This document shows positions 1 to 45,413 of a stretch of 45,413 bases of DNA, piece after piece. The number at the start of each line of letters is the position of its first letter. The first letter of the stretch is position 1. Source of the stretch: Sphingomonas sp. (GTDB lineage Bacteria; Pseudomonadota; Alphaproteobacteria; Sphingomonadales; Sphingomonadaceae); assembly GCF_025362505.1 (NCBI RefSeq), contig NZ_JANYGG010000080.1, positions 1 through 45,413 of the forward strand, read 5' to 3'. The notes beneath the pieces were generated by a model. The model searched no databases. It was not told the DNA's origin and saw only the letters and a list, made by a program, of their open reading frames with translations. A program made the translations under genes and the position numbers.

Positions 1-120
1 ATCGAGATCATGTTCGGCCGCCTCAAGGACTGGCGCCGCGTCGCCACTCGCTACGATCGATGCCCGACCGTCTTCCTCTCCGCCATCGCCCTCGCCGCCA
101 CCGTCATCTTCTGGCTCTGA
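1..120 (+). CDS. IS5-family transposase, C-terminal 39 residues (partial)
   Basis: The frame is open from base 1 and ends at TGA 118-120. The visible residues include MFGRLKDWRRVATRYDR followed by a hydrophobic tail ending in FWL. This is the usual C-terminus of IS427-group DDE transposases: the catalytic-Glu helix region, then a short hydrophobic end. The start lies outside the window. It does not match the IS5-type N-terminal fragment at 31.4-31.7 kb, which belongs to a different IS5 subgroup, so the two are not halves of one gene. Confidence 0.8.
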   Translation: MEIMFGRLKDWRRVATRYDRCPTVFLSAIALAATVIFWL

Positions 121-137
121 TCAACGAGTCCTGACCC
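1..137 (+). mobile_element. 3' end of an IS5-family (IS427-type) insertion sequence
   Basis: The window opens inside an IS. The last part of a transposase reads to the stop at 120, and a terminal inverted-repeat-like end closes with GACTCG-type sequence (ACGAGTCCTGACCC) at about 124-137, followed by CTAG. IS427-group elements typically end in GGGTCAGGACTC, which is the reverse complement of what is seen. Only the right end is in view, so completeness is unknown. Confidence 0.75.
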
Positions 138-306
138 TAGCCGTAAGTCAATCAGTTAAGTTAGATCGCTGATTCCCTCTGAAGATGTGAAGGCCAACCA
201 CTACCCCACCCCCTTCGGCCCTGCAGCGCACGCAGTTGAGGCGGGGGACCAGCGCGCGGAGCGGGGTCGCGCCGCCAGCGCCGGGCGAACCATCATGCCG
301 CGTGCC

Positions 307-376
307 AGCCCCTCTCCCCTCTGCGGGAGAGGGAGGACTCGGCGAAGCCGAGCCAGGGTGAGGGGACGGTGGTGCC
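307..376 (+). repeat. REP-like interspersed palindrome, copy A
   Basis: About 70 bp containing a CCCTCTCCC...GGGAGAGGG stem, a second hairpin CTCGGCGAAGCCGAG, and a conserved tail AGGGTGAGGGGAC. A clearly related copy lies in reverse orientation at 467-538. Repeats of this CTCTCCC/GGGAGAG type are common between genes in alphaproteobacteria; their function is unproven. Confidence 0.75.
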
Positions 377-466
377 AACGGGGGCTGGCCTGGTGCCGGA
401 GTCTTTCTTCCATTCCTGCTGATCTGTCTGACGAAGAAGGGCTCGACACATGGGCATTGCCCGATC

Positions 467-538
467 GCACCACAGTCCCCTCACCCTCCCACCGCTTCGC
501 GGCGGGCCCCTCCCTCTCCCGCAAGGGGGAGAGGGGCT
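467..538 (-). repeat. REP-like interspersed palindrome, copy B (inverted)
   Basis: Read on the minus strand, this matches copy A at both ends: AGCCCCTCTCCCC and AGGGTGAGGGGAC with GTGGTGC. The central hairpin differs (CCGCCGCGAAGCGG). The pair faces each other about 90 bp apart, as seen in REP doublets. Confidence 0.75.
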
Positions 539-560
539 AACATCATGCCGAAAACCCCGA

Positions 561-713
561 TCAATCCTGACGCGCCCCCTTCCCACGACACCGGTCCGAG
601 CAAAACTTCACCGCCTCCCAGTCTTGCGCCCATTTCTTGCGCCAAGTGAACGGCAGGCCGCAGGCGGCGCAGGTCTTTGTCGGCAGGTCGCCCTTCCGGA
701 CCATCCTCGGCAT
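561..713 (-). CDS. DUF2256 family small zinc-finger protein (50 aa)
   Basis: This short gene starts at ATG 713 behind the site AAGGA, 7 nt upstream, and stops at TGA 561. The 50-aa product has the DUF2256 pattern: a KGDLPTKTC segment, CAAC (Cys15/Cys18), the block [12 protein letters not shown], and a CSDRC pair (Cys38/Cys42). The four cysteines suggest one zinc site. Length and motif spacing are typical of the family. Its function is unknown; family members often occur near photolyase/cryptochrome-like genes, which fits loosely with the light-related genes 1.6-4 kb away, but they are not co-transcribed. Confidence 0.85.
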
Positions 714-801
714 CGGCACTTCCTTGCGACCGGGACATTATTTCCCCGACCAGCACAAATAACGCTGTCCTACAGTTAGCCTTTCTGGTTCATAATCACG
801 G

Positions 802-2334
802 ATGAAAAAGAAAACACCGGGGTCACGCCCCACTTCGCCGGGGGCCCAGCCTCTTCCTGCAACCGCGCCCCTCCCCACAACCGCGCCTCTCGCCACAACC
901 GCGCCCCTCCCCGCAACCGCGCCGCTCGCCTCGAACGCGACCCGACGCGCCGCCGCCGCCGCCAGGCGCAAGGCCAAGCGCTCCCCCGCTAAAACGCCCC
1001 CAAAAACTACCACCCCGCACCCCCTCGCCGCGCCGATCACGGACCCGGTCACTCCCGCCTGGGTCCCGCCCGGCTCGACGCTCGACAAGGAACGCCGTCG
1101 CCTCAACCGCGAACGCGGCGCATCGTCCAGCCTGTCGGCCGCCGCCGACTTCGAGCGCGCGGTCACGAAGATCGCCGCCCGCCGCGCCGCCGCGCCCGAC
1201 GGCGAACCGGTCTCGTCGCAAACCGAACACGCCTGCACCCACCCCCAGCGCCACCCTGCGGTCGAGGCCGCGTTCGATGCGTCGCAGGGCAATCGCGACC
1301 CGCTCAACCGGACCGAACAGATCGCCTTCCACATGGCCGAGCTCGAGGCGCTTCGCGATACCGACGACGCGACCGGCTGGACCGGCTTTTCGCGCCGCCT
1401 GTTCCTCTCGATCCTCGCCGAATCGGGCAAGGTCGCCGAAGCGTGCGATGCAACCGGGCTGGTTCGCTCGGGCGCCTATGCGCTGCGCAACCGCGATCCG
1501 GTCTTCGCCGCTGGCTGGGATGCCGCCGCCGCGCTCGCCCGCGCCCCGCTCGCCGACCGGCTGGCCGAACAGGCGATCGACGGGATCACCGACACCGTCA
1601 CCCGCGCCGACGGATCGACCGTCACCCGCCACCGGTTCGACAGCCGCCTGTCGATCGCGGTGCTCAACCGCCTCGACCGGCGCTGCGACCGCGCCGAGGC
1701 AGCGGGCGCCTGCACCTTCGGCATCCAGGCCAATTGGGAAGCCTATCTGGTCGCCGTCGGAACCGGCGATCATGCCGCCGCGATGGCGATGATCGCCCCG
1801 CCGCCCCCGCCCGATCCCGCGCCCGATCCCGCGCCCGAAACCGCGCCCGAAACCGCGCCCGCGAAAAACTCGCCAGTGCGTCCACACTGTCCAAACAGCG
1901 ACGAAGCCGACATCACCAAACTCCCCACCAGCGAGCTGCTCCGCCGCATGAAGGCCATCCGCGACGGCAGCTTTGGCGAAGACGGGCAAAACTCCGACGA
2001 CGATGACGAGTCGACCGACCTCAGCGAGCGGGTGTGGACCGACGACAATGGCGACACCTACACCGACTTCGCCCCGCCCGCGGGCTTCACCGGCTGGCAG
2101 GACGGCGCATGGGGCGACCCCGACTATAATCGCAGCCTAAATTCCGGGGAAACCGCCGCCTATGCCGCGGTGAAGGCCGAATGGGCCGCCGAGGACGAAG
2201 CCGAAATCGCCGGGAGGCGCGGCCACGACGCCGGGCTGAGGGACTTTTTCTTTGGCTTTGGCGAGGAAGCGGGGGGCGAGGAAGCGGGGGGCGAGCCAGC
2301 GGGCGATCCAGCGGGCGATCCCGACGGCAGCTAG
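802..2334 (+). CDS. Low-complexity protein with an HTH-like core (510 aa), function unknown
   Basis: It starts at ATG 802 and ends at TAG 2334. The N-terminus is a Pro/Ala/Thr tail made of 6-residue repeats (PLPTTA-type), encoded by four 18-bp tandem units, followed by a basic Ala/Arg/Lys stretch. The only ordered-looking part is residues ~195-245, with FLSILAESGKVAEACDATGL and then YALRNRDPVFAAGWDAA. This resembles the helix-turn-helix of terminase-small-subunit-like proteins common in sphingomonads. A second Pro-Asp/Glu repeat sits near residue 340, and the C-terminus is acidic with Gly/Glu/Asp repeats. A DNA-binding role is inferred only from the core. It is convergent with the Blh gene. 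Confidence 0.6.
   Translation: MKKKTPGSRPTSPGAQPLPATAPLPTTAPLATTAPLPATAPLASNATRRAAAAARRKAKRSPAKTPPKTTTPHPLAAPITDPVTPAWVPPGSTLDKERRRLNRERGASSSLSAAADFERAVTKIAARRAAAPDGEPVSSQTEHACTHPQRHPAVEAAFDASQGNRDPLNRTEQIAFHMAELEALRDTDDATGWTGFSRRLFLSILAESGKVAEACDATGLVRSGAYALRNRDPVFAAGWDAAAALARAPLADRLAEQAIDGITDTVTRADGSTVTRHRFDSRLSIAVLNRLDRRCDRAEAAGACTFGIQANWEAYLVAVGTGDHAAAMAMIAPPPPPDPAPDPAPETAPETAPAKNSPVRPHCPNSDEADITKLPTSELLRRMKAIRDGSFGEDGQNSDDDDESTDLSERVWTDDNGDTYTDFAPPAGFTGWQDGAWGDPDYNRSLNSGETAAYAAVKAEWAAEDEAEIAGRRGHDAGLRDFFFGFGEEAGGEEAGGEPAGDPAGDPDGS
853..930 (+). repeat. 18-bp tandem repeat inside the 510-aa gene
   Basis: Four near-identical 18-bp units (853-870, 871-888, 889-906, 907-924) plus a partial fifth, each ending in ACCGCGCC and one more base. 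They encode repeated Ala-Pro-Leu-Pro-Thr/Ala-Thr/Ala. The unit length is a multiple of three, so copy-number change would keep the frame. Confidence 0.85.
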
Positions 2335-2335
2335 G

Positions 2336-3376
2336 CTAGGCGCCCCGCTCCGCCACGTTGCGTCCCGCCATCCGCAGCACCAGCGGCATCATCATATGCG
2401 GCACCGTCAGCACCGACAGCACGACGAACGTCCCGCGCAGCACTCCCGCCGACAGCGCCGGCACCGACACCTCCGGCGCGCCGAGCCAGGCGATCACGAG
2501 GACCAGCAGCAGCGACGCGGCGCTCGCCGCTGTTACGGGAAACCGCCACGCCCGCCCGCCTGGGCCTGCTTTCCCGCCAAGCTCGGCCAGCCCGCGCGCG
2601 AACTGGCGCGGGGAATGGAACAAGCCGAAGCTCAGCGCGAACCCGACGAGCGGCGGGAGCAGCACCATCCCGGCCAGCGCCGCCGCGCTCGACGCCGCCA
2701 GCATCCGCCGCCCCGCGCTCCACAGCAGCGCGCAACCGGTCAGCCCCGCCGCGATCGCCACCGGCGCGACCAGCAGCAGTGAATTGGCCAGCGGCGGGAT
2801 CGCGCCCGGCCCGGCGATGATCGCGAACAGCGCGTCGATCTTGGCTCGGTGGAACAGCAGCGGCGCCGCGAGCAGCGCCAGCGCGCCGCCGTGCGCGATC
2901 AGCCCCGGGCCCGGCCAATCCTCGCCGAAATGCCCGATCGCGACCGCGAAAAACAGCAGCAGCGCGGCGCCGGGCATGACCCACCACAAGGCCGCCATCG
3001 CCCCGGCCAGCGCAAGGTACGAAGCGATCGCGCGCGTCCTCGATCGCGCCCCTAGCAGCCCGACCATGTCAAGCGCGCCATGCGGCAGCCCCAGCAGCAG
3101 GATCGCCGTGCACGACAGCATCGTCGCCGCGCCGCTGTCGAAGTCCGTTCCCAAAGCGGCGGCGACCAATGCCACTGCCGTCGCGCCGATGTGCAGCGCC
3201 CCGATCCGCACCTCGCCCCCAATCACGGCCTCATTCACGGCCTCATTCACGGCCTCATTCACGGCCTCATTCACGGCCCCATTCACGGCAACGCCGGCCG
3301 AAGGGGTTTTCCCTCCGACCGGCGCAGCGTGTTCAGAACCCCGGATCGCGGGATCACGATCCGGGATGGCAATCAT
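2336..3376 (-). CDS. blh: Brp/Blh-like beta-carotene 15,15'-dioxygenase
   Basis: This is a membrane dioxygenase expected to split beta-carotene into two retinals, supplying the chromophore of the rhodopsin encoded just upstream. Family signatures are visible: GLPHGALD (His99), IGHFGEDW (His149), GLFHSPRQ (His254) and TVPHMMM (His327), within a multi-helix hydrophobic protein. The usual HxxxH pair of the family is H254-S-P-R-Q258 here, so one expected His is Gln. The start ATG 3376 overlaps the rhodopsin stop (ATGA), giving an N-terminal extension of ~50 residues that contains a five-unit NEAV repeat. A later start is possible, and the body of the protein has normal length. The family call is firm; activity is uncertain because of the Gln. 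Confidence 0.85.
   Translation of the reverse strand: MIAIPDRDPAIRGSEHAAPVGGKTPSAGVAVNGAVNEAVNEAVNEAVNEAVIGGEVRIGALHIGATAVALVAAALGTDFDSGAATMLSCTAILLLGLPHGALDMVGLLGARSRTRAIASYLALAGAMAALWWVMPGAALLLFFAVAIGHFGEDWPGPGLIAHGGALALLAAPLLFHRAKIDALFAIIAGPGAIPPLANSLLLVAPVAIAAGLTGCALLWSAGRRMLAASSAAALAGMVLLPPLVGFALSFGLFHSPRQFARGLAELGGKAGPGGRAWRFPVTAASAASLLLVLVIAWLGAPEVSVPALSAGVLRGTFVVLSVLTVPHMMMPLVLRMAGRNVAERGA
3221..3290 (-). repeat. 12-bp tandem repeat near the 5' end of blh
   Basis: Four perfect units of GGCCTCATTCAC (3227-3274) are followed by one variant unit (3275-3286), with partial units at both sides. On the minus strand it encodes Asn-Glu-Ala-Val repeats at residues ~32-51 of the predicted product. 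In-frame copy-number change is possible. Confidence 0.9.
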
Positions 3377-4146
3377 GCCGCGTAGGGTGTCGAAACCCCG
3401 TCGGCCTCAGCCGCGGACTTGCGGACCGCGATGTTGTAGATGAGGATTCCGACGCCCGCCTTGGCGATAATGTCGGCCAGCGTGTAGCCGAGCTGCACCG
3501 CAACCTCGGTCGTCGCGCCCGACAGCGAAGTGTAGGGGATCATGTAGACGATCGGGTAGAAGCCCCACGAAGCGAACGTCAGCAACCGCGCCTGCTTGAC
3601 GAGGTTGCGGACGTTATCGGGCTGGCTCTCGATCGACTTGCTCAGGCCGGCGAACAACGACCACATGATGTAGGTGAACGGGATAGCCGACAGCGTGCCC
3701 CACAGCGCGCGTGTCGCGTTGTTGGTGGCGATCTCACCCGGATAGCCGAGCACGATCATCAGCGCGGCGGCAGAGCCGAGCTTCAACGAGCGCGACATCG
3801 TCTCTTCCTTGGTCAGGCGCATCACCAGCACGAGCTCGATCAGCAGCAGCGGAACGGTCAGCAGCCAGTCAACATAGCGATAGGCATCGACGAAGCCGAC
3901 CCCGGTGACCGTGACGACCCCGGCATTCACCGTGTAAGCGGCGTTCCAGCTCTCGAAAATGCGGAAATAGTGATAGGCGGCGATCGCGGTGACGAGCCCC
4001 GAGATGGTGATCGCTGTCTTGTAGGCGCTGCTGACCTGCGACCGGCTGATCCACAGGAACAGCGTCGTCGCGGCCATCGCCGCCAGGGTGAACGAAAAAG
4101 CGTTATATACCAGAGAGAACTGGTCGGCGGTAAGTTCCTGCATCAT
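3373..4146 (-). CDS. Xanthorhodopsin-type light-driven proton pump
   Basis: A seven-helix microbial rhodopsin in the inner membrane that pumps protons outward on light absorption. Key residues are present: Asp93, Thr97 and Glu104 in RYVDWLLTVPLLLIE (the DTE pump motif), His59 in AYHYFRI (partner of the counterion), Lys229 in ADIIAKAG (retinal Schiff base), and Leu101 at the spectral tuning position, typical of green-absorbing forms. Gly150 in LWGTLS aligns with the Gly that opens a carotenoid-antenna fenestration in xanthorhodopsin and Gloeobacter rhodopsin, where bacteriorhodopsin has Trp. Length (257 aa) is normal. Two adjacent ATGs (4146, 4143) follow AAGGA; the second has better spacing. 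It overlaps blh by 4 bp. Confidence 0.96.
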   Translation of the reverse strand: MMQELTADQFSLVYNAFSFTLAAMAATTLFLWISRSQVSSAYKTAITISGLVTAIAAYHYFRIFESWNAAYTVNAGVVTVTGVGFVDAYRYVDWLLTVPLLLIELVLVMRLTKEETMSRSLKLGSAAALMIVLGYPGEIATNNATRALWGTLSAIPFTYIMWSLFAGLSKSIESQPDNVRNLVKQARLLTFASWGFYPIVYMIPYTSLSGATTEVAVQLGYTLADIIAKAGVGILIYNIAVRKSAAEADGVSTPYAA

Positions 4147-4336
4147 GACTTCCTTGCTGGCGAACGCTGGGGCGCCGCACGATCAACGCCGGTTCGGCTG
4201 CAATCGGCCGGAACGGAGCGGCGTCAAGGCAACAGGATCGGCTCGGTTGCCGCACGATGGCGTTGGCGAGAACAGGTTATCGAGCCCCCACCCCCGTGCG
4301 ACCCGCCTCTCATGAACCGATGGCCGGGGCTCACCC

Positions 4337-4356
4337 ATACGGCATTTAGGCCGTAT
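4337..4356. promoter_or_regulatory. Perfect 7-6-7 dyad upstream of the rhodopsin gene (candidate operator)
   Basis: ATACGGC (4337-4343) and GCCGTAT (4350-4356) form an exact inverted repeat around ATTTAG. It lies between the LOV-HTH stop codon and the rhodopsin start, about 190 bp upstream of the latter. No T-run follows on the minus strand, so it is not a good intrinsic terminator. The minus-strand reading GGCCTAAATGCC resembles the GGCC...-type two-half sites described for the LOV-HTH protein EL222. An operator role is an inference. Confidence 0.5.
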
Positions 4357-4370
4357 CGCCAGGCCTCGAC

Positions 4371-4988
4371 CTATAGCCGCGCTTCGACCGCAATTCGGAT
4401 GGCGTCGGCGATGTTCGACGTGTGCATCTTCCCGAGCAGCAGCGCTCGGTGCATCTTGACCGTCTTCTCGCTCAGCGACAGCCGGTACGCGATCTGCTTG
4501 CTGCGAAAGCCGTTGGCGATCTCGCGCAGCACCTGCTCCTGGCGCGGCGACAGGCTGCGTACCAATTCGACTGCGTCATGATGGCGATTGGACGACGGCC
4601 CGACCGCCTCGGGATCGAGCTCGACCTGCGAGCCCATGCAATATTCGAGCTCGCCCATCTCGTCGAACACCGGCGCGACCAGCACCGCGTTACGAAACGG
4701 TTCGCCATCGCGCTTGTAGTTGAGGATTTCGACCAGCACCGGTCGCTTGCGCCGGATCCCGTCGCTGATCCGCTCGGTCAGCCACGGCTCGGTGTCGGGC
4801 CCGGCGAGGAAGCGGCAATTGCGCCCGAGGATTTCATCCTGCGCGTAACCGGTCAGCGCGCAGAACGCGGCATTGGCAGCGATGATCGGGTTCTGCGGCA
4901 GGCGCGGATTGCTGATTACCGACGCGATCGGGCTGACCGCAATCGCCGCGATCAGCGCATGGCACGACTCCCCGCTCCCCTGTACCAT
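4371..4988 (-). CDS. LOV-HTH blue-light transcription regulator (EL222-like)
   Basis: A short one-component photoreceptor: blue light makes a flavin-cysteine adduct in the LOV domain, which releases a LuxR/GerE-type helix-turn-helix to bind DNA. The LOV core spans residues ~20-125, with the hallmark GRNCRFLAG (Cys58 the adduct residue), Asn90 and Asn100 in the flavin-contacting strands and Gln121 in GSQVEL. The HTH is at ~145-205 (SPRQEQVLREIANG, then SEKTVKMHR). Domain order and length (205 aa) match EL222 of Erythrobacter. The start ATG 4988 is preceded by GGAGG. It lies just upstream of, and on the same strand as, the rhodopsin-blh pair, suggesting local control. Confidence 0.92.
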   Translation of the reverse strand: MVQGSGESCHALIAAIAVSPIASVISNPRLPQNPIIAANAAFCALTGYAQDEILGRNCRFLAGPDTEPWLTERISDGIRRKRPVLVEILNYKRDGEPFRNAVLVAPVFDEMGELEYCMGSQVELDPEAVGPSSNRHHDAVELVRSLSPRQEQVLREIANGFRSKQIAYRLSLSEKTVKMHRALLLGKMHTSNIADAIRIAVEARL

Positions 4989-4989
4989 C

Positions 4990-5013
4990 GATCAGCATCC
5001 TCCGCTGCTGATC
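4990..5013 (-). promoter_or_regulatory. Hairpin carrying the ribosome-binding site of the LOV-HTH gene in its loop
   Basis: GATCAGCA and TGCTGATC are perfect 8-bp arms (4990-4997 and 5006-5013). On the minus strand the 8-nt loop is GCGGAGGA, the Shine-Dalgarno sequence, and the ATG follows one base after the stem. Such a fold could modulate translation initiation. An effect on expression is inferred only. Confidence 0.45.
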
Positions 5014-5157
5014 TAGAGCCTGATCGGTCGAGATGAAAGCACTACGCTTCCATCGAACGCGCGGCTTCAATCACGCCACCGTCCATCACAGCTTCGAATG
5101 TCGCAAGGGGATAATCACCAAACGCTTTCCTACAGCGAACCATATAGGCTATATGTC

Positions 5158-5184
5158 GGCAATTATATACTTGACGTACTAACG
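5158..5184 (+). repeat. Left terminal inverted repeat of the IS1595 element
   Basis: It begins GGCAATTATATACTTGACG and matches the inverted right end at 24 of 27 positions; mismatches are at positions 5, 15 and 23. The 8-bp duplication TATATGTC abuts it on the outside. Confidence 0.88.
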
Positions 5185-5224
5185 GTGAGGCCCTACTGTT
5201 TCAGGACAGACAGGAACCAAACCG

Positions 5225-6133
5225 ATGACCAGCATAACCGACCCCATCTATCAGGACGCCAATAAGGCTCGTGAGCACCTTGAGGCGCTGCATTGGCCAG
5301 ATGGTCCCGTCTGCCCTCGCTGCCGCACTGGCGACCGCATCACGAAGCTCGCGGGCAAGTCCACGCGCCCCGGCGTCTACAAGTGCAACGAGTGCGCTAA
5401 ACCTTTCACGGTTACTGTCGGGACTATCTTCGAGGACAGCAAAATTCCACTGAACAAGTGGCTGATGGCGTTTCGGCTTCTGAGCGGCGGCAAGAAGGGT
5501 TTCAGCGCACACGAGCTGCACCGCGCTCTTGGCATCACCTACAAGTCGGCTTGGTTCATGGAGCATCGCATCCGTGAAGCCATGTCGAACAACTACGTTG
5601 GACCGATGGGCGGCGCTGGCGTGACCGTGGAAGCCGACGAGACATTTGTTGGCGGCAAGAAGCGCAACCGCGCATCTGGCAAGGTTGCTCCGAAGAAGAT
5701 CGTAATGACACTTATAGAGCGCGGCGGTGAGGCTCGCTCGTTCCATGTCGCCAATGTCCACGGCAATACGCTGCGCTCGGTTCTCGCAACCAATGTCGAT
5801 CGTTCGTCTCACCTGATGACCGATGCCGCTAACGCCTATCGTGAGGTCGGTCGGGAGTTCGTCTCACACGGCACGACTATACACGCCATCCGCCAGTATG
5901 TGGACGGCAACAAGCACTCGAACACCGCCGAGAACTTTTTCAGCATCTTCAAGCGCGGCGTGATCGGCACCTATCACCACATGAGCGCCGTTCACTTGCA
6001 CCGCTACACGGCGGAGTTTGATTTCCGTTACAACACCCGCAAAATATCCGATGCGGAGCGCACTGAAGAGGCACTGAAAGGCGCACGCGGGAAACGCCTC
6101 TTGTACCGGCAACCTCGTTCGGTCGCTGCCTGA
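5225..6133 (+). CDS. IS1595-family (ISXO2-like) transposase
   Basis: This catalyses transposition of the surrounding 1.9-kb element. The N-terminal zinc ribbon has CPRC (Cys30/33) and CNEC (Cys54/57). An HTH-like segment follows (ALGITYKSAW). The DDE-type domain contains VEADETFVGG (Asp138), LMTDAANAY (Asp200) and the HSNTAENFFS block (Glu236), then the characteristic GTYHHMSAVHLHRY motif. The length, 302 aa, is normal for the family. It starts at ATG 5225 behind AGGAA. The frame is intact and all catalytic residues are present, so it is probably active. Confidence 0.95.
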   Translation: MTSITDPIYQDANKAREHLEALHWPDGPVCPRCRTGDRITKLAGKSTRPGVYKCNECAKPFTVTVGTIFEDSKIPLNKWLMAFRLLSGGKKGFSAHELHRALGITYKSAWFMEHRIREAMSNNYVGPMGGAGVTVEADETFVGGKKRNRASGKVAPKKIVMTLIERGGEARSFHVANVHGNTLRSVLATNVDRSSHLMTDAANAYREVGREFVSHGTTIHAIRQYVDGNKHSNTAENFFSIFKRGVIGTYHHMSAVHLHRYTAEFDFRYNTRKISDAERTEEALKGARGKRLLYRQPRSVAA

Positions 6134-6291
6134 TCTATACGAACCGCCTCGCCAGTATGGCGAACGACGCAAACCCTATTTTAAGTGAGACTCTTTCGAT
6201 CGCTTGAGTATATCCTCATTGCTGATCGGGGGAGTCGTAAGCGCGCGGCGAAGCAGATCGTCTAAGCAATCAGATTGCGGGGAGGATTGGA

Positions 6292-6915
6292 TTGGGCGGG
6301 GGTCTAAAGAAGAAGGCTTCATCGCGGCGCGACCTTACTGATGAGGAGCTGGGTGTAGCTTTATCAGAAATTGCCGACGGTTCCGATAGGGTCGCGGCGA
6401 TTATGGGCTGCGCCCTTGTCGAAAACACTTTGGTTGGGGCGCTCATCACCTGCCTGGAAGATGCGAGCGATGCCGCAAAGCTATTCGATGACGAACGTGG
6501 CCCGTTCAAATCCTTTTATGCCCAAATCGTGGCGGCAAAGGCGATGGGCCTATTTGATGCCAAAATAGCATCAGCGCTCCACGCGGTTAGACAGATCCGA
6601 AATGAGTTCGCCCATGCAATCTTGAGTCTTGAATTCGAAACTGAATCAATCGCCAAGATGTGCATTAAACTCAAGAGTTTCGAGAACAAGGACGCTCATC
6701 ACGAGAAGGTGTCACCGCCGCGCCGATATTTCGAACACGCCTGTTACGAACTTACTTGTGAACTGATTAGGGTCGGAACGAGGAAGTTTGAAAAAGACAT
6801 AACCATTATGAAGCAGCGCATAGCGCTCGAAGAATATCAATCCAGAAGCAACGCGCTAAGCGGCCTCTCCCACTTCCTTAATACAATACCCGCCAGCCTC
6901 AAGGGCCGCGACTAG
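6292..6915 (+). CDS. MltR-like passenger protein of the IS1595 element (207 aa)
   Basis: It starts at TTG 6292, chosen because GGGGAGGA ends 5 nt upstream; no ATG fits better. The segment at residues ~35-105 (VAAIMGCALVENTLVGALI, then KSFYAQIVAAKAMGLFD, then VRQIRNEFAHA) has the pattern of the all-helical MtlR/MltR family named after the E. coli mannitol operon repressor. No DNA-binding motif is visible. It lies inside the transposon, 160 bp after the transposase on the same strand. Its base composition is noticeably richer in A+T than neighbouring core genes, in line with transfer. Its role as cargo is unknown. Confidence 0.75.
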   Translation: MGGGLKKKASSRRDLTDEELGVALSEIADGSDRVAAIMGCALVENTLVGALITCLEDASDAAKLFDDERGPFKSFYAQIVAAKAMGLFDAKIASALHAVRQIRNEFAHAILSLEFETESIAKMCIKLKSFENKDAHHEKVSPPRRYFEHACYELTCELIRVGTRKFEKDITIMKQRIALEEYQSRSNALSGLSHFLNTIPASLKGRD

Positions 6916-7038
6916 AACGTCGCGCGCGATTTCGCCGTCGTCGGTTCCCTCATTGACAATGACTTGAGCGGCCCCCGCCTCGATCATCTCGGGCGTGATG
7001 CTAACCTCTCTGGAACTGCGCCGGTCTGTCTCTTTCAT
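6856..7038 (-). CDS. Small protein (60 aa) inside the IS1595 element
   Basis: A minus-strand ORF starts at ATG 7038, just inside the right terminal repeat, and overlaps the 3' end of the MltR-like gene by 60 bp tail-to-tail. The product contains VSITPEMIEAGAAQVI and an acidic GTDDGEIARDVLVAALEAGG segment. This resembles small sphingomonad proteins of unknown function that share an ITPEMIEAG-like start. No catalytic motif is visible. It is a plausible second passenger. Confidence 0.5.
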   Translation of the reverse strand: MKETDRRSSREVSITPEMIEAGAAQVIVNEGTDDGEIARDVLVAALEAGGYCIKEVGEAA

Positions 7039-7051
7039 TATACGACTCGAT

Positions 7052-7078
7052 CGTTGGTACGTCTAGTATATAACTGCC
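7052..7078 (-). repeat. Right terminal inverted repeat of the IS1595 element
   Basis: Read on the minus strand it begins GGCAGTTATATACTAGACG and pairs with 5158-5184 at 24 of 27 positions. The second copy of TATATGTC (7079-7086) abuts it. Confidence 0.88.
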
Positions 7079-7087
7079 TATATGTCG

Positions 7088-7387
7088 CCACATGAATCTG
7101 ACCGACTCGTCTTTGCGACTCGCCCCCGCGCCAGGCTTTCACCGCGCGGACCGCTCGGGGGCGTCGTTCGCACCCGACGTCACCGCGAACATTGGGAACA
7201 TTCGCGCCGGACAGGCTGCGGCCGAGTGGTCGTCGCGATGCCGACTCACCCCCACGTCACCGCGAACATTGGAAACATTCGCGCCGGCCCGGGCAAGCGG
7301 AACCCCGCCCCGCAAAGGCGACTACGGAGCCACCGCCACCCGCGAAGGCGACTATGGAGCCTTGGCCACCGTCACCCGCGAAGGCGA
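7088..7387. other. Repeat-rich stretch between the transposon and grpE
   Basis: About 300 bp with no convincing gene. It holds two direct repeats of ~33 bp (about 7178-7210 and 7255-7287), each with GCGAACATT and AACATTCGCGCCGG. It also holds a 30-bp tandem array running into the 3' end of grpE. Open frames here read through the repeats and look spurious. Confidence 0.6.
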
Positions 7388-7406
7388 CTATGGAGCCTTG
7401 GCCACC
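7311..7406 (-). repeat. 30-bp tandem repeat overlapping the 3' end of grpE
   Basis: Three units (7311-7340, 7341-7370, 7377-7406) share CG(C)(A/G)AAGGCGACTA and GGAGCC, ending in GCCACC. The second and third units are identical and separated by GTCACC. The third unit includes the grpE stop codon and encodes its last residues. Confidence 0.85.
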
Positions 7407-7930
7407 GCGACTAACGCCGGGCGCAGCAGGCGCTCCTTGAGCATGTACCCCGGCTGCATTTCCTCGACGATCGTGCCCGGCTCCTCGCCGCTCGGCATCT
7501 CGATCATCGCCTGGTGCCGGTTCGGGTCGAGCGGCAGCCCCTTGGCGGCGACGCGGGTCACCCCGTTGCGCGCGAAGATCGTCTCGAGCTCGCGCGCGGT
7601 CGCCTCGATCCCGGCGAGGAAGTTGGCTGCGGTCGCATCGGCGCGCAGTTCCTCGGTCACCGCGGCCAGTGCGCGGTCGAGATTATCCTTCACGCTCAGC
7701 ATGTCGCGGGCGAACCCGGTGACGGCATAAGCCGATGCCTGGACCTTCTCGGCCTCGAGCCGGCGGCGGACATTCTGCGCCTCGGCGGCGGCGTAAAGCG
7801 CGGCGGCCTTGGCCTCTTCGAGCTGTTGTTCGAGCTCGCCGACCCGGTCATGCTCGGCCAGCTCTGGCGCTTCGGCAGCGGTTTCGCGGCGGATCTCTTC
7901 GGCGTCGTCGTGGAGATTTTGTTCGGTCAT
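7388..7930 (-). CDS. grpE: GrpE, nucleotide exchange factor for DnaK
   Basis: A cytoplasmic co-chaperone that releases ADP from DnaK. After an acidic N-terminal tail comes a long coiled coil (ELEQQLEEAKAAALYAAAEAQ... RRRLEAEK, residues ~30-65) and the beta-domain signature PLDPNRHQAMIEMPS followed by GTIVEEMQPGYMLKERLLRPA, both diagnostic. The length of 180 aa is normal. ATG 7930 overlaps the hrcA stop (ATGA), so it is translationally coupled to its repressor gene. The last residues lie in a tandem-repeat unit. Confidence 0.95.
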   Translation of the reverse strand: MTEQNLHDDAEEIRRETAAEAPELAEHDRVGELEQQLEEAKAAALYAAAEAQNVRRRLEAEKVQASAYAVTGFARDMLSVKDNLDRALAAVTEELRADATAANFLAGIEATARELETIFARNGVTRVAAKGLPLDPNRHQAMIEMPSGEEPGTIVEEMQPGYMLKERLLRPALVAVAKAP

Positions 7931-8961
7931 GATTCCATCATTCTGGTTAGCGCCTGGGCGGTGAAATCCACCATGGGGACCACCCGGGCATAGTTCAACC
8001 GCGTCGGGCCGATGACCCCTACAACGCCGACCACCTGCCCTTCGCTCCCTCGCCACGGCGCGGCGATCACCGACGAGCCCGACAGCGCGAACATCCGGTG
8101 CTCCGAGCCGATGAAGATGCGGCAGCCCTCGGCGCTGCGCGCGCCTTCGAGCACCCGCGCGATTTCCTGCCGGTCCTCGAGCTCCTCGAGCAGGCGGCGG
8201 ACGTGGTCGAGGTCGGCGGCGGCGGCGGCGTCGATCAAATTGGCCTGGCCGCGCACGATCAGCAGCGGGCGCTGGTCGAGGTCGATCGACCATGCGGCGA
8301 GGCCCGCGGCGACCAGTTCGGCGGCGGCGGAGTCGATCGCCTGGCGCCGCTCGGCGACCTCGGTGCGCAGGCGGGCAACCGCCTCGCCGAGCGTCAGCCC
8401 CGACAGCCGCGCGCTGACGAAATTGCCGACCTCAACGAGCTGCGCGGCATTGGTTCCGGGGCTGAGCGGCACGACCCGGTTCTCGACGCTCCCGTCGATC
8501 CCGACCAGCACCGCCAGCGCCCGCGTCCGGTCGAGCGGAACGAAGCTGAGCTGCCGGAGCCGCTGTTCCTGTTTGGGCGCGAGTATCACCCCGGCGCAGG
8601 CTGAAAGCCCCGACAGCATGCTCGTCGCGGCATCCAGCGCCTGTTCGATCGGCCGGTCGCGCAGCTGCGCCTCGATCGCCGCCCGCTCGCGCTCCCCTGG
8701 CACCGACGCCTGCATGATCCCGTCGACGAACAGCCGCAATCCGCTCTCGGTCGGGATCCGCCCGGCGGAGGTGTGCGGATGGGTCAGCAGCCCGCGCTCC
8801 TCGAGTTCCTGCATCACCCCGCGGATCGAGGCGGGCGACAGGCTGACGCTCCCGGCGAGCATCTTCGACCCGATCGGCACTCCGCGCTCGATGTACGCCT
8901 CGACCACCAGCCGGAAGATGTCCCGCATCCGGGAGGAAAGATCGCCGATTGCTTCGTCCAT
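7927..8961 (-). CDS. hrcA: HrcA, heat-inducible transcription repressor
   Basis: HrcA represses class I heat-shock genes by binding CIRCE elements. The N-terminal winged helix is at residues ~5-75, with [22 protein letters not shown] and [33 protein letters not shown]-like dimer domain follows, and the C-terminus has the family block [23 protein letters not shown]. The chosen start is ATG 8961 (344 aa), because residues upstream of it derive from a palindromic repeat. Co-directional with and overlapping grpE. No CIRCE palindrome (TTAGCACTC-N9-GAGTGCTAA) is visible here. Confidence 0.95.
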
Positions 8962-8965
8962 GCCA

Positions 8966-9045
8966 CCGTCTTTGCGAGGAACGAAGTGACGAAGCAATCC
9001 AGTCTTTCGTCAAGCTGGATTGCTTCGCTCCGCTCGCAAAGACGG
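8966..9045. repeat. Large palindrome between hrcA and rph
   Basis: The left arm begins CCGTCTTTGCGAGGAACGAAG and runs to AAGCAATCCAG. The right arm runs CTGGATTGCTTCG to CTCGCAAAGACGG, giving imperfect ~35-bp arms around a short loop. It is of the type dispersed in sphingomonad genomes. It fills the divergent promoter region and would lie in the 5' leader of hrcA if transcribed from upstream. Confidence 0.8.
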
Positions 9046-9102
9046 GGTGGCGGGCGTGGATCGCTCGGGCTAGGGGATCGCCAACCTTCAGGAGACAAGA
9101 CC

Positions 9103-9807
9103 ATGCGCCCATCCGGCCGCGCCCCCGACCAGATGCGTTCGCTCAGCTTCGAACCCGGCTTTACCAAGCATGCCGAGGGAAGCTGCCTCGTCAGCTTTGG
9201 CGACACCCGCGTGCTCGTCACCGCGTCGGTCGACGAAAAGGTCCCGCCGTTCCTGCGCGGCAAGGGTCAGGGCTGGGTCACCGCCGAGTATGGCATGCTG
9301 CCGCGCGCCACCCACACCCGCGGCCAGCGCGAGGCTGCCAAGGGCAAGCAATCGGGCCGCACGCAGGAGATCCAGCGGCTGATCGGGCGCAGCTTGCGCG
9401 CCGTGGTCGACATGGGCCTGCTCGGCGAGCGCCAGATCCTGATCGATTGCGACGTGATCCAGGCCGACGGCGGCACCCGCACCGCCTCGATCTCCGGCGC
9501 GTGGGTCGCGCTCAGGCTGGCGGTCGATACGCTCAAGCTGGCGACGGACCCGATCCGCACCCAGGTCGCCGCCGTCTCGTGCGGGATCCACGACGGCGGC
9601 GCGGTGCTCGACCTCGACTATATCGAAGACAGCTCGGCGGGCTCCGACGGCAATTTCGTCCTCACCGGCGACGGCGCGATCGTCGAGGCGCAGATTTCGG
9701 CCGAAGGCGCGACCTTCGACGAGGAGCAGTTGCTTCGCCTCCTTCGCCTCGCGCGCATCGGTTGCGCCGACATTTTCGCCGGCCAGCTGAAAGCGGTCGG
9801 CCGGTGA
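9103..9807 (+). CDS. rph: RNase PH
   Basis: A phosphorolytic 3'-5' exoribonuclease that trims tRNA 3' ends. The 234-aa product has the family hallmarks: GRAPDQMR near the N-terminus, [19 protein letters not shown], the signature [19 protein letters not shown] at residues ~55-75, and [18 protein letters not shown]. The C-terminal [18 protein letters not shown] motif is intact. The start ATG 9103 has AGGAGA upstream. It overlaps rdgB (GTGA), so the two are probably one transcript running away from hrcA. Confidence 0.97.
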
Positions 9808-10412
9808 GGAAACCCGCCAAGATCGTCATCGCCACGCATAATCCGGGCAAGCTGCGCGAGATCCGCGCGATGCTCGCCCCGCTCGGTATCAGGTGCGTCG
9901 GCGCCGAGGAGCTCGACCTCCCCGAGCCCGAGGAAACCGGGGTGACGTTCGTCGACAATGCCGAGCTGAAGGCGCGCCAGGCCGCGGACCTGAGCGGCCT
10001 CCCCGCGCTCGCCGATGACAGCGGGCTCAGCGTGGATGCGCTCCACGGCAGCCCGGGTATTTACTCCGCCCGCTGGGCAGAAGACGGTGATGGGTCACGC
10101 GACTTCGGCCGGGCAATGGAGCGTGTATGGCGCGAGGTCGAATTGGCCGGTCCCGACGCGGGGCATGACGCACACTTCGTCTGCGCCTTGTCGCTCGCCT
10201 GGCCCGACGGCGCGATTGAAAGTTTCGAAGGACGTTGCGACGGCACACTCGTCTGGCCACCACGCGGCGACAGGGGCTTCGGCTACGACCCGATGTTCGT
10301 AAAGGCCGGGATGGACCAGAGCTTCGGCGAGATCGACCAGGCCGAGAAGCACCGCATCAGCCACCGCGCCGACGCGTTCGCCAAGCTAGTTGCCGCGCTC
10401 GGCCAGGTGTAG
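9804..10412 (+). CDS. rdgB: RdgB/HAM1 family XTP/dITP pyrophosphatase
   Basis: It removes dITP, dXTP and related non-canonical purine nucleotides from the pool. The 202-aa product has the substrate-binding [10 protein letters not shown] motif at residues 11-20, [12 protein letters not shown] in the middle, and the FGYDPMF and [10 protein letters not shown] motifs at the C-terminus. The start is GTG 9804, overlapping the rph stop by 4 bp, a common rph-rdgB arrangement. Its 3' end overlaps the convergent CAP-domain gene by 27 bp. Confidence 0.96.
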
Positions 10413-10967
10413 CGACGGGTCGAGCGTGGTGCCGTCCTTATTGCCGGTCGGGGCATAGCGGCAGACGAAATAATCGGTGGTCGCGTTCGAGGCGAGGGCG
10501 CAGCCGACCTCGGTCGTCGTCGGCCACACGATCTGCGTATAATGGGCGACATCGTGCCACTGCCCGGTCTTGCTGACGTCTGGAAAAACGCCACGATGGA
10601 ACAGCCGGGCTTCCTCGATCATCACGCCGACCATCACGTCATAGGAGAAGAGGCCGCGCGACCCGCGCCACAGGTTTTCGCCCATCAGCTTGCGGCGGCC
10701 CGGGGTCGAATCATGTTCGTAGGTTCCGGTCGCGGCCATCCGCTCGGCATAGCCGCGCGCCGCACCCGCCAGCTGCGCATTCCAGCTCATCGGCGTCGTC
10801 CCGAACGCCCGCCGCGCGTCATTGTGGAGGCGCAGGGCGGTCGCCCGCAAAAGAGCATCGCCACGATCGGCCGGTTTGGGCCAGTTGGAACTGGGCATCG
10901 GCCGCAACGCCGCCGAGCCCGCGCATGGCGCTAGCAGCAGAAGCAAACTAAGGATTTTGGTCAGCAT
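10386..10967 (-). CDS. Secreted CAP-domain (SCP-like) protein
   Basis: A 193-aa protein with an N-terminal signal peptide ([18 protein letters not shown]) and a single CAP domain. The family pattern is visible: HNDARRAFG at the start, GENLW in the middle, HYTQIVWP and then [10 protein letters not shown] near the end. CAP proteins are extracytoplasmic, and their bacterial roles are poorly defined. The ATG start at 10967 shares bases with the hemW start on the other strand. It converges on rdgB with a short 3' overlap. Confidence 0.88.
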
Positions 10968-12141
10968 GGCCCCCCACTTGTCCGACACATTGGTAAACAA
11001 ATTCCTGCCCGGCAAGGAGTTGGCGCTCTACGTCCACTGGCCGTTCTGCGTCTCGAAATGTCCTTACTGCGATTTCAACAGCCATGTCCGCGACGGTGTC
11101 GATCAGGCCGAGTGGCGTGGCGCATTACTCGCCGACCTCGCGCATGAGGCGGCATTGCTCCCGGGACGGCAACTCAGTTCGATCTTCTTCGGTGGCGGCA
11201 CCCCGTCGCTGATGGACCCCGCCACGGTCGCGGCGGTGATCGAGGCGGCGCGGCGGGCGTGGCCGGCGAGCGACGACATCGAGATTACGCTCGAGGCCAA
11301 CCCCAACAGCGCCGAGGCCGCGCGCTTCGCCGACTTGGCGGGCGCCGGGGTCAACCGCATCAGCCTCGGGCTGCAGAGCTTCGACGATGAATCGCTCGCC
11401 TTCCTCGGCCGCGCCCATTCGGCCAGCGAGGGGCTTCGCGCGCTCGAGGCCGCGCAATCAGCGGTCGAGCGGGTCAGCTTCGATCTCATCTACGCCCTGC
11501 CCGGTGACGACGAGGCGCGCTGGGCCGCAAGCCTCGACCGCGCGCTGTCGCTTGGCACCGAGCATCTCTCGCTTTACCAGTTGACGATCGAGCCCGGAAC
11601 GCGCTTCGCCTCGATGGTCGCGCGGCGCGAGTTCACCCCGCTCGATCTCGACACCGCCGCCACCCTGTTCGAATTGACGCAGGAGCGCGCTGGCGCCGCC
11701 GGCATCCCCGCCTACGAAATTTCCAACCACGCCCGGCCCGGCGCGGAGAGCCGCCACAACCTGACCTACTGGCGCTACGGCGATTATGCCGGGGTTGGTC
11801 CCGGCGCGCATGGCCGCCGCCTCGGCCAGCGCACCGTGCGTCACCGCAAACCCGAGAATTTCCTCGCCGGCATGGCGCGCAACGGTCACGGGCTGGTCGA
11901 AGAGGAAGTGCTGACGCCGGTCGAGGCGGCGCGCGAAGCGCTGGTGATGGGGCTACGGCTGGCCGAGGGGATCGACCCGCAGGCGCTGGCGGCCCGGGTC
12001 GGTGTCGACCGGCTCGTCGATGATGCCGTGGTAGACCGGCTCGCCGCTCATGGCCTGCTCGAACGAACCGGCCCCCGCCTCGCGACAACCCCCGCCGGGC
12101 GCCTGCTGCTCGATTCCATCCTCGCCGAAATCGCCGCCTAG
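10966..12141 (+). CDS. hemW: HemW, radical SAM heme chaperone
   Basis: A HemN-like radical SAM protein now assigned to heme delivery rather than coproporphyrinogen oxidation. The CxxxCxxC cluster motif is FCVSKCPYC (Cys28, 32, 35). FFGGGTPSLM follows, and the HNLTYWRYGDY motif near residue 265 supports HemW over HemN. The length is 391 aa from ATG 10966. That start overlaps the divergent CAP gene start, so the true start could be a few codons downstream. It follows rph-rdgB on the same strand, a frequent order in this group. Confidence 0.94.
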   Translation: MAPHLSDTLVNKFLPGKELALYVHWPFCVSKCPYCDFNSHVRDGVDQAEWRGALLADLAHEAALLPGRQLSSIFFGGGTPSLMDPATVAAVIEAARRAWPASDDIEITLEANPNSAEAARFADLAGAGVNRISLGLQSFDDESLAFLGRAHSASEGLRALEAAQSAVERVSFDLIYALPGDDEARWAASLDRALSLGTEHLSLYQLTIEPGTRFASMVARREFTPLDLDTAATLFELTQERAGAAGIPAYEISNHARPGAESRHNLTYWRYGDYAGVGPGAHGRRLGQRTVRHRKPENFLAGMARNGHGLVEEEVLTPVEAAREALVMGLRLAEGIDPQALAARVGVDRLVDDAVVDRLAAHGLLERTGPRLATTPAGRLLLDSILAEIAA

Positions 12142-12157
12142 TTAGCCCGAACAAACC

Positions 12158-12481
12158 CTATTTTGTCGCGGTGATGCTGCCCTTTTCGCGATAGCGGTCG
12201 ACCCAGTCGGCGAGATAGTCCCCGACCTGCTCGTCGGCGTCGAGCTCGGCCTTCTTGCGCGCCCAGCCGACCTTGACGTCATAGGCGATGACTTCCGACC
12301 GGAAACTCGTAATTTCCCCGGCGCAGCTTTGTTTGGCGAAACCGGCGAAACTGTCGGGCGTGATCTTGGCCGCGTCGGCCTTCTCGATCGACCCCTTGAA
12401 ACATGCTGTCATGTGCGCCCGCGCGCTATTGTCGGTCGGATTGCCACCGGCCAGAGCGAGCGCGATCATCAGTGCGAACAT
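12158..12481 (-). CDS. Small secreted protein, function unknown (107 aa)
   Basis: It starts at ATG 12481 after GGAGAGG. The N-terminus (FALMIALALAGG) looks like a short signal peptide. Two cysteines, in TACFKG and KQSCAGE, could form a disulfide in the periplasm. The rest is a helix-rich, charged domain ending YLADWVDRYREKG. No named family is recognised. It lies 65 bp downstream of the LppC-like gene on the same strand, convergent with hemW. Confidence 0.7.
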   Translation of the reverse strand: MFALMIALALAGGNPTDNSARAHMTACFKGSIEKADAAKITPDSFAGFAKQSCAGEITSFRSEVIAYDVKVGWARKKAELDADEQVGDYLADWVDRYREKGSITATK

Positions 12482-12546
12482 CCTGCCTCTCCACGCATCT
12501 GTTGCAACGGGCAGAATGACTCTTTTTTGACAGTGGCGATAGGGGC

Positions 12547-13713
12547 TTAGTCGCCGAAGCTTTTAGCAGCGGGTGACACCGTCGTCGTGCCGGCGGCGGT
12601 CACCTGGCGGACCTCGAGCGCGCGGATCGCGACGCCGCGCTTGTCGAAGCGGAAAATCCCGTCGACGCCGGCAAATCCGTCGCGATCGCGGAGCGATCCG
12701 GCGGGGAAGCGCGCCCCGATCGGCCAGCTCCGGCTGCTGCGCACCGCCAGCAGCACCGCGTCGTAACCGAGGCTCGCGATCCGGCTCGGCTCGGTGCCGT
12801 AGCGCGCGCGATAGCGGGTAACCAGCTGGTTGAACCGCGCATCGGGCGCCGCTGCATACCACGCGCCGCGCAATGCCGGCGTCGCACCGAGCGTGCGGTC
12901 GCGGGCCCACAGCTCGGTGCCGAGCAGCCGCGGCCCAACCTTCAGCGCTGGCGCGGCGACCGCGGCGATGCGCCCGGCATCGGCGATCAACACCGCGTCG
13001 GCCCCGCCCTTGGCGTTGAGCGAGGCGGCAGCGGCGCGGACCGCGTTGGCGGTGCGGTTGAAGGTCTCGATCGCGACCAGGCGCCCTCCAGTATCGCGCA
13101 CCGTCTCCAGCATAGCTTGCGCGGCGCGCTGTCCGTAGATGCCTGTTGGCACGAGCGCGGCGAAACGTGTCGCTCCCTTTTGCTTGGCCAGTTCGACGAC
13201 CCGCTCGATCGACTGGTTCGGTGTGAAGCCGAGAATGTAGACGCCGTTCCCGGCCACCCCCTCGTCGTTCGAGAAGGCGATCAGCGGGACATCGGCGCGG
13301 CGCGCGGCGGGCGCGGCGGCGCGAACTTCGTCGGCCAGCAATGGGCCGAGGATCAGGCCATTGCCCTCGGCGACCGCCTTGTTAGCCGCCGCTTCGGCTC
13401 CGCCCGCACCGGCGCTGTTATAGATCGTCAGGCGCAGCGTCCGGTCGCCGCTGTCCAACAACGCAAGGTTGGCGGCGTTGGCGATCGACTGGCCGACCGC
13501 CGCGTCGGCGCCGGCCAGCGGGACAATCACCGCGACCCGGTTGCGCTGCTCGCTCAAAACGAATCCGTTCGGTTTCGGTGGCTCGACCGGGCCGACAATC
13601 GGACCGCGCCCGCCGCCGGTCTGACAGGCGGAGAGCGCAAGCGTCAGGCCGGACAGGGCAGCGGCAATCAGGAAAGTGCGACGCGCTTGCGGCTGGTAGG
13701 CAACTGGTGTCAT
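12547..13713 (-). CDS. LppC/LpoA-like penicillin-binding protein activator, lipoprotein
   Basis: A predicted outer-membrane lipoprotein with a periplasmic-binding-protein (type 1) fold, 388 aa. The signal is a twin-Arg-like QARRTFLIAAALSG stretch and then the lipobox LSAC with the modified Cys at ~31. The PBP-like domain begins NRVAVIVPLAGADAAVGQSI and continues with LILGPLLADEV, PLIAFSNDEGVAG and a C-terminal ASLGYDAVLLAV. In gammaproteobacteria LpoA activates PBP1A; the role in alphaproteobacteria is inferred. The start ATG 13713 is 15 bp from the divergent rsmI start, a conserved arrangement. Confidence 0.88.
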   Translation of the reverse strand: MTPVAYQPQARRTFLIAAALSGLTLALSACQTGGGRGPIVGPVEPPKPNGFVLSEQRNRVAVIVPLAGADAAVGQSIANAANLALLDSGDRTLRLTIYNSAGAGGAEAAANKAVAEGNGLILGPLLADEVRAAAPAARRADVPLIAFSNDEGVAGNGVYILGFTPNQSIERVVELAKQKGATRFAALVPTGIYGQRAAQAMLETVRDTGGRLVAIETFNRTANAVRAAAASLNAKGGADAVLIADAGRIAAVAAPALKVGPRLLGTELWARDRTLGATPALRGAWYAAAPDARFNQLVTRYRARYGTEPSRIASLGYDAVLLAVRSSRSWPIGARFPAGSLRDRDGFAGVDGIFRFDKRGVAIRALEVRQVTAAGTTTVSPAAKSFGD

Positions 13714-13728
13714 GTCTTGGCCTTCACG

Positions 13729-14568
13729 ATGAACAACGATCCCCTTGCCCCAGGCCTCTATATCGTGGCCACGCCAATCGGCAACTTGGGTGATTTGTCC
13801 GCCCGGGCGATCGCGACGCTGCGCGGGGCGGGGCGGATCCTCGCCGAGGACAAGAGAGTAAGCGCCAAGTTGCTCGCCCACGCCGGGGCGACCGCGCCGA
13901 TGACCGCCTATCACGACCATAGCGACGAGGGATTGCGCGATCGCATCCTCGCCGAGCTTGGCACGAAGGCGATCGCGCTGATCAGCGATGCCGGGACGCC
14001 GTTGATTTCCGACCCCGGCTACAAGCTGGTCCGCGCCGCGCGCGCCGCCGGGCACGCGGTCCATACCGTCCCCGGCCCGTGCGCGGCGGTGGCGGCGCTG
14101 ACCCTCGCCGGGCTGCCGACCGACCGCTTCCTGTTCCTCGGCTTCCTCCCCGCCAAGGCGAAGGCCCGCGCCGACAAGATAGCCGAAGTCGCGGCGGTGC
14201 GGGCAAGCCTCATCCTCTACGAAAGCGGCCCGCGTCTGGGCGAAAGTCTCGCCGCCTTGGCAAAGGGGCTCGGAACACGCGACGCGGCGGTGGTGCGCGA
14301 GATCAGCAAGCTTCACGAGGAGACCGTCACCGGCACGCTGTCCGAGCTCGCCGCGCGCTATGCCGACACCCCGCCACGCGGCGAAATCGTCATCGTCGTC
14401 GGCCCGCCAGCGGAGCGCGCCGAGGCGAGCGACGACGACCTCGACCGCGCGCTCGACGAGGCACTCGCCCGCCTGTCGCCCTCGCGCGCCGCCGCGGAAG
14501 TCGCCGCCGCGCTCGGCATCCCGCGCAAGCGTGCCTACGCCCGGGCGCTGGAGCGCGCCGCCGGATAA
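13729..14568 (+). CDS. rsmI: RsmI, 16S rRNA (cytidine-1402-2'-O)-methyltransferase
   Basis: It 2'-O-methylates C1402 in the ribosomal P site using SAM. The 279-aa tetrapyrrole-methylase-fold protein has ATPIGNLGDLSARA (residues ~15-28), ILAEDKRVS, and the signature LISDAGTPLISDPGYKLVRAA. VPGPCA and FLGFLPAK follow. All are textbook for RsmI. It is divergent from the LppC-like gene and 37 bp upstream of gshB. The yraN gene that often follows rsmI is absent here and found at 16.4 kb. Confidence 0.96.
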   Translation: MNNDPLAPGLYIVATPIGNLGDLSARAIATLRGAGRILAEDKRVSAKLLAHAGATAPMTAYHDHSDEGLRDRILAELGTKAIALISDAGTPLISDPGYKLVRAARAAGHAVHTVPGPCAAVAALTLAGLPTDRFLFLGFLPAKAKARADKIAEVAAVRASLILYESGPRLGESLAALAKGLGTRDAAVVREISKLHEETVTGTLSELAARYADTPPRGEIVIVVGPPAERAEASDDDLDRALDEALARLSPSRAAAEVAAALGIPRKRAYARALERAAG

Positions 14569-14605
14569 CTTGCCCGCAAGCCCGCCCTCGCCTAGGCGCG
14601 CAGCC

Positions 14606-15565
14606 ATGTCCTTGCGCGTCGCCGTCCAGATGGATCCACTCGAATCAATCGGCATCGCCGGCGATTCGAGCTTTGCCCTGATGATCGCGGCGCAATCACG
14701 CGGGCACCGGCTGTTTCATTATCTCGCCGAAGATCTGGGCTATGAGGACGGTCGCGTTCGCGCGAACGCCCGACCGGTAAAGGTACGGCAGGTCGAGGGA
14801 GATCACTTCGCCGCCGGGGACCCGGTCACGCTCGACCTCGCCGACGACGTCGACGTCATCCTGATGCGCCAGGACCCGCCGTTCGACATCGGCTATATCA
14901 CCGCGACCTATCTGCTCGAGCGGATCGCGAGCGAGACGCTGGTCGTCAACGACCCCCGTTCGGTCCGCGACGCGCCCGAGAAACTGTTCGTGCTCAATTT
15001 CGCGCGCTTCATGCCGCCGACGCTCGTCACCCGCTCGCTTGTCGAACTGCGCACGTTCCACGCGAAGCATGGCGAGATCGTGATGAAGCCGCTCCACGGC
15101 AACGCCGGCGCAGCGGTGTTCCGGATCGGCCGCGACGGGAGCAACCTCGCCGCGCTGGCCGAGCTGTTCGGCGCGGTATGGCGCGAACCCTATATCGCCC
15201 AGGCCTTCCTCCCCGCCGTGGCCGATGGCGACAAGCGCATCGTGCTGGTCGATGGCGAGGTTGCGGGCGCGATCAACCGCCGTCCGGGCAAGGGCGAAAT
15301 CCGCTCAAACCTTGCCGCCGGAGGGACCGCCGAGGTGACCGACCTGACGACACGCGAACGCGAAATCTGCGCCGCGCTCGGTCCCGAGCTCAAGCGCCGC
15401 GGGCTGATCTTCGTCGGTATCGACGTGATCGGCGGCCACCTAACCGAGATCAACGTCACCTCGCCAACCGGGATCGTGTCGATCGACAAGTTCAACGGCA
15501 GCGACACGCCCGCCATGATCTGGAATGCGATCGAGGCCCGGTTGTCGGCGCCACGAGCGATCTGA
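14606..15565 (+). CDS. gshB: Glutathione synthetase
   Basis: An ATP-grasp ligase joining gamma-glutamylcysteine and glycine. The 319-aa product shows the GshB N-terminal pattern (VAVQMDPLESIGIAGDSSFAL), RQDPPFDIGYITATYLLE, KPLHGNAGAAVFRI and GAINRRPGKGEIRSNLA (ATP and substrate binding). The C-terminal VGIDVIGGHLTEINVTSPTG motif completes the site. The start ATG 14606 was chosen because it begins the conserved N-terminus. It sits between rsmI and a DedA gene, same strand. Confidence 0.97.
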   Translation: MSLRVAVQMDPLESIGIAGDSSFALMIAAQSRGHRLFHYLAEDLGYEDGRVRANARPVKVRQVEGDHFAAGDPVTLDLADDVDVILMRQDPPFDIGYITATYLLERIASETLVVNDPRSVRDAPEKLFVLNFARFMPPTLVTRSLVELRTFHAKHGEIVMKPLHGNAGAAVFRIGRDGSNLAALAELFGAVWREPYIAQAFLPAVADGDKRIVLVDGEVAGAINRRPGKGEIRSNLAAGGTAEVTDLTTREREICAALGPELKRRGLIFVGIDVIGGHLTEINVTSPTGIVSIDKFNGSDTPAMIWNAIEARLSAPRAI

Positions 15566-15570
15566 TCACC

Positions 15571-16200
15571 ATGTCCGACTGGGTCATCCGCGTGATCGAG
15601 CAGGCCGGCATTCTCGGCGTCGGTTTCCTAATGTTCCTCGAGACGATTTTTCCGCCGATCCCGTCCGAAGTGATCATGCCGATTGCGGGCGTCGCCGCCG
15701 CGCGAGGCAAGTTGGTGCTGTGGCAGGTGATCGCGAGCGGCACCACCGGCGCGATGCTCGGCAATATCTTCTGGTATCTCGCCGCGCGCGCGCTCGGCAT
15801 TCAGCGGCTTCATCCGATCATCGACCGCTGGGGCCAGTGGCTGACGATCAGCTGGCCCGAAGTCGAGCGCAGCCAGCGCTGGTTCGGGATCCACGGCCCA
15901 CTGTTCGTCCTGATCGGGCGGGTTATCCCGACCATCCGCAGCCTGGTGTCGATCCCGGCCGGGCTGCTGGCGATGCGGTTTCGCAATTTCATCGTCGCCT
16001 CGACCATCGGCACCGCGCTGTGGACCGCGTTCCTGGCCGGCGCGGGGTACAAGCTTGGCCAACACTATCACGACATCGATCAGGTCATCGCACCGCTGTC
16101 GAGCGCGGTGATCATCGCGCTGATCAGCATCTATGCGTGGCGGTTGTGGGATCACCGCCGATCGAAGAGGGCCAAAAGCGCCGCCGATATGGACGAATAA
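15571..16200 (+). CDS. DedA-family membrane protein (SNARE-associated type)
   Basis: A 209-aa inner-membrane protein of the DedA family, which contains half-type lipid transporters/flippases needed for envelope homeostasis. Family features are the re-entrant segment FLETIFPPIPSEVIMPIAG (residues ~22-40), GTTGAMLGNIFWYLAAR, and RVIPTIRSLVSIPAGLLAM near residue 115-133, followed by TM helices. It begins 5 bp after the gshB stop, so is probably cotranscribed. The C-terminal tail is basic and then acidic. Confidence 0.9.
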   Translation: MSDWVIRVIEQAGILGVGFLMFLETIFPPIPSEVIMPIAGVAAARGKLVLWQVIASGTTGAMLGNIFWYLAARALGIQRLHPIIDRWGQWLTISWPEVERSQRWFGIHGPLFVLIGRVIPTIRSLVSIPAGLLAMRFRNFIVASTIGTALWTAFLAGAGYKLGQHYHDIDQVIAPLSSAVIIALISIYAWRLWDHRRSKRAKSAADMDE

Positions 16201-16359
16201 GAGCTTTCTTTCGAGCCACATCGAAACCGACCGCATCATCCAATACGGTTATTTATAAGTCGCTTAATGCTCTGTCCCGCATCGCTTGCTCGCCGTCGCA
16301 GCGGGTTGCTCATGCCCACTGGTCGCCAGCTGCGGCGGCATCCCCCTCCTCCGACCAGG

Positions 16360-16731
16360 CTAATCACGCCACAGGTTGACGAGGTGCCGCGGCCACTTGC
16401 CCGGCACGATGAAGATCGCGTCGACCCGCATGTCGTCGCCGGGCCGGCGATAGCGGTGGAACAGCGTCTCGGCCGCGGCGAACACACGCCGCAGCCGATA
16501 GGGATCGAGCGCGAGGTCGGCGGCAAAGTCGGTCGATCGCGCCTTGACCTCGACGAACGCGATCATTCGGCTCCGCCGCGCGACGATGTCGATTTCGCCG
16601 ACGCGTACCCGTGCGCGCATCGCGAGGATCGACCACCCATGAAAGCGCAGCCACCACGCCGCGATCGTCTCGGCCCGTCGTCCGGCGCGCTCGGCGGCGG
16701 CGCGATCGCGAACGGGCCTTGGCGCCGTCAA
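16360..16731 (-). CDS. yraN: YraN/UPF0102 family endonuclease-like protein
   Basis: A 123-aa UPF0102 protein with a Holliday-junction-resolvase-like (PD-(D/E)XK) fold. The core is visible: RRAETIAAWWLRFHGW, VRVGEIDIVARR (the E-I-D) and FVEVKAR (E-V-K) at residues ~43-66. Its biological role is not settled. The start TTG 16731 overlaps the stop of the recombinase gene upstream by 4 bp (TTGA), so it is likely translated from the same message. Normally it sits next to rsmI; here it follows xerC. Confidence 0.88.
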   Translation of the reverse strand: MTAPRPVRDRAAAERAGRRAETIAAWWLRFHGWSILAMRARVRVGEIDIVARRSRMIAFVEVKARSTDFAADLALDPYRLRRVFAAAETLFHRYRRPGDDMRVDAIFIVPGKWPRHLVNLWRD

Positions 16732-17666
16732 GCGCGCGGATGCGCGTGGCGGTAGACGTCAAGCAGATGGGCCGCGTCGACCGCGGTATAGATCTGGGTC
16801 GATGACAGGCTCGCGTGGCCAAGCAGTTCCTGAAGCGAACGAAGGTCTGCGCCGCGTGCGAGCAGATGGGTGGCAAAACTATGGCGCAGGGCATGCGGGG
16901 TGACGCTGTCGGCGAGCCCCAGCCGGGTTCGTGCCGCCCGCACCGCCCGCCGCACGAGGTCGGAGTTGAGCGGCCCACCGCGCACCCCGACGAACAACGG
17001 CTGATGCGCCGCGAACGGCCACGGACAGGCCGTCACATAGGCTTCGATCGCCTCGCGCACCGCTGGCAGTACCGGCACGACGCGAGTCTTGCCGCGCTTG
17101 CCGGTGACGCGGATCACCGGTCCAAGCGGTAGCGCGCTCGCGGTCAGCGACAGCGCCTCGGACACGCGCAACCCCGAGCCGTAGAGCAGCAACAGGATCG
17201 CCAGGTCGCGCTGCCCGACCCACGGCTCGCTGGCGCCATCGGCGGCGTCCTGCGCAAGGCCCATCGCGTCCGCCGGGCTCGCCGGGCGCGGGAGGGTGCG
17301 CGGGCGACGCGGAGCTCTGGTCCGTGGCAATTGAGGCTGCATCCCCTGCTCCTCGGCGGCGAATTTGAGGAACCCGCGCACCGCTGACATTTCGCGCGCC
17401 GCCGAAGCCGCGCCGAGCCCGCTCGCCCGACGATCGGCGAGGAACGCGCGCAAGTCCGCCGACGACAGTTTCAGCATCGCGAACCGGCCGATCTCCTCGC
17501 CGCGATGACGCCCGAGAAACTCGATGAAGCGGTGGGCGGTGGCAACATAGGCGCGCACGGTATGCACCGATCGGCGCCGGTCATGCGCAAGGTGTCCGCC
17601 CCACCGCGCCGCGAGCGCGCGGGCGGGATGCGCTTCCCCCAAATCGCTGCCTAGTCGATCAGCCAC
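16728..17666 (-). CDS. xerC: XerC-like tyrosine recombinase
   Basis: A site-specific recombinase of the type resolving chromosome dimers at dif. With the GTG start at 17666 it is 312 aa, the usual size. The N-terminal SAM-like domain is at residues ~15-105. The catalytic set is complete: Arg167 in GSGLRVSEAL, Lys193 region in TGKRGKTR, His258/Arg261 in HALRHSFATHLL, His284 in LGHASLSS and Tyr293 in TQIYTAV. It overlaps the DUF484 gene by 16 bp and yraN by 4 bp, forming a compact operon. An ATG far upstream would add out-of-family residues and was rejected. Confidence 0.92.
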   Translation of the reverse strand: MADRLGSDLGEAHPARALAARWGGHLAHDRRRSVHTVRAYVATAHRFIEFLGRHRGEEIGRFAMLKLSSADLRAFLADRRASGLGAASAAREMSAVRGFLKFAAEEQGMQPQLPRTRAPRRPRTLPRPASPADAMGLAQDAADGASEPWVGQRDLAILLLLYGSGLRVSEALSLTASALPLGPVIRVTGKRGKTRVVPVLPAVREAIEAYVTACPWPFAAHQPLFVGVRGGPLNSDLVRRAVRAARTRLGLADSVTPHALRHSFATHLLARGADLRSLQELLGHASLSSTQIYTAVDAAHLLDVYRHAHPRA

Positions 17667-18211
17667 CGTCGCATGATAGACCCGATGCTTCGCCCGAGGA
17701 ACAGCATCAATTCCGAACCGTGGCGGCCATCGAGCTTCTGGCTGCTGCGCTGGCCGAGCACCAACAGCCCGCTCGGCAAGGGCGCATCGGCGTCGATCCG
17801 AATGAGCGCCTCGGAACGGATCAGGGTGAGCGCCGGGCCAAACAGCGGATGGCCGCGCTCGACGTTGCGCATCGTCACCCCGTTGCTCACCTGCATCGCC
17901 CGCGCGACCATCTGCGGCGCGACAAATTGCACCCCGTTGACGTCGGCACGGAATCCCTTGTTCCCGACGATCAGCGCCAGCGCGACCGCATCGAGGCCAA
18001 GGATCAACGGCCATTCCTGCGTGATGACATGGAGCAGCGCGTCGAACCCGTCAGCGTCCATCGCCGCCAGCACCGCTTCATGGATCGAGGCGGTGGCACC
18101 CGAATGGCCGCGGGCGAAGGCGATAAGGTCCTGATTGGCCTCTTCGGCCGCGCCGAGCCGCTGGCGCAACTGCGCCACCGCGCGTTCCTCGAATGGAATA
18201 ACCCTTCCCAT
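17651..18211 (-). CDS. DUF484 family protein (GAF-like)
   Basis: A 186-aa protein of the DUF484 family, which has a GAF-like fold and very often precedes xerC. The start ATG 18211 gives MGRVIPFEERAVAQLRQRL; a longer frame upstream runs into intergenic sequence. The segment with ILGLDAVALALI and the C-terminal GSELMLFLGRSIGSIMRRW are the clearest parts. Its molecular function is unknown. It sits between the transaldolase gene and xerC, the common gene order in sphingomonads. Confidence 0.88.
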   Translation of the reverse strand: MGRVIPFEERAVAQLRQRLGAAEEANQDLIAFARGHSGATASIHEAVLAAMDADGFDALLHVITQEWPLILGLDAVALALIVGNKGFRADVNGVQFVAPQMVARAMQVSNGVTMRNVERGHPLFGPALTLIRSEALIRIDADAPLPSGLLVLGQRSSQKLDGRHGSELMLFLGRSIGSIMRRWLID

Positions 18212-18285
18212 GCGATGAAGCCTAGGCCGGAACGGGTTAATATCCAGTGGCTGCGATGAAACCGAATTTCGGTTGTGCGAGAGCT

Positions 18286-18939
18286 TTAACCGATCGCCTG
18301 GCCGGTCGCTTCCCAATCCTTGAGGAACGCCGCGATACCATTGTCGGTCTGCGGATGGTTGAACAGCTGCATCAGGATCTTGGTCGGCGCGGTGGCGACG
18401 TCGGCGCCGATCTTGGCGGCTTCGACAATGTGCATCGGGTGGCGCACGCTGGCGACCAGGATCTCGGTCGGGAAGTTGTAATTGTCATAAATCATGCGGA
18501 TGTCGGCGATGAGGTCCATGCCGTTGAAGCCAACATCGTCGAGCCGGCCGACGAACGGCGAGATGAAGCTCGCTCCGGCCTTCGCCGCGATCAGCGCCTG
18601 CGCCGCGGAGAAGCACAGCGTCACATTGACCATCGTGCCGTCGCTGGTCAGCGCCTTGCACGTCTTGAGCCCGTCGACCGTCAGCGGCACCTTGATCGCG
18701 ATATTGTCAGCGATCTTTCGCAGCACTTCGGCCTCGCGCATCATCCCGTCATGATCGAGCGCGACGACCTCGGCCGAGATCGGGCCGGTGGTGATCGTTG
18801 CGATCTCGCGCACCGTCTCGATAAAGTCGCGCCCGGCCTTCTTGATCAGCGAGGGGTTGGTCGTCACCCCGTCGAGCAGGCCGGTTTCGGCAAGCTCGCG
18901 GATTTCGGAAATGACGGCAGTGTCAGCAAAGAATTTCAT
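18286..18939 (-). CDS. fsa: Fructose-6-phosphate aldolase / transaldolase-like protein
   Basis: A 217-aa class I aldolase of the small transaldolase (TalC/FSA) group, acting in sugar-phosphate carbon rearrangement. [20 protein letters not shown] begins the protein, then [12 protein letters not shown] (residues ~22-33). KVPLT carries the Schiff-base lysine region (Lys ~85), and [13 protein letters not shown] follows. Its length is the short FSA type rather than the 310-aa TalB type. Start ATG 18939. Whether it is aldolase or transaldolase cannot be decided from the sequence. Confidence 0.92.
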
Positions 18940-19019
18940 GACTGGCCCCTTGGCGCGCGAGAGTTGCATCGCGATAGCGGGGCCGACGGCGAACGTCATC
19001 CGATTCGAAGGTACCAACG

Positions 19020-19781
19020 ATGAGCGAGCATGTGCGGATCGAGCGCGACGGCGCGGTGTTGGCGATCACGCTCGCCCGCCCCGAGCGGCGCAACGCGATC
19101 ACCGTCGCGATGTACGCTGCGCTGGCCGACGCGATCGAGGGGGCGTCAAGCGATCCCGAGCTTCGGCTGATCACGATCCGCGGCGAAGGGGTCGACTTCA
19201 CCGCCGGCAACGATCTCGCCGACTTCCTCTCCAGTGACCCGGCGCGGGCGAGCGATGACGACATTGCCGTGTGGCGCCTGCTGCGCGCGCTGGCAGCGAA
19301 CGAGGTCCCGATCGTCGCGGCGGTCCACGGCAATGCGATCGGCATTGGCACGACGATCCTGTTCCACTGCGACCTGGTGATCGCCGAGGAAGGCTGCCGC
19401 TTCCTGATGCCGTTCGTCGATTTGGGGCTAGTGCCGGAAGCGGCGAGTTCGCTGCTGCTCCCGCGCCTGGCGGGTCGTCGCGCGGCTGCGAGGCACCTTT
19501 TGCTGGGCGAACCCTTCGGGGCCCGCGAAGCGATGCAATTAGGCCTGGCGAGCCACGTAACCGCGAAAGGCGAATTGAGCGCGGCTTACGACCGACTGGT
19601 CGCGGCGCTCCTGGCGAAACCGGCCAAGGCCATGCGCCTGACCCAGAAGCTCCTGCGCGCCGCCGACCGTGACGAGGTGGTCGAGCGGATGGGGGTGGAG
19701 AACGGCCATTTCTCCGAGCGGCTGGGTTCGGACGAAGTAAAGCAGGCGATCGCCACCTTCTTCGCCAAGCGCGCCGGCTAG
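19020..19781 (+). CDS. Enoyl-CoA hydratase/isomerase (crotonase) family protein
   Basis: A 253-aa crotonase acting on a CoA thioester. The two oxyanion-hole segments are present: [11 protein letters not shown] (residues ~59-69) and [12 protein letters not shown] (~103-114). The active-site acid is probably Glu140 in [15 protein letters not shown]. That VPEAASS form is more like enoyl-CoA isomerases than classic hydratases, which carry two catalytic Glu residues. The start ATG 19020 is 80 bp from the divergent transaldolase gene. The substrate is unknown. Confidence 0.88.
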
Positions 19782-20167
19782 AAGCTCAAATACACCCGTT
19801 TGCTGCGCACCAACGTGATGTCCGGCGCGGTGAAGAACAGGTAATTGGGGGTGACAGTGTAGGTCACCGATAAATCCTTGTACGACTTGCCGGTCGGGTC
19901 TGCGACGGGGTCAGCGACCGTGAACTTACCAACATAGGCCCCGAACAACTTGTTATTGATCTGCGTCTTGATCGCAGTATCGGTTGGCGTCGGGTAGATG
20001 GTCGCCAGCCGCGCGCCTTCGCCCAGTGCATGCTGCATCCCCGCGCTTGCCGCCATGATCATCCCGACCTGAAAAATGCCGTAAATGAACAGCAGCAGGA
20101 TCGGCAGCGCGAACGCCATCTCGATCGTCGCGAGCCCGCGCTCGTCGCGTTTGATCTTGAGGATCAT
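19778..20167 (-). CDS. TadE-like pseudopilin protein (129 aa)
   Basis: A minor pseudopilin-like protein of the Flp/Tad system. After a basic start (ILKIKRDERGLATIEMAFALPILLLFIYGIFQ) it has the TadE signature: a single N-terminal hydrophobic helix with Glu following GLATIE. The rest is periplasmic. The start at 20167 overlaps the upstream TadE-like gene by 4 bp and its 3' end overlaps the convergent crotonase gene by 4 bp. No other tad genes (ATPase, secretin, Flp pilin) are in the window. Confidence 0.88.
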   Translation of the reverse strand: MILKIKRDERGLATIEMAFALPILLLFIYGIFQVGMIMAASAGMQHALGEGARLATIYPTPTDTAIKTQINNKLFGAYVGKFTVADPVADPTGKSYKDLSVTYTVTPNYLFFTAPDITLVRSKRVYLSF

Positions 20168-20640
20168 TGGGTGCGCACCGATGTCTTGCCGGTCACCGTA
20201 TAGGTGCCGTCGGAACTCGCCCCGGCGAACCTCATCGCGAACATCGGCGTATACACCTTGCTAATCGAAACTGACATATAACGACGGGCAATCAACGCGC
20301 TGCTGCACACAGAAGTATAACTGGCCTGTCGCGCGCCATCGCATTCAAGCCAGAAATCAACAGTTACCTGATTGGTCGGCACAACGGCTATATTCGCCGC
20401 TTCGACCTGAAGCGCGGTGGCAATGGTCGCATCGCCTGATTTCGCCTGGCCATTCATCACCTTCTCGATCGCGGTTTGCGAGGCTTGCTCGAGTTGGAGC
20501 TTGGTCGAAAAGCCACGCCCGAGATCGACCATGCCGACCAGAAACAACGCCATGATCGGCGCCGAGATCGCGAGTTCGATGATTACCGCGCCGCGCGCAT
20601 CGCGCGCCAGCCGGCGAAGGTTGCGACGAACCATCATCAT
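20164..20640 (-). CDS. TadE/TadG-like protein (158 aa)
   Basis: A second TadE-type protein: basic N-terminus, then RGAVIIELAISAPIMALFLVGMVDLG, the conserved Gly-Ala-x-x-x-Glu plus a TM helix at residues ~17-42. A globular periplasmic part with two cysteines (LECDGA, SVCSSA) follows. The middle gene of three joined by 4-bp overlaps, so stoichiometric expression is likely. A role in pilus assembly is inferred from the family. Confidence 0.87.
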   Translation of the reverse strand: MMMVRRNLRRLARDARGAVIIELAISAPIMALFLVGMVDLGRGFSTKLQLEQASQTAIEKVMNGQAKSGDATIATALQVEAANIAVVPTNQVTVDFWLECDGARQASYTSVCSSALIARRYMSVSISKVYTPMFAMRFAGASSDGTYTVTGKTSVRTQ

Positions 20641-21863
20641 GCCACCAGCCGGACGTGCCGTCCCTTGAACTTGTCGGGATCGGGATAGGTCGGGCAGTTA
20701 TTCTTGATCTGCGAATTGCCCAAGAAGGAGACCTGCCGCGCAACCAGCTCGATGCACTGGTAGGTAACGCCCGACGTCCCGGTGAACTCGACGTTCTGGC
20801 TCGGGAAATAGACCGCGCCCTGGAAGGTCGAGGAGCTGTTGCCGTTGATCTTGTTGGTCGTTCCGCTGGTCGCGCCCCGGTTCTGATAAAACATCAGGCC
20901 AGCATAGGTGCCGGTCAGCGGGGCCTTGAGATTGAGCTGTGCGCCGCCGTTGACGGTGATCATGCCGGTCTGCGACGGCGAGTTGTTGGTCAAGATGATC
21001 GTGCAGGCATTGCAGTCGATCTTGGCCTGAGAGTTGATGTTGATGTCGCCCGTGATGACGTACGTGCCATCGCCGAGGTGCATGGTGCCCTGAACAGTCA
21101 TGCTCTTGTAGCAACCCGCCGTAACCGTCGTGTTGTCGCTGGGCTTATCGTTTATTGTGTTATTGCACGGCGACGGGATCGTCGGGGCAGGCACCGACGC
21201 GAACGGATCGGGCTGCGGGATGGTGAACGGCAACAGGGTTGTGCCCGTCGCCCAATTGTCGGTCTTGTCGAGCCCACCGACAGCCGCCACTGGGCTCGCC
21301 TTGACAAGCGAGCTGCCGAACGCGACCGCCGCATCCATCGAAATCGAATTGGTGATCATGCCGCAGCCGAGATCGACGTTGGCGTTACCGCCAGCGGTGA
21401 TGCCGGTGGTGTTCGTGCTTTCCAGGCTGACCACGCAATAATCGCCGGTCTGGACGGCCGCAGCGGTCGCGTTGGCGGTGATGATCGGGGTGGTCGACAT
21501 GAACATTGAACTGAAGCTCAGCGTCTTTTGCACCTGAAGCTGCACCGCGACTGGGTTCGTCCAGTCATTGGCGGCGGCCGGAAAGGTGATCACCGGGGCG
21601 GTGAGCAGCGTAATCCCGGTCTGGTTGTTCTTGGTGGTGTCGTTCGTCACTTGGGTCGTGACGTCCTGTCCCGCCATCTTGGCATAGACGCCCGCGACGG
21701 CCGCGGAATCCGCCGCGCGCTGGAGCTGGCGCTTCCACAGCGTCCACTGAATCGTGTCGCTGGCGAGACCCGCCGCGCCGACGATCATCGGCATCGCGCC
21801 GGCCACCATCAGCAGCGCGTTGCCCCGCTTGTCGCCCAGGATTTTTCGCAGGAACTTCAGCAT
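20637..21863 (-). CDS. TadG-like protein with Flp-pilus-type N-terminus (408 aa)
   Basis: The largest product of the tad-like trio. The N-terminal segment DKRGNALLMVAGAMPMIVGAAGLASDTIQW is the TadG/DUF2134 membrane anchor, followed by QLQRAADSAAVAG, a typical helix. The long C-terminal region is rich in Thr, Asn, Gly and Ser with repeated beta-type stretches (GDGTYVITGDININSQAKID). It resembles beta-helical right-handed repeats and is probably outside the inner membrane. First in the operon; ATG 21863. Confidence 0.88.
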   Translation of the reverse strand: MLKFLRKILGDKRGNALLMVAGAMPMIVGAAGLASDTIQWTLWKRQLQRAADSAAVAGVYAKMAGQDVTTQVTNDTTKNNQTGITLLTAPVITFPAAANDWTNPVAVQLQVQKTLSFSSMFMSTTPIITANATAAAVQTGDYCVVSLESTNTTGITAGGNANVDLGCGMITNSISMDAAVAFGSSLVKASPVAAVGGLDKTDNWATGTTLLPFTIPQPDPFASVPAPTIPSPCNNTINDKPSDNTTVTAGCYKSMTVQGTMHLGDGTYVITGDININSQAKIDCNACTIILTNNSPSQTGMITVNGGAQLNLKAPLTGTYAGLMFYQNRGATSGTTNKINGNSSSTFQGAVYFPSQNVEFTGTSGVTYQCIELVARQVSFLGNSQIKNNCPTYPDPDKFKGRHVRLVA

Positions 21864-22077
21864 AAACTTTCCCCGGCGTCGGTTCGCCCTTGGCAGGCAA
21901 TAGCCAAGACAAGGTATGCGAAGCGTTCAGGTGAGTGGTTAAGACGCTGCTGACCATTGTTGAGGCTTCCCCTTGCGGGACAGCGTCTTACACCTATAAT
22001 ACAGCGAGAAGCGCTTGCGGTGGCGCGGTGGGCCGTCCACCCTTGCCGGCAAACGACGACGAACTGAAGGAAGAACG

Positions 22078-23289
22078 ATGGCCAGCGAACCGACTGCGAC
22101 GGCGACCGCCACCAAGCTCAAGCTCGACCCGCCCGCGGCGTTGCAGCCGCTGGCGATGCAGGAAGCATCGGGGCTCGTTCCGCTCAAGAGCGAGGAGACG
22201 AGCGAGCTCGACAGCAAGGTCGCGACCTATGTCGCCGAACTCGCCGCGCTCGACAGCAACAGTCCCGAGTTCGGCAAGAAGGTCGACCAATTGACGTCGA
22301 TGGGTCGCAAGGAAATCGCCGACGCGGCGGGCGCCTCGAACCGTTTCCTCGATCGGCCGGTGAAGGCAATCGACAGCGATACCGGGATCGGCTCGGACCT
22401 CACCGAACTACGCCGCACGGTCGAAGCACTCGACCCCAAGGCGAACGGCAAGATGATGACCGGGCGCAAGTTCCTCGGCATCATTCCGTTCGGCAACCGC
22501 ATCAACAATTACTTCGACAAGTATCGCAGCTCGCAAACCCACATCAGCGCGATCCTCGCCCGCCTCGGTAACGGCAAGGACGAGCTGCTGATGGACAATG
22601 CCGCGATCGACACCGAGCGCGCGTCGTTGTGGAAGACGATGCATCGGCTCGAGCAGATGATCCACATCTCCAAAAGTCTCGACAAGCAGCTTGAGGACAA
22701 AGCTGACGAACTGGACGCAACCGAACCGGCCAAGGCCAAGGCGATCAGGGAGACGGCGCTGTTCTATACGCGCCAGCGGACGACCGATCTGCTGACCCAG
22801 ATGGCGGTGAGCGTGCAGGGCTACCTTGCGCTCGACCTCGTCAAAAAGAATAATGTCGAGCTTGTCAAAGGGGTTGACCGCGCATCGACGACGACGGTGT
22901 CGGCGCTTCGGACCGCGGTGACGGTCGCGCAGGCGATGACCAACCAGCGGCTGGTGCTCGAGCAGGTAACTGCACTCAACACCACCACGGCCAACATGAT
23001 CGACTCCACGGGTGAACTGCTCCGCACCCAGACTGCCGCGATTCACAGCCAGGCGGCGTCGTCGACCATCCCGCTCGAAACGCTCCAGCGCGCGTTCCAG
23101 AACATCTACGAGACGATGGACCAGATCGACCGGTTCAAGGTCGAGGCGCTGGCTAACATGAAGCAGACCGTCGTCACGCTCGGATCGGAGGTCGAGAAGT
23201 CGAAGGGCTATATCGCCCGCGCCGAGGGAGTGAACCAGGGCCGGCTCGAGAGCAGTTCGTCGCCGCTGACCCCGATCGAGGCGCGTTGA
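22078..23289 (+). CDS. TelA-family (toxic anion resistance) protein
   Basis: A 403-aa, almost wholly alpha-helical cytoplasmic protein of the TelA family, first described in tellurite resistance. Diagnostic parts are the middle segment KFLGIIPFGNRINNYFDKYRSSQTHI (residues ~123-148) and the long C-terminal helices with LRTAVTVAQAMTNQRLVLEQV and TIPLETLQRAFQNIYETMDQID. Start ATG 22078 behind GAAGGAAG. It is followed 4 bp later by a membrane protein gene, its likely partner. Actual tellurite resistance is not implied. Confidence 0.9.
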   Translation: MASEPTATATATKLKLDPPAALQPLAMQEASGLVPLKSEETSELDSKVATYVAELAALDSNSPEFGKKVDQLTSMGRKEIADAAGASNRFLDRPVKAIDSDTGIGSDLTELRRTVEALDPKANGKMMTGRKFLGIIPFGNRINNYFDKYRSSQTHISAILARLGNGKDELLMDNAAIDTERASLWKTMHRLEQMIHISKSLDKQLEDKADELDATEPAKAKAIRETALFYTRQRTTDLLTQMAVSVQGYLALDLVKKNNVELVKGVDRASTTTVSALRTAVTVAQAMTNQRLVLEQVTALNTTTANMIDSTGELLRTQTAAIHSQAASSTIPLETLQRAFQNIYETMDQIDRFKVEALANMKQTVVTLGSEVEKSKGYIARAEGVNQGRLESSSSPLTPIEAR

Positions 23290-23293
23290 GCCG

Positions 23294-24037
23294 ATGAGCA
23301 CCGACAAGGTCGAGCGGGCGATCGCGCGGTTCGATCGCGTCACCCAGTCGCTCGATGCGCGTGATGGAACTTCGAGAGACGCCGCGCGGCGAGAACGCCA
23401 GCGACTCAATGCGGGCTTCGGGCGGACCGCTGGCCGGGTCGGCATCGCGATCGCCGCGGTCGGCATCCTGACCATCTTCGTCGGCCTGTTCATGCCGATC
23501 GGGATGTTCGGCTTCCTCGCCGCGGTGGCGCTGGCGGTAGGCCTCGCCGCGCTGTTGATCGCAATGCCGGTGCGCGACGCGATTGCCCCGCCCAACGTCG
23601 GCGCCGACCTCCCCAACGGGCCGATGGTCGAGCGCTTCGACAGCTATTTGTTCCGCAGCCGCCGCGCACTTCCCGCCCCCGCGCAAACCGAGGTCGACAA
23701 GATCAGCGCGATGCTGCCGCGGTTGAAGGAAACCCTCGCCCGGGTCGAGTCGCTCGATCCTGCGGCACAGGACGCGCGCCGGCTGATGTCGCTCCACCTG
23801 CCCGGCCTGATCGACCGCTACGTCCACGTGCCCGCCGCTTATCGCGACCAGGCCGATGGCGAGGGGGTCAGCCTTGAGCAGCGGCTCGTCGACGGCCTCG
23901 CCGCCGGCCGCGGCAAGCTGGAAGAAGTCGCCGATAATCTGGCGAAATCCGACGTCGCCGCGTTCGAAACCCAAGGACGTTTCATCAAGGCCCGTTACGG
24001 CGAGAGCGACGCGCCGACTGGAACTCCGCCTCAGTAA
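23294..24037 (+). CDS. Membrane protein paired with TelA (247 aa)
   Basis: It has a short charged N-terminus, two adjacent TM helices at residues ~45-95 (IAIAAVGILTIFVGLFMPIG and LAAVALAVGLAALLIAM), and a cytoplasmic helical C-terminus with repeated LPRLKETLARVE- and LVDGLAAGRGKLEEV-type segments. It begins 4 bp after the TelA stop. TelA-family genes in many bacteria are followed by XpaC-like membrane proteins; this layout fits that pattern though similarity is only architectural. Its 3' end overlaps folE by 7 bp tail-to-tail. Confidence 0.75.
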   Translation: MSTDKVERAIARFDRVTQSLDARDGTSRDAARRERQRLNAGFGRTAGRVGIAIAAVGILTIFVGLFMPIGMFGFLAAVALAVGLAALLIAMPVRDAIAPPNVGADLPNGPMVERFDSYLFRSRRALPAPAQTEVDKISAMLPRLKETLARVESLDPAAQDARRLMSLHLPGLIDRYVHVPAAYRDQADGEGVSLEQRLVDGLAAGRGKLEEVADNLAKSDVAAFETQGRFIKARYGESDAPTGTPPQ

Positions 24038-24642
24038 CCCATCAGCGAAAAGGCTTCGCGCCGCGAGCGGTTGTCGTCGCGGAAGCAGCCCATGATCCGG
24101 CTGGTGATCATCATCACCCCCGGCGTCTTGACCCCGCGCGAGGTCATGCAGGCGTGGCTCGCTTCGATCACCACCACGACGCCGTGCGGGTTTAGCTGCT
24201 CCCAGATACAGTCCGCGACCTCGGCGGTGAGCCGTTCCTGGACCTGCAGCCGCCGGGCGAAGCCGTGGAGAACGCGAGCGAGCTTCGAAATTCCCACCAC
24301 CCGGTCGCGCGGCAGATAGGCGATCGCCGCCTTGCCGTGGATCGGCGCCATGTGATGCTCGCAGTGCGACTGGAACGGAATGTCCTTGAGCAGCACGATC
24401 TCGTCATAGCCACCGACTTCTTCGAAAGTCCGCGACAGGAAGGCCGCCGGATCCTCGCCATAGCCGCTCGCATATTCCTTCCACGCGCGCGCGACCCGCA
24501 CGGGGGTGTCGAGCAGCCCTTCGCGATTGGGATCGTCACCGGCCCAGCGGATCAATGTGCGCACCGCGTCGGCGACTTCGTCAGGCACCGGCAGCTTGGG
24601 CGACGGCCGCACCAGGTCGCCATCGTCGGGAGAGGCGGTCAT
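24031..24642 (-). CDS. folE: GTP cyclohydrolase I
   Basis: The first enzyme of folate biosynthesis, converting GTP to dihydroneopterin triphosphate. The 203-aa product carries the zinc and substrate residues: Cys94, His96, His97 in QSHCEHHMAPIHGKAAIAY, and Cys165 in SHACMTSRGVKTPG. The N-terminal DDPNREGLLDTPVRVARAW is the usual family start. Start ATG 24642. It is the last core gene before the truncated tRNA that marks the island boundary. Confidence 0.97.
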   Translation of the reverse strand: MTASPDDGDLVRPSPKLPVPDEVADAVRTLIRWAGDDPNREGLLDTPVRVARAWKEYASGYGEDPAAFLSRTFEEVGGYDEIVLLKDIPFQSHCEHHMAPIHGKAAIAYLPRDRVVGISKLARVLHGFARRLQVQERLTAEVADCIWEQLNPHGVVVVIEASHACMTSRGVKTPGVMMITSRIMGCFRDDNRSRREAFSLMGY

Positions 24643-24676
24643 CGAACAGGCTCCTTGGGTGGCGGTTGGTGAATGT

Positions 24677-24721
24677 TGGTGGCCCCGGAGAGACTCGAAC
24701 CCCCGACCTTCGGTTTAGGAA
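24677..24721 (-). other. 3' half of tRNA-Arg(CCU): attachment site at the island edge
   Basis: On the minus strand this reads from the anticodon loop (CTTCCTAAACCGA, anticodon CCU) through the variable loop (AGGTC) and T arm (GGGGG TTCGAGT CTCTC) to CGGGGCCACCA. No tRNA 5' half precedes it: the sequence upstream (GGTAGCAGGGA) does not pair with the anticodon 3' stem. A tRNA broken exactly at the anticodon loop, next to an integrase, is the classic footprint of P4-type integration. The complete tRNA would be rebuilt at the far end. Confidence 0.85.
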
Positions 24722-24873
24722 GTCCCTGCTACCTATCGCCAAGCGCTATCGCAAGGCCTCAATAGGCATCATGTTGCCAAGTTGTTCGTGTCTCGTTTCG
24801 CTTAATGCCCTCATTGGCCTTCACACGTTGCCGCAGGCGTGTTATTCCGGTGCTTATCTCGTAAGGAATGGCC

Positions 24874-26220
24874 ATGGCGACGGGCAAGATCACCAAGACC
24901 TCCGTTGAAAGCATCGAACCGCCTTCCATGGGTAAGCGCGCTCATCTGTGGGACGACATCCTAAAGGGCTTCGGGGTCATGGTCACCGATCGTGGGGCAC
25001 GTTCCTACCTCGTGCAATACCGAATCGGTGGTCGCGGCGCCCCGACGCGGCGGGTTACGATCGGCAAACACGGCTCACCCTGGACGGCAGAAACCGCACG
25101 CACCCGCGCGAAGGAACTGCTCCATCAGGTCGACTGCAAGGTCGATCCGTTCGACGCCGTCAAGGCGCAGGTTGAGAAGCAACGGCTGGACAAGGAGCGT
25201 GCCCATGCGGCCGCTCACGTAAATGAGCGCCTGGGGTTCTCCGTTTTCGCCGACAGATTTGTCGAGCAGTACGCCAAGGTAAAACAACCGAAGAGCTGGC
25301 GCGAGATTGAGGCGATCGTGCGCCGTGATCTCAAGCCCGTGTTCGGTGACCGTCCACTCACTCAAATTACCGACGCCGACATCGTCGAACTGCTCGACCA
25401 GCTTCGCGCGCGGGGCGCCACGCCAAGCCTGAAGGCGTACAAAGTTCTTCGTCTTCTATTCGGTTTTGCCAGCGACAAGGAACGCAGGCACCTTCGACCC
25501 GCCGCGTCGCCCATGCTGGGAATCAAGCCGCCCGCTGCTGCGGGTAAGCGCGAACGCATCCTCTCCGACGTAGAGCTACGCTACGCTTGGCTCGGCGCGG
25601 GAGGACTGGGCTGGCCGTTCGGACCGATCGTTCGCCTTCTCATCCTGACCGGTCAACGCCGGGACGAGGTTGCGGGCATGGCTTGGCCCGAGATCGACAA
25701 GGTCCGTAAACAATGGGTACTGCCGGGCGTGCGCTCGAAAAACGGGCTGCCGAATCTCGTGCCCTTGAGTCCCCCTGCCCTTTCGATTGTTGATGATGTC
25801 CCTGTCCTGCCCGGCAAGGCTGGACTGTTGTTCACGACGACGGGTGAGACGCCCGTGTCGGGCTTCTCGCGGGTTAAGGCCCGGCTCGATGCCTCCATGC
25901 TCGACCTGATGCGCCGTGACGCGGTCGATGCCGGTGCGGATGCCGATACGATCGATGCATTGCGGGTTGAGCCGTGGGTCATCCATGACCTCCGGCGCAC
26001 GGCTGCGACTGGGCTGCAACGGCTGAAATTCCCGACTGAAGTAATCGAGGCCGTCCTCAACCATCAAAGCGGGAGCAAGGCCGGGATCGTCGGTCGGTAT
26101 CAGCTTTACAAATTCGAGAAGGAAAAGCGGGCGGCGCTGGAAAAGTGGGGCCGCCATGTGACATCATTGTTGGCCACTTCCACGCCGTCAAACGTAGTGA
26201 TGATCGGATCGGCCTCGTGA
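24874..26220 (+). CDS. int: P4-type tyrosine integrase
   Basis: It catalyses integration/excision at the adjacent tRNA site. The 448-aa protein has the DUF4102-type N-terminal arm-binding domain (SVESIEPPSMGKRAHLWDD, then SYLVQYR and RRVTIGKHG), a core-binding domain around residues 120-215, and the catalytic domain with Arg in LTGQRRDEVAGM, HDLRRTAATGL, and LNHQSGSKAGIVGRYQLY with the Tyr nucleophile. The start ATG 24874 has AAGGA 6 nt upstream; ATG 24868 directly abuts that site and is less likely. It overlaps the next gene (GTGA). Confidence 0.95.
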   Translation: MATGKITKTSVESIEPPSMGKRAHLWDDILKGFGVMVTDRGARSYLVQYRIGGRGAPTRRVTIGKHGSPWTAETARTRAKELLHQVDCKVDPFDAVKAQVEKQRLDKERAHAAAHVNERLGFSVFADRFVEQYAKVKQPKSWREIEAIVRRDLKPVFGDRPLTQITDADIVELLDQLRARGATPSLKAYKVLRLLFGFASDKERRHLRPAASPMLGIKPPAAAGKRERILSDVELRYAWLGAGGLGWPFGPIVRLLILTGQRRDEVAGMAWPEIDKVRKQWVLPGVRSKNGLPNLVPLSPPALSIVDDVPVLPGKAGLLFTTTGETPVSGFSRVKARLDASMLDLMRRDAVDAGADADTIDALRVEPWVIHDLRRTAATGLQRLKFPTEVIEAVLNHQSGSKAGIVGRYQLYKFEKEKRAALEKWGRHVTSLLATSTPSNVVMIGSAS

Positions 26221-26879
26221 CCGAGCCATTACTCGACCGCGACTTCTGGCTCGAACGTTCGGAATGGCCGATTGGCAACGGCGGCTGGACTTTCCTCGGT
26301 GACGCTTTCGACGACGTAGGCAGGGCATTAGCGGGTGATGATTGGTCGGGAAGTGAGGTCACCACCTATCGGTCCAATGTCCCCGCGCGCGCCCTTCTCG
26401 AAAAGACGATGGAGTGGATTGCCGGTCGATGTCGTGACGGGGATATTCGGACAGCGATCCAACGTTCAGGGGAAGTTGAGATCTCCGATTACTCGCCGCC
26501 GATCTGGAATATTCGGCCGGCTGCTAGACGATTTTATCGGTGTGGCTTCCATCCCGGTTCACCCCTTTCTCGTTTCGACGCCGAGAGTAGGTTCGCCTAC
26601 ATTTTTTTGAACCAGGAAGACCTCTCGAATGAGATCGCCGGGCTCCTCCACGCAAGTGCCGTGGTGACAGCCGTCGACCTATCCACATACTCTGATCATC
26701 TGCAGTTTGCAGTTGGCCTCGCCAAGAGGTGGAATTTCAATCGCGACTACAAGCCTCCGAAGCGAGTCTCCCTTACCAGTGACATTCAAGACGCTTGGAC
26801 CGCGACCAGGCAATCAACGCTGTCTCCTGAAGCCGCCGAACGGATCGGCTTCATCCTAAAAGGCTTCCAGCCCCACTAA
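26217..26879 (+). CDS. Unknown protein coupled to the integrase (220 aa)
   Basis: GTG 26217 overlaps the integrase stop by 4 bp. The product begins TEPLLDRDFWLERSEWPIGNG and is rich in aromatic residues, with no TM helix or signal. Segments such as YIFLNQEDLSNEIAGLLHA and DLQ-type helices suggest a soluble globular protein. No known family is recognised. Tight coupling suggests a role tied to integration control or island maintenance, which is not demonstrated. Confidence 0.7.
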   Translation: MTEPLLDRDFWLERSEWPIGNGGWTFLGDAFDDVGRALAGDDWSGSEVTTYRSNVPARALLEKTMEWIAGRCRDGDIRTAIQRSGEVEISDYSPPIWNIRPAARRFYRCGFHPGSPLSRFDAESRFAYIFLNQEDLSNEIAGLLHASAVVTAVDLSTYSDHLQFAVGLAKRWNFNRDYKPPKRVSLTSDIQDAWTATRQSTLSPEAAERIGFILKGFQPH

Positions 26880-26921
26880 TTGTCCGACACCGCCATGCGC
26901 AGAAAATAGCGGTTATTGAAG

Positions 26922-26934
26922 AGTGTCCGACACT
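26922..26934. promoter_or_regulatory. Palindrome AGTGTCCGACACT upstream of the AlpA-like gene
   Basis: A perfect 13-bp dyad (AGTGTC-C-GACACT) lies about 150 bp upstream of the AlpA-like start. A near-copy, TGTCCGACAC, occurs 41 bp earlier at 26881-26890, directly after the stop of the 220-aa gene. Two spaced palindromic sites in the only sizeable gap of this module suggest an operator. This is an inference. Confidence 0.45.
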
Positions 26935-27081
26935 TCAAACTGCCAGAGTCCCCCCTCCATCCGACAATGCCGGGTGGGACGTAGGTCGAAAATGCTGACA
27001 TTTAGTCTCCCGTCTTCGTTGGGCTTCACCAGTGATGATGCGCCACCGGACGCTATCCGGTGATGCTCACGGGAAATTAAC

Positions 27082-27282
27082 ATGACCCAAGGATACCTCC
27101 GCACTCCTAGAGCCGCGCACTATCTCGGCATCGGCCAATCTACTCTCGAACGTAAACGCGTTGACGGCACGGGCCCCAAGTTCCGACTGCTGGGTCCAAA
27201 GATCGTTACCTACGCGGTCGCCGATCTCGACGCATGGGCCAGCGCAGATGTGCGCTCCAGCACTTCGCAGATCGCCGCGTGA
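27082..27282 (+). CDS. AlpA-like excisionase/regulator (66 aa)
   Basis: A small MerR/AlpA-type HTH protein: RTPRAAHYLGIGQSTLERKRVDGTGPKFRLLGPKIVTYAVADLDAW, the usual helix-turn-helix and wing with the Y-x-x-x-DLDAW end. AlpA-family proteins in P4-like elements control integrase expression and excision. Start ATG 27082 after a gap of ~200 bp with palindromic sites. Followed by two strong hairpins. Confidence 0.88.
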   Translation: MTQGYLRTPRAAHYLGIGQSTLERKRVDGTGPKFRLLGPKIVTYAVADLDAWASADVRSSTSQIAA

Positions 27283-27285
27283 CCG

Positions 27286-27492
27286 ATGGCCGTCGAATCG
27301 GTTTCGCGTCCGCTGACGCGAAAAGGCCGGGCAATCCTAGCGGACGCCCGGCCCTCAATTCGTTTGCTGGCAGGCAACGATTGTTCTTCTACATCAAAGG
27401 TGCTGCAGATTCAATGTCTGATCGGTGGTTTCGGTCTGCCGCCGACATTGGCAGCGGACGTGGCGGAAATGTTTTGGGGGGCGCGTTCATGA
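27286..27492 (+). CDS. Possible small ORF between the AlpA-like gene and the 80-aa gene
   Basis: An open frame of 68 aa starts at ATG 27286, 3 bp after the AlpA stop, and ends in an ATGA overlap with the next gene, which is the spacing used throughout this module. Against it, the sequence contains two strong hairpins (27302-27323 and 27325-27353) and the product shows no recognisable pattern. It may simply be a leader. Confidence 0.3.
   Translation: MAVESVSRPLTRKGRAILADARPSIRLLAGNDCSSTSKVLQIQCLIGGFGLPPTLAADVAEMFWGARS
27302..27353. promoter_or_regulatory. Two back-to-back hairpins after the AlpA-like gene
   Basis: TTTCGCGTC-CGCT-GACGCGAAA is a perfect 9-bp stem with a 4-nt loop (27302-27323). 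It is followed at once by GGCCGGGC (27325-27332) and GCCCGGCC (27346-27353), an 8-bp stem with a 13-nt loop. They lie 20 bp after the AlpA-like stop. No T-run follows on the plus strand, so a rho-independent terminator is doubtful there; an attenuator or RNA-stability element fits equally well. Confidence 0.5.
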
Positions 27493-27731
27493 CCGCCCCT
27501 TTCTTCTTCAACCGCGCCGACCGGGACCGGCTGTCGAAACTGGCAGGCATGCTTGGCTCTTCGCACGATGGTGAGCGGGCCGCTGCTGCGATGATGGCAA
27601 CGAAGCTGCTCGAAGCGGTCGGCGCAAGCTGGGCTGATCTGGTGGCGTCGGTGCCGGTGAAGTCCCCGCCGCGTTACCACACGCTGCCCGAAACCAGGCG
27701 CGCCGCTGCGAAGATGCGGGTGCCATCATGA
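27489..27731 (+). CDS. Small conserved island protein, unknown function (80 aa)
   Basis: The product begins TAPFFFNRADRDRLSKLAGML and continues GSSHDGERAAAAMMATKLLEAVGASWADLV, a basic/hydrophobic helix-rich protein of a type common in alphaproteobacterial prophages and islands. The start ATG 27489 is in the middle of the overlap with the preceding ORF. The stop overlaps the start of the 185-aa gene by 4 bp (ATGA-type). No function is assigned. Confidence 0.7.
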   Translation: MTAPFFFNRADRDRLSKLAGMLGSSHDGERAAAAMMATKLLEAVGASWADLVASVPVKSPPRYHTLPETRRAAAKMRVPS

Positions 27732-28285
27732 TGCGCCCCGATCTCGACAAGGAGTTGGCAGTCGCCGGTGCCGCGACAACGCTGCTCCATTTCAAGCACC
27801 TTATTGCACTGGGCGTGCCTCGGGCAACGCTGGCGGCTCAGCGCGTCGATAGTTGGGGCTGGGGCGTCGTGAACGCGATGGATGTCGGTGACGGGCTTTA
27901 TCGCCCCGGCGACGGCCCGCTGCACCTCCTCCTGCCCGTGTGGGATGGCGAAGACTTGGTCGACCTCGTCGTGTTCCGTTCGGGAGATCCGTCGGACTGG
28001 CGACTGCGGACTGGCCTCGGTCTCGCTCTTGGGCTCGAACGGGGCTGGGAACGCCATCATTGGGAAGATGAGGTCGAATTCACCCTGACGCCGCTCGACT
28101 GGCTCCGCAATGGCGCTGCCGGGCTGTGCATCGTTGATTGGGACGCGTCCGACATTTCGATGCTGGCCAGCTTGCCACGCATCATTTGCCCGACGCGGGA
28201 GTCGGCAGCGCAGCTTCGCCAGGCCCTGACCCGCCCGCAACCACTTCCTCCGATTATCGTGAAGGAGACGCGTCTTGCCGCGTAA
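27728..28285 (+). CDS. Unknown protein preceding the DUF3987 gene (185 aa)
   Basis: A soluble protein with SWGWGVVNAMDVGDGLYRPG, LHLLLPVWDGEDLVDLVVFR and GAAGLCIVDWDA. This resembles the N-terminal, Toprim/primase-adjacent portion often encoded beside DUF3987 proteins in alphaproteobacterial islands, but no catalytic motif is clear. It overlaps its neighbours by 4 bp upstream and 11 bp downstream, so it belongs to the same translation unit. Confidence 0.7.
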   Translation: MMRPDLDKELAVAGAATTLLHFKHLIALGVPRATLAAQRVDSWGWGVVNAMDVGDGLYRPGDGPLHLLLPVWDGEDLVDLVVFRSGDPSDWRLRTGLGLALGLERGWERHHWEDEVEFTLTPLDWLRNGAAGLCIVDWDASDISMLASLPRIICPTRESAAQLRQALTRPQPLPPIIVKETRLAA

Positions 28286-29798
28286 CTATTCCGCGCTTGC
28301 CGACGGCGTTGCCGCCGAGGTGTACGACATCACACCGCCGTTCGTGGCGATTCCCGACATGTCCGTTCTGGAGGAAGGGCGTCGTCATCCGCCCGAATTG
28401 CCGCCCGCGATGTTTGGCAACGCGTGGCCTGAACTGGTCAAACTGGCGGCGGATAAGGGTGCCACCGTCGATTACGTCGCGCTGAGTTGGCTCACGGTGT
28501 CGGCGGCGCTGATCGGTAGCAAGCGGCGTTGCGTCCCATATCCCGGCTCGACCTGGAAAGAGCCGTCGATCCTATGGCTCGGCCTGGTCGGCGATCCGAG
28601 TCACAACAAGAGCCCGGCGCTCGATCCGTTTGTGGATGTCTTGCGGCTGCTTGAGGATGAAAAGACAAACGATCATCTCGACGCGATCAACGTGTGGCGT
28701 GCCGACACGGAGCGGGCGAAAGTCGAAAAGGTTAACTGGCAGGACTTGGTGAAGGCAGCCACGAAGGATGGCCTGCCAACGCCAGCACTGCCTGACCACG
28801 CCATCGAACCTGACGAGCCGCGCCGCCGGCGCCACTTCGTTCAAGACGCAACGCCGGAAAGCCTTGGTGAGATACTGGAGGGCAACCCTCAAGGCGTCCT
28901 CATGGTTCGGGATGAGTTGGCCGGATGGTTCTCGGGCTTCGATCGGTACAACCCGGGCGGACGATCGCAGTGGCTGGAATCATTCGGAGGTCGCCAGTTC
29001 ACTGTCGATCGCAAGGGCGCCGCGAAGCCCGTGCGCATCCCATATAATGGGGTCAACGTGATCGGCGGCATTCAGCCGGGCAAGCTGTCGGATTGTCTTC
29101 TCAAGGTGACCGACGACGGGCTCGCTGCGCGGTTCCTGTTCATTTGGCCAAACCGTCCGCCGTTTTCCCGCCCTACGGCAACGGCCGATTTGCGGGGGAT
29201 CGAAAGTGCCCTGCGTCGTCTCGACACTCTCGACTGGACTATGCGGGATGATGGCAAGCCGGGGGCGGTGCTGGTCCCGCTCGACCCCGACGCGGCGGAT
29301 GTGTTTGATAGCTGCTGCCGTCTCTACGGTGATCAGGAACAGGAAGTTGGCGGGCTTCTCAAGTCGTTCATTGGCAAGCTTCGGGGCCTGACCCTGCGCC
29401 TGGCGCTTGCATCGGAACTAGCTCGCTGGTCATGGGAGGGTGGATCCGAACCAAAGTCGATCAGCCGCAGCACATTGGAAGCGGCAGCGGACTTCGTGGC
29501 CGACTATGCAATCCCGATGGCCGAGCGGGTTTACGGCGACGCTGCCCTGCCGCCGGTCGAACGCAACGCCGCGACCCTCGCCCGGCATATCAAGCGGCAC
29601 AAACTGGTCTCGATCAATACTCGCAACCTGCAGCGCAAGGATCGGCTGCCCGGCTTGGCTGAATCCGCCGACATCGACCCCGCGATTGAGGCGCTCGTCG
29701 ATGCGGGATGGCTGCGGGCAGAGCCACGGCGAACCGGCGCGACGACGGGTCGTCCATCCCGTGATTATTCGGTCAATCCTGCGGTCTGGAGGGCGTGA
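28275..29798 (+). CDS. DUF3987 protein, replication primase/helicase-like
   Basis: The probable replication protein of the element, 507 aa. The TTG start at 28275 is supported by AAGGAG 7 nt upstream. A P-loop-like segment WLGLVGDPSHNKSP (residues ~101-114) has Asn where a Walker A has its second Gly. GVLMVRDELAGWFSG is a Walker B-like block, and the YNGVNVIGGIQPGKL segment and C-terminal winged-helix-like region follow. DUF3987 proteins are related to YfjI and are found in prophages, satellites and plasmids; helicase activity is inferred. It overlaps the next gene (TGATG). Confidence 0.85.
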   Translation: MPRNYSALADGVAAEVYDITPPFVAIPDMSVLEEGRRHPPELPPAMFGNAWPELVKLAADKGATVDYVALSWLTVSAALIGSKRRCVPYPGSTWKEPSILWLGLVGDPSHNKSPALDPFVDVLRLLEDEKTNDHLDAINVWRADTERAKVEKVNWQDLVKAATKDGLPTPALPDHAIEPDEPRRRRHFVQDATPESLGEILEGNPQGVLMVRDELAGWFSGFDRYNPGGRSQWLESFGGRQFTVDRKGAAKPVRIPYNGVNVIGGIQPGKLSDCLLKVTDDGLAARFLFIWPNRPPFSRPTATADLRGIESALRRLDTLDWTMRDDGKPGAVLVPLDPDAADVFDSCCRLYGDQEQEVGGLLKSFIGKLRGLTLRLALASELARWSWEGGSEPKSISRSTLEAAADFVADYAIPMAERVYGDAALPPVERNAATLARHIKRHKLVSINTRNLQRKDRLPGLAESADIDPAIEALVDAGWLRAEPRRTGATTGRPSRDYSVNPAVWRA

Positions 29799-30274
29799 TG
29801 GCGCGAAGTTGGCGAGACTATGGGGCGGGCGGCCCGACCTGTGACAATAGTGACAATAGGGACAAAAGGTCGTCCGAAGGGCTCGGGCATAGGGGTTTTG
29901 TCCCTAATGTCAGTTCTGTCAGGGGCCTGCCGCCTACCGTCTCCACAGGGATAAAAACGCTCAGGTCCATGGCGGCTCCCCGGTTGCGTCGCCCGGAGGC
30001 GTGGCCCGGCGTCGTGTCCGATGCCCTTTCATTGGCCAATGACGGCTGGGCGGCGAAGGCTCTGGCGCTTGGTTGGTCGGACTTGGACGTATTCGGCGCC
30101 GTTAGTAACGCCGGTGGAGACCCTTACAGCGACGGCCTTGCCGCGTGGCTCGGTGGCCGCAAGCTTCTGGCGATCTGCTCGACGTTCGCAATTGCCGAGG
30201 ACGGTAACGGCCGCGCTTATTTCAATCGACGCGATCAGGTCGGAGCCAAGCTGCTGTGGGAGTTGGGCGCGTGA
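29798..30274 (+). CDS. Island protein, unknown function (158 aa), paralogue of the 42.9-kb gene
   Basis: The first ~70 residues are disordered and polar. The rest contains RLRRPEAWPGVVSDAL, DGWAAKALALGWSDLDVFGA, DPYSDGLAAWLGGRKLLAI, YFNRRDQVGAKLLW. The same pattern recurs in the gene at 42,886-43,359. No catalytic motif is visible. It overlaps DUF3987 (TGATG) upstream and the DUF5681 gene (GTGA) downstream. Confidence 0.75.
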   Translation: MARSWRDYGAGGPTCDNSDNRDKRSSEGLGHRGFVPNVSSVRGLPPTVSTGIKTLRSMAAPRLRRPEAWPGVVSDALSLANDGWAAKALALGWSDLDVFGAVSNAGGDPYSDGLAAWLGGRKLLAICSTFAIAEDGNGRAYFNRRDQVGAKLLWELGA

Positions 30275-30699
30275 CCAGCCCGCGTAAAAGCGCGGCCAAT
30301 GCGCGCGGCAAGCCTTTTGCTGCTGGCAATCCGGGTAAGGCCAAAGGCACTCGACACCGGGTCACTCGCGCCATCGAGGAGCTGCTCGAAGGCGAGCACG
30401 AAGCACTGACCCGGACCGCAATCGAGAAGGCGTTGACCGGCGACGTGGTCGCGCTTCGACTATGTCTCGACAGGCTGGCGCCGCCTCGCCGAGATGCCCC
30501 GATCTCGATCACCTTGCCACCCATCGCGACAGCCGCCGACACGGTCACAGCCTCGTCAGCATTGCTCGATGCGGTTGCAAATGGAGATTGCACACCGGAC
30601 GAAGCGGGCCGCGTAATGGCTCTTCTGACCGCCCACAAGCAAATCATAGAAACCGCAGACTTGGCCGCAAGAGTGGCCGCACTGGAGGAACGGAAATGA
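30271..30699 (+). CDS. DUF5681 protein (142 aa)
   Basis: The N-terminal motif KPFAAGNPGKAKGTRHRVTRAIEELLEGEH, then LTGDVVALRLCLDRLAPPRRD, is the DUF5681 signature. The basic GNPGKxKGTR segment is DNA-binding-like and the C-terminal helix ends in AARVAALEERK. The family is frequent beside phage and island genes in alphaproteobacteria, and function is unknown. GTG 30271 overlaps the previous stop; its own stop overlaps the next gene. Confidence 0.8.
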   Translation: MTSPRKSAANARGKPFAAGNPGKAKGTRHRVTRAIEELLEGEHEALTRTAIEKALTGDVVALRLCLDRLAPPRRDAPISITLPPIATAADTVTASSALLDAVANGDCTPDEAGRVMALLTAHKQIIETADLAARVAALEERK

Positions 30700-30896
30700 C
30701 CATGTTGAACCGTGTAAAGCAGATGGAGATGTCCAGCCGCAAAATAGGTCGCGCGCACTGGATCTCGGCAATCGAACCCGGTCAGACCCTTGCTCAGGCT
30801 ACCGCTGCTTACGAGGCAACCAATGGGCCAATCGGCGAGGATGATATGGTGTTGAGCTGGGATGTATTTCCCAAGGATTTGCCGTCGTCCGCCTGA
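30696..30896 (+). CDS. Small island protein, unknown (66 aa)
   Basis: ATG 30696 overlaps the DUF5681 stop (ATGA). The product, with VKQMEMSSRKIGRAHWI and TLAQATAAYEATNGPIGEDD, is short, acidic at its end and has no recognisable motif. It is the last member of the compact module; a disrupted region with IS remnants begins right after it. Confidence 0.65.
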   Translation: MTMLNRVKQMEMSSRKIGRAHWISAIEPGQTLAQATAAYEATNGPIGEDDMVLSWDVFPKDLPSSA

Positions 30897-30909
30897 TTGT
30901 AAAGTTGCC

Positions 30910-31374
30910 TCATTGGAGCGCCTGCTCCGCGAGATCAGTGAAGCGAGCAAGTGGCCCGGATGATCGAGCCCGTGCAGGGTTTAGTCGCCATTCCGAGCCG
31001 GGGCTATAAGTTATGTCCGTGGCCCAGACCTGGTTGAGCCGTGTCACCGCCAGCTTGCGCAGCAGATATGGATAAATCTTGTGGCCCGGCTCCGGCTTCG
31101 ACGTGTTCGGCCGCCGGTAGATCGCCGCCACACCCATCTTCTTCATCAGCGTAGCAACATGCAGGCGGCCGACCTTGATGCCTTCGGCGGCAAGCAGATC
31201 ACGCAACATCCGGCTGCCTGCGAACGGAAAGTCCATGTGCAGCTCGTCGATCCGCCGCATGATGGCGAGATCGGAAGCCGAGACCGGCCTTGGCAGATAA
31301 TAGACGCTGCCGCGGCTGATCCCCAGCTCCCGCGCCTGCCGGGCAATCGGCAGTGCGTGGACACGGTCGATCAT
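30910..31374 (-). pseudogene. IS3-family OrfB (transposase) truncated after the first catalytic Asp
   Basis: From ATG 31374 the frame gives the usual IS3-type OrfB start (IDRVHALPIARQARELGISRGSVYYLPRPVS), the HTH_21 domain, and LTR-like KPEPGHKIYPYLLR, then QVWATDIT, the first Asp of the DDE triad. After this the protein switches to unrelated residues and stops. The rest of the integrase core is gone, so it cannot transpose. The break is near 31,008. Confidence 0.85.
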
Positions 31375-31739
31375 CGTTTTGCGCTCGGCAACAGCCCGGC
31401 CGACGGCGATGCCTCGCGCCCCGCCGCCTCACGCACCGCCATCAGCAGCGTGTGGTTGATCGAGCGCCACAGCCCGATGTCGCGCCAGCGGTAGAAGTAA
31501 TGCTGCACCGTCGTCATCGGCGGGAAAAGATCGGGTGGCGGCATCCGCCACGGCAACCCGCCGCGCAGCAGATAGAGCAGGGCTTCGACGATCTGCCGAT
31601 AGCTCCACACCGGCGGCCGTCCCCGGTGCGAACGAGCCGGAAACAGCGGCTCCAAAACCTCCCATTCCGCGTCGGTCAAATCGCTTGGCAAACGCAGGCC
31701 GCTTCGGGCAAACTGCCTCCGGGTGGTGTCAGTCCACAT
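31371..31739 (-). pseudogene. IS5-family transposase N-terminal fragment fused to an IS3 OrfA-like tail
   Basis: Residues 1-~112 are the DUF4096-type N-terminus of IS5-family transposases (SDLTDAEWEVLEPLFPARSH, LLRGGLPWRMPPPDLFPP). The frame then ends within ten residues as GLLPSAKR, a typical C-terminus of IS3 OrfA, and overlaps the OrfB fragment by ATGA. The two halves of the DDE core are missing, so this is a junction of two insertion sequences. An IS end lies near 31,775-31,785. Confidence 0.8.
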
Positions 31740-31791
31740 GTGATCCTCCTTCGATGTCTCGCAACACCGATTGAATCACATCATGCTGATA

Positions 31792-33183
31792 TCACCCAAC
31801 TTCTTTTTCGGTCAGGCTCTGAGTGAATTTCCCTGCGATATGGCCCAGCGTCATTGCAGATGCGAGGCCCGCACCGGGCAAATAACCCGATGCTCCACGA
31901 CCGCTGATCCCGCGCGCAGCGCCGCCACCGGCGAACAGATTGGGGAAGGGCTGCCCGTGCGCATCGACAACTCGAGCGGCCGCATCGATCGTCAGGCCGC
32001 CTTGAGTGTGGAAGATCGCGCCAGCGACCCGCGCGGCATAAAAGGGAGGCGCAAGCGCGAGACCGGTGAAGGAACGACCCCATGAGTCGGTCTCGCCGAT
32101 GGGGATCGAGGCCAGAGTCACCGCGAGACCGACGGGGTTGATCCCCGCCCGGTCTGCGAGTTCAGCCAAACTCTCCGCATGAATCACCCCGCCGACCTCA
32201 CACAGCTGGACATATTGCGGAAGGTCGAAGCAGTTCGCGTGAATGCGCTGGTCGTAGATCACCCACGAGCGCGATCCCGGCTGGGCAATGACCCGCGCAC
32301 CCTGGCCCGACACATCGTCGAGCTCATTCGAAAAGCGCAAGCCGTCGCGGTTCACCTGGATCCCGCCTTCGATCAGGAAGCGCGGGTTGAGGTCGATTCC
32401 CGCGGGATCGGCGAGCAGGCCAAGCCCCTGGTAAGCATCCATGTCGGCGAGCGCGCCGCCCAGCTCGGCGCCGAGCCGGATGCCGTCGCCCTGATTGCCC
32501 TCCCACCCGAAATAGCGTGCCTCGGCCATGGCGGGGATGAAGCGCTCGATCATGGCATGATTGCCGCCGAACCCGCAGGTGGCGAGGATCAATCGGTCGC
32601 AGCCAATGTCCTCGACCGAACCATCGGGCCGCTCGGTGCGAATGCCCGCCACGGTCCGGTCATCGGCGAACAGGCCGGTCAGCCGGGCGTTGGTAACGAT
32701 CGGGATTTCTGCCCGGTCGCACGCCGCCAGCAGCTGATCGATCAGGTCGGCTCCGCTTCGTCCGGGGGTGACGTGCATCCGCATCCGGCTATGCCCGAAG
32801 GCCGGCGGCCAGTTGGTGTCGAGCGCGATCAGCACGTCGTGACGCTCGCGCAGCCAGTCGATCATTGGACCCGACATCGCGCCCACCGCCCGCGCGACGA
32901 CGGGATCGGCGGTGCCTTTCGTCTTGGCCATGACGTCGGCGAGGAAGATGTCGGCATTGTCCTCGACGCCGTGCCTCGCCTGATCGGCCGAGCCCGCAGC
33001 ACAGAGCGCGCCGAGCGACATGCTGGTGCTTCCGCGCGGCAGCGGGTCGCGCTCGATCACGACGACTTCCTGCCCCGCATCGTGCGCGGCGAGGGCAGCG
33101 ACGAGGCCGCATGCACCGCCGCCGGCGACGAGGGTTGGGACCGAATAGCCGAAGGTCGACTTGGCGGCGGAGAGGATGGTCAT
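31792..33183 (-). CDS. FAD-dependent dehydrogenase (fumarate reductase/ketosteroid dehydrogenase type)
   Basis: A 463-aa flavoprotein. The Rossmann FAD-binding motif VAGGGACGLVAALAAHDAG is at residues ~18-36, with EVVVIERDPLPRGSTSMS following. ATCGFGGN and the C-terminal AGGGAARGISGRGASGYLPGAGLASAMTLG complete the flavin-binding pattern of the fumarate-reductase-like group. Substrate unknown; relatives include 3-ketosteroid and tricarballylate dehydrogenases. Start ATG 33183. It is divergent from the MmgE/PrpD gene and ends ~10-20 bp from the IS remnant. Confidence 0.85.
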   Translation of the reverse strand: MTILSAAKSTFGYSVPTLVAGGGACGLVAALAAHDAGQEVVVIERDPLPRGSTSMSLGALCAAGSADQARHGVEDNADIFLADVMAKTKGTADPVVARAVGAMSGPMIDWLRERHDVLIALDTNWPPAFGHSRMRMHVTPGRSGADLIDQLLAACDRAEIPIVTNARLTGLFADDRTVAGIRTERPDGSVEDIGCDRLILATCGFGGNHAMIERFIPAMAEARYFGWEGNQGDGIRLGAELGGALADMDAYQGLGLLADPAGIDLNPRFLIEGGIQVNRDGLRFSNELDDVSGQGARVIAQPGSRSWVIYDQRIHANCFDLPQYVQLCEVGGVIHAESLAELADRAGINPVGLAVTLASIPIGETDSWGRSFTGLALAPPFYAARVAGAIFHTQGGLTIDAAARVVDAHGQPFPNLFAGGGAARGISGRGASGYLPGAGLASAMTLGHIAGKFTQSLTEKEVG

Positions 33184-33236
33184 CGGGCGCTCCACAAGCG
33201 GAAATTGTTGGGTGGGGCGCGATTGCGCGCGTAGCG

Positions 33237-34625
33237 ATGGGCAGGATCGAGGAGCGCGCGGCCGTGGATGCATCGAACGATATCGCCGACTTTGCCGCAT
33301 CGCTTCGCTGGGCCGCGATCGACGCAGGCGCGCGACGATCGGCGGCGTTGTTCTTCCATGACAGCCTGTGTGTCGGCATTGCGGGAGCCAAGGCGCCGCT
33401 GGCCGACAGCGTGCTGGGCGCCGCGCAAGGCTGGAGCGGGAATGGCGGGGCGTGTATCGTGCTGGGGCGAGAGCAGAGGCTTCCCCCGGCCGAAGCCGCT
33501 TTCGTCAACGCATTCCAGATCCACGCGCAGGAATATGACTGCGTTCATGAGCCGGCGGTGGTTCATCCACTGGCGACGGTGTTGGCCGCTTTGCTCAGCG
33601 ACCTGGGACGCGGCGAGGAGCGGTCCGGCGAAGAGTTGCTGACCGCGCTGACCGTCGGGGTCCAGGTCGCGGTGGCGCTCGGGCTGGCGGCGACGACTCC
33701 GCTGCGCTTCTTCCGGCCGGCGACCGCGGGGATTTTTGGTTCGGTCGCCGCAATCGGCGCGCTGCGCAGGCTCGACGCGGCGACGATCCGCAACGCGCTC
33801 GGCATCGCGCTCGCCTTCACCTCGGGGACGATGCAGGCGCATGTCGAGGGCAAGCCAACGCTGCCGCTCCAGATTGCGCAGGCGGCGCGGTCGGCGGTGC
33901 AGGCGGTCGACCTTGCTGCCGCCGGCTTCCCGGGGCCGATGAGCGCAATCGAGGGGCCGTTCGGCTATCTTTCGCTGTTCGAGGAAGGCCATGATCCGGC
34001 GCGATTGCGGGCGGGGTTGCGGGACGGGTATCGCGTCGCCGAAGTTAGCTGGAAGCCCTTCCCGAGCGGCCGCGCTTCGCATGGCGGGATCGTTGCGGTG
34101 CAGGGTCTTCTCGCACAGGGGCTTGTGGCTAGTGAACTGAAAACACTGACGTATCGAGCGCCGTCGCTGATCGAGCGGCTGGTCGGACGGCCCGCCATGC
34201 CCGACATGACCCCCGCTTACGCGCGGCTGTGTTTCGCGTGGCTGGCGGCGGTCACGGTGACCCACGGGGCGGTGAATCTTGACGATTTTACACCCGAAAA
34301 GCTTGCCGATCCGGTGCTGCTCGCCATTGCCACCAAGGTGCGCGTCGAGGTTGACGACAATCCCGATCCCGCTGCCTTCGTCCCCGCTACTGCCGTGGCG
34401 ATCTGCATCGACGGCCGTGAGGTTCGGGAGGTCGTCGATGCCCAGCTCGGCTCGCCCGCCTGGCCACTCAGCTATGAACAGCATCTCGCCAAGGCACGCG
34501 GCTGCCTCGCGTTCGCTGGGATGGAGGATCATCATGACGCGCTAGCGGCGCTGGTCGATGCGCTCCCCGACACCGCCGATGTCGCAGGCCCCCTCAATGC
34601 GGTTCTTCGCCGCCCGAAACGTTGA
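33237..34625 (+). CDS. MmgE/PrpD-family protein
   Basis: A 462-aa protein of the 2-methylcitrate-dehydratase/iminodisuccinate-epimerase fold. The pattern is visible: FFHDSLCVGIAGAK, HAQEYDCVHEPAVVHPLATVLAALL (residues ~100-125), SGTMQAHVEGKPTLPLQIAQAA and KPFPSGRASHGGI. A GTG at 33264 with GAGGAG upstream is an equally good start; ATG 33237 is used here. The reaction is unknown. It is the first of a set with the divergent FAD dehydrogenase and a convergent SDR, which it overlaps by 32 bp. Confidence 0.87.
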   Translation: MGRIEERAAVDASNDIADFAASLRWAAIDAGARRSAALFFHDSLCVGIAGAKAPLADSVLGAAQGWSGNGGACIVLGREQRLPPAEAAFVNAFQIHAQEYDCVHEPAVVHPLATVLAALLSDLGRGEERSGEELLTALTVGVQVAVALGLAATTPLRFFRPATAGIFGSVAAIGALRRLDAATIRNALGIALAFTSGTMQAHVEGKPTLPLQIAQAARSAVQAVDLAAAGFPGPMSAIEGPFGYLSLFEEGHDPARLRAGLRDGYRVAEVSWKPFPSGRASHGGIVAVQGLLAQGLVASELKTLTYRAPSLIERLVGRPAMPDMTPAYARLCFAWLAAVTVTHGAVNLDDFTPEKLADPVLLAIATKVRVEVDDNPDPAAFVPATAVAICIDGREVREVVDAQLGSPAWPLSYEQHLAKARGCLAFAGMEDHHDALAALVDALPDTADVAGPLNAVLRRPKR

Positions 34626-35427
34626 GGCTCTCTCCGGTGATATAGCGCGCTTCTTCCGACGCGAGGAAGGCGACCGCGTTGGCAGTATCTTCGGGGAGGC
34701 CAGCTCGCCCCATCGGGATCTTGGCGACCATGTCGGCCAGATATTGATCGAGCGAACGCCCGGTCTTGGCCGCGAAATAGTCATTCTGCCACGCGCCAAG
34801 CCCGGTCGTGACATGGTTGGGACAAACGTTGTTGACGGTGATGTCGTGCGCGCCAAGTTCGATCGCCGCCGAGCGGACGAGCCCGACGAGGCCGTGCTTT
34901 GACGAGCAATAGGCCTGTGCGAAGGGAAATCCCGATTTGGCCGCCTGGCTGGCGATGTTGATGATCCGGCCGCCCTTCCCGCGCGCGACCATCTTGGCGG
35001 CCGCAGCCTTCAGCCCGTGGAAGCTGCCCGTCAAATTGACGTCGATCACCGCGCTCCATTCCTCGGGTGACACTTCGAGCAACGGCTTCATGATGTAGCC
35101 GATGCCGGCATTGTTGACCCAGATGTCGAGCCCGCCGTGGGTGTCGGCGGCAAAGGCGGCGAGCGCCTGAACCTCCTTCCACTGGCGGACGTCACATGGG
35201 TAAGCAGACGCCGACCCACCATCGGCAATGATCGCAGCGACGACCTCAGCCATGCCCTCCTCGGCGCCGATCATCGCGCTCGGGGTGAGCTCGTCGACGG
35301 CGCGACCGATATCGGAGATGACGACGTGCGCGCCGTCCTGCGCCAGCCGATGCGCGATCGCCGCGCCGAGACCGCTGCTGCGCCCGGCCCCCGTGACGAC
35401 CGCAATCTTGCCGGCGAGGCGGGTCAC
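34594..35427 (-). CDS. Short-chain dehydrogenase/reductase (SDR)
   Basis: A 277-aa classical SDR: NAD(P)-binding GAGRSSGLGAAIA (residues ~13-25), an Asp after the second strand (VISDIG) favouring NAD, WVNNAGIG, and the catalytic Ser with Tyr-x-x-x-Lys in SQAAKSGFPFAQAYCSSKHG. The C-terminus GESLNVSGGEEPH is typical. Substrate unknown; mycofactocin-type and terpene/steroid-oxidising SDRs are similar. The 4-bp overlap with the HapK-like gene indicates one transcript on the minus strand. Confidence 0.9.
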   Translation of the reverse strand: MTRLAGKIAVVTGAGRSSGLGAAIAHRLAQDGAHVVISDIGRAVDELTPSAMIGAEEGMAEVVAAIIADGGSASAYPCDVRQWKEVQALAAFAADTHGGLDIWVNNAGIGYIMKPLLEVSPEEWSAVIDVNLTGSFHGLKAAAAKMVARGKGGRIINIASQAAKSGFPFAQAYCSSKHGLVGLVRSAAIELGAHDITVNNVCPNHVTTGLGAWQNDYFAAKTGRSLDQYLADMVAKIPMGRAGLPEDTANAVAFLASEEARYITGESLNVSGGEEPH

Positions 35428-35723
35428 AGTGCTTCGGTGGTCACGAAGGTCGCGTCGGCGATCTTGCCGAACTCGGCGGCGATGGCCTGCATCTCGGGCG
35501 TCGCGACGTCTGCCTGAAAGCGGTCCATGTCGGCGACGTCGATGATCTCGATATAGGCATAGGGCGGGTCGCCGCCGCCGAGCAGCCCGGTCGAGCGATA
35601 CACGTCGAAGCCCGCGATCGAGGGCAGCGCCCGCACCGTCGGCAGGTCGCTGTCATGCGCCCATTGCTCATAGTCGGCGGCCGTGACGCCGGGCTTCAGA
35701 TTGAACAGCACGATGATCCGCAT
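35424..35723 (-). CDS. HapK/EthD-like alpha-beta barrel protein (99 aa)
   Basis: A small ferredoxin-like fold protein: RIIVLFNLKPGVTAADYEQWA at the start, then DLPTVRALPSIAGFDVYRSTGLLGG and YIEIIDVADMDRFQADVATPEM. This is the REDY/HapK pattern, related to dimeric alpha-beta barrel (EthD) proteins. Such proteins act as cyclase-, mono-oxygenase- or binding-type subunits in several catabolic or antibiotic pathways. Its role here is inferred only from company: SDR downstream, MFS upstream. Confidence 0.8.
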   Translation of the reverse strand: MRIIVLFNLKPGVTAADYEQWAHDSDLPTVRALPSIAGFDVYRSTGLLGGGDPPYAYIEIIDVADMDRFQADVATPEMQAIAAEFGKIADATFVTTEAL

Positions 35724-35724
35724 G

Positions 35725-36981
35725 TCAGTGAACCTCCGAAGAGCGAAGCGATGGGAGCAGGAGCGCGAACAGCGCGGCGCCGACCAGCGCGGGAGTGACG
35801 ACGGCGCTGAATGCCCACGCCCAGCCGGCTTTCGCGACCACGAACGGGACGATCAGCGGGAACAGCGCGAACCCGAGGCTGAGCGGGGCTGAGGCGCAGG
35901 CCCCGAGCGCGGTTGCACGAAGCTCGATCGGAAAGACCTCGGCGACTAGCACGGGCAGCACCGCCATCGCGCCATAGAAGAACATTGCCATCACCGCGAA
36001 CCAGGCGAAGTCGCTGGTGCGGCCGTGCGAAACCCACAGCAGCGCGAGCAACGCCGCCGCGCCGAGCAAGCACCACAAGGCGAAGACGTTGCGCCGGGTG
36101 AAGACATATTCGCCAAGCGCAGCTGCCAACAGATAGCCGATCACCGCGACCCCGTTCGACAGGCCGACCAGCGTCGCCGCGTCGGCCTGGCTATAGCCAC
36201 GCTCGGTAGTGAAGAAGGTCGGGAAGAAGAAGGCCGAGCCCGCATAGGCGCCGCCAAACAGGAAGAATACGACGAAGCTGGCCCAGAAATGAAGCCGGTG
36301 CTTAGGCCCGAGCAACGTGCGCAGTCCGCCGGATGCGGAGGCCTCCGTCGCGGTCCGCGAAACGGCTGCGACGGGTTGGGCATCTGGAACGCGACGGAGG
36401 AACAGCCACACGACCAGTGCCATCGGCGGGACGATGAAGGCCGCGAAACAGGCCGCGCGCCATCCGCTCGACGCCAGCAAGGGCGCGACCATCAGCGAAG
36501 CGAGCAGCCACCCCAGCGGATAGCCGCATTGCAGCGCGCCCATCGCCATCCCGCGCAGCCGCGCCGGGGCAGCTGTCAGGACCATTGCGTTGATCACCGG
36601 CGATAGCGCTGCCCCGAAACTGAAGCCAAGCACGCGCAGCAGCGTGACCATCGCAATGCTGGTCGCAAAGCCCATCAGTCCGACGAACAGCGCCGATAGC
36701 CCGAGCAGCACCGGCAGGATCAGGCGTGGCCCATAGCGATCGGCGGCCAGCCCCGCCGGGACCACCGCCACCGCCGCCGCGACGAACGACAGTGACAGGA
36801 TAATGCCGGCGGTTTCGGGTCCGCGCTGGAACTCCCCGAGGAGCCCGGGGAGCGCATAGCCGAACAGCGACTGGTCGAGATTGCTGAGCGTCCAGGCGGC
36901 AAGGCCGATCAGGAAAAGGGTCAAAGCCGCGCGCCGGGCCGGGGACGAAGGCGATCCCGCGGTCAGCGCGCCAGCGGTCAC
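35725..36981 (-). CDS. MFS transporter
   Basis: A 418-aa, 12-TM major facilitator. The MFS loop 2-3 motif is GLAADRYGPRL (residues ~72-82), TM1 contains SNLDQSLFGYALP, and the second half begins HFWASFVVFFLFGGAYAG. The TM1 DQ pattern is like aromatic-acid/MHS-type permeases, so the substrate may be an organic acid or aromatic compound. The GTG start at 36981 overlaps the upstream small gene (GTGA). The gap to the HapK-like gene is 1 bp. Confidence 0.9.
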   Translation of the reverse strand: MTAGALTAGSPSSPARRAALTLFLIGLAAWTLSNLDQSLFGYALPGLLGEFQRGPETAGIILSLSFVAAAVAVVPAGLAADRYGPRLILPVLLGLSALFVGLMGFATSIAMVTLLRVLGFSFGAALSPVINAMVLTAAPARLRGMAMGALQCGYPLGWLLASLMVAPLLASSGWRAACFAAFIVPPMALVVWLFLRRVPDAQPVAAVSRTATEASASGGLRTLLGPKHRLHFWASFVVFFLFGGAYAGSAFFFPTFFTTERGYSQADAATLVGLSNGVAVIGYLLAAALGEYVFTRRNVFALWCLLGAAALLALLWVSHGRTSDFAWFAVMAMFFYGAMAVLPVLVAEVFPIELRATALGACASAPLSLGFALFPLIVPFVVAKAGWAWAFSAVVTPALVGAALFALLLPSLRSSEVH

Positions 36982-37292
36982 GCGGGGGTCGCCCGCTGTT
37001 CGCGAAGCGGCGTCAGGACTCGATTGATATAGTCGGTCAGTGCCGCCTCGCGCTCCCCATCGACCGCGGGGTCGCCGGACAGTTCGTCGAGCTCGGCGCG
37101 GGAGGCGATCCCCTTGCGCTCGATCAGGCTGATCAGGTCGGCGACCAGTTCGGTTTGAACCCACAGTTCAGACGCCAGGTTGAGCACCACGGGCACGAAG
37201 CGGTCCATCGCCGGGTCGCTGAAGAATACGGGCCGCCCGTCGGGACCGTAGATCGACGGCAATTCCTCGGACGGGCGCGGCGGCTCGCTCAT
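36978..37292 (-). CDS. Small helical protein of unknown function (104 aa)
   Basis: The start at ATG 37292 overlaps the methyltransferase stop (ATGA) and its stop overlaps the MFS start (GTGA), so translation is coupled at both ends. The product contains PVVLNLASELWVQTELVADLISLIERKG and SRAELDELSGD, and reads as a two-helix, acidic protein. No family recognised. Its place between methyltransferase and transporter suggests an accessory subunit. Confidence 0.75.
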   Translation of the reverse strand: MSEPPRPSEELPSIYGPDGRPVFFSDPAMDRFVPVVLNLASELWVQTELVADLISLIERKGIASRAELDELSGDPAVDGEREAALTDYINRVLTPLREQRATPA

Positions 37293-38485
37293 GCCGCTTT
37301 CCACGCTCCAAAGCCGAACCATTGCACACCCTCGGCAAGGCGACCGGTCTTGCCGTCCTCGATTGCACCCGGACCGCGCGCGGCGGCGGCGGCGGCGGCG
37401 GCGGCGACCGCGTCGGCGCCGTAGATGCCGATGCTGGGAACGACGAACTGGAGATAGTCGGCCTCGGCGAACCCGCCCGCGCGGCACAGGTCTCGCGGTT
37501 CCTGGTCGCGGAAGCCCTTGTAGAAGGGCTCCTCGTTATAGAAGCAGTCCCAGTCGAGGTAGAACCCGTCGAACGGCGCGACCTGGCTGTTCGGCGGAAG
37601 CTCCATGTTGAGCAGCAGGCCACCCGGGCGAAGCAGGCGATGCGCTTCCTTGAAGAAGGCCGCGCGGGTCTTTGCCGACAGTTCGTGGAGGAACATCGAG
37701 GTGAAGACGAGGTCGAAGTTGGCGTCGGGAAAGGCCAGCGCCTCGGCGTTCATCTGGTGGAAGGCGACGTCCTTGCCCTGCAGCTTGGCGCGCGCTGCAC
37801 CGTAGAGCAGTCCTGATGCGGCAACGTCGGTGGCATGGACATCGGCGTCGGGATAGGCCGTCTTCCACGGCAGCGTATTGTGGCCGACGGTGCAGCCCAC
37901 ATCAAGGATTGCAGCGGGCGCGAAATCCGGGAAGGCGCCGCGTACATAGGCCGCCATGGACTGGCCGATGTCGTCGAGGTTCTGGCCCATCAGCCCCATC
38001 GAAAAGACCGTCAGGCCCTGGTCGTACACCGCGCCGGCGGCGAGCGGAAAGTCATCCGCAGCAAGATAGCCGCCTGGCATCAGGTGGACGTCGAGCCCAG
38101 CGACATTCTTCGGGGTGACAAGGTCAGGGTCGAGCCGAACCGCGTCTAGTGCGCCGGTGGCCGCCGCGACGTACTCCAACGCGGCGCGCTCGCGGTTCAC
38201 GACTGGAGTGACGCTGTCCCACACCATCGTCTGCGCGCGGACGCGGCAAGCACTGTAGACCTTGAAGGCAGGGTCGGCGCGCATTGCCTTGTGGACTTCA
38301 CTGCTCGAGGCAGGCGCGCGGCCATGTTTCTTTTGGAACTCCGGCGCGACGCGCGTGTCGTAGGCGGCGCGCAAGTCGCCGGCGAGGTCGTTGAGGATGA
38401 ATGAGCGAAACCCCGAGACGAACCGCCCACGCGCAATATCTCCGGCCTGATGACGTGGGCGCATCGCGTGTTGGAGGTGAAGCAT
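37289..38485 (-). CDS. SAM-dependent methyltransferase with N-terminal extension (398 aa)
   Basis: A class I methyltransferase domain at residues ~185-320: AILDVGCTVGHNT (193-203, SAM-binding motif I), VHATDVAASGLL (motif II Asp), FTSMFLHEL and LRPGGLLLNMELP. About 185 residues of unassigned, mainly helical N-terminus precede it (RSFILNDLAGDLRAAYDTRVAPEF), and a run of nine alanines lies in the C-terminal part (GCC/GCG microsatellite at ~37,378-37,406). First gene of the minus-strand operon; start ATG 38485. Substrate unknown, possibly a steroid- or aromatic-type acid. Confidence 0.85.
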   Translation of the reverse strand: MLHLQHAMRPRHQAGDIARGRFVSGFRSFILNDLAGDLRAAYDTRVAPEFQKKHGRAPASSSEVHKAMRADPAFKVYSACRVRAQTMVWDSVTPVVNRERAALEYVAAATGALDAVRLDPDLVTPKNVAGLDVHLMPGGYLAADDFPLAAGAVYDQGLTVFSMGLMGQNLDDIGQSMAAYVRGAFPDFAPAAILDVGCTVGHNTLPWKTAYPDADVHATDVAASGLLYGAARAKLQGKDVAFHQMNAEALAFPDANFDLVFTSMFLHELSAKTRAAFFKEAHRLLRPGGLLLNMELPPNSQVAPFDGFYLDWDCFYNEEPFYKGFRDQEPRDLCRAGGFAEADYLQFVVPSIGIYGADAVAAAAAAAAARGPGAIEDGKTGRLAEGVQWFGFGAWKAA

Positions 38486-38566
38486 GAGCGACTTCCTTTC
38501 CGTACTTGGCGTCGATTGCCCCGCTTGACGACCGGGGATTTGAGCGACAAAAACAGACTAACCTCG

Positions 38567-38581
38567 CTTCTATCGCGGAAG
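38567..38581. promoter_or_regulatory. Candidate LysR-type operator CTTC-N7-GAAG
   Basis: The inverted pair CTTC (38567-38570) and GAAG (38578-38581) lies in the divergent gap between the methyltransferase operon and lysR, 23 bp upstream of the regulator start. It contains a T-N11-A arrangement as used by LysR-type regulators. Short dyads occur by chance, so this is a weak call. Confidence 0.35.
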
Positions 38582-38603
38582 AAACAAATATGCTGGATAT
38601 GTC

Positions 38604-39557
38604 TTGCACGACATTGAACTGACCCAGCTTCGCCGCTTCGTCGCGGTGGTCGAGCAGGGTAGCTTCATCGAGGCCGCCGCAAAGCTCAACCTGACCCAGC
38701 AGGCGCTCAGCAGTTCGATCGCGCGAATGGAGGAGATGGCAGGGGTTCGCTTCCTCGATCGCAAGCGCGGCGGCAAGCAGAGCCTGACGGTCTTCGGTCG
38801 GCTGCTCTTGGCGCGAGCGCGGACTCAGATCGGGCTCGCCGAGCGGATGATATCCGAAATCGAGTTGCTGCGAGACGCGCGTGGCGGATCGATCACTATC
38901 GGTATCGGAGAGACCATGACCGGGCGCCATGTCGCAACTGCGATCCGGCGGTACCATCGCCAGCAGCCCGACGTGCAGATCCGCATTGCAGAAGGCTATA
39001 CTGAATCGATGATCGACCTGTTGATCGCGGGAGAGTTCGACTTCATTGTCGGCGGGCCGAGCCATGATCCCGAGCATGCGGAACTGCTCGATTTCCATCA
39101 CTTGTTCGAAATCAGCGACGTCCTGGTCGTGCGCGGGTCGCATCCGCTGGCCGGTGCGCGCGAACTTGCGTTGCGCGACTTGCAGGACTTCACCTGGATG
39201 ATGCCTGCCTTTCGCGGCGACATTTACGAGGCGATCCAGGTCGCTCACATGCGCGCCAAGTTGCCGCCGCCCAAACGCATCATCCGCAGCGATGCGGTCG
39301 TCGTCGGGTCATGGCTGTGCCTCGACGATGATTACATTCTGACGGTGTCACCGGACATGGTCAGTCCGCTGATCCACCTTGGCGGGCTGGTCACGCTCGA
39401 TCTCAGCGAGACGACCATCCTGCGCCATGCGTGCCTGATCACGCGGCGCGACATAAGGTTGTCGCCCGCCGCGCACCGTATGACCGAGGAAATCATCTTC
39501 GAGGCGGAGCGCACCTATGGCATCAATCCGGCGCCGACTCGGCGGGCTTACGCATGA
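38604..39557 (+). CDS. LysR-family transcription regulator
   Basis: A 317-aa LysR-type regulator. The HTH is at residues ~4-62 (DIELTQLRRFVAVVEQGSFIEAAAKLNLTQQALSSSIARME), followed by the effector domain (residues ~90-300) with GGPSHDPEHAELLDFHHLFEISDVLVV. No in-frame ATG exists upstream, so TTG 38604 is the start. Its position divergent to the methyltransferase/MFS/SDR operon suggests it controls that operon. It overlaps the VOC gene by 4 bp. Confidence 0.9.
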   Translation: MHDIELTQLRRFVAVVEQGSFIEAAAKLNLTQQALSSSIARMEEMAGVRFLDRKRGGKQSLTVFGRLLLARARTQIGLAERMISEIELLRDARGGSITIGIGETMTGRHVATAIRRYHRQQPDVQIRIAEGYTESMIDLLIAGEFDFIVGGPSHDPEHAELLDFHHLFEISDVLVVRGSHPLAGARELALRDLQDFTWMMPAFRGDIYEAIQVAHMRAKLPPPKRIIRSDAVVVGSWLCLDDDYILTVSPDMVSPLIHLGGLVTLDLSETTILRHACLITRRDIRLSPAAHRMTEEIIFEAERTYGINPAPTRRAYA

Positions 39558-40396
39558 GCAGGATCGAAGCACTCGCCGGCGTGACGATTGTGGTGCCCGA
39601 TCTCCAAGCCGCGATCGCCGCCTATCGCGACTGGCTCGGCTATGTCCCGGGACGAGTGGCAGTCGTCGGCGACGCGTTGGCCGCGCAGTGGGGCGCACCG
39701 GGTGCTGCCGCGGCGCGCACCGTGACCCTTTGCCCGGAGAGTGGGGAGACGCGGTTCATCAGGCTGGTCGAAGGGCAGGCCGACCCGGGCTACCAACCGC
39801 TCACGAGCCTCGGCTGGATCGCGGCCGAGATCATCGTCCAGGATGTCGATGCATTGGCCGAACGGCTTGGCGCCGAAGCCTGTCCGTTCAAGATCATCGG
39901 CCCGCCCGCGGTGCTCGATTTCGAATTCACGGACCAGATCAAGGCGATGCAGGTTGTCGGACCTGGTGGCGAGACCCTCTACCTGACCGAAGTCGGCGCG
40001 CCGATCCCGGGGTTCGACTTGCCGGCGGCAGAAAGCTTCGTCGGAGCGCTGTTTATCATGGTTTTGGGCGCGCGCGACATTGCGGACGCCGCCACCCACT
40101 ATGCCTCGCCCCGCCATCCGCTCGGGCCCGTGTTCGAAGCGCGAATCGAAGTTCTGTCGACAGCCTTCGATATGCCGACATCGCACCGTTACCGTCTTGC
40201 CACCGTGGCCTTTGGCGAATCGACCTTGATCGAAATTGACGCCTTCCCGCCGCACGCGCCGATCCGCGCCCTCTCAACAGTGGGAATGCCTAGCGGCATC
40301 GCCGTGGTCAGCTTTTTAGGGGTCAGCCCGCAGTCGCGCATGACAGGCACGGCCGGAGAGTGGTTTGAAATAATTGCAAATCCGCCGGTTAGATAG
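39554..40396 (+). CDS. VOC-family (glyoxalase-like) protein, 280 aa
   Basis: A two-module vicinal-oxygen-chelate protein: IEALAGVTIVVPDLQAAIAAYRDWLGY at the N-terminus and a second similar fold from about residue 150. Metal-ligand positions are not unambiguous, so it could be a dioxygenase, an isomerase or a non-enzymatic binding form. Translation is coupled to lysR (ATGA). A TonB receptor gene follows on the same strand after 93 bp. Together the genes suggest a pathway for an imported aromatic or terpenoid-type compound. Confidence 0.8.
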   Translation: MSRIEALAGVTIVVPDLQAAIAAYRDWLGYVPGRVAVVGDALAAQWGAPGAAAARTVTLCPESGETRFIRLVEGQADPGYQPLTSLGWIAAEIIVQDVDALAERLGAEACPFKIIGPPAVLDFEFTDQIKAMQVVGPGGETLYLTEVGAPIPGFDLPAAESFVGALFIMVLGARDIADAATHYASPRHPLGPVFEARIEVLSTAFDMPTSHRYRLATVAFGESTLIEIDAFPPHAPIRALSTVGMPSGIAVVSFLGVSPQSRMTGTAGEWFEIIANPPVR

Positions 40397-40489
40397 AACA
40401 ACAAAAAACTGTAGGACCTGCGAAAAGAACCCTGTCAGCTTGTATGCCTGAGGAACGGAGCATTCCGACTTAGCAAAGGGGTCTCGGCA

Positions 40490-42775
40490 ATGAATTGCAC
40501 TCGAACGTTCCTGAACGCTTCCGTCGCGATTGCGGCCCTGGTTGCTAGCCCGGCGATCGCCCAAGACGCCACTGTCATTCGGCTGCCTGCGGTCGACGCT
40601 ACCTCGCCGCCAGTCGCCGGAGCCGATGGCAAGCTCCAGGACATTGTCGTCACCGCGCAACGCCGCACGCAACGCCTGCAGGACGTCCCGATCGCGATCT
40701 CCGCTTTTAGTCCGCGGGATCTCACCACCAAGCAGATCCGCACAACACTCGATATCCCGCGCCTCGTCCCCAACATGGTCGGCGCATCAAACGTCGGCAT
40801 CGGGTCGGCCAACACTTATTTCATTCGCGGGCTCGGCAACACCGAGTCGATCGCGACCTTCGATCCGCCAGTCGGCACCTATGTCGACGATATCTACATC
40901 AGCCGTCAGAACGCGAACAACTTCTCTTTCTTCGACATTGATCGGATCGAAGTGCTGCGCGGTCCGCAGGGCACCTTGTTCGGGCGCAACACAACGGGCG
41001 GCGCGATCAACGTCATCCTCAAGAAGCCGTCGACGCGGCTGGGTGGCTATGCCGAAGCGAGCTACGGAAACTACAATGGTTACACTGGGCGCGCCTCGAT
41101 CGACATTCCGGTCAGCAGCACGGTCCTCACCAAATTCTCGGGCTTCGGCATCTCGACCAAAGGCTTCGTTCACAACCGCACGACCGGCGAAGCCAATAAT
41201 GGCGACAAGGGCTATGGCCTGCGCGCCGCGGTCCGCTTCTTGCCGACGGAGTCGATCACCTGGGACGTGTCGGGCGACTATATCCACGACAACAGTGTCA
41301 ACGTCCCATCGACGTTGATCAACGGCGAGTTGGTCAGCTTCACCGGCCTTTCCACACGGACCGCTGGACTGGCGGGGCTGGTCGCGGGACGCAAGGCGGG
41401 GTTCCATTTCCAAAACGTGACCAAGAGCGCGTCGTTCACGTCCAACATACAGATCAAGCTCGGCGAGGCGACACTGGCGCTCATCACCGGCTATCGCGAT
41501 CTCAAGCAGGATTATCTCACGGACGTGTTCGACGGCAAATATTCAACAGGCGGCTTCGCGCTCGCCAATGCCGGTCACTTCAAGCAGTTCAGCCAGGAAG
41601 TGAAGCTCAACGGCAAGGTGGGGCGTCTCACCTACACCGCCGGCATCTTCTACATTCGTGAGAATAATTCGACCGATTTCGCCGATGTTTTCACCCTCGA
41701 CTTCGGCACCTTTGGCGTGCCGCTCGTGCTGGCCGATCGCGTCTTGCGCAATAAGACCACGGCGCCCGCGGTCTATGCCCAGCTCGATTACCAGGTGACC
41801 GACCTGCTGAGTGTCACCGTCGGCGCACGCTATACCGACGAGAAGAAGAGCGTCGATGTCGTCGCGAACGCCAATCCGGCACGCATCCTGCCGCCCTACG
41901 GTTCGGCCGACATCCTCGCCGTCGGCATCCCGCTCAGCAACCGGACCAAGCTCGTCACGCCGCGCGTGGCGATCCAGTACAAGCCAATGAAGGACGTCAT
42001 GCTGTTCGCGTCCGCCACGAAGGGCTTTCGCTCGGGCGGATGGAATGCGCGTGCACTAAGCGCCGCTACGTTCCAGCAGTTCGGTCCTGAAAAGGTCTGG
42101 TCGTACGAAGCTGGTTTCCGCAGCGAATTCGCGAACCATAGCGTGCGCGTCAACGCCACCGCGTTCTACACTGACGTGAAGGGTTTCCAGGTCCCGCTTG
42201 GGTTCATCGACGGCACCGGGGCGATCAACTTCGTCACACAGAACGGATCGGATTTCCGTAATTATGGTCTCGAGACGGACGTGCTCTGGGTGCCGACGAC
42301 GGGCCTCTCGCTGTTCGCCAACCTCGGTCTGCAGAGCGCAAAATACCGCAACCCCAATGCGGTCATCTCCGCGCAACAGGCTTCGTGCCGCGCGGGAACG
42401 GCCGCGAGTTGTGGACAGGGCATCGTCGACCCGCAGGGCAACCTCGCCGTTCCGCAGCGCGCACCCAAGCTGACTGCGTCGTTCGGCGGTAGCTATGACG
42501 CGCATGTCGGCGCGCTGGTCCTCAGCCCGTCGGCGAATGCGAGCTATCAGTCGCGGCTGACGGTCGGCACCGCGAGCGTGCCGCAGGACTTCGTCTCGCC
42601 GCAGTGGCTGGTCGGTGCAAGCCTCGCGCTTCGCCCCGATGCCGGTCGCTGGAAAGCGTCGCTGGAATGCGCGAATTGCTTCAATAAGCATTTCGTCGTT
42701 GCCGATTTTCCGCCAGTCTTTAAATTCTACAGCATGCCGCGGACGGTCCGCGTCACGGCTGGCCTTACCTTCTGA
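40490..42775 (+). CDS. TonB-dependent outer-membrane receptor
   Basis: A 761-aa receptor. The signal peptide (FLNASVAIAALVASPAIAQ) ends at ~residue 25. The plug domain (residues ~45-180) carries the TonB-box-like DIVVTAQRR and the signature LRGPQGTLFGRNTTGGAINVI. A 22-strand beta-barrel follows, ending in F at the C-terminus (VTAGLTF). Receptors of this sphingomonad type commonly bring in large organic substrates as well as siderophores. Its place beside catabolic-type genes favours an organic substrate; this is an inference. The RBS is AAAGGGG, 8 nt before ATG 40490. Confidence 0.93.
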   Translation: MNCTRTFLNASVAIAALVASPAIAQDATVIRLPAVDATSPPVAGADGKLQDIVVTAQRRTQRLQDVPIAISAFSPRDLTTKQIRTTLDIPRLVPNMVGASNVGIGSANTYFIRGLGNTESIATFDPPVGTYVDDIYISRQNANNFSFFDIDRIEVLRGPQGTLFGRNTTGGAINVILKKPSTRLGGYAEASYGNYNGYTGRASIDIPVSSTVLTKFSGFGISTKGFVHNRTTGEANNGDKGYGLRAAVRFLPTESITWDVSGDYIHDNSVNVPSTLINGELVSFTGLSTRTAGLAGLVAGRKAGFHFQNVTKSASFTSNIQIKLGEATLALITGYRDLKQDYLTDVFDGKYSTGGFALANAGHFKQFSQEVKLNGKVGRLTYTAGIFYIRENNSTDFADVFTLDFGTFGVPLVLADRVLRNKTTAPAVYAQLDYQVTDLLSVTVGARYTDEKKSVDVVANANPARILPPYGSADILAVGIPLSNRTKLVTPRVAIQYKPMKDVMLFASATKGFRSGGWNARALSAATFQQFGPEKVWSYEAGFRSEFANHSVRVNATAFYTDVKGFQVPLGFIDGTGAINFVTQNGSDFRNYGLETDVLWVPTTGLSLFANLGLQSAKYRNPNAVISAQQASCRAGTAASCGQGIVDPQGNLAVPQRAPKLTASFGGSYDAHVGALVLSPSANASYQSRLTVGTASVPQDFVSPQWLVGASLALRPDAGRWKASLECANCFNKHFVVADFPPVFKFYSMPRTVRVTAGLTF

Positions 42776-42885
42776 TGAGAGTCCAAGTTTTGCGTTTGCC
42801 CCTCCGGTGCTCGACCCACGCACCTTAACTGGTCAATTCGAATTGCTGATCTCGATGTGACACGAGAGTTCGCTCTACTTGGGCG

Positions 42886-43359
42886 ATGGTCGACGGAGCG
42901 ACTGGTCGCAACGGATTTGCAGCCGCGACCCGGTCTGCGGGGTCGTTTACCAGGGCGCCTCCAGAGCCACCGGTTGCCAGTTCTCCTTCTCCTGCGATGG
43001 ATCGCAGAGCCGGCGCCCGGAGCGGGCAGGGTGCCCGATTGAAAAAGATGCGCACCCCTCGACTCCGGACGCCAGATGCGTGGCCGATTGCTGTCAGCGA
43101 CGCATCGTACTTGGCCGAAAGCGGATGGGCCGCGAAGGCACTGGCTATGACACCCACGTGGTCAGTCATCGATTTGTTCGGAGCAACGGGAGACCCTGAA
43201 GGCGATCCGTACGAAATTGGCCTCGCTGTCTGGCTCAATGGTCGCAGGCTTCTTGCAATGGACGAGAAATGTGCGGTCGTACCGGATGCGGGCGGCTGGT
43301 CGTATTATCATCGACGAGAACTTCGCGGCGCCGTGCCTCTGTGGGATCTCGGTCGATGA
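42886..43359 (+). CDS. Second copy of the island protein family (paralogue of 29,798)
   Basis: From ATG 43048 the product is RTPRLRTPDAWPIAVSD, then ESGWAAKALAMT, DLFGATGDPEGDPYEIGLAVWL and YYHRRELRGAVPLWDLG, closely patterned on the 158-aa gene at 29.8-30.3 kb. The frame extends upstream to ATG 42886 through a polar stretch that resembles the disordered N-terminus of the paralogue, so the true start is uncertain. It stands alone here, without the DUF3987 gene that precedes its paralogue. Confidence 0.65.
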   Translation: MVDGATGRNGFAAATRSAGSFTRAPPEPPVASSPSPAMDRRAGARSGQGARLKKMRTPRLRTPDAWPIAVSDASYLAESGWAAKALAMTPTWSVIDLFGATGDPEGDPYEIGLAVWLNGRRLLAMDEKCAVVPDAGGWSYYHRRELRGAVPLWDLGR

Positions 43360-43441
43360 CCTCAGCACCGTTAAATAACGGCCGAAAAACGAGCGGACGA
43401 CGTCGTTGGACGTACTAAAGGGAAATTGGCCTTAGCCCCAC

Positions 43442-43987
43442 TTAGTTGGCGAGCTTCAGGTCCTCATCAAGAAATGCTTTCACGGGGGTGCCGATTGGCA
43501 TCCTCGCACTCGTCCCCGTCATGAAGAAGCCGGCGATGGGGATCAGTAACACGGCTCCCACTACGGCTGCGGTTCCAGTCGAACCGTGTTCGTTGAACGT
43601 GCCCGACAACCGAATTTGACGGTCACCGACACGAGTGTAAAGCACTCGGCCGTTGATGTGCCCTGACTTGCCCCACATGCCCTTGTTGCGGATGTCGGTC
43701 AGTTCGCCCGTAGCCGGGCTACCGGCTGGGATTACGACACGTCCGTTGAGCGTGACATTTTCGGCGACCTGAAGTCGAACACGCTGACCGTCGTGCAGAT
43801 CTTTGTGCTGAGTAGTTAGGTCCTCAGCCATCGTGAGCTGAACCTCGGCCCCTGCGCGGAGGGTGTCACCGCCAATCGCGGGTGCGATAGTAGCCACGGG
43901 CATCGGCGCAGCTACGTGGGTAGCGGGTGTGGCCTGCGACAGTGCTGCTGACGCAACAGTGCCAAAAAGCAGAGCAAGAACTTTCAT
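43442..43987 (-). CDS. Secreted beta-rich protein, unknown function (181 aa)
   Basis: The signal peptide is KVLALLFGTVASAALSQA. The mature part contains GAEVQLTMAEDLTTQHKDLH, VVIPAGSPATGELTDIRNKG and SGHINGRVLYTRVG, a beta-sandwich-like pattern shared with TrbI/VirB10-type C-terminal domains in its IPAGSP and GEL steps. A glycine-rich hydrophobic segment (AAVVGAVLLIPIAGFFMTG) could be membrane-inserting. A good RBS AAGGGGG is 5 nt before ATG 43987; ATG 43990 is an alternative. Function unknown. Confidence 0.7.
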   Translation of the reverse strand: MKVLALLFGTVASAALSQATPATHVAAPMPVATIAPAIGGDTLRAGAEVQLTMAEDLTTQHKDLHDGQRVRLQVAENVTLNGRVVIPAGSPATGELTDIRNKGMWGKSGHINGRVLYTRVGDRQIRLSGTFNEHGSTGTAAVVGAVLLIPIAGFFMTGTSARMPIGTPVKAFLDEDLKLAN

Positions 43988-44064
43988 CATTTCCCCCTTA
44001 CTGATCGATGCCGAGATGAGCACGGACGGATGGCCAGTGCAAGCGAACCGATTCCCAACAGAAA

Positions 44065-44090
44065 AGGCCGGCCAACTGAATGGCCGGCCT
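44065..44090 (-). terminator. Intrinsic terminator after the 71-aa lipoprotein gene
   Basis: AGGCCGGCCA (44065-44074) and TGGCCGGCCT (44081-44090) are perfect 10-bp arms around a 6-nt loop. On the minus strand the stem is followed by TTTT. It lies about 22 bp downstream of the stop of the minus-strand gene ending at 44,112. Confidence 0.85.
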
Positions 44091-44111
44091 CCTCGCATCG
44101 GTTGAAGCGGA

Positions 44112-44327
44112 CTAGGGCGTTTTGACCTTGACGGTTGGGACCTCGACGGTCGTATTCTTCGAGCCAACTTCCACCTTCGGGCCCTGCACATTGTACTCCG
44201 GCAGCTGACCGCCCTTGGCCGTGACGTTCACGTCCGGCAGCTTACCCTCTTGAGTTTTATTCACTTTGCAGCCGGCCATTCCGAAACAGACTGTGGCAAG
44301 TGCCAGCGCCTTGATCGCGTAATGCAT
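44112..44327 (-). CDS. Small lipoprotein (71 aa)
   Basis: ATG 44327 is preceded by GGAGGGAT. The signal IKALALATVCFGMAGC ends in a lipobox MAGC with the modified Cys at ~residue 20. The mature part, with KLPDVNVTAKGGQLPEYNVQGPKVEVG, is a repeated Val-rich beta pattern of unknown function. It has its own terminator and is monocistronic, sitting between two other envelope-type genes. Confidence 0.75.
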   Translation of the reverse strand: MHYAIKALALATVCFGMAGCKVNKTQEGKLPDVNVTAKGGQLPEYNVQGPKVEVGSKNTTVEVPTVKVKTP

Positions 44328-44430
44328 AATTATCCCTCCGACGCTCAGGGCGACTGGGAAGGCCGCCAACTCTGAACGCGCCGCACTGGATGGCTGAAGA
44401 AATGTCGTGCGCGCAAGATTTTTCGGCAAA

Positions 44431-44462
44431 AAAGCCCCGCCGAGCCGAAGCCGGGCGGGGCT
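44431..44462 (-). terminator. Intrinsic terminator after the 102-aa gene
   Basis: On the minus strand, AGCCCCGCC pairs with GGCGGGGCT around a CGGCTTCGGCTC-type loop, and TTTTTT follows the stem. It lies about 30 bp after the stop of the minus-strand gene ending at 44,490. Confidence 0.85.
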
Positions 44463-44489
44463 AGGTTATCCAAGAGCCGAGGGAGCCGC

Positions 44490-44798
44490 TCAGTGGATCT
44501 GAATTGGTAACGGTCCAGTTGACTGATCGATCCCGTAGGCATGATGCAGTATTCCGTTTTCGGGCTCGCCTTCGTCCTCGACGTTGCCGCCGCCATGGTC
44601 GTCTAGTTCGGGCTCGTCGTCGATCTCCGGCTCGTCGTCCTGTTCGGTGATCTCGAGCTCAAGGTCGGTGTCGCCTTGCGCGACATCCATCAACTCGATG
44701 GCGATCTCGACGAAGCTGCCAAGCTGCGCCCGATCGAACCGAGACAGGATCAGCGCAACGGCGGGCATCGGGACGAAGCCTATGTGCTGAGCGCCCAT
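44490..44798 (-). CDS. Acidic small island protein, unknown (102 aa)
   Basis: A short hydrophobic/charged start (GFVPMPAVALILSRFDRAQL) is followed by a strongly acidic C-terminal half (LELEITEQDDEPEIDDEPELDDHGGGN) resembling acidic-tailed proteins common in sphingomonad islands and prophages. The start overlaps the stop of the upstream gene by one base (TAATG), so they are cotranscribed. A terminator follows. No function is assigned. Confidence 0.7.
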   Translation of the reverse strand: MGAQHIGFVPMPAVALILSRFDRAQLGSFVEIAIELMDVAQGDTDLELEITEQDDEPEIDDEPELDDHGGGNVEDEGEPENGILHHAYGIDQSTGPLPIQIH

Positions 44799-45343
44799 TA
44801 TGCCCTCCCGTTCGAGAGTAGGCGGCGCGCATCGGCCAGCATCGAGTCGGCATGCTCATCGTCCAGCGATACAGCGGCAATCTCGATCTTGACGAGCAAT
44901 GCCGCAACGTCCGGTGCCGCGACCATCATGATGCGGTCGCGCGCCTCGTAATAGGTCGGCTGGTAAGCCTTCGCCTGCTCCCAATATTCGTCGACACGGA
45001 AGTGCTTGCGAAGGTCGGCATTGCGTCTCCGGTATGCCTCGAACTCGTCGCCGATCTGCTTGACGTCGATCTGGACGCCGCCAGTGATGCGTTGACGAGT
45101 GTTGTAAATGGCCAGCGCGCCCTCAACGTGGCCCCGTTCCATCGACATGTTGAGATTGTAATCGTCGAAGTATCGACCGGGTCTCGGGCCGCTGGCATCG
45201 CCATACGCTTCTTCAGCCGTATCGAAGCGATCGCAGAGGGCATCATATTTGCCCTGCACCGCGCTCCAGTTGGCAAAAGACTTGTCCCAAGCCGTGCGGC
45301 TCGTGGGCAGGCCCCTAGCGATTGCCGGTGCGGGCCACGCCAA
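44798..45343 (-). CDS. Island protein with its 5' end cut by an IS630 fragment (about 181 aa, partial)
   Basis: The frame from ~45,343 gives TSRTAWDKSFANWSAVQGKYDALCDRFDTAEEAYG and a helical, charged product (GHVEGALAIYNTRQRITGGVQ, DDEHADSMLADARRLLS). The pattern is seen in proteins from sphingomonad mobile elements. No convincing start codon with an RBS exists: upstream sequence becomes the IS630 transposase start. It is probably a 5'-truncated gene. Its stop overlaps the 102-aa gene start. Confidence 0.6.
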   Translation of the reverse strand: MAWPAPAIARGLPTSRTAWDKSFANWSAVQGKYDALCDRFDTAEEAYGDASGPRPGRYFDDYNLNMSMERGHVEGALAIYNTRQRITGGVQIDVKQIGDEFEAYRRRNADLRKHFRVDEYWEQAKAYQPTYYEARDRIMMVAAPDVAALLVKIEIAAVSLDDEHADSMLADARRLLSNGRA

Positions 45344-45413
45344 ACCGAACCGCCGCCGACCGGCAACTCATTCCCGCATCAATCGCGGCCAAAAGCCGCG
45401 TGCGCAAATCCAT
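45315..45413 (-). pseudogene. IS630-family transposase, N-terminal fragment
   Basis: The minus strand from base 45,413 reads MDLRTRLLAAIDAGMSCRSA and AVRFGVA, the usual start of IS630-family transposases with its winged-helix first helix. The frame then hits non-homologous codons and a stop at 45,315. The window begins exactly at its ATG. The junction with the partial island gene is near 45,330. Confidence 0.75.

Follow-up and report, generated by a model that had tools for sequence, protein, structure and literature searches.

Does a blue-light regulator gene that stands directly in front of a rhodopsin pump operon control the pump, or do two light-related neighbours simply travel together? 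This question is raised by a locus of Sphingomonas sp. that lies in the window, that is, the whole stretch of 45,413 nucleotides analysed here. We characterized the proteins, the recurrence of their linkage in relatives and the DNA between the regulator and the pump gene.

Genes of the locus

The locus consists of three intact ORFs on the minus strand, in the order LOV-HTH, xanthorhodopsin-type (XR) proton pump and blh. The first gene (4371-4988) encodes a 205-aa protein with Pfam domains PAS_9 and GerE, the second (3373-4146) a 257-aa protein with Bac_rhodopsin, and the third (2336-3376), whose start overlaps the end of the XR gene by 4 nt, the 346-aa beta-carotene 15,15'-dioxygenase Blh for retinal supply (Pfam BCD, 113 versus a cut-off of 28; NCBIfam Brp/Blh model TIGR03753, 122.0 bits versus 95.25).

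The best PDB match of the LOV-HTH protein was EL222 (8a5r; query residues 14-204, E 4.2e-69), with 109 of 191 aligned residues identical. Proteins of the EL222 type have a LOV domain with the adduct cysteine and flavin-contact residues, followed by a LuxR/GerE HTH, in about 200-220 aa; the window protein shows all of these, with the cysteine in GRNCRF and the GSQ glutamine, and its recognition helix has the same sequence as in EL222 (SEKTVKMHR). The adduct cysteine and G[ST]Q were kept in all 53 XR-adjacent LOV rows (near-duplicates counted). A histidine kinase was rejected as the regulator: Pfam found no HisKA/HWE or HATPase domain in the LOV proteins of the window and of two S. glacialis loci (L052 and L059), and the NCBIfam kinase model covered just the LOV part of the window protein (118 bits versus a cut-off of 450).

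The best PDB matches of the rhodopsin were psXR, xanthorhodopsin and Gll0198, and 137 of 249 aligned residues were identical to the xanthorhodopsin chain 3ddl. D93, T97, E104 and K229 align to D96, T100, E107 and K240 of xanthorhodopsin, so that the D-T-E motif, the Schiff-base lysine and the solved relatives of an XR-type pump are all present. H59 aligns to H62, and G150 to G156, a position tied to the carotenoid antenna, which makes carotenoid binding a prediction for the window protein. The functional roles of these six positions are presumably those generally ascribed to them. For the XR of Sphingomonas sp. AAP5, the residues Asp, Glu and Gly at the corresponding positions have been given these roles (PMC7762795, section 9). 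A sequence-only reading of this DNA had named the same trio, with adduct cysteine and flavin contacts in a regulator of the EL222 type and a full DTE motif with Schiff-base lysine in the rhodopsin; the ORFs, the Pfam and NCBIfam models, the PDB matches, which extend over full-length domains, and the identical helix bear it out on each of these points.

Recurrence of the linkage in relatives

An EL222-like LOV-HTH gene was found upstream within 2 kb at 47 of 80 XR loci (35 on the same strand and 12 divergent), at a distance of at most 320 bp in 46 of them and of 1.5 kb in the other (L039). It was not directly upstream at the remaining 33. We also used an even sample of 296 genomes from the order Sphingomonadales, the window's genome included. 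LOV-HTH and XR were adjacent in 7 of its 15 XR genomes, and LOV-HTH was present in 12 of these 15 versus 60 of the 281 others (Fisher 5e-6, kinship ignored). The sequence-only reading would have fallen had no relative carried the LOV-HTH gene beside a rhodopsin; it stands at nearly half or more of the loci and genomes just given, and the arrangement is more than chance would produce.

XR-linked LOVs are spread over at least four LOV clades, and a single origin of the whole pattern is therefore unlikely, with gains and losses not separable. In the closest XR relative of the window (L004, 90% identity), 9.3 kb separate the LOV-HTH from XR; it has a box (see below) of 16.4 bits, and a LOV that matches better the second LOV-HTH of the window's genome, which lies on another contig (C81), is 63% identical to the first and comes from a clade that is XR-linked in Sphingomonas. 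A position shared with L004 was rejected: the DNA match to the window is limited to parts of LOV, XR with its leader, and blh, and the flanks differ. XR turned up in 4 of the 385 genomes of a class-wide sample, and the window's family supplied two of these; this is too rare for replication across the class. Two Polymorphobacter plasmids also carry XR of this kind; LOV annotation was absent from the stretch examined on one of them, H1.

A predicted operator and its promoter

Between the LOV and XR genes we found a conserved palindrome related to the published EL222 operator consensus, RGNCYWWRGNCY (PMC10521638). In the window this LOV box, CGATACGGCCTAAATGCCGTATGG, occupies 4335-4358 on the minus strand and begins 12 nt past the LOV stop codon. 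Eleven of its 12 core positions fit the consensus, the deviation being a T instead of G that is also present in L064 and L083. The 12-mer alone was rejected as a test for the window, because 11/12 was reached by 40% of shuffles and was not significant. Exact 12/12 fits occurred in 18 of 51 XR upstream regions and were reached in 1.5-4.5% of 200 local shuffles per region.

A hold-out matrix was used instead. When built from the Sphingomonas clade alone, it gave the window box 24.4 bits, versus 13.4 for the best of 120 background 2.5-kb segments, and 12 of 18 other clade A loci passed as well. In the opposite direction, with a clade A matrix applied to clade C, the hold-out was weaker: 10 of 18 loci beat every background segment. 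It should be noted that matrix sites were chosen from XR-linked loci, which makes scores at those loci partly circular, and that the 9- and 10-bit limits used below were fixed after inspecting the data. The window box was the top matrix match in the window. Taken together with the consensus fit, this suggests an EL222-like operator. A larger regulon in the window's genome was rejected: the strict pattern gave the XR site alone, and with three mismatches allowed there were 3 matches (two being the XR site) versus 4 for a reversed control.

When the XR-linked matrix was run on 60 LOV genes without XR beside them, 16 had a box that scored 9 bits or more no further than 80 nt past the stop, whereas 2 of 438,224 other positions of the same strand scored as high; no 9-bit box was found behind 32 of the 48 non-XR LOV genes with the canonical helix. 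Among the 31 XR loci without a nearby LOV, 8 of the 29 scanned had a box of at least 10 bits, independently of whether the genome has a LOV-HTH (5 of 23 with one and 3 of 6 with none found).

Box and recognition helix vary together. The canonical helix was paired with a box of at least 10 bits in 33 of 34 cases and a changed helix in none of 15; there were at least three separate helix changes among the pairs, and changed helices accompany changed boxes. In clade B the helix reads SEQ in 11 cases and CEQ in one, and two boxes are of another form.

The spacing to the promoter is largely fixed in relatives. Of 34 XR sites, 26 have TA exactly 20 nt past the box, whereas at other offsets TA was present in 0.43 sites on average and in 2 at most. 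The non-XR sites examined, 14 in number, have TA at this distance in 11 cases. The spacing was mostly lost at XR loci without a nearby LOV (2 of 13). In the window, this offset places the predicted -10 hexamer, CATGAG, at 4309-4314 (minus strand), with C as its first base where most relatives have TA. Inspection by eye revealed nothing resembling a -35 element. An operator centred near -42, a -10 at fixed distance and no -35 box define a class II LuxR-type promoter, and box and TA spacing suggest such a layout here; the slightly deviant promoter of the window itself is probably still functional. If 6 nt separate the -10 from the start, the XR mRNA would begin at about 4302, and its first 54 nt (4249-4302, minus strand) are predicted to form a hairpin, with -30.7 kcal/mol and z -4.31 when 57 nt are folded. 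An Rfam scan of 12 loci gave a cobalamin riboswitch as the sole match.

Proposed light control and known systems

On the basis of these patterns, we consider it likely that blue light makes the LOV-HTH protein dimerise on the box and activate XR-blh, so that the locus would be a light-gated phototrophy unit. In the dark, the protein would be inactive. Blue light would create the flavin-cysteine adduct and thereby the dimer, which would bind the palindrome just downstream of its own gene; by analogy with EL222, binding should be light-dependent. With its centre about 44 bp upstream of the predicted start, the box lies where class II activators of the LuxR type touch RNA polymerase; binding would therefore switch on XR together with blh, which follows in this unit and whose product would make retinal for XR. 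That pump and chromophore pathway are under blue-light control had been proposed earlier from gene position; the proposal is strengthened by the box within 4147-4370, its spacing to the -10 and the co-variation with the helix.

Three other explanations were weighed. It is unlikely that another regulator (general stress, cold or redox) controls XR and the LOV-HTH is a passenger, the local switch being non-functional through the C81 LOV-HTH or a degraded promoter. The deviant -10 and core base would fit this, as would the second LOV-HTH, which is followed by a decayed box of 9.4 bits, and the occurrence of boxes where the genome yielded no LOV-HTH (L009, L040 and L041); however, no damage is seen in the LOV gene, its reading frame, the recognition helix or either arm of the box, and two strict box patterns match the whole genome exactly once, at the window box. 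Very unlikely is that the LOV-HTH binds the box and represses XR-blh in blue light, so that the pump would be produced when light is dim or of long wavelength. EL222 does repress if its operator is inside the promoter core (PMC9614035 and PMC10521638), but an operator upstream of -35 is reported to lead to activation (PMC9614035), and 20 nt lie between the end of the window box and the -10 hexamer, which puts the box over the -35 region and further upstream, outside the -35 to -10 interval. Finally, it is most improbable that the palindrome serves only the LOV gene, as a terminator or RNA hairpin, with the LOV-HTH regulating something else and the light-related neighbours co-travelling: although the box lies 0-30 nt past the LOV stop in many loci, XR present or not, its YAARG centre, the would-be unpaired loop, is conserved, a T-run after it is absent by eye, it varies with the recognition helix and keeps a constant distance to a TA, and it also stands upstream of XR genes without an adjoining LOV (L066, 30.3 bits; L029, 27.0; L033, 19.5).

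Beyond activation of XR-blh in the window, we lean towards a wider reading in which EL222-type regulators carry a transferable light switch: the LOV-HTH gene is followed at once by its LOV box and a class II promoter, which would serve any transcription unit that happens to lie next. XR-blh would have been captured by this switch several times, given the at least four clades of XR-linked LOVs, and regulator and box would have evolved together. At other loci, such a switch seems to act on a fasciclin-like protein or a CUCC-loop small RNA. On this reading, many EL222 relatives would naturally act on the neighbouring transcript, and blue light would control the transcription of rhodopsin phototrophy genes widely among alphaproteobacteria. 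Natural pairs of regulator and operator whose specificity is apparently changed could also be useful for orthogonal switches. EL222 is widely used in optogenetics, and the available parts of the literature on its operators and engineering uses name neither a physiological target nor a rhodopsin; XR-blh offers a testable native-target candidate for its relatives, together with a predicted promoter layout. In titles and abstract openings, we found no report of LOV-HTH control of a rhodopsin and no earlier account of an operator, promoter layout or helix-box co-variation for LOV-XR.

The window LOV resembles EL222 of Erythrobacter litoralis HTCC2594 (PDB 3p7n, 8a5r) in its full-length domains, adduct cysteine and helix, and its operator core is close to the EL222 consensus, which makes binding a prediction. 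It differs in belonging to another clade of the family and in standing beside a xanthorhodopsin.

Brp, a relative of Blh, is in the same gene set as Bat, the bop regulator of Halobacterium salinarum. Like the window regulator, Bat is a PAS/HTH protein, and it mediates production of a proton-pump opsin, the role proposed here for the window regulator; it is archaeal, lacks the reactive cysteine of LOV domains, and is described as sensing redox state and putatively light (PMC4844311). In Dinoroseobacter shibae, the LOV photoreceptor LdaP controls photosynthesis genes, again a light-energy apparatus, but as an antirepressor of PpsR on bacteriochlorophyll genes and not as a DNA-binding rhodopsin activator (PMC12654162).

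The locus tags of the XR cluster of Sphingomonas sp. AAP5 fit the window gene order. Its XR is said, in a 2022 PNAS study, to be made only in light and cold. In the 2020 account it was almost silent under the conditions used (PMC7762795), a point against the proposed activation. Blue-light control would be a possible reason for the silence of a rhodopsin pump in some conditions. The cluster, reported as syntenic in some Sphingomonas, comprises XR (E2E30_05030), blh (E2E30_05025) and a 'blue-light-activated histidine kinase' (E2E30_05035), with XR itself proposed as light sensor (PMC7762795, section 9), whereas the window regulator is a LOV-HTH. In two S. glacialis genomes (L052 and L059), Pfam assigns PAS and GerE, but nothing of a kinase, to the gene in the place of this 'kinase', which makes it a LOV-HTH there. 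Most likely, the AAP5 neighbour of the rhodopsin, too, is a transcription factor of the LOV-HTH type, and we suggest that its annotation be corrected.

The regulator-pump unit and its recurrence

As the sequence-only reading had described, three intact genes lie on the minus strand in the order LOV-HTH (EL222-type blue-light regulator; 4371-4988), xanthorhodopsin (XR, a proton pump; 3373-4146) and blh (beta-carotene 15,15'-dioxygenase; 2336-3376), the last two overlapping by 4 nt. The match to EL222 of Erythrobacter litoralis HTCC2594 spans residues 14-204 of the 205-residue LOV protein, with identity at 109 of 191 aligned residues, and the reported adduct cysteine was found together with the GSQ glutamine. 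The rhodopsin likewise contains all the D/T/E pump residues and the Schiff-base lysine noted before; its green-tuning position is occupied by leucine, and glycine 150 corresponds to the antenna pocket of xanthorhodopsin. Blh scored above its curated cut-offs. Section 9 of PMC7762795 interprets the tuning and antenna-pocket positions of the Sphingomonas sp. AAP5 rhodopsin in the same manner.

Near the start of blh (3231-3290), a 12-bp repeat occurs in four exact copies and one variant (TCATTCACGGCC on the plus strand), so that the N-terminus of Blh contains a VNEAVNEAVNEA tract. An IS1595 transposase gene (5225-6133) is located directly upstream of the LOV gene, and the end of an apparent second transposase was recognized by eye at the left edge (1-120). 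Transposition or transfer may have brought the unit to this place.

The neighbourhood comparison proposed earlier revealed that the linkage recurs. Scanning species genomes for rhodopsin relatives gave 403 stretches, from which the best 80 loci were retained. An EL222-like LOV-HTH gene was present within 2 kb upstream of XR in 47 of these best 80 loci (35 on the same strand as XR and 12 divergent), at a distance of no more than 320 bp in 46 of the 47 and of 1.5 kb in L039, and was found downstream of blh instead in 2 more. No LOV-HTH could be observed within 3.5 kb in 31 of the best 80, partly due to contig ends. In two loci (L006 and L008), partial LOV matches lie a short distance upstream of XR, on the strand opposite to it, and are perhaps decayed remnants. 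An 842-kb Polymorphobacter plasmid (NZ_CP080242.1) carries XR and blh followed by a fasciclin gene, with two response regulator genes upstream on the opposite strand and no LOV-HTH annotated in that stretch.

To avoid selection by rhodopsin similarity, a second sample of 296 genomes was drawn evenly from the order (E 1e-40 or better for LOV-HTH and 1e-80 or better for XR). LOV-HTH was detected in 72, XR in 15 and both in 12 genomes, and the two genes were adjacent in 7 of the 15 XR genomes, including that of the window. LOV-HTH was present in 12 of 15 XR genomes versus 60 of 281 others (Fisher 5e-6, kinship uncorrected), and in 11 of 14 when the window's genome was excluded (Fisher 2e-5, again uncorrected for kinship). 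Of the 33 genomes in the best-80 set that lack LOV immediately upstream of XR, 27 gave a match to the regulator at E 1e-30; in G324 this match covered just the LOV portion of a long frame, so that 26 of 33 carry LOV-HTH elsewhere. Altogether, 73 of the best 80 XR genomes possess the regulator somewhere.

In a tree of 115 LOV-HTH rows, XR-adjacent rows occupied at least four places. The window falls in clade A, together with Brevundimonas, Blastomonas and some Erythrobacter and Novosphingobium; clade B (100/99) comprises Sphingorhabdus and its relatives, always in the divergent orientation; clade C comprises Sphingomonas, including S. glacialis; and L061 and L149 are XR-adjacent rows within the EL222 clade. 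The labels required 9 changes on the tree versus a shuffle mean of 43. Although gains and losses are indistinguishable on this tree, a single origin of the whole LOV-XR pattern is unlikely.

The predicted operator and promoter

Side-by-side reading of the LOV-XR intervals revealed a 24-bp palindrome (the box, a predicted LOV operator), which occurs as ATACGGCCTAAAGGCCGTATGG in several Brevundimonas, as TACGGCACAAAGCCCGTATCG in S. glacialis and as CGATACGGCCTAAATGCCGTATGG in the window (4335-4358, minus strand, 12 nt past the LOV stop). Its core agrees with the EL222 DNA consensus RGNCYWWRGNCY published in PMC10521638, and GACCAAAGC is common to the L061 box and 'peak B', a natural EL222 sequence given in the same paper. 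An exact 12/12 consensus fit was found in 18 of 51 XR upstream regions (11 of 19 in clade A with the window, 0 of 12 in B, 6 of 18 in C and 1 of 2 in D), each equalled in 1.5-4.5% of 200 local shuffles; the window box agrees at 11 of 12 positions, which 40% of shuffles attained.

Hold-out analysis was stronger than this consensus fit. A matrix based on clade C only assigned 24.4 bits to the window box. Of the 18 other clade A loci, 12 outscored even the best of 120 background segments (13.4), the exceptions being L071, L051, L065, L030, L048 and L039. The reverse hold-out was weaker: with a clade A matrix, 10 of 18 clade C loci exceeded all background segments (highest 15.0) and the other 8 were matched or beaten by 1 to 8 of 120. 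With a matrix from both clades, the window box (32.8) outscored every other site of the 45 kb; the runner-up at a separate position reached 15.3. It was also the sole exact match to strict box patterns in the whole genome, and a strict pattern matched in 14 of 25 genomes (15 sites), with 0 matches for the reversed control.

The second LOV-HTH of the window's genome (L087; G000:C81:17364-17936) belongs to the Sphingomonas XR-linked clade. Its box has decayed (9.4 bits), and it lies on a different contig from the sole XR match of the genome. In S. glacialis E6.1 (L199), a second box at site 1501, before an XR-like leader, follows a 79-aa frame resembling the LOV-HTH end; the module may have been duplicated here and the copy may have decayed. 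In L101 (G242), LOV-HTH, box and leader are kept and, as read by eye, the first XR codons seem to run into the end of a blh gene, apparently the scar of an XR-blh deletion.

TA occurs exactly 20 nt past the box in 26 of 34 XR sites (clade A, 6 of 13; clade C, 17 of 18; clade D, 3 of 3), compared with a mean of 0.43 and a maximum of 2 at other offsets. It was also observed in 11 of 14 non-XR sites (chosen by eye, two further sites at 9-11 bits being omitted) and in 2 of 13 XR loci without adjacent LOV. Assuming 6 nt between the -10 element and the start, the predicted box centre falls near -44, roughly where LuxR-type activators bind in the class II arrangement; this favours activation. In the window, the predicted -10 hexamer is CATGAG and the box has T for G at one core base, as in L064 and L083, and the promoter is possibly weaker.

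In clade C XR leaders (for example, L052, L059 and L042), the predicted mRNA starts with a long 5' hairpin. An alignment of 15 of 18 Sphingomonas-clade leaders (omitting L075, L077 and L079, the latter two without the hairpin fold) contained both-sided changes in 12 of 26 pairs, mostly in inner helices. The hairpin could have a role in stability or temperature response.

Co-variation and boxes beyond linked rhodopsin genes

Among 49 LOV-XR pairs (46 of the best 80 loci plus L147, L149 and the window; near-duplicates kept), a box of at least 10 bits accompanied the canonical HTH recognition helix, [SA]E[KR]T[VI]KMHR, in 33 of 34 pairs (the exception being L149) versus 0 of 15 with a changed helix (Fisher 1e-11, rows not independent). 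Alternative boxes were identified by eye. The 12 clade B rows have the helix [SC]EQTVKMHR (SEQ in 11, CEQ in L031) and ACATGGTATAAAGGNTAGGTTG or close variants in 10 of 12, with another form in L031 and L035; SEKTIEMHR occurs with TACAGGGTAAMCCCCTA in L030 and L048, SEKTVDMHR with CTACCGAGAGAAACCCGTAG in L051, and SEETVKMHR with TACCCCCAAAAGGGGGTA upstream of XR in L065, whose LOV gene is downstream of blh. The helix changes of clade B, L030/L048 and L051 are separate.

An independent set consisted of 60 of 75 even-sample LOV-HTH matches without XR beside them, scored with a matrix derived solely from XR-linked sites. At a 9-bit limit selected after the scores had been seen, a box was present within 80 nt past the LOV match in 16 of 60 genes, compared with 2 of 438,224 same-strand positions more than 300 nt away. 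Thus, the box accompanies the LOV gene and not rhodopsin alone. It was found in 16 of 48 genes with the canonical helix and in 0 of 12 with another helix or none found.

In five LOV-HTH loci without XR (L123, L110, L105, L093 and L085), the gene behind the LOV box is convergent, and strong hairpins that carry CCUCC-type stretches, or a stem resembling a terminator, lie in the interval: 113 nt with z -6.66 in L105; 81 nt with z -3.60 and a terminator-like stem with z -6.31 in L123, the nearest tree relative of EL222; stems with z -5.50 in L110 and z -4.01 in L085, which yet has no good box; and a reading by eye only in L093. Intervals of the L123, L110 and L105 type look like a LOV-controlled small RNA; scanning these three against Rfam gave no match. 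Directly behind the LOV box, L086, L118 and L120 (the last from the window's genus) encode a fasciclin-like protein, with TA at +20 in each, and L119 a small membrane protein, without TA at +20. These translations were read by eye and represent a putative second type of LOV-box cargo.

Evidence against a general model came from XR genes without a nearby LOV. A box of at least 10 bits was identified in 8 of the 29 loci scanned out of 31 (L066, 30.3; L029, 27.0; L033, 19.5; L040, 19.1; L041, 17.8; L004, 16.4; L024, 13.6; L009, 10.2 bits). Its presence did not track LOV-HTH elsewhere in the genome (5 of 23 with and 3 of 6 without, namely L009, L040 and L041; genomes may be incomplete). A distant LOV-HTH as the sole keeper of the box predicts co-occurrence, which was absent, so the LOV-box model does not explain unlinked XR genes well.

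Comparison with known systems

For the linked arrangement, as in the window, the light-control reading fared well: the comparison supports it well, and LOV-HTH would control XR-blh there. In the AAP5 XR cluster, the regulator is called 'blue-light-activated histidine kinase' (PMC7762795). In two S. glacialis genomes (L052 and L059), the gene at the same place encodes PAS and GerE domains but lacks a kinase domain, and testing five proteins of the neighbourhood revealed no kinase among them. EL222 itself is labelled 'Sensor histidine kinase' in PDB 3p7n, so, judging from this label and the S. glacialis counterparts, the AAP5 regulator likely carries the same mislabel. The closest functional analogue is archaeal Bat, which, according to PMC4844311, is without the LOV cysteine, unlike the LOV-HTH of the window. 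Regulator and pump are of known kinds; what seems to be new is that they are paired in a unit of regulator, operator and pump that recurs and co-varies.
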